Virus record (IMG/VR): IMGVR_UViG_3300032223_001809
Coordinates: 1 to 20,225 of that record
DNA: 20,225 nucleotides
From: a virus
Strand: one strand, 5' to 3'
Positions 1 to 20,225 of this stretch are shown here, piece after piece. The translations under genes were made by a program, and so were the position numbers. Numbering within the stretch: the stretch's first letter is position 1; each line of letters opens with the position of its first letter. The notes under the pieces are model-generated. The model was given only the letters and a program-made list of their open reading frames with translations, searched no databases and was not told the origin of the DNA.

Positions 1-52
1 AGGCGGGGGCTGCAACGCACAATACGGCAGCGGTGAGCAGGTATCGGTTCAT
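1..52 (-). CDS. 5' end of a secreted or membrane protein (partial)
   Basis: Only the first 17 codons lie in the window, reading MNRYLLTAAVLCVAAPA and running off the left edge. A basic N-terminus (N-R) followed by a hydrophobic, Ala-rich core looks like a Sec signal peptide. The ATG at 52-50 overlaps the TGA of the RuvC-like gene as ATGA, so it is the next gene of the same leftward operon and probably translationally coupled. Its function cannot be seen. A phage lysis or cell-envelope protein is possible but that is only a guess. Confidence 0.6.
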   Translation of the reverse strand, partial: MNRYLLTAAVLCVAAPA

Positions 53-528
53 AGGCTTTCCTTTTGTGTTGCGCCATATTTGGCAATTAACGCGGCATCG
101 CTTCTACCATCGTCCTTCTTGCGTTGGAATAGCTCCGCGCTGGCCGGGAATAGCTGCATGGCCCGCTCCCGGCTGCCGTCCTTGCCGTCCCTGACGCCCA
201 TAGCCTTCTGCCATGCCTGGGGCGTGACAAGCGTGGTTGGGATGTCATAGGCCGCCAGGACGCCTTCTATGATGCCAGCAGAGCGGCCAAAGCTGAACAC
301 GCTGCTGACGCCTTGACCGGCCATGGCATTGACCTTCTCTAGGAATGCCGCCTCGGCATGGCGTTTAATCACGATGGCCGCGACTAGCTGGGCGGAGACT
401 TCCCGCTTTTCCTTGCAGTTCCGCATGACGGTCACGGTGGGCATATCCTCCACCGCGATGATGCCGGTCTTGGTGTCCAAGAACGCCAACGCACCTGACA
501 GGCCGGGGTCTATGCCTAGGATAATCAT
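49..528 (-). CDS. RuvC-like Holliday junction resolvase (RNase H fold)
   Basis: This is a 159-aa protein of the size usual for RuvC-type resolvases, which cut four-way DNA junctions as metal-dependent dimers. Visible motifs are the first beta strand with catalytic Asp (IILGIDPG, D7), a second acidic residue in FLEKV (E64), and a C-terminal acidic helix KKDDGRSDAALIA (D139/D140 and D144). These match the RuvC catalytic tetrad pattern. In phages such enzymes resolve branched replication intermediates before packaging, which fits a genome that also carries a Rad52-type annealase (5357-6085). The start is supported by GGAGG four bases before the ATG. The gene belongs to the leftward operon, and its stop overlaps the next start. 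Confidence 0.85.
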   Translation of the reverse strand: MIILGIDPGLSGALAFLDTKTGIIAVEDMPTVTVMRNCKEKREVSAQLVAAIVIKRHAEAAFLEKVNAMAGQGVSSVFSFGRSAGIIEGVLAAYDIPTTLVTPQAWQKAMGVRDGKDGSRERAMQLFPASAELFQRKKDDGRSDAALIAKYGATQKESL

Positions 529-548
529 TTTTCCTCCAGCGTTTTCAT
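525..548 (-). CDS. Seven-codon mini-ORF overlapping the resolvase start
   Basis: The frame reads MKTLEEK and ends in a TGA that forms ATGA with the resolvase start. It has a very good ribosome site (GAGGGAG, 5 nt spacing), and its own codons contain the Shine-Dalgarno of the resolvase gene. It could be a translational-coupling leader rather than a functional peptide. Chance is not excluded at this length. Confidence 0.3.
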   Translation of the reverse strand: MKTLEEK

Positions 549-558
549 GGCGGCTCCC

Positions 559-651
559 TCAAAAATCAAAATACTTGCGATGATATGTCAGCACGGCCCG
601 TGCGTGGCGCTTCGCATACCACCATCGAATTGACCGGATCAGATCGCGCAT
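559..651 (-). CDS. 30-aa basic peptide, unknown function
   Basis: An ATG 11 bases downstream of the PAPS-reductase-like stop opens a 30-codon frame (starts MRDLIRSIRWWYAKRHARA, ends YFDF). It is strongly basic, with 8 Lys/Arg plus 2 His against 2 Asp, and aromatic-rich; it could form an amphipathic helix. It fills what would otherwise be an unexplained gap of about 130 nt in a tightly packed operon, which is the main argument that it is real. The ribosome site is weak (AGGCGAG far upstream). No family recognised. Confidence 0.45.
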   Translation of the reverse strand: MRDLIRSIRWWYAKRHARAVLTYHRKYFDF

Positions 652-661
652 GGGGGCTCGC

Positions 662-1423
662 CTATGTTGCTGGTTGAATTGAAAGCTGGCGCCGAATGGC
701 GTCGCACATCAGGTCGCACTCCGGCGCGATGGGATTGGTCGTGGGCCAATCGGCAGGAATGTCGTCTATGAAAATCCGCTCATCGTTTATCCGGGTCAGG
801 CGCGCGCCCAGGCGGCGGGCGAGGGCCGCGGTCCGCGCGAACCCCTCCGGCATCATCTTCCGGTGGAGCGCCCAATAATCGGGCGAGGTAGCTTTGCCGC
901 ACCCAGACTTGAGGCAGTTGGCATTGGGAAAGCCCATCGCATAGGTGATGGGTTCCGCGATCCCGGCCCCTTGAAGCAGCGCAAGGCAATTTGCCTTTGA
1001 TAGGCCACGCTCGATCAGAGGCGCGCGGATCGTCAATTCAAAGAAATTCTCGCGCAAGTTCTTAAGGCGCTCAATGTCCCGCTTGTCATTGGTGTAGCCG
1101 AACAGGTGAATGTCATCGGGACGTTGGAAGTCTAAGCGCGGCTTGATTTTCAGCTCGCCGGTACACGGCGCACCATGATGGCCGGAGATAAAGCTGCGAT
1201 CATCCCATACATCCCAGGTGTCGTCGTATTCCTCATTCTTGAGGATTTCGACCTTCTGCCCGAACCAAACCTCGCAGTCGGCGCGGAAGCGGTGATTGTC
1301 CTCATGCTCGGAGCCGGTGTCGCATTGGGCAATGGTCAGCGGGCCGTCCAGCAGGGACAGCTTGGTCATAATGGCGCTGGCGGCACCACACGAAAACCAT
1401 GCGACTGTTCGGGCCAAGGTCAA
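662..1423 (-). CDS. Phage PAPS-reductase/DndC-like PP-loop protein
   Basis: This 253-aa protein belongs to the PP-loop ATP-pyrophosphatase superfamily, phosphoadenosine-phosphosulfate reductase branch. Near the N-terminus WFSCGAASA (residues 9-17) is the nucleotide-binding loop with a Cys in place of the usual second Gly/Ser. It is followed by an acidic QCDTGSEHED strand. GAPCTGELKIKP (84-95) matches the Cys-x3-LKxxP element of the family, and NCLKSGCGK (169-177) supplies further Cys; C236 and C240 could complete a metal or Fe-S site. Phage members are common but poorly characterised; relatives act in sulfur activation and phosphorothioate DNA modification. No other dnd gene is visible, so true sulfate reduction is unlikely and a nucleic-acid role is inferred. 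The listed start is TTG; a second TTG two codons later (1417) has better Shine-Dalgarno spacing from AAGGGAG. Confidence 0.75.
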   Translation of the reverse strand: MTLARTVAWFSCGAASAIMTKLSLLDGPLTIAQCDTGSEHEDNHRFRADCEVWFGQKVEILKNEEYDDTWDVWDDRSFISGHHGAPCTGELKIKPRLDFQRPDDIHLFGYTNDKRDIERLKNLRENFFELTIRAPLIERGLSKANCLALLQGAGIAEPITYAMGFPNANCLKSGCGKATSPDYWALHRKMMPEGFARTAALARRLGARLTRINDERIFIDDIPADWPTTNPIAPECDLMCDAIRRQLSIQPAT

Positions 1424-1431
1424 ACGCTCCC

Positions 1432-1728
1432 TTATTTCTCAGTTTGTTTCGTAGAACATTCCAGCGCGGCGTCGCACATTACCCGCCATTCGGCCTCTAT
1501 GATGTCCGTCAGCAGCGTCTCGCGCGTGTACCCGCGCGGATGCGCGGTTGTTCCGGCGTCCAGCATTGCTGGAGTGCAGTCGCGCATGGCGGCAATGGCG
1601 GCGCGGGCTGCAAGATGAAAAGCACTGCGCTCGGTGCTGTTTAATCTATCCCATGTCTGCGGGATAGCGGTCCAAGTATTAACTGAACCATGCATAGCTT
1701 TTGCCACTCGTTCAATCATGTTATTCAT
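1432..1728 (-). CDS. 98-aa phage protein, unknown function
   Basis: The protein starts MNNMIERVAKAM and contains an Ala-rich helical segment (AFHLAARAAIAAMR, about residues 37-50), then a C-terminal part with TLLTDIIEAEWRVM. This layout (IERVAKAM, then ARAAIAAMR) recurs in small uncharacterised phage proteins, but I assign no function. A good ribosome site (GGAG, 8 nt before ATG) supports the start. It sits 8 bases before the PAPS-reductase-like start and 21 bases after the stop of the Cys-rich gene, in the same leftward operon. Confidence 0.7.
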   Translation of the reverse strand: MNNMIERVAKAMHGSVNTWTAIPQTWDRLNSTERSAFHLAARAAIAAMRDCTPAMLDAGTTAHPRGYTRETLLTDIIEAEWRVMCDAALECSTKQTEK

Positions 1729-1749
1729 AACTTTATCTCCAGCGTTGTT

Positions 1750-1905
1750 TTATTCGTTCCTTGCATAAGGCCATTCGCACTGACGTGGCGATCCTTGATG
1801 GCATGGTTTTGCACCATCTTGGCAACGAGAGCAGTTATGATTACAAAAGATGCCTGACCGGGACGGATCAACATCGCGGGGATCAATCTTCTTCCTGTTG
1901 GTCAT
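1750..1905 (-). CDS. 51-aa cysteine-rich protein, putative zinc-binding
   Basis: A short frame with GAGG 5 nt before its ATG encodes 51 aa. Residues 20-43 contain C21, C25, C28, C35 and C43 with H23 and H36, the density expected of a small zinc-binding module (CNHNCSRCQDGAKPC). Similar Cys-rich mini-proteins occur near replication genes of many tailed phages; none is well characterised. It exactly fills the gap between the helicase-loader-like gene and the 98-aa gene. The opposite-strand frame over this interval has no ribosome site and is probably noise. Confidence 0.65.
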   Translation of the reverse strand: MTNRKKIDPRDVDPSRSGIFCNHNCSRCQDGAKPCHQGSPRQCEWPYARNE

Positions 1906-1921
1906 GCAAGCCTCATATTCG

Positions 1922-2302
1922 TCATTTCTGTGGCTTCCCTAAAAGTTTGTGGCGCTCAATTAACGACACCAGTTCAACCATTTCGTCTGCTGCCATCGCT
2001 CGCTGCTCAGTCAAATACTGGTTTTTTCCAGATACCCACCAGCTTGGAGGCGTTTCGATCAGGCCGAGCAATTGTCCTGGAAGGGGGAAAAACTTGCTTT
2101 CTGGGTTGCGCCTATAGGCAACAACTGCATTCCGAATGCTTTTCAGGGAATAATCCCTCAAATCCTCAAGGTAAGTCAGGTAAAATTGTCTTGCGGCCCC
2201 AGGCGTGAAATCTGGTCTCCAATACAGCACCGACAGTTTTGCCAATTCCTCGATGATAGCATCGTCCTTTTGCGTTATAGAAACGCGCTCTGCCTCAGTC
2301 AT
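1922..2302 (-). CDS. Putative phage replication partner (lambda P/helicase-loader-like)
   Basis: From the ATG at 2302 this is 126 aa. The body (LYWRPDFTPGAARQFYLTYL, then RRNPESKFFPLPGQLLGLI) has the helical pattern and the RFFPxPGQLL-type segment seen in small proteins encoded beside phage replication initiators, often compared with lambda P or DnaT-like loaders. That assignment is by resemblance and by position directly after the DUF1376 gene. The start is chosen because ATGACTGA overlaps the DUF1376 stop by 8 nt and GAGGAAG lies 8 nt upstream. An in-frame start further up (2425) would add 41 residues inside the neighbour and lacks a ribosome site. Confidence 0.6.
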   Translation of the reverse strand: MTEAERVSITQKDDAIIEELAKLSVLYWRPDFTPGAARQFYLTYLEDLRDYSLKSIRNAVVAYRRNPESKFFPLPGQLLGLIETPPSWWVSGKNQYLTEQRAMAADEMVELVSLIERHKLLGKPQK

Positions 2303-3032
2303 CGCTCGTGCTTCCTCGGCTATGGAGCGAATAAAGGACATTGAGGTTTTTATCGAGGTTGGTCGGCTTTCGTGCTGCGCCATTGGCAAACTCCTGTTTG
2401 ATTGGGAAAAGGCCGCGATATCCACAACGTGTGGACTGATCTAAAACTTTTCCAGGATCGTGGCCCTGATCCCGGAGGCGAGAAAGTTCCGATATTGCCA
2501 TTCCCTCGGCGCGGCCTTTGAGCGGAAACCGAAGCCCAACCCGCATTTCCTTGAAAGCCTCCCAAGATTGGTTTGGAATCCAATCCGGTAAAACCGCAAC
2601 AGCGGCTATATCTTTCTTCTTACTTACTTTAGATATGGGTGTGGCTTTAGATGTTGGAATTTCGTCGTGGTTTCGTTGAACGTCCGTTGAATTTCTATGT
2701 AATCTTTTCAAAGCACTAGCCTTCCCTGCGTCTGACCGCTGTGCCATCTTCCGTCTGACAGCATCGCGTTCATCTAAGAGCCTGCCGTTAGACCACCTGC
2801 CATCTTTCAACTTCCAGTAGGCCATGATGGTCGGCTTTATCCTCAACCACTGCCTAGCCGTCATGCGGCAATATCGGGCCAAAAGGTGGTCATCATCGGG
2901 AAGGTCATAAGTAGACGTTCGCCATGCCGTAAAAAGCAAAAGCAGAAACGCGCCATGTTCGATTGTAGTTAAATGCGTGGTATCGCCCAGGTAGGCGTCC
3001 GTCCACAATGGCAAAGCAGGAAATTCAGCCAA
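2295..3032 (-). CDS. DUF1376 (YdaU-type) replication initiation-like protein
   Basis: This 245-aa protein opens with FPALPLWTDAYLGDTTHLT and continues EHGAFLLLLFTAW, the diagnostic N-terminal domain of DUF1376 (about residues 1-100), a winged-helix-like fold found where lambdoid phages encode their O-type initiator. The middle is basic (RRKMAQRSDAGKASALKRL), followed by a low-complexity linker with KVSKKK and a C-terminal domain around PNQSWEAFKEMR. It probably binds the phage origin and works with the next gene. The start is TTG (3032-3030) with AAGGGG about 6 nt upstream. The frame stays open, without a conventional start codon, for over 100 nt further upstream; see findings. Confidence 0.8.
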   Translation of the reverse strand: MAEFPALPLWTDAYLGDTTHLTTIEHGAFLLLLFTAWRTSTYDLPDDDHLLARYCRMTARQWLRIKPTIMAYWKLKDGRWSNGRLLDERDAVRRKMAQRSDAGKASALKRLHRNSTDVQRNHDEIPTSKATPISKVSKKKDIAAVAVLPDWIPNQSWEAFKEMRVGLRFPLKGRAEGMAISELSRLRDQGHDPGKVLDQSTRCGYRGLFPIKQEFANGAARKPTNLDKNLNVLYSLHSRGSTSDD

Positions 3033-3040
3033 GTTGAGCC

Positions 3041-3092
3041 CCTTCGAGAAGGCAAAATGTGATCCGGTAAGCCCCCCCGAAACCCTCGAAGG
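3041..3092. repeat. 8-bp inverted repeat before the DUF1376 start
   Basis: CCTTCGAG (3041-3048) and CTCGAAGG (3085-3092) form a perfect 8-bp inverted repeat with a 36-nt interior that includes a run of seven C on the plus strand. It lies 9-60 nt upstream of the TTG start, so it could be a leader hairpin covering the Shine-Dalgarno (AAGGGG) or a protein-binding site. Confidence 0.4.
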
Positions 3093-3131
3093 AAGGAGGC
3101 AAGCGTAGCGAGCGCCTGTCCCGGTCTGGTC

Positions 3132-3161
3132 AATATACGCTAAAATGGTCGCTCATTGCAA
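3132..3161 (-). promoter_or_regulatory. Possible sigma70 promoter for the replication genes
   Basis: On the minus strand TTGCAA (3161-3156) and TATATT (3137-3132) are separated by 18 nt. They lie in the 177-nt non-coding gap between the 103-aa gene and the DUF1376 gene. The match is moderate and unverified. Confidence 0.3.
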
Positions 3162-3209
3162 TCAGAACCGCGCTGGCGGCAATTTATCCGGCCCAACCCG
3201 TCAAGCCTA

Positions 3210-3521
3210 TTACCTCCCCGCCATAAGCCTAGCCTTCGTAGGGCCTGTTATTGTGCTAGGATGGGTAGTGGGGCTGGCGGATACCATAACCCGCCGTGTG
3301 GGGGCTTCCCTGTTCGCCTCGTAGGCTTTTTGGATGGCTTCTTTCCTCAGAGAATTGGCCTTATCCCGGATATTTGCAATTGACCTTCCTGTCAGGGAAG
3401 CAATTTGACCAAAGCAGCAGGCCCGTTCGTGGGGGTCTAGTGTGTTTGCCGCCTCGATCCATAAAATTTCATGGGCCGCGTAGGCGATATCAACGCGCTG
3501 TCCAAATCTATCTACCGGCAT
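3210..3521 (-). CDS. 103-aa protein with possible SANT/HTH-like domain
   Basis: From ATG at 3521 the protein begins MPVDRFGQRVDIAYAAHEIL. The segment EILWIEAANTLDPHERACCF followed by IASLTGRSIANIRDKANSLR has the spacing of a three-helix DNA-binding unit: W in helix 1 and TGRS-xx-xI-xxKA in a recognition helix. This resembles the small SANT/Myb-like and GcrA-type N-terminal domains. It is a structural guess only. The C-terminal 30 residues are Pro/Thr-rich and probably disordered. The start overlaps the end of the 50-aa gene by 14 nt and has AAGG 9 nt upstream; an in-frame ATG at 3578 is the alternative. Confidence 0.6.
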   Translation of the reverse strand: MPVDRFGQRVDIAYAAHEILWIEAANTLDPHERACCFGQIASLTGRSIANIRDKANSLRKEAIQKAYEANREAPTRRVMVSASPTTHPSTITGPTKARLMAGR

Positions 3522-3660
3522 TTGATGCGGCCTTAACGAGTGCAAGATATTCAGCTTTTGGCAAAACGACAAATTCATCGGCTTGTGTGGCCTTAGGCAC
3601 GTTAACCGCTATTTTGAAATAGGGGTTTATGACCCGCAGCTTGGGCTTTGCCTTTGTCAT
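3508..3660 (-). CDS. 50-aa protein, antitoxin/regulator-like C-terminus
   Basis: An ATGA overlap with the GcrA-like stop (ATG 3660-3658, TGA 3659-3657) opens a 50-codon frame. The C-terminal part, DEFVVLPKAEYLALVKAA, is like the segment seen in small antitoxins and AbrB/Phd-associated regulators (VVLPxxEYxAL). No toxin gene lies beside it and the N-terminal dimerisation part is short, so a toxin-antitoxin role is not claimed. It bridges the otherwise empty 78-nt gap between two genes of the operon, which supports its reality. Confidence 0.55.
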   Translation of the reverse strand: MTKAKPKLRVINPYFKIAVNVPKATQADEFVVLPKAEYLALVKAASNAGR

Positions 3661-4085
3661 CTGGCCCGTGTCGCAGGCTTAACCCGTCCTATAGGGCGGT
3701 GAAAGGCGCAGAGGTTGTAAGCCTGGATTTTATGGCCACAACACCGCCAGTCACCGGCTAAAACATCGCCAGCAATCCATTTGCAGGAAGCGGTGTCGGG
3801 AAAGGTGTTAAGCGGGCCTATTGCCTCGGGTTCGCCAGAAAGAGCGGTTAACGGCTTTTCCTTGTTCTGAGACTTTGGGTAAGATGGATTTTTGCCGTCA
3901 GGCCAATTATATCGCGGGTGAGCAATATCAGTGGTGCGGGAAGGCAGTTTCATCCTAGAAACCAGCCCCATGACACTACTGCGGGTTCGCCCGGTTTTCT
4001 GCGCTATGACGCCAGCAGAAAAACCTTTGGCCCAAAGTAATTTGATTTGTTTCCGAATATCGTCCGGGACCAGCTTGCTACTCAT
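3657..4085 (-). CDS. GcrA-family transcriptional co-activator
   Basis: This 142-aa protein has both hallmarks of GcrA. The first is an N-terminal HTH (residues 5-46: IKLLWAKGFSAGVIAQKTGR then SSVMGLVSRMKLPSR). The second is a C-terminal Cys/His module, CKWIAGDVLAGDWRCCGHK then AYNLCAFH, with C101, C116, C126 and H129 in the family spacing. In alphaproteobacteria GcrA binds sigma70 domain 2 and promoters carrying methylated GANTC. The central segment (about 50-98) is a Pro-rich linker. At 142 aa it is a little shorter than typical chromosomal GcrA (about 170 aa). AGGGGGA 5 nt before the ATG supports the start, which overlaps the preceding gene by 8 nt. It probably redirects host RNA polymerase or modulates GcrA-dependent host genes (inference). 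Confidence 0.82.
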   Translation of the reverse strand: MSSKLVPDDIRKQIKLLWAKGFSAGVIAQKTGRTRSSVMGLVSRMKLPSRTTDIAHPRYNWPDGKNPSYPKSQNKEKPLTALSGEPEAIGPLNTFPDTASCKWIAGDVLAGDWRCCGHKIQAYNLCAFHRPIGRVKPATRAR

Positions 4086-4251
4086 GTTGTTCCCCCTGTG
4101 TGCGGAAACGTTCTGAGGCCTCTACATGAATAACCCGCTTAGATGGATGGCGCTCTATAACTAGTTCAGCGCGGAGACGGGCGGTTGTTTCTCGGCATTT
4201 GGGGGCGTCCATGAGGCGGAAACGGCGGGTGATGCTGTTAATGTGGATCAT
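4078..4251 (-). CDS. 57-aa basic protein, unknown function
   Basis: The frame starts at an ATG (4251-4249) that forms ATGA with the stop of the 65-aa gene, with GGGAG 3 nt upstream, and ends overlapping the GcrA-like start by 8 nt. The product (MIHINSITRRFRLMDAPKCR then ETTARLRAELVIERHPSKR) is Arg-rich with a predicted central helix. No family recognised. Perfect nesting between two genes by start-stop overlaps is the best evidence. Confidence 0.6.
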   Translation of the reverse strand: MIHINSITRRFRLMDAPKCRETTARLRAELVIERHPSKRVIHVEASERFRTQGEQHE

Positions 4252-4445
4252 TTCTCCCTCCTAACCCATACACCATCAGGATACCCCTCGGTGGTGAATG
4301 TTCGGCCCAGGAACCGGCCCAGGTGGCTGGCAATAGCCTTAAGGCTGTTTTGACTGGCCCCAGCGAAATAGACTGACTTGCCCCGTTTTAGGGCTGTAAT
4401 CCTGTCCTTATAGATGGGGGGACGGCCCCGGCGCGGCTTTTCCAT
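4248..4445 (-). CDS. 65-aa first gene of the leftward operon; small basic protein
   Basis: The product starts MEKPRRGRPPIYKDRITALK. The RRGRPP segment is an AT-hook-like minor-groove motif and the whole protein is basic, so DNA binding is plausible. The segment GKSVYFAGASQNSLKAIASH resembles the core of small phage regulators, but no family is assigned. There is no Shine-Dalgarno, and the predicted promoter (-10 at 4457-4452) puts the transcription start at or next to the A of this ATG, so the mRNA is probably leaderless. It is the most promoter-proximal gene on this side and could act on the adjacent divergent control region (inference). Confidence 0.6.
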   Translation of the reverse strand: MEKPRRGRPPIYKDRITALKRGKSVYFAGASQNSLKAIASHLGRFLGRTFTTEGYPDGVWVRREK

Positions 4446-4451
4446 GGGTGC

Positions 4452-4480
4452 ATCAAATAATAATTCAACTATTTTGTCAA
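4452..4480 (-). promoter_or_regulatory. Leftward early promoter (leaderless start)
   Basis: On the minus strand a perfect -35 TTGACA (4480-4475) is followed after 17 nt by TTTGAT (4457-4452), a 4/6 match to -10. Six bases separate the -10 from the ATG of the 65-aa gene, so the expected +1 falls on the start codon. Confidence 0.6.
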
Positions 4481-4483
4481 CTA
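4465..4483. repeat. Direct repeat TCAACTA in the divergent promoter region
   Basis: TCAACTA occurs at 4465-4471 and 4477-4483, a 12-nt period close to one helical turn, covering the -35 element of the leftward promoter. The arrangement suggests an operator for a regulator binding one DNA face. Confidence 0.4.
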
Positions 4484-4487
4484 GCTA

Positions 4488-4516
4488 TTGACCCGGCCAA
4501 ATTGGTTGAATAATCT
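4488..4516 (+). promoter_or_regulatory. Rightward early promoter
   Basis: TTGACC (4488-4493), a 17-nt spacer and TAATCT (4511-4516) form a good sigma70 promoter. It lies 26 nt before the first ATG (4543) of the rightward operon and only 7 nt from the -35 of the leftward promoter. Confidence 0.65.
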
Positions 4517-4542
4517 CCCATCAAGACAACAGGAGAACGAAT

Positions 4543-4611
4543 ATGCGCCAGATCACTTATTCCACCCTATTCGCCGATATCTTCCCCACGGCTGATATGG
4601 ATGTAGTCTAA
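4543..4611 (+). CDS. 22-aa leader ORF of the rightward operon
   Basis: The first ATG after the promoter has a strong ribosome site (AGGAG, 7 nt spacing) and encodes MRQITYSTLFADIFPTADMD plus VV. Its TAA overlaps the next ATG (TAATG). The next gene lacks a convincing Shine-Dalgarno, so this ORF probably delivers ribosomes to it by coupling. Whether the peptide itself acts is unknown. Confidence 0.5.
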   Translation: MRQITYSTLFADIFPTADMDVV

Positions 4612-4793
4612 TGTACTCATACGCCGCCGAAGCCTTCCAAGGCGACATGGAACAGTCCGGTTTTCTCACCCGCTCCGTTCCTCATACAGACAGAACCCGT
4701 GCTGTTGTAACTTGTGCCCTCCTAGAGGGCTTACCATTCACAAGGCTGGAAGGCCGGGTGACGTATAACTGGGTAGAAGGAATGGTGTTATGA
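4611..4793 (+). CDS. 60-aa early protein, unknown function
   Basis: The product starts MYSYAAEAFQGDMEQSGFLT and ends in RVTYNWVEGMVL. The first half is acidic and the middle (ACALL-type helix, TCALLEGLPF) may be helical. It is flanked by TAATG upstream and ATGA downstream, so it is embedded in a translationally coupled array. No family recognised. Confidence 0.6.
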   Translation: MYSYAAEAFQGDMEQSGFLTRSVPHTDRTRAVVTCALLEGLPFTRLEGRVTYNWVEGMVL

Positions 4794-4993
4794 CTAGCTC
4801 CCGACTCACATTCTACGCCAGCACCATCCGCACCCGCCAGCAAGCCGAAAGCGCCCGCGAGGATCGTGCCTATTGGGCAGCACAGGATCAGCAACCCACC
4901 GTTTGTTCTCGCTGCGGTGAGATTATGACAGACAAAGACGGTGCCGAGGGCTGCGAAGATCCATCCTGCCCGTATCTTGGAGGTGAACAATGA
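4790..4993 (+). CDS. 67-aa protein with C4 zinc-ribbon-like motif
   Basis: The N-terminal half (residues 1-36) is polar and probably helical (TRQQAESAREDRAYWAAQDQ). The C-terminal half has C39-x2-C42 and C55-x4-C60 (VCSRCGEI, GCEDPSCPYL), a four-cysteine set able to bind zinc. The domain is too small for an enzyme; a protein or nucleic-acid adaptor is likely. Start and stop both lie in ATGA overlaps with neighbours. Confidence 0.65.
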   Translation: MTSSRLTFYASTIRTRQQAESAREDRAYWAAQDQQPTVCSRCGEIMTDKDGAEGCEDPSCPYLGGEQ

Positions 4994-5130
4994 GACCTGA
5001 TATCAAATGGATTTCTCATCCGTGTTATTCTGAATCATCCGCTCCCAACCGCCGCTCAATTTGTATGGCTATTATATTGTCGGGTATTATAATTCTGGCA
5101 GGTATTCTTGCAGCGATAGGATGGGGCTGA
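4990..5130 (+). CDS. 46-aa single-pass membrane protein
   Basis: The ATG forms ATGA with the previous stop, and the frame ends in TGATG with the next start. Residues 1-24 are polar with one Cys; residues 25-43 (CMAIILSGIIILAGILAAIG) are a clear transmembrane helix ending just before the C-terminus. An N-in or N-out topology cannot be decided. Small early membrane peptides in phages often affect host envelope or superinfection, but nothing here specifies a role. This gene was previously hidden by a longer frame through the same region. Confidence 0.55.
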   Translation: MRPDIKWISHPCYSESSAPNRRSICMAIILSGIIILAGILAAIGWG

Positions 5131-5360
5131 TGCAGTGCCCAGATTGTAAACAACTTCGCCATGCCGGGGAATGCGAACCCCAGCCCACGGAACTGAATAT
5201 GCTGGAAGCTGCAAGAGACGTTACCTTCGGCAAATGGTGCAGGCTTATAGCCGATCTCCCCATTGTAGGCCGTACAGAAGAACAGCAGGGGCAGATTGAT
5301 GCGGCTAGGGCGTCGGCGCTGGAAGCCAGAAATCGTTATCTAGATGCAGGTGAAAAATGA
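5130..5360 (+). CDS. 76-aa protein with N-terminal Cys motif
   Basis: The start is set at 5130 (TGATG overlap), not at an upstream in-frame ATG (5061) that would run through the membrane-peptide gene. The product begins MQCPDCKQLRHAGECE with C3, C6 and C15, a half-ribbon that could bind metal with a partner. The rest is helical and charged (EEQQGQIDAARASALEARN). Its stop overlaps the Rad52-like start (ATGA), so it may be co-expressed in a fixed ratio with the annealase. Function unknown. Confidence 0.6.
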   Translation: MQCPDCKQLRHAGECEPQPTELNMLEAARDVTFGKWCRLIADLPIVGRTEEQQGQIDAARASALEARNRYLDAGEK

Positions 5361-6085
5361 ACCTTGATGATCTCCGCAAGCCCTTCCCGCCAGAGGCTAT
5401 ATCCTGGCGGGTGGGCAGTACGACCAAGGACAAGACGAAGGGCATGGCGCTGGCCTATATCGACGCCCGCGACGTGCAGGATCGGCTGGACGCGGTTTGC
5501 GGGATTGATGGCTGGCAATGCCGCTATGTCCCGATGCATGACAAAAAGACTGTCTGCGAAATCGGCATTCGTATTCCTAGGCCCGATGGAACTACTGGCA
5601 AGGTGCTGGCCGATTGCGAATGGGTATGGAAAGCCGATGGCGCGGGCGATAGTGACATTGAGGCAGAAAAGGGCGCTTTGTCTGACGCCTTCAAGCGCAG
5701 TGCGGTTCGCTGGGGCATTGGCCGCTATCTCTACGATCTGGACAGCCCCTGGGTTGAACTTGACACCTACGAGAAGAATGGCACTGTATTCGCTAAGGGC
5801 ATCAAGCAGGGCGAATACGCCAAGCTGCGGGCGCTTCTAGCCAAGAATGGAAAGCCGCCGTCTAGCCCCTATCCTAGCCCTTCTGAGCATGTTGACCGCG
5901 CGACTAAAGCCCGCGAATGGGCTCTAGGCCAAATACCCAAGATCAAAGCCATGGATCGCGCATCTCTTGATGCGTTCCTACTTAAATTCCGCCAGCAGAT
6001 TGTTGACCTAAAAGAACTGGACACCAAGGCTAGTGTGGAAATGGACAAAGCTGTGTCTGACCGTCTTGAAGCGCTCTTTGCATGA
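5357..6085 (+). CDS. Rad52/Rad22-family single-strand annealing protein
   Basis: This 242-aa protein carries the Rad52-family signature SDAFKRSAVRWGIGRYLY at residues 109-126. It is preceded by the beta-sheet core with AYIDARDVQDRLDAV (33-47) and GWQCRYVP (52-59). Such proteins form rings that bind ssDNA and anneal complementary strands, the phage counterpart of Red-beta/ERF recombinases. The C-terminal third (from about 165) is a Pro/Ser linker followed by a charged helical tail, likely for SSB or partner binding. It sits in the rightward early operon and has no recognisable 5'-3' exonuclease neighbour. Together with the RuvC-like gene it gives annealing plus junction resolution. Confidence 0.85.
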   Translation: MNLDDLRKPFPPEAISWRVGSTTKDKTKGMALAYIDARDVQDRLDAVCGIDGWQCRYVPMHDKKTVCEIGIRIPRPDGTTGKVLADCEWVWKADGAGDSDIEAEKGALSDAFKRSAVRWGIGRYLYDLDSPWVELDTYEKNGTVFAKGIKQGEYAKLRALLAKNGKPPSSPYPSPSEHVDRATKAREWALGQIPKIKAMDRASLDAFLLKFRQQIVDLKELDTKASVEMDKAVSDRLEALFA

Positions 6086-6501
6086 CCAAAATGTTCCTGC
6101 GCCGGGTAGGTAATACCCTTGTTCCCGATGGCGAAGAATCGGTTAGCGCCATGTCTACCCTGCCGTTTAACAAGTCATTTATGGCGGAGGTTAAACAGCC
6201 TCGAAACCCAGCATTTCATAGGCTATTTTTTAGCGTATGCCGTCGCATCGGGGACGGTGTAGGGTGCAACGAGGAACAGATCGCCTCGGTATTTAAGCTG
6301 GCGACGGGCCATTATGAAATCATAAAATCAAAGCGGCACGGGGAGTTAAAAATCCCAAAATCAATATCTTTCGCGCAAATGGATAATACCAAATTCCGCG
6401 AGTTCTTTGATAAATGCTTAGTAACGGCTTTCGAGGAATGGCGCATAGAGCCGGAATCTCTGGCGGATTTGATTGATCCTAAGACTGAGGCCCGGGGATG
6501 A
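6082..6501 (+). CDS. DUF1367-family phage protein
   Basis: The 139-aa protein has the DUF1367 pattern: an N-terminal strand ending LVPDGEES, then MAEVKQPRNPAFHRLFFSVC (residues 34-53, the family's KRPRNPxFHRKFF block), and a C-terminal KSISFAQMDNTKFREFFDK block. The biochemical role is unknown; members occur in recombination/Nin-like regions of tailed phages. The start forms ATGA with the Rad52-like stop and the stop forms ATGA with the HNH gene, so all three are probably coupled. Confidence 0.75.
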   Translation: MTKMFLRRVGNTLVPDGEESVSAMSTLPFNKSFMAEVKQPRNPAFHRLFFSVCRRIGDGVGCNEEQIASVFKLATGHYEIIKSKRHGELKIPKSISFAQMDNTKFREFFDKCLVTAFEEWRIEPESLADLIDPKTEARG

Positions 6502-6866
6502 GAGCCGTAGAAGAATGGACCGGCAAAACAGACGATAGCGTTGCGCCTCCTAGAATACGCCTCAGAGTTTTCGAGCGCTGCAAAGGCCGCTGCGGTATCT
6601 GTGACCGTGTAATACATGCGGGCGAACGCTGGACCCTTGAGCATGTCATAGCAATTTGCAACGGCGGTCCAAACTGTGAGAGCAACATGGATATTACATG
6701 CTGCAATTGCTTGGCAGCTAAGAACGCTGCGGATGTGGCGGAAAAATCCAAGGTTGCGCGAACAGCCAAGAAGCATAAACTGCCAAAAGAACCCAGCAAA
6801 TGGGGCTGCGGCAAAGGGTCGAAGTTCAAAAAGAAGCTAAACGGCCAGACCGTTCTAAGAGGATAA
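6498..6866 (+). CDS. HNH endonuclease
   Basis: This 122-aa protein contains a compact HNH module: FERCKGRCGICDRVI with C32 and C35, the catalytic TLEHV (E48-H49) and SNMDITCCNCLAAKN (N63, C68/C69, C71), the zinc-knuckle and N/K parts of the beta-beta-alpha-metal fold. The C-terminal 40 residues are very basic (KKHKLPKEPSKWGCGKGSKF) and likely bind DNA. It follows DUF1367 with an ATGA overlap, the position of Nin-region nucleases; it is not next to the terminase, so a packaging-nicking role is less likely than one in recombination. The exact substrate is unknown. Confidence 0.8.
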   Translation: MRAVEEWTGKTDDSVAPPRIRLRVFERCKGRCGICDRVIHAGERWTLEHVIAICNGGPNCESNMDITCCNCLAAKNAADVAEKSKVARTAKKHKLPKEPSKWGCGKGSKFKKKLNGQTVLRG

Positions 6867-6869
6867 GCC

Positions 6870-7136
6870 ATGAGCCGAGTTCTAATCCGCGTAAATACCT
6901 CCATGGGCTCCCGCACTATCATTTCCCAAGACGTTCTACCCGATCACGCATGGGAGATAGCCCATTCCCTGGCTGGGCTCGGCCTTCAAATCCATGTCAC
7001 TGAGGAAGCCACTCCGGTGGAAATGCAGGCCCTAATTAAGAGATTGAAGCGCAAGGTAGCTAAAGTGCCGGAAAGGCCGTCTGCAATCGTTACAAAACTA
7101 CACACACGCAAAGAACCCAGCTCTTATGCCAAGTGA
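6870..7136 (+). CDS. 88-aa basic protein, unknown function
   Basis: The protein starts MSRVLIRVNTSMGSRTIISQ, probably beta-rich, followed by a helix (AWEIAHSLAGLGL) and a strongly basic C-terminal half (LIKRLKRKVAKV). AGAGG 6-7 nt before the ATG supports the start, 3 nt after the HNH stop. A nucleic-acid-binding role is plausible from charge only. No family recognised. Confidence 0.6.
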   Translation: MSRVLIRVNTSMGSRTIISQDVLPDHAWEIAHSLAGLGLQIHVTEEATPVEMQALIKRLKRKVAKVPERPSAIVTKLHTRKEPSSYAK

Positions 7137-7142
7137 GGCCCC

Positions 7143-7226
7143 ATGCAAGCTATCCAGATAGTAGGCTGTGTTATGGTGGGGCTGGCGTTCCTGATCCTGC
7201 TCTTGGCTTGCTCGCCGCCCAAATAA
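7143..7226 (+). CDS. 27-aa membrane/lipopeptide-like ORF
   Basis: The frame encodes MQAIQIVGCVMVGLAFLILL followed by LACSPPK. The hydrophobic core ends in a lipobox-like L-L-A-C only five residues from the C-terminus, reminiscent of minimal phage lipoproteins, though no Rz-like gene is adjacent. The start is 6 nt after the preceding stop; the ribosome site (GTGAGGCCCC) is weak to moderate. It may be a genuine small membrane peptide or a chance hydrophobic frame. Confidence 0.4.
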   Translation: MQAIQIVGCVMVGLAFLILLLACSPPK

Positions 7227-7266
7227 CTGTTTAATATCGGGGTGCTGGTTTGTTTCGGGGCGTTAT

Positions 7267-7506
7267 ATGATTGACGGCAGACCCTTAACCTTGCGGGAGA
7301 AAATCGCAGTTTACCGCGATATTGACGGTGGGATGACCAGCTACCCCCTGGCTTTCAAGCATGGGATTAACATACAGACCGCAATTGCAATGCGATCCAA
7401 TCCCCGCCCGGCCTATATCATCGAGGCCATGAAACCTAGAATTGTTCCCAAACCCCATGTAATGCCTGGAATTACCATGGAACAATTGATGGCAGGGAAG
7501 GCTTAG
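7267..7506 (+). CDS. 79-aa protein, unknown function
   Basis: The product starts MIDGRPLTLREKIAVYRDID and contains YPLAFKHGINIQTAIAM (about residues 26-42), which could be a helix-turn-helix. The C-terminal part is Pro-rich with MEQLMAGKA at the end. GGGG 6 nt upstream is a usable ribosome site. It is one base from the RfaH-like gene (stop 7506, start 7508), so the two are likely co-translated and may be functional partners. Confidence 0.55.
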   Translation: MIDGRPLTLREKIAVYRDIDGGMTSYPLAFKHGINIQTAIAMRSNPRPAYIIEAMKPRIVPKPHVMPGITMEQLMAGKA

Positions 7507-7507
7507 G

Positions 7508-7993
7508 ATGGCTTGGCATGTTATAATTTCCAGCCCCCAGCAAGAAATTCGCGCCTCAATAGAGGTATCAAAAGCCGGGTTTGAAGTTTTTTTCCCCATT
7601 AAGCGATATGTCCGCAGACCCCTGAACCGGCCAGAACAGATCGTGACCGGTCCCCTTTTCCCCCGCTATTTCTTCGCTTCTTTTGAGCGCGAAAACCCGG
7701 AATGGGCTAAAATACTGGATATGCGTGGGGTTTCGGACGTTCTGCGCAATGGAAACAAGCCAGTTATCGTGAGGGATGCTGTGATTGACGCAATTCGGGA
7801 ATACCGGGAGCCTGAGAAGGCCCCAGAGGGCCAAACTGTATTCGAGAAGGGCCAGCGGGTTAGGGTTTCAACCGGGGTTCTGACGGGTATTGAGGGGCTT
7901 TTCCAAGGAAGTGATCGACAGCGGACCAAGGCGTTCCTTGAGATATTGGGAAAGAAAATTGAACTTCCCTATGAAACCATAGATGCGGCCTGA
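7508..7993 (+). CDS. RfaH-like specialised NusG paralogue (phage antiterminator candidate)
   Basis: This 161-aa protein has the NusG layout. An NGN domain (about 1-98) begins WHVIISSP and contains TGPLFPRYFFASF (48-60) and RGVSDVLRNGNKPVIV (73-88), both closely matching RfaH (PLFPNYLF, RGVSHFVR). A linker runs to about 110, then a KOW domain (VFEKGQRVRVSTGVLTG, then GLFQGSDRQRTKAFLEILG). The KOW tail follows the RfaH pattern more than that of housekeeping NusG. NGN binds the RNA polymerase clamp and suppresses pausing; specialised paralogues are recruited by DNA elements such as ops. It is the last gene before the early/late junction and is followed by a structured 236-nt leader, so an early-to-late antitermination role is inferred. 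Confidence 0.88.
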   Translation: MAWHVIISSPQQEIRASIEVSKAGFEVFFPIKRYVRRPLNRPEQIVTGPLFPRYFFASFERENPEWAKILDMRGVSDVLRNGNKPVIVRDAVIDAIREYREPEKAPEGQTVFEKGQRVRVSTGVLTGIEGLFQGSDRQRTKAFLEILGKKIELPYETIDAA

Positions 7994-7999
7994 AACTTA

Positions 8000-8029
8000 T
8001 TGACGGTTCCGGCATATTGTGCGCAATAT
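8000..8029 (+). promoter_or_regulatory. Possible late promoter overlapped by a small palindrome
   Basis: TTGACG (8000-8005) and CAATAT (8024-8029) with 18-nt spacing are a plausible sigma70 promoter. The downstream part contains a hairpin ATATTG-TGCG-CAATAT (8014-8029), which may serve as an operator over the -10. It lies directly after the RfaH-like gene. Confidence 0.4.
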
Positions 8030-8043
8030 TTAGCGCTCGTATG

Positions 8044-8072
8044 CAGTAGTGGGGCCGAAATTCCCACAGTAG
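8044..8072 (+). promoter_or_regulatory. Leader hairpin with repeated CAGTAG; possible ops-like element
   Basis: CAGTAG occurs at 8044-8049 and 8067-8072. Between and overlapping them GTGGG (8049-8053) pairs with CCCAC (8063-8067) around a 9-nt loop. GCAGTAGTGG resembles part of the RfaH ops core (GCGGTAGCGT) at about 7 of 10 positions. The functional link is inference. Confidence 0.3.
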
Positions 8073-8101
8073 CTACGGCTCAATCTGTCTCCGTTCCTCG
8101 T

Positions 8102-8161
8102 TTTGAGGCGTGGGCAGACCTTCCCTAAATGGCTGCGTTGTGAGGAATTTGAGGCTACGGC
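8102..8161 (+). repeat. Short direct repeats in the late leader
   Basis: TTTGAGGC is found at 8102-8109 and 8148-8155, and GCTACGGC at 8072-8079 and 8154-8161. They fill the non-coding stretch before the 8230 gene and could be recognition elements for an antiterminator or late regulator. They are short enough to be chance. Confidence 0.3.
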
Positions 8162-8229
8162 CCGGTTTCGCATGACTATTCCGCAGTATCTCCTGCCAGC
8201 CGGATCAACCCCAAAAATAGGAGTTTACG

Positions 8230-8808
8230 ATGCCAGGCTGGACAACTAATGGCGTTCCCCTTCTCGGCTCTGCCACGGGCGCTGAAACCGTTTCGTTTGA
8301 CTCAAATCTTGCTAGCGGTACTAACCCGCAGACGGCGGCGATCAGTCTGCAGCAGCTTGCGCTGGATGTCAGCCTTTACGCGACCAAGCTGGACAAGACC
8401 ATGGTTGCGGGCACCCGCTATTATACGTCCTACACCATCGGCGTCCCCCAGGTGTTCACTGGCGGCATTGTCGAAGTGGGCAGCACGGGCGGCACGGACT
8501 TGTGGAACATTGAGCTTCACAGCCCGACTGGCGCGACCCTTGCCACCACCCTCCTAACCGGTACCACGGCGGGCACGGCCAACACTTGGCAGCAGATCGC
8601 CTTCACTTCGACCTATACCCTGACCGTTCCGGGTACCTATTTTGTCGTGCTGCAGTCTAACGGCACCACGGCCAAGTTTGCGTCCCTGAACTCGCCCATC
8701 AGCACCCTGCTTACCGGCTCGGCTGCTGGCACGCTGGGAACTGCCGCTTCGATCACCCCGCCGACCACCTACACGGCGAACCTGGGTCCGAAGATTGTAT
8801 TGTACTGA
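8230..8808 (+). CDS. Beta-rich, Thr/Gly-rich structural protein (putative decoration or fibre protein)
   Basis: The 192-aa protein is rich in Thr, Gly, Ala and Ser with few charged residues, has regularly alternating beta strands (GTYFVVLQSNGTT, TRYYTSYTIG) and ends GPKIVLY. This is typical of phage surface, decoration or short fibre domains with a jelly-roll-like fold. AGGAG 6 nt before the ATG is a strong start. The gene has its own leader and is closed by a strong terminator, so it is probably an independent, highly expressed transcript outside the morphogenesis block. No catalytic motif or signal peptide is seen. Exact virion role unknown. Confidence 0.65.
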   Translation: MPGWTTNGVPLLGSATGAETVSFDSNLASGTNPQTAAISLQQLALDVSLYATKLDKTMVAGTRYYTSYTIGVPQVFTGGIVEVGSTGGTDLWNIELHSPTGATLATTLLTGTTAGTANTWQQIAFTSTYTLTVPGTYFVVLQSNGTTAKFASLNSPISTLLTGSAAGTLGTAASITPPTTYTANLGPKIVLY

Positions 8809-8854
8809 GTGAATTAACCGTCCCCAAGCTGGTTGCTCTCTCGCCAGCTAACAA

Positions 8855-8893
8855 GGCCCCCGCTGTGATCCACACCCAGCGGGGGCCATTTTT
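8855..8893 (+). terminator. Strong intrinsic terminator after the 8230 gene
   Basis: GGCCCCCGCTG (8855-8865) and CAGCGGGGGCC (8877-8887) form an 11-bp perfect stem with an 11-nt loop, followed by five T (8889-8893). It lies 46 nt after the stop. Confidence 0.9.
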
Positions 8894-8908
8894 ACAAGGA
8901 TACTGGTT

Positions 8909-9031
8909 ATGGCTAAGAAAATGACGATGAAGTCTGCGATGAAGAAGTACGAAAACTCCGCCGCCGATATGTCCAAGGACAAGGCCGCAGCCAAGAAGCT
9001 GATGAAGAAGACCAATAAGGGCAAGTATTAA
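8909..9031 (+). CDS. 40-aa Lys-rich mini-protein
   Basis: The frame encodes MAKKMTMKSAMKKYENSAAD and a further 20 residues ending NKGKY, with 13 Lys out of 40 and only three acidic residues. It is likely a helical, DNA- or RNA-binding peptide. AAGGA 9 nt upstream of the ATG supports the start. It is the first of four consecutive tiny basic proteins between a terminator and the terminase genes. No family recognised with certainty, but Lys-rich mini-proteins of this kind recur before terminase genes in podovirus-like genomes. Confidence 0.6.
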   Translation: MAKKMTMKSAMKKYENSAADMSKDKAAAKKLMKKTNKGKY

Positions 9032-9163
9032 GTGCCACTGAAGAAGTCATCTTCAAAAGCCGCTTTTAAGTCTAACATCAAAGCTGAAATCAAGGCCGGA
9101 AAGCCTGTAAAACAGGCCGTTGCGATTGCCTATTCTGTTAAGGCAAAAAGCAAAAAGAAATGA
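9032..9163 (+). CDS. 43-aa Lys-rich protein (MPLKK-type)
   Basis: A GTG start immediately after the previous TAA opens a 43-codon frame beginning VPLKKSSSKAAFKSNIKAEI (Met at position 1 in the protein). It continues with KPVKQAVAIAYSVK and a Lys-rich tail. This is the widespread phage mini-protein pattern MPLKKG-x-S-x-SNIxxxxxxGxPxKQAVAIA, of unknown function. It contains 13 Lys. Its TGA overlaps the next start as ATGA, so it is translationally coupled to the DUF6321-like gene. Confidence 0.7.
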   Translation: MPLKKSSSKAAFKSNIKAEIKAGKPVKQAVAIAYSVKAKSKKK

Positions 9164-9420
9164 GCAGTAAAAAAGGCGTTTCTCTCAGTGTTGGTAGAGG
9201 CGAGAAGGTCTCTGTGAAAGAGGGCGCGGGGCTTACGGCAAAGGGCCGGGCCAAATATAACGCTGCCACCGGCTCGCACCTCAAGGCACCAGCGCCCAGC
9301 CCAAAAACTGACGCTGACAAGGGTCGCAAAGCGTCATTCTGTGCAAGGATGGGCGCTGTCGCAGCCAAGGCTAAAAATGGCGAACGTGCCAAGGCCAGCC
9401 TGAAGCGGTGGAAGTGCTAA
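9160..9420 (+). CDS. DUF6321-like small basic protein
   Basis: The 86-aa protein carries LTAKGRAKYNAATGSHLKAP and SFCARMGAVAAKAKNG in the order typical of DUF6321 (about residues 25-73). It ends in basic RAKASLKRWKC. Function unknown; the conserved GLTxKGRxKYNxxTGSxLKxP core and net positive charge suggest binding to nucleic acid or a packaging component. Members usually sit with the same MPLKK and MKPGLYANIN mini-proteins, as here. Confidence 0.75.
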   Translation: MSSKKGVSLSVGRGEKVSVKEGAGLTAKGRAKYNAATGSHLKAPAPSPKTDADKGRKASFCARMGAVAAKAKNGERAKASLKRWKC

Positions 9421-9421
9421 A

Positions 9422-9580
9422 ATGAAACCGGGCCTTTACGCAAACATTAATAACAAACGTGCCCGCATCGCAGAAGGTTCTGGCGAGAAGATGCGTAAGC
9501 CTGGAGCCAAGGGCGCGCCCACGGCCAAGGACTTCCGGATCAGCGCCAAGACGGCGAAGTCAGCCAAAGCTAAAAAATAA
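9422..9580 (+). CDS. 52-aa basic protein (MKPGLYANIN-type)
   Basis: The frame starts MKPGLYANINNKRARIAEGS and contains GEKMRKPGAKGAPTAKDFRI, a pattern that is highly conserved in small phage proteins: MKPGLYANIxxKRxRIxxGSGEKMRKPG then GAPTAxxF. Function unknown. It is Lys/Arg-rich throughout. It starts one base after the DUF6321-like stop and ends 1 nt before a convergent minus-strand gene, with no hairpin between them. Confidence 0.75.
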   Translation: MKPGLYANINNKRARIAEGSGEKMRKPGAKGAPTAKDFRISAKTAKSAKAKK

Positions 9581-9581
9581 T

Positions 9582-9779
9582 CTACGTCTTAGCCTTTGCG
9601 CGCTGCTTTTTCATGTATTCCCGCATATAGTCCCTGTGTTTCTGTAGAGGGCGCAGGACGGCCTTCTTATCATCCGGCACCCAAACCCATTGCCCGCCAG
9701 CTTTAGGCTCAGGGGGCTTAGAAACGCCGCTCTCCGCCTTTTGAGGGACAGGGCGGTATTCGATGGGGGGCTTAGACAT
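9582..9779 (-). CDS. 65-aa protein, moron-like, unknown function
   Basis: The protein begins MSKPPIEYRPVPQKAESGVS and is Pro-rich and probably unfolded up to about 35, then has GGQWVWVPDDKK and a basic helical end (HRDYMREYMKKQRAKAKT). The terminal YMREYMKKQRAK type of helix is frequent in small phage DNA-associated proteins. It lies opposite to the late genes, directly downstream of the 93-aa gene with a TAATG overlap, so the two form a minus-strand bicistronic unit inserted between late modules. Confidence 0.6.
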   Translation of the reverse strand: MSKPPIEYRPVPQKAESGVSKPPEPKAGGQWVWVPDDKKAVLRPLQKHRDYMREYMKKQRAKAKT

Positions 9780-10060
9780 TAGGAACCCGCCTTTTCGCAG
9801 GCTTCAACCCGGTATTGCGGGCCAGTCCAGCCTCCGCCGTATGTCTTGCCCACCTCAAAACTGACCGGGCTTCGGTCCACAATGGTGAGGCCTTTGAGGT
9901 TACCGGTCAGGAAGGTCTTTGTGACGTTGAACATGTAGGCGTCTCCCGTTGTTTGTAGGGAGAATATGGGGCCGTTAATCCCTAACGTCAAGCGCCTAAC
10001 AGGGCATCGGTATTCACTAAATGTTACAACCCCAGCCAGGGGGCAACTGGTGTAAATCAT
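9779..10060 (-). CDS. 93-aa protein, moron-like, unknown function
   Basis: Starting at the ATG at 10060 the product is MIYTSCPLAGVVTFSEYRCP and so on, predicted largely beta-structured (GPIFSLQTTGDAYMFNVTK, SPVSFEVGKTYGGGW). No catalytic motif or known family is visible. The frame remains open upstream to a TTG at 10117, which would overlap the small terminase gene; the ATG is preferred but has no good ribosome site. A TGGGC/GCCCA hairpin (10063-10076) sits just upstream. With the 65-aa gene it forms a minus-strand pair, resembling a moron. Confidence 0.5.
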   Translation of the reverse strand: MIYTSCPLAGVVTFSEYRCPVRRLTLGINGPIFSLQTTGDAYMFNVTKTFLTGNLKGLTIVDRSPVSFEVGKTYGGGWTGPQYRVEACEKAGS

Positions 10061-10092
10061 CTTGGGCTTAGGCCCATGCTCGACTAGGTAAA

Positions 10093-10452
10093 ATGTCAGA
10101 CGCCGATCCAAATACAAATGGGAAGGAAAAGGCTAAATCCACGCTTTTCCAGCCCGGCCAGATAGCCAATCCCGCTGGTAGACCAAAAGGCTCGCGCAAT
10201 AAGCTAGGCGAGCAGTTCATTCAGGCTTTGCAGCAGGACTTTGAAACTAACGGTGTTCAGGCTATTGCCACGGTTCGCGAAGAGCGCCCCCACGAATATC
10301 TGAAGGTTGTGGCGTCGCTTCTGCCTAAGCAGATTGAAATTAAGGAAGATGCATTTGACGGCGTTAGCGATGAGCAACTCGCCGCTCTTGTCCATGCCGC
10401 CAGAGACGCTCTCGGTGTTGCTGAAGGCAGCGGAGAAAGAGCGTCTCACTAG
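10093..10452 (+). CDS. Small terminase subunit-like protein (DUF5681)
   Basis: This 119-aa protein has the DUF5681 signature near its N-terminus: FQPGQIANPAGRPKGSRNKL (residues 19-38), followed by a helical region containing VVASLLPKQIEIKE (90s and before). Such genes precede the terminase large subunit and are considered DNA-recognition (small) terminase subunits, binding the packaging site. AGG lies only 4 nt before the ATG, a weak ribosome site. The terminase large gene starts inside its 3' end. The GRPKGSRNK stretch is AT-hook-like, consistent with DNA binding. Confidence 0.75.
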   Translation: MSDADPNTNGKEKAKSTLFQPGQIANPAGRPKGSRNKLGEQFIQALQQDFETNGVQAIATVREERPHEYLKVVASLLPKQIEIKEDAFDGVSDEQLAALVHAARDALGVAEGSGERASH

Positions 10453-11116
10453 GCTCTCGCGGAACAGGCTTAGGGACTATCGGCCCTATTCCAAGCAGCG
10501 AGACTTTCACTCAGCCGGTAAGCTCTATACCGAGCGCCTGTTCATGGCTGGTAATCAGCTAGGCAAGACCATTGCCGGTGGGATGGAATGGGCCATGCAC
10601 TTGACGGGCAGATACCCGGATTGGTGGGATGGCTACACCTTCGATCATCCCGTGCGCTTCTGGGCTTCTGGGGTGACTGGCGAAAGCACTAGGGACAATC
10701 CCCAGCGCATCTTGGTCGGCCCCCCTCAGCAGAAAGAGGCTTGGGGCACAGGATCGATTCCCTTTGAGTGTCTCAAGGATTGGGACATAACCCGGGGCTT
10801 GCCCAATGCGATTGACAGCATTGTGGTCAAGTGGGGCGGGGGTGGTGACGTACAGGCCCAAGAGAGCGTTTGCGCTTTCAAGTCTTACGAGAAGGGCCGG
10901 GAGAAATGGCAGGGGGAAACCCTAGATGGTGTTTGGTATGATGAAGAGCCGCCTTTAGACATTTATACCGAAGGCAATACTCGCGTTCAGGCCCGGAACG
11001 GTTTAGCTATCATCACTTTTACACCCCTGAAGGGCATGAGTGAGGTTGTGAGTTTGTTTCTCACAGACGTAATGCTTAATGAGCTTCAAGAAAATGCAAA
11101 GGCGTCAGCGGCATGA
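10370..11116 (+). CDS. Terminase large subunit, ATPase part (split)
   Basis: This is the packaging motor ATPase domain. From the ATG at 10370 the product has 248 aa. Visible are Walker A FMAGNQLGKT (loop at about residues 60-67), Walker B LDGVWYDEEPP (186-195) with catalytic acid, and coupling motif TFTPLKGM (216-223), the P22-gp2-like arrangement. The frame stops at 11116 just after this domain, before the nuclease domain, which is a separate overlapping ORF. Possible starts are ATG 10370, ATG 10394 and GTG 10415; all lie inside the preceding gene and none has an ideal ribosome site. Either the gene is split or a -1 frameshift joins the two parts. Confidence 0.8.
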   Translation: MSNSPLLSMPPETLSVLLKAAEKERLTRLSRNRLRDYRPYSKQRDFHSAGKLYTERLFMAGNQLGKTIAGGMEWAMHLTGRYPDWWDGYTFDHPVRFWASGVTGESTRDNPQRILVGPPQQKEAWGTGSIPFECLKDWDITRGLPNAIDSIVVKWGGGGDVQAQESVCAFKSYEKGREKWQGETLDGVWYDEEPPLDIYTEGNTRVQARNGLAIITFTPLKGMSEVVSLFLTDVMLNELQENAKASAA

Positions 11117-11865
11117 CCCGGCACGTCACGATGATGACGATCGGCGACGCCGAGCATTACTCGCCCGAGCGCCGTGCTGAGATTATCGCCGGTTATCCTC
11201 TTCATGAGAGGGATGCACGTTCCAAGGGAATACCCGTGCTGGGCTCTGGCGCGATATTCCCGGTATCCGATGAGGATATCATGTGCGCGCCGTTTCAGAT
11301 CCCGGCTTATTGGCCCCAGATCAATGGGCTGGACTTTGGCTACGACCACCCGTTCGGTGCTGTGAATTGCGCCTGGGACCGGGATTCCGACACGTTCTAC
11401 GTCTGCAAGGAATACACAGTCCGCCTTCAAGGCCCGATTATGCACGTTGGCGGGATTAGACCTTGGGGTGATTGGATCCCAACCTCATGGCCCCATGACG
11501 GGCTTCAGCACGATAAGGGCGGATCTTGCGAGGAATTGGCGAGCCAGTATCGCAACTTGGGTCTGAACATGCTCCCAGAGCGTGCTACGTTCCCTAACGG
11601 GGGAAATGGCGTAGAGGCCGGAGTTCTTGAAATGCTAGATATGATGCAGACCGGCCATTGGAAGGTGTTTAGCACCTGTGGTTCGTGGTTTTCTGAAAAG
11701 CGTCTTTACCACCGTAAAAATGGGCAGATCGTCAAGGTAAAAGATGACGTGCTTTCCGCCTCTCGATACGCTTTTATGATGCGGCGCTTTGCCAAAACAA
11801 ACACAATTAAAAAGATCGGCCCCAAAATGCCCCAGCAACTTGGCGGCGGATGGCAGAGCCGCTAG
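11113..11865 (+). CDS. Terminase large subunit, nuclease part (split)
   Basis: This 250-aa frame holds the RNase H-like headful nuclease domain. It has the GLDFGYDHPFGAVN strand with catalytic D74, a WPHDGLQHDKG block (D129), and KVKDDVLSASRYAF with D210/D211, the three acidic positions of large terminases. The start HVTMMTIGDAEHYSPERR is the segment that follows the ATPase part in intact relatives, so nothing substantial is missing. The ATG overlaps the ATPase stop as ATGA. It could start there by coupling (AAAGG about 10 nt upstream) or be reached by a -1 slip at A-AAG (11098-11101). Confidence 0.8.
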   Translation: MTRHVTMMTIGDAEHYSPERRAEIIAGYPLHERDARSKGIPVLGSGAIFPVSDEDIMCAPFQIPAYWPQINGLDFGYDHPFGAVNCAWDRDSDTFYVCKEYTVRLQGPIMHVGGIRPWGDWIPTSWPHDGLQHDKGGSCEELASQYRNLGLNMLPERATFPNGGNGVEAGVLEMLDMMQTGHWKVFSTCGSWFSEKRLYHRKNGQIVKVKDDVLSASRYAFMMRRFAKTNTIKKIGPKMPQQLGGGWQSR

Positions 11866-11871
11866 GATTTA

Positions 11872-14085
11872 ATGGCTACCGAAGACACACGTCATAACAG
11901 CGACGAAGACAAATCCGGCACCAAGGACGAGCAAATCGTTCGTGAGGCAATGCGCCGTTTTGACATTTGCGCCACTGTTGAAAATGACACTCGCCAGCGC
12001 TTCATTGCGGACGTCAAGTTCGCTAACGGTGACAGTGACAATCTCTGGCAGTGGGATGCAAACTCCCGCACGGCCCGAGGCTATGGGACAATTGACGAAC
12101 GCCCCTGCCTGACTATCAACGCCACCAGGCAGTTCAACCTTAACATCATCAACGACGCCAAGCAGAACAAGCCAGGCGTCAAGGTTAAGCCGGTTGGTAA
12201 TGGCGCCACCTATGACGCCGCCCAGGTCTTTGAGGGCATTGTCCGGCACATCGAGTATATCTCGAATGCCCAGGCTGCTTATGACACGGCGACCACGTTT
12301 CAGGTGCAGGGCGGCATTGGCTGGCTTCGTGTCACGACTGATTACCCAGACTTTAACGACCAGTCATTCGACCAAGAGATATTTATTCGCCGGGTGAAAG
12401 ACCCGCTGACCATCTACCTTGACCCCGATATCAAGGAAGCTGACGGTTCGGACGCTCGTTATGGCTTTGTCTTTGATGATATGAGCCGGGATGTATTTAA
12501 CGAAAAATATCCCAAGCACAAAGACCTTGCTACCAAGTCTCCGCTTGACGTTGCTGGCGATTGGCTCCGTGGCGACCAGGTCCGGGTTGCTGAGTATTAC
12601 CGTGTAGTTGAGACTGACGATAAGCTGGTGGCGCACATCGGCCCGGATGGGCAGCGCGCTATTCTTCGCAAGTCTAAGATGGCCGCAGAAGATTATAAGA
12701 CTGCCATTGACGATCCACAGACCAAAGAGCGGGACATTAGCGACCGCACGGTTGAGTGGTATTGCATTGCAGGCGACAAGATTATTGATCGGTCCATCTG
12801 GGCTGGGCGCTATATCCCCCTGTTGCGGGTGATTGGCGAAGAAACCATCATCAACGGTCAGTTAGATCGCAAGGGACATACGCGGGCACTCAAAGACCCT
12901 CAGCGCCTTAGCAACTATTGGTATTCTGCTGCCACTGAACACGTCGCTCTACAGTCCAAGACGCCTTACATCGGCCCGATGGCTGCTTTCGAGAACCTTG
13001 AGACGTATTGGGACAGTGCGAATACCGTCAATCATGCTTGGTTGCCGTTTAATCAGTATGACGACAAGGGCCAGCAGTTAGCGGCCCCTCAGCGCCAGCC
13101 CCCGCCCATCATGGCCGAGGCTTACATCAAGGGCCTAGAACTGTCCGACCTAAAGATGAAGCAGGTTTCTGGTCAGTACGAAGCTGACCTAGGAATGCAG
13201 GGTAATGAGAAATCCGGCGTAGCGATCCAGCAGAGGCAGCGCCAAGGTGACAACGCGACGTATCATTATATTGATAACCTTGCTCTTGCTATTCGCTATC
13301 TGGGCAAACAACTAATTGACCTCATTCCCAAGATTTACGATACCGAGCGTGTCGTGAAAATAATGGGCGAAGATGGGATTGAGAAAGAGGTCCGGATCGA
13401 TCCCAAGGCACAGCAGGCTTACCAGCAAGAACAGGGTGAGAACCTTGCCTCGATTAGAAGCATATTTAATCCCTCTGTGGGCCGTTACGACGTAGAGGCA
13501 GACATTGGCCCGGCGTTCGCTACTCGCCGCCAGGAAGCCTTCCAAGCTCTTATGCAGCTTGCGAAGAGTGACAACCAGATCATGCTCAAGGCGGGCGATT
13601 TGGTTGTGAAGGCGTCGGATATTCCGCTGGCTGACAAGATTGCTGAGAGACTGAAGCCGCAGCCTGGTCCCGACCCTCAGATGCAGGAAGCCCAGAAGGC
13701 GATCCAGTCTCAGGGCGAAATGATGACGAAGCTTTCTAGCGAGCTAACCAAGATCAGGGCTGACCGCTCGATTGAGGAGCAGCAGAAGGACATTGATCGT
13801 TATAAGGCTATCACTGACCGTATGAAGGTCTTGCTTCCGATGGAAACGAGCCCAGCCGCAGCTCAGAAAATGCTGCAGGATATGCGTATGGCTGAACATC
13901 AGAGCAGTCTGGGAATGCTGGCTAGGGAACACAGTGCGATGCTGGGTTCTATGCAGTCGAACCAAAACAATAGCGCGGCACCGGGTCAACAGGTTCCACA
14001 GGAGCAAATGCCCCAAGGGCCGGAAGCGCCGCAGCTCGAAGACCAACAGGCCCAGGCGCCGCAACCCGCACAGGCAGCAGAATGA
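11872..14085 (+). CDS. P22-like portal protein
   Basis: The 737-aa protein is close to P22 gp1 (725 aa) in length and carries the family's features: an early LTINATRQFNLNIINDAKQN segment (residues 83-102), IEYISNAQAAYDTATTFQV and GGIGWLRVTTDYPD (wing), and a C-terminal helical barrel region rich in Gln, Met and Ala (about 600-737). The dodecameric portal forms the DNA entry vertex and anchors the tail. The extreme C-terminus is Pro/Gln-rich and may be disordered. AGGA just before the ATG gives a ribosome site with short spacing, 6 nt after the terminase stop. The stop overlaps the next start (ATGA). Confidence 0.92.
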   Translation: MATEDTRHNSDEDKSGTKDEQIVREAMRRFDICATVENDTRQRFIADVKFANGDSDNLWQWDANSRTARGYGTIDERPCLTINATRQFNLNIINDAKQNKPGVKVKPVGNGATYDAAQVFEGIVRHIEYISNAQAAYDTATTFQVQGGIGWLRVTTDYPDFNDQSFDQEIFIRRVKDPLTIYLDPDIKEADGSDARYGFVFDDMSRDVFNEKYPKHKDLATKSPLDVAGDWLRGDQVRVAEYYRVVETDDKLVAHIGPDGQRAILRKSKMAAEDYKTAIDDPQTKERDISDRTVEWYCIAGDKIIDRSIWAGRYIPLLRVIGEETIINGQLDRKGHTRALKDPQRLSNYWYSAATEHVALQSKTPYIGPMAAFENLETYWDSANTVNHAWLPFNQYDDKGQQLAAPQRQPPPIMAEAYIKGLELSDLKMKQVSGQYEADLGMQGNEKSGVAIQQRQRQGDNATYHYIDNLALAIRYLGKQLIDLIPKIYDTERVVKIMGEDGIEKEVRIDPKAQQAYQQEQGENLASIRSIFNPSVGRYDVEADIGPAFATRRQEAFQALMQLAKSDNQIMLKAGDLVVKASDIPLADKIAERLKPQPGPDPQMQEAQKAIQSQGEMMTKLSSELTKIRADRSIEEQQKDIDRYKAITDRMKVLLPMETSPAAAQKMLQDMRMAEHQSSLGMLAREHSAMLGSMQSNQNNSAAPGQQVPQEQMPQGPEAPQLEDQQAQAPQPAQAAE

Positions 14086-14249
14086 ATTGGCCGGAAATCA
14101 TCAAGGACACTCCCTTGGCAAAGCATGACAGGCTTTCCGTGATTGCCCGTATGGCTTCCGATGGGTCGCTTAATCCTGAAGATCGGGAAACCGCTCTGAA
14201 GGCGCTCGCGTCGGCTTACCTCTCTTTATTGGGCACAGCAGCAGAATGA
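14082..14249 (+). CDS. 55-aa helical protein, unknown function
   Basis: An ATGA overlap with the portal stop opens a frame reading MNWPEIIKDTPLAKHDRLSV, then a helix ARMASDGSLNPEDRETALKA, ending in LGTAAE. Its stop overlaps the next ATG (ATGA), so it is coupled to both neighbours. It is acidic-to-neutral and predicted helical. No known family; its position in the head-assembly block suggests a small accessory role in head assembly (inference). Confidence 0.6.
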   Translation: MNWPEIIKDTPLAKHDRLSVIARMASDGSLNPEDRETALKALASAYLSLLGTAAE

Positions 14250-14590
14250 GTAAGGCATCCCGCATCATCCGTCCTAAAGCCCATAAGAAGGCCGACGATC
14301 ACCGCCTGATCCACAAGCTGATCGCCAAGACAGCCAAGGAGCTTGCTGGCACGTTTTACGAGTTTGCCGCTCACGATAACGAGTTTTATAAGTTCTATCC
14401 CAAAATGCAGTATTTCATCGACCGGGAATGGGAACGGTTCGTAACGGTTGCCAAGCAGACGCTAACGGATTGCCTTGCCTCTGGCGCACTGACCGAGAAG
14501 GACAAGGGCGATATTTACGAAGCCCTGATTAACGACGCCACGCTGCCCTACTCGAATACTGAAACCCAGATCACCAATTTTAGGCACTAA
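14246..14590 (+). CDS. 114-aa helical head-region protein, unknown function
   Basis: The protein (MSKASRIIRPKAHKKADDHR) has a basic N-terminus and a long helical core with many aromatics: AGTFYEFAAHDNEFYKFYPK (about residues 34-53) and QYFIDREWERF. The end, ITNFRH, is short and polar. It lies between the portal and scaffold genes, where P22 relatives may carry small accessory genes. No function recognised. Its start forms ATGA with the preceding 55-aa gene. Confidence 0.65.
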   Translation: MSKASRIIRPKAHKKADDHRLIHKLIAKTAKELAGTFYEFAAHDNEFYKFYPKMQYFIDREWERFVTVAKQTLTDCLASGALTEKDKGDIYEALINDATLPYSNTETQITNFRH

Positions 14591-14641
14591 GCCTACCGTA
14601 GCGGTGCGGTCCACCGTGTAAATCGTCCTTGAGAGTATCTC

Positions 14642-15424
14642 ATGTCAGAAGTTGGTACGCCTAACCCCGATACGTCCACCATCGAACAGGATGGGGCCGT
14701 AGTTGAGACAGTAATCCCCCAAGAACCTGTTGAAGCCCCGGACCCCGAACCGGAAGTCCCGGAAGCCGCTGCTGCTACCCCTGAACCCGAGAAACACAAG
14801 GTCAAGCCTTGGTTTCAGGACCGCATCGACAAGCTCACCCGAGAAAAGCACGAAGAACGCCAGCGGGTTGTGGCCCTAGAGGCCAAGCTGGCCGAATTTG
14901 CTCCGGAACAGCCAGAACGGCAGACATTCGATCCGGCCAACTTCGATAGCCTCGTAAAGCAGGAAGCCTCTAGGCTGATCGCCGCCGAAAAAACCAAAGA
15001 ACGCGGCCAGGGCTTTCTTAACGCTGGCGTCAAGGATTACGGCGGTGACGCGTTTACTGAAAAGTGCAATATGGTCGCTGCCATGGGTGCTGGGGACAGT
15101 CCTGAGTTTATGCAGCTCATTACCGATCCCGAGATTATCCCCAATGGACATAAGGTTGTTGCCGCATTGGCTGACAACCCTGAGGAAGCCCAGCGCATCC
15201 TGTCCTTGGAACCCATTAAGATGGCTGCTGCCCTAACGCGGTTTGCGGCCATGCCAGCGGCAAAGGCTCCGGCCCCGTTGTCTAGCGCCCCGGCCCCCAT
15301 CAGGCCCGTGGGCGGTACTGCCAAGTCCTCCACGTTGGAAGATACGGACGACATCAAGACTTGGCTTGCCAAGCGCAACGCAACCGCTCGCACCACGGCT
15401 GGCGGAAAGTCTAATCGGAACTAG
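14642..15424 (+). CDS. Scaffolding protein
   Basis: The 260-aa product has scaffold features: an acidic, Pro/Glu-rich disordered N-terminus (EAPDPEPEVPEAAAATPEPE, about 32-51), a coiled-coil-like helix (KLTREKHEERQRVVALEAKL) and a Pro/Ala-rich C-terminal linker ending in a charged tail (DIKTWLAKRNATARTTAGGK). It lies directly before the coat gene, the scaffold position in P22 (gp8, 303 aa). Such proteins assemble transiently inside the procapsid and guide coat polymerisation. Identity is inferred from composition and synteny; sequence identity to gp8 is not visible. The ribosome site is weak (GAGAG). Confidence 0.7.
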   Translation: MSEVGTPNPDTSTIEQDGAVVETVIPQEPVEAPDPEPEVPEAAAATPEPEKHKVKPWFQDRIDKLTREKHEERQRVVALEAKLAEFAPEQPERQTFDPANFDSLVKQEASRLIAAEKTKERGQGFLNAGVKDYGGDAFTEKCNMVAAMGAGDSPEFMQLITDPEIIPNGHKVVAALADNPEEAQRILSLEPIKMAAALTRFAAMPAAKAPAPLSSAPAPIRPVGGTAKSSTLEDTDDIKTWLAKRNATARTTAGGKSNRN

Positions 15425-15434
15425 TCAATCTAAA

Positions 15435-15450
15435 TAACCCTCCGGGGTTA
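15435..15450 (+). other. Hairpin with UCCG tetraloop in the coat-gene leader
   Basis: TAACCC-TCCG-GGGTTA forms a 6-bp stem closed by C-G on a UNCG-type tetraloop, a very stable RNA cap. It is 10 nt after the scaffold stop in a 240-nt non-coding leader before the coat gene (15425-15664). A second weak stem GGCG-CAGATA-CGCC lies at about 15463-15476. There is no T-run after it, so it is more likely a processing, stability or translation-control structure than a terminator. No other gene is seen in this leader. Confidence 0.4.
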
Positions 15451-15664
15451 AATAACTGACTTGGCGCAGATACGCCTTGTGACGGCCTGTAAATCTTGAG
15501 GCTCAGGCACTCAAAAAACCGACCCTAAGCTGCGCGGCATAGCCGTTTTCTTCTCTCTCTTCTGCTTGGTCGGCATGTGGTTCGGGCACCCTTAACGCCC
15601 TCACTCCATTGCCAAACTTTAACCAAAGCACGGATGGCTGCGGCCACCGGAAGAAAGGAACGTT

Positions 15665-16921
15665 ATGTCTAATACCCTTCTGACTATTGGCGGCATCACC
15701 CGCGAAGCCATTCGCCTGTTTATGAATAGCAATGCTTTCATCGGCAACATTGAGAAGCAGTACGACTCGTCTTTCGCCAAGACCGGCGCCAAGATTGGTC
15801 AGCAGCTTCGCATCCGTCTGCCTAACGACTATGTGGTTTCGGACGGTCCGGCCCTTAGCGTGCAGGACACCAACGAACAGCAGACGACTATCACTGTCGC
15901 CACTCAGCGCCACGTTGATACCTCGTTCAATTCGGTGGATATGACCATGAGCTTGGACGACTATTCCGAGATCATCCTGGCCCCGAAGATCAACAACCTG
16001 GCCGGTAACGTTGCTTCGACCATCATGTCGGGCGTGACTGTTGCTCAGGGTGCCTTCGCGGGCACTGTGGTCAACGGTGCGGAAGGCGGCATCAGCAACT
16101 ATGTTGCGAATGTTGATGGGTCGAATAACGTTATTTCGCCCACCTCCGAAACCTGGCTTACCGCTGGCGCGAAGCTCGATCAGAACTCGGCTGGGGTCCA
16201 GAACCGCAAGGCTGTTCTTGATCCCTTCACGATGGCGCGCACTGTGTCCAGCCTGTCGGGCCTGTTCAATCCGGCTGCTGATATTGGCCGTCAGTATCGC
16301 AATGCCCGCATGTATGACGCCCTGAACCTGGAATGGTTCATGGACCAGACTGTGGTCAACCACACTGTCGGCACGTTCTCTGCCGGTGGTACGGTCAACG
16401 GCGCTTCCCAGACCGGCACGACCATTGCGGTTAATGCCATCACGGGCACTCTGACCAAGGGTGACATCATCACCTTTGCCGGTGTCAATGGCGTCAACCG
16501 CGTCACCAAGCAGACCACTGGTACGCTGCAGCAGTTCGTTGTGACCGCTGCGGTTGCCACGGGCGGCACCTCCGTCACGATCTATCCGGCCATCGTTCCC
16601 CCGAGTTCGGGTAATGCTGTCCAGTATCAGACCGTCACGGCTTCCCCGGCCAATGGCGCTGCTATGGCTCTGGTTGCCAACGCTGGCGCGACGTATCGCC
16701 AGAACTTCGTCTATGCCCAGCAGGCCGTGACGATGGTGACTGCGGACCTCATGATGCCCCCGAATGTTAAGGGTGCCCGTGAGCAGATGGACGGCGTTTC
16801 GATGCGTGCTGTGACCCAGTACGTTATTGGCACCGACCAGACGGCTGATCGTCTGGACGTGTTGTTCGGCTTCTTGTTTGTTCGCCCGGAATGGGCTTGC
16901 ATCGTGGCCGGTACTATCTAA
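15665..16921 (+). CDS. Major capsid protein, P22 coat (gp5) family
   Basis: The 418-aa protein matches the P22-coat pattern: NTLLTIGGITREAIRLFMN at the start, then EKQYDSSFAKTGAKIGQQLR and RLPNDYVVSDGPALSVQDTN, with a conserved late block (NFVYAQQAVTMVTADLMMPP) and a C-terminus ending in FLFVRPEWACIVAG. P22 gp5 has 430 aa. The middle includes a Thr/Gly-rich beta insertion (about 240-320), corresponding to the insertion domain. GGA with ACGTT before the ATG is a usable ribosome site. This gene forms the HK97-fold shell and follows the scaffold gene as in P22. Confidence 0.93.
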   Translation: MSNTLLTIGGITREAIRLFMNSNAFIGNIEKQYDSSFAKTGAKIGQQLRIRLPNDYVVSDGPALSVQDTNEQQTTITVATQRHVDTSFNSVDMTMSLDDYSEIILAPKINNLAGNVASTIMSGVTVAQGAFAGTVVNGAEGGISNYVANVDGSNNVISPTSETWLTAGAKLDQNSAGVQNRKAVLDPFTMARTVSSLSGLFNPAADIGRQYRNARMYDALNLEWFMDQTVVNHTVGTFSAGGTVNGASQTGTTIAVNAITGTLTKGDIITFAGVNGVNRVTKQTTGTLQQFVVTAAVATGGTSVTIYPAIVPPSSGNAVQYQTVTASPANGAAMALVANAGATYRQNFVYAQQAVTMVTADLMMPPNVKGAREQMDGVSMRAVTQYVIGTDQTADRLDVLFGFLFVRPEWACIVAGTI

Positions 16922-16933
16922 CTAAGTAAAATA

Positions 16934-16968
16934 CGGCCCCGGTAGATTGTCTGTCGGGGCCGACTTTT
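16934..16968 (+). terminator. Probable intrinsic terminator after the coat gene
   Basis: CGGCCCCG (16934-16941) and CGGGGCCG (16955-16962) form an 8-bp perfect GC-rich stem with a 13-nt loop, followed by AC and four T. The short T run suggests partial termination, which would leave coat mRNA in excess over the downstream tail genes. An antiterminator would be needed to read through. Confidence 0.7.
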
Positions 16969-16980
16969 AAGGAGATTTGC

Positions 16981-17337
16981 GTGAGCGCACCGGGCCTGAA
17001 AATCACGAACTTTCATTATTCTAATATCACCCTTCCCAAAGGGCCTGAAGGTTTTGTGGAATATCCCAAGTGGGTCCATCGTGACGGAGGCCATTCGTGC
17101 ATTGTCCAGAATAGCGAAGAAGAAGCCGCGTTTCTTAGTTCGGTGAATAGCGTAGTCACTACGCCCCCGGAACCCTTGCCTATGCCCTCCGTTCCTACCG
17201 TGACCCTTTCCCCCGACAACGATGAGAAATCCTTGCTTCTGGCACTTGCCAAGGAAAAAGGGATTGCCGTCGATGGCCGTTGGAAAGTTGACAAGCTCCG
17301 CGCTGCTATGACCGCAGCCCAGCCACAGGCCGATTAA
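16981..17337 (+). CDS. 118-aa protein with C-terminal LEM/HeH-like motif
   Basis: The GTG start has AAGGAG 6 nt upstream. The N-terminal half (SNITLPKGPEGFVEYPKWVH, then CIVQNSEEEAAFL) is probably a small beta domain. The middle is a Pro-rich linker (about 52-75). The end (KSLLLALAKEKGIAVDGRWK then VDKLRAAM) resembles the helix-extended-loop-helix (HeH/LEM-like) unit found in phage structural and DNA-binding proteins. It lies between the coat and the gp4-like gene, a position for head-completion or adaptor functions, but no direct P22 match is seen. Confidence 0.65.
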   Translation: MSAPGLKITNFHYSNITLPKGPEGFVEYPKWVHRDGGHSCIVQNSEEEAAFLSSVNSVVTTPPEPLPMPSVPTVTLSPDNDEKSLLLALAKEKGIAVDGRWKVDKLRAAMTAAQPQAD

Positions 17338-18078
17338 GTGACCGTAACAACCCCTGCCGATATTATACGTCTAGTCCTTAAAGATACCGGCGTCATTGGC
17401 GTCGGGCAGACGGCTAGCGCAGAGGATACAAACGACCTTTTCGACACCATGAACATGATGATTGGGGAGTGGGCTTCTAAGCGCTGGCTTCTCTATCACC
17501 TTATGGACCTTTCCATAGTTTCAACGGGCGCTATTTCCTACACAGTAGGCCCAGGCGGTGACATTGACACTGGAACCATGCAGAGGCCCGATAGGCTGGA
17601 AGACGGTAACTTCTTTCGCCAGCTAATCACGGCGTCATCGCCTAACAAGATCGACTACCCTCTTGCGCTCCTTGAAAGCCGCGAGGATTACAACCGGATC
17701 GGTCTGAAGCAGCTTACGACCATTCCGCAATACATCTATTACGATGCGGCATATCCTTTGGGCATCGTCTATCCCTGGCCGGTGATCCAGCCTAGCCAGT
17801 ATGAATTGCATATCCTGGTCAAGGCGCAGCTTCCGCAGTTCGCCAACCTAGCCGACCCGATCAATCTTCCCAGCCAGTATTACGGCGCACTCCGCTATAA
17901 TCTCGCCTGCCGAGTGCGCTCCATGTATCAGCTTTCACCCGATCCCACGTTGATCTCGCTGGCTACCGATAGCCTAAGCACCATCCGAAATATGAATGCC
18001 CAGGTTCCCCGCCTTCGCATGCCTGCGGGTATTGGCAGGGGCAACAAATATAATATCTACAGTGATTCAAACTACTAA
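17338..18078 (+). CDS. P22 gp4-like head-to-tail adaptor (tail accessory factor)
   Basis: The 246-aa product begins ATPADIIRLVLKDTGVIGVGQ-like (TPADIIRLVLKDTGVIG, about residues 5-21), followed by DLFDTMNMMIGEWASKRW and later GALRYNLACRVRSMYQL. This is the helical, P22_Tail-4-type pattern: paired helices that bind the portal ring and close the head after packaging. It is longer than P22 gp4 (166 aa), with a large middle containing ASSPNKIDYPLALLESRED and YPWPVIQPSQYELH. The GTG start follows directly on the previous stop (TAAGTG), so it is likely coupled. Confidence 0.85.
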   Translation: MTVTTPADIIRLVLKDTGVIGVGQTASAEDTNDLFDTMNMMIGEWASKRWLLYHLMDLSIVSTGAISYTVGPGGDIDTGTMQRPDRLEDGNFFRQLITASSPNKIDYPLALLESREDYNRIGLKQLTTIPQYIYYDAAYPLGIVYPWPVIQPSQYELHILVKAQLPQFANLADPINLPSQYYGALRYNLACRVRSMYQLSPDPTLISLATDSLSTIRNMNAQVPRLRMPAGIGRGNKYNIYSDSNY

Positions 18079-18101
18079 AGCGTTTGCGGGTCTGCGCTTT
18101 A
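18076..18101 (+). other. Possible hairpin after the gp4-like gene
   Basis: TAAAGCG (18076-18082, including the stop codon) and CGCTTTA (18095-18101) form a 7-bp stem with a 12-nt loop. No U-run follows, so it is weak as a terminator; it may instead act on message stability. Confidence 0.25.
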
Positions 18102-18137
18102 TCTAGTCAACCATCTCGACCTTGAAGGACTAACACA

Positions 18138-18647
18138 ATGGCTATTACCCCCGTTATATTCCAGAATGGTTATCGCCTTGTTCGCGGCGAAGACTTGAAT
18201 AACAACTTTGCTTCCGTGCCATCTATTGTTCGCACATCTTCGGCTGTGACGGCCAACTCCACCGTGACCTATGCAAACGTCACAGGCCTTTCCCAGAACA
18301 TCGCTCAGGGAACCTACTATTTCCGTTGTGTTCTTCCCTCCACTGTTGGATCGGGTACTGGCGGTATTAAGTATTGCTTCAACTACACGAATGCCGTTCT
18401 TGGCGTTCTGGAAGCCACTTCGCTGGGCTATACCGCTTCGGCTGTTGCTGTGCAGCATACCACCACAATCACCACTCAGACTGATCTGTTCACTGCGGCT
18501 GCGGTTGTCATCATGACCGTGATCGAAGGCACATTTACCGTCACCACGGCTGGTAGCATTGCGGTCCAGGTTGCTCAAAACACCTCAAATGCTTCCAATA
18601 CAGTTGCAATTGTTGGCGGCAGCTTTACGTTGAACAAAATTGCCTAA
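18138..18647 (+). CDS. Beta-rich, Thr/Val/Ala-rich virion protein, unknown function
   Basis: The 169-aa product (MAITPVIFQNGYRLVRGEDL) is mostly beta strands rich in Thr, Val, Ala and Ser with few charges. The recurring GTYYFRCVLPSTVGSGTGG and VQVAQNTSNASNTVAIVGG segments are typical of phage decoration, fibre-like or tail-surface domains (the GTYxFRxxxPxT motif recurs in such proteins). It sits between the gp4-like and gp10-like genes, an insertion relative to P22, and resembles the 8230-8808 product in composition though no direct homology is claimed. AAGGA 8 nt before the ATG supports the start. Confidence 0.65.
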   Translation: MAITPVIFQNGYRLVRGEDLNNNFASVPSIVRTSSAVTANSTVTYANVTGLSQNIAQGTYYFRCVLPSTVGSGTGGIKYCFNYTNAVLGVLEATSLGYTASAVAVQHTTTITTQTDLFTAAAVVIMTVIEGTFTVTTAGSIAVQVAQNTSNASNTVAIVGGSFTLNKIA

Positions 18648-20095
18648 TGAGAATTCCGCTTACCCAAGGGGCTTATGAAGCGCGATCCATTCTTGCGGAT
18701 GCTCAACGCTGCATAAATCTTTATCAAGAGGCTAACCCCACGGACTCTCCGTTTCCGTTTACACTTTACCCAACACCGGGGCTTGATCTTCTGACCACGG
18801 CTCCGGTGGTTGGTCCTATTCGCGCTACCTACCAAGCCTCGAATGGGAACTTCTATGTCGTGGTTTCCAACAAGGTTTACACAGTCTCTACGGCTTATGT
18901 GTGGACGCTGTTGGGCTCTATCGGCACCACTGCCGGATTTGTCTCAATCACCGATAACACTCTAGCCTGTGTTTTGGTTGATGGGTCGGCTAACGGTTAC
19001 GCCATCAATTTGGCGGATAACTCGTTCGCAGCTATCTCGGCCACCAATTTCTTCGGAGCCAACACCGTCGTTTATCTCGACACCTATTTATTGTTCAATC
19101 GACCCGGGACTAATCAGTTTTATTTCACATATTCCAACGCCACTTACGCAATGTTGATAGGCGGGACGGCCTTCGACCCCTTAGACATAGCGGCCAAGAC
19201 TGGCGGCACTGATAATATCGTCGGTCTTGGGGTCATGCACCGAGAACTTTGGCTTATCGGGGTACAGACCTCGGAAGTTTGGTTTGATGCGGGCGGCACA
19301 GACTTTGCCTTCCAGACCATGCCGGGCGCGTTTGTTGAGCATGGGTGTGCCGCTTCGGGCTCCATCGCCAAATACGATCTGGCGCTTTACTGGCTCGGTC
19401 AGGACACGGCGGGTAACTCGGTTGTCTTCGAAGGCGCACAGTATCGGGTGAAACGTATCTCCACCCATGCGATTGAAAAGGACATTGCGACCTACCCTAC
19501 TAAGTCCGATTCCCTTGGGTTTACCTATCTCCAAGAGGGCCATGTTTTCTACGTCCTAATCTTTCCCTCCGCTAACGTGACCTGGGTTTATGACGTTGGG
19601 GAGGGTATGTGGCACAGGCGCTGCTGGTCAGATACAGATGGCGCGCTAAACCGCTGGCGGGCTAATTGTTACGCCCAGTTTAATAACCAGCTTGTGGTTG
19701 GCGATTATGAAAATGGCAAACTTTACGGCCTGAACCTCGATACATATTTGGATAATGGCGATCCAATAGTTCGCATCCGGTCTTTTCCGCATATTGCAAA
19801 AGAAAACGACCGACTAATCCACAAAAGCATGATTGCAGCCTTTGAAGTTGGCAATCAAATGAGTGACGCAACTCTAGACCAAGACTTCTGCTCCCTGCGC
19901 TGGTCCGATGACGCTGGCCGGTCCTATGGCGAGGCCGTTTTGCAGACTTTTGGCAATACCGGCGACTACCTGACTTCTATGCAGTGGAACCGCCTGGGCT
20001 TGGCCCGTGACCGGGTTTATGAGTTTTCGTGGTCGGCTCCGGTCAAAACTGCGTTTCAGGGTGTTTACCTTGAAATCCTGAAGTGTGCTTCGTGA
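18647..20095 (+). CDS. P22 gp10-like tail hub / packaged DNA stabilisation protein
   Basis: This 482-aa protein is close in length to P22 gp10 (472 aa) and carries its features: an N-terminal RIPLTQGAYEARSILADAQR-like segment (residues 2-21) with the characteristic INLYQEANP, then repeating WD/beta-propeller-like strands, GGTAFDPLDIAAKTGGTDNI and HRELWLIGVQTSEVWFDAGG. It forms the hub below gp4 in the closed tail. The start ATG overlaps the previous TAA (TAATG) without a ribosome site. The stop overlaps the next start (GTGA). Confidence 0.85.
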   Translation: MRIPLTQGAYEARSILADAQRCINLYQEANPTDSPFPFTLYPTPGLDLLTTAPVVGPIRATYQASNGNFYVVVSNKVYTVSTAYVWTLLGSIGTTAGFVSITDNTLACVLVDGSANGYAINLADNSFAAISATNFFGANTVVYLDTYLLFNRPGTNQFYFTYSNATYAMLIGGTAFDPLDIAAKTGGTDNIVGLGVMHRELWLIGVQTSEVWFDAGGTDFAFQTMPGAFVEHGCAASGSIAKYDLALYWLGQDTAGNSVVFEGAQYRVKRISTHAIEKDIATYPTKSDSLGFTYLQEGHVFYVLIFPSANVTWVYDVGEGMWHRRCWSDTDGALNRWRANCYAQFNNQLVVGDYENGKLYGLNLDTYLDNGDPIVRIRSFPHIAKENDRLIHKSMIAAFEVGNQMSDATLDQDFCSLRWSDDAGRSYGEAVLQTFGNTGDYLTSMQWNRLGLARDRVYEFSWSAPVKTAFQGVYLEILKCAS

Positions 20096-20225
20096 GTTCT
20101 CCCGGAAAACTTCAGGGCTTCCCGGCAAACGTCAGCCAGTTCGTAGACGCCTCGGGCAATATCCTAACCATCTGGCTGTACCTGCTCCAGACGCTCTGGA
20201 AACGCACAGGGACGGCCCAAGGCGG
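20092..20225 (+). CDS. 5' end of a further tail gene (partial)
   Basis: A GTG start that overlaps the gp10-like TGA as GTGA opens a frame running off the right edge after 44 codons: MSSPGKLQGFPANVSQFVDA followed by SGNILTIWLYLLQTLWKRTG. The FVDxxGNxTxxWxxxLxxLWxRTG pattern occurs in small phage tail proteins that follow the hub gene. The TIWLYLLQTLW stretch is hydrophobic but likely an amphipathic or coiled helix rather than a membrane segment. The function is unclear. Confidence 0.6.
   Translation, partial: MSSPGKLQGFPANVSQFVDASGNILTIWLYLLQTLWKRTGTAQG

Follow-up and report, generated by a model that had tools for sequence, protein, structure and literature searches.

A phage genome fragment carries, at the junction between its early and late genes, a specialized NusG paralogue of the RfaH type, and we consider it likely that this protein is the late antiterminator of the phage, a counterpart of lambda Q. 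RfaH is a bacterial factor that allows RNA polymerase to read past termination signals. The stretch analysed here (the window) is a linear IMG/VR virus fragment of 20,225 bases, and its assignment to a phage is therefore direct. Its gene order agrees with the original prediction of an early/late junction: on a single strand, genes for ERF, NinB and HNH proteins lie upstream of the RfaH-like gene, and genes for terminase, a P22-like portal, the coat protein and, by PHROG match, head closure lie downstream (Table 1). The structured leader that had been proposed between the two blocks is present, the segment at 8045-8175 folding with a z-score of -2.7 and none of 200 shuffles being equally stable. 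The two intrinsic terminators also exist, as perfect stems at 8855-8887 and 16934-16962 with T-rich tails, although their loop lengths or tail spacing hid both from a simple terminator scan. The product of the first gene past the leader is 57-93% identical to homologues in other phages; in L135 and L136 the homologue has different neighbours, and no RfaH-like gene was seen immediately upstream of it. The terminase large subunit is split into frames 10307-11116 and 11113-11865, and since the identical split recurs in L008, L009 and L054 a sequencing error is unlikely.

Table 1. Features of the window around the RfaH-like gene, and loci of the element found in alphaproteobacterial phages.
Feature	Position	Strand	Basis or remark
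ERF, NinB and HNH genes, early (recombination) block	5357-6866	+	PHROG 1097, 319, 333
RfaH-like NusG paralogue, 161 aa	7508-7993	+	Profiles, AlphaFold2, PDB matches, tree
Candidate late promoter, TTGACG (8000-8005), N18, CAATAT (8024-8029)	8000-8029	+	Sequence
CAGTAG, first degenerate ops-like core	8044-8049	+	Sequence
CAGTAGC, second degenerate ops-like core	8067-8073	+	ops CGGTAGC with G4 to A
Long leader hairpin, window only	8049-8171	+	Predicted fold, z -2.7
Conserved leader element, GGCUGC - stem (8137-8144 / 8169-8176) - UAUUCC	8131-8182	+	Covariation, eight phages
First gene past leader, 192 aa, no PHROG match	8230-8808	+	Kept in sister phages
Intrinsic terminator, 11-bp perfect stem, tail ATTTTT	8855-8893	+	After first structural gene
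Terminase large subunit, two overlapping frames	10307-11865	+	PHROG
P22-like portal	11872-14085	+	PHROG 156, E 4e-111
Major head (coat) protein	15665-16921	+	PHROG 283
Intrinsic terminator, 12-bp perfect stem, tail ACTTTT	16934-16968	+	After coat gene
~60-nt element of alphaproteobacterial phages	L002 12740-12799; L011, L013-L018, L020, L021, L030-L049		Sequence conservation

Sequence comparison supports well the identification of the window protein as a phage-borne specialized NusG paralogue of the RfaH type. The open reading frame starts with ATG and encodes an NGN and KOW protein in which the blocks PLFPRYFF and RGVSDVLRNG are present as first claimed, and the Pfam NusG domain is matched at 53.8 bits (cut-off 22.2). 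Among NCBIfam models the ranking was RfaH (TIGR01955; 100.6 bits, E 8e-29, 151 of 159 positions covered), UpxY (61.7 bits, E 8e-17), the NusG equivalog (41.6 bits, E 1e-10) and LoaP (35.8 bits, E 8e-9). The profile search against RfaH, LoaP and NusG thus places RfaH on top, far above the other two, and housekeeping NusG is not the best match. None of the four models reached its curated cut-off (144.5, 100, 135.7 and 125 bits, respectively), so that the protein lies below the TIGR01955 equivalog threshold. It also matches PHROG 6386, 'transcription antiterminator' (E 1e-17). In a maximum-likelihood tree it groups with L133, L054, L057 and L055 in a phage-only clade (support 100/98) that is separate from the cellular and plasmid RfaH clade and from the NusG rows, the deep branches being poorly resolved. 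Two 'viral' contigs in the set, L058 and L059, cluster with cellular RfaH.

AlphaFold2, given an input of 33 phage sequences, predicts an NGN domain and a β-barrel KOW domain (pLDDT 88.6). Foldseek matches in the PDB are RfaH and NusG in transcription complexes, including RfaH in ops-paused complexes, and the predicted NGN domain superposes on recruited RfaH (8pen) with a TM-score of 0.87 by target length. The RfaH side chains that contact ops DNA are K10, H20, R23 and R73 (PMC5995543); the window protein has S, E, K and R at these positions, R73 alone being retained. At the E48-R138 pair of RfaH it keeps R138 and has G at position 48. The autoinhibited form of RfaH, in which an α-helical KOW domain packs on the NGN domain, is not predicted in the AlphaFold model, which has the β-barrel instead. 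Since the gene lies beside its proposed target and the model predicts a permanent β-barrel for the KOW domain, RfaH autoinhibition is probably absent; this predicted barrel and the loss of E48 suggest that autoinhibition may be unneeded where gene and target adjoin. A 2026 preprint describes constitutively active cellular RfaH homologues that adjoin long operons (PMC13015549).

We then asked where relatives of the gene are found. Used as a single query, the window protein had no close relatives among either viral contigs or genome contigs, and relatives were found only with alignments to which plasmid RfaH had been added. A divergent alignment of nine paralogues was too weak as a query; an alignment of the window protein with two plasmid RfaHs yielded 123 viral contigs with relatives, from which 79 loci were kept, and 138 viral contigs were obtained when the window's own clade was later used as the query. 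The terminase large subunit gene is downstream on the same strand in 34 of the 36 RfaH-type records that have one, mostly 0.4-4 kb away; the remaining two (L121 and L128) fit the same order only if the records are circular, and an opposite-strand terminase occurs in none of the 36. At least three unrelated PHROG groups are represented among these terminases. By analogy, the position before the terminase corresponds to that of Q in lambda. The named phages nearest by portal, PAE2 and phiAX1, have no NusG domain, which indicates that the RfaH-like gene is not fixed in P22-like phages. Plasmid homologues sit among polysaccharide or conjugation genes. One apparent phage 'NusG', in Microcystis phage MaAM05 (MW495066.1, L023), was dropped as bacterial DNA on account of its secE-nusG-rplK-rplA context and accompanying metabolic genes.

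The sequences beside these genes point to a recruitment signal. In E. coli, ops has two functions, as a consensus pause and as the recognition site of RfaH, which reads it in the form of a non-template-strand hairpin, and a G4C change in ops abolished RfaH recruitment (PMC5995543). The core of this landing site, GCGGTAGC, was spotted in two leaders and tested afterwards by a count, with no prior choice of k-mer, over the 150 nt after the gene in 45 clusters formed at 70% identity. It proved to be the commonest 8-mer there, in 11 of the 45 clusters; the minus strand had no occurrence, and eight windows farther downstream had about none. With a background rate of 0.27% per 150 nt, the probability is 4e-15 once the three suggesting loci are left out. 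Once the 60 nt before the gene are added, CGGTAGC is found near the gene in about 17 of the 45 clusters. A held-out set of 16 new contigs has GCGGTAGC after the gene in seven (6/15 when the identical pair L249 and L250 is counted once) and never on the minus strand. Within 80 nt of the RfaH-like stop in L301 (downstream of 4480) lies GGCGGTAGCGTG, a perfect 12-nt E. coli ops identical to the ops12 oligonucleotide used in the eLife 2018 structural study of RfaH with ops (PMC5995543). In six phages (L089, L101, L117, L118, L124 and L131) CGGTAGC precedes the start of the RfaH-like gene by 6-40 nt, an arrangement that would suit an operon headed by its own controlling gene. A 16-base ops-like motif scanned alone over the collection gave 105 matches, near chance, with an RfaH-like gene at 3 of 80 loci. 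From the ops cores next to the gene, such phages probably switch on their late genes by a borrowed bacterial mechanism.

The window itself has no exact ops core, and the two CAGTAG sequences past the gene are only degenerate. The second, with one mismatch to CGGTAGC, begins 73 nt past the stop codon, and CGGTAGC lies 68-79 nt past the stop in L246, L249, L133 and L054; CAGTAG is not rare in the window, with six matches against five expected. Given this degenerate site and the loss of most ops-contact residues, the protein may read a changed site, a hairpin or both.

Such a hairpin is conserved. An element consisting of GGCUGC, a stem-loop and UAUUCC is common to eight related phages, directly before the homologue of the first gene past the leader. 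In a six-member alignment 92.9% of cells pair, compared with 75% in shuffles, nine cells are changed on both sides, and the covariation score was matched by none of 500 shuffles; in an analysis of all eight members, which covered eight pairs, the score was reached in 8 of 40,320 permutations. A covariance model recovers L055 and L248, which were outside it, with weak E-values of 0.1 and 0.2, but each of these elements stands exactly before the same conserved gene and each carries GCGGTAGC. In both phages other genes (1.3 kb and 0.4 kb) separate the RfaH-like gene from the element. Overall, GCGGTAGC lies inside the leader element in five of the eight members. A search of the window against Rfam gave no match, and the leader element is absent from that database. 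The long hairpin confined to the window would, from its predicted fold, compete with the conserved one.

In six of the eight phages a σ70 promoter is predicted ahead of the element. Its -35 is of the TTGAC type (TTGCGG in L246), a spacer of 16-17 nt leads to the -10, and GGCTGCG follows 6-7 nt later, so that the late transcripts of these six would begin with the element. The window and L054 have extra sequence between promoter and element. The candidate promoter of the window begins 6 bases after the stop codon of the RfaH-like gene; its -10 is weak, and a generic consensus promoter scan did not list it. Its first part, TTGACGGTTCC (8000-8010), recurs in L133 and, minus the first four bases in the gene-end cut, in L254. 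A terminator follows the first gene in at least five of the eight (the window, L054, L246 and L254, and L133 by eye), and two sister phages have no clear terminator at this place.

We infer from this arrangement a model for recruitment, read-through, timing and exclusion of Rho. The RfaH-like factor would be made as the last early gene, and an always-on host σ70 promoter just past it would start the late transcript. RNA polymerase would be caught in the leader by an ops-type pause together with the leader hairpin, where the NGN domain would bind the paused enzyme and stay on. The polymerase carrying it would then read past both terminators, the one behind the first gene and the one behind the coat gene, and probably past Rho as well, allowing the structural genes to be expressed. 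The late antiterminator role put forward in the original prediction is well supported by comparison, namely by the place of the gene near late genes in dozens of phages, the ops cores of relatives and the covarying leader, and read-through of the two terminators keeps the standing of a proposal. Counting against the model are the missing exact ops in the window, the lost contact residues, the restriction of CGGTAGC to a minority of clusters, the near-chance yield of the 16-base motif, the grouping of L058 and L059 with cellular RfaH and the two sister phages that show no clear terminator past the first gene.

The same observations could arise if the protein were a constitutively active paralogue whose main role is counter-silencing, keeping Rho and host NusG off long phage transcripts genome-wide, with no specific loading site. 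The predicted β-barrel KOW domain, the loss of E48 and the degenerate ops of the window would all fit such a factor, as would the constitutively active RfaH homologues found by long operons (PMC13015549). However, the ops cores and covarying leader elements of the relatives argue for a loading site, and strong intrinsic terminators stand within the late region, and we regard genome-wide shielding as a possible but distinctly less probable explanation. It is rather unlikely that the leader hairpin works independently, as an RNA antiterminator or as a 5' stabilizer of an abundant first-gene mRNA, with the RfaH-like gene merely nearby: although the element begins at the predicted transcription start and tracks the first structural gene even where it is apart from the RfaH-like gene, as in L055 and L248, an exact ops core is present in five of the eight elements, and unrelated phages without the element show enrichment of that core past their RfaH-like genes.

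Two further explanations concern the gene itself. Chromosomal RfaH alters host operons such as those for surface polysaccharides, and a cargo gene of this kind would be in keeping with the company of the plasmid homologues, but we think it very improbable since the gene keeps its position ahead of terminase in dozens of phages whose modules differ, and has the sites beside it. That the phage acquired an ordinary housekeeping-type NusG with a general role in elongation would account for the NusG-like fold and the general NusG matches in the PDB; with the RfaH profile ahead by 59 bits and the protein placed apart from NusG in the tree, we give this the least credence of all. The reading that we prefer is thus the RfaH-type late antiterminator.

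A separate NusG-like family in alphaproteobacterial phages shows the same gene order before terminase. Bradyrhizobium phage ppBjS10J-1 has a NusG-like gene, annotated as hypothetical, that precedes the terminase genes, and in Labrenzia phage vB_LagS-V1 a NusG-like gene with the same annotation lies near the record end; both proteins also match PHROG 6386. An element of about 60 nt, CAAATCAG...CGGCCGGT...CACCCGCCGGGYGGCTTGTGTC, is found 47-277 bp after the alphaproteobacterial NusG-like genes; an exact 20-mer of it occurs in 20 viral contigs, 16 of which have a NusG-like gene just upstream. It is often followed by a strong terminator, and its end, GGGYGGCTTGTG, resembles the consensus pause. 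The alphaproteobacterial element (CACCCGCCGGGYGGCTTGTG) was considered as a counterpart of the window's leader and rejected, being absent from it; the stem of the CACCCGCCGGGYGGCTTGTG element shows one compensatory change, which is not significant (49 of 500 shuffles). The late-leader terminator regions of L014 (10730-10813) and L020 (861-945) match the Rfam sRNA family suhB/mmgR (RF00519).

The proposed switch shares features with several known systems. Like RfaH and ops of Enterobacteria, it combines an NGN and KOW protein, for which RfaH is the best profile, with an ops core beside many phage relatives and a long operon of foreign genes as proposed target. Unlike RfaH, the window protein falls below the equivalog cut-off, has lost K10, H20 and E48 and has a KOW domain predicted as β rather than α, and the phage gene adjoins its own proposed target, where the ops is degenerate. 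A last early gene with a promoter, a leader and one or more terminators lying between it and the late genes is a layout shared with lambda Q, pR' and tR'; it is present in the window, with its weak -10, and in sister phages. In contrast to lambda, the protein is unrelated to Q, the proposed signal is an ops and hairpin leader rather than the σ-dependent promoter-proximal pause of Q, and the terminator comes after the first late gene. The coupling of a NusG paralogue to a leader hairpin recalls in outline LoaP of Firmicutes, whose profile scores far below its cut-off here. To our knowledge, known phage late antiterminators (Q, N, p7 and put RNAs) are unrelated to NusG paralogues.

The NusG paralogues of plasmid tra operons are likewise specialized paralogues on a mobile element beside a presumed target, and rfaH-like genes on prophages have been mentioned in passing (mBio 2020; PMC7593976); the phage late operon, ops sites and leader described here go beyond that mention. 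PHROG 6386 provides a shared annotation, 'transcription antiterminator', with no tested function or recruitment element behind the label. RfaH-like genes on prophages are therefore already in print, whereas our search of the literature on phage RfaH, phage ops and NusG-like late antiterminators, with subscription journals mostly outside its scope, found no report of ops/leader coupling in phages.

If true, a phage switch built from RfaH and ops would add a further way of controlling late genes, and its members would offer a natural series of RfaH-site pairs in which to study the co-evolution of recognition. We see roughly even chances that these phages represent a widespread class in which an RfaH-type NusG paralogue is the late switch, loaded at ops within a leader hairpin that forms the 5' end of the transcript from an always-on late promoter, and that the RfaH/ops of enterobacteria may descend from such mobile, self-contained switches. 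Such a switch would also bear on the origin of RfaH: the phage copies lie beside their targets and the copy in the window is seemingly not autoinhibited, as predicted for the proposed early stage of RfaH evolution.
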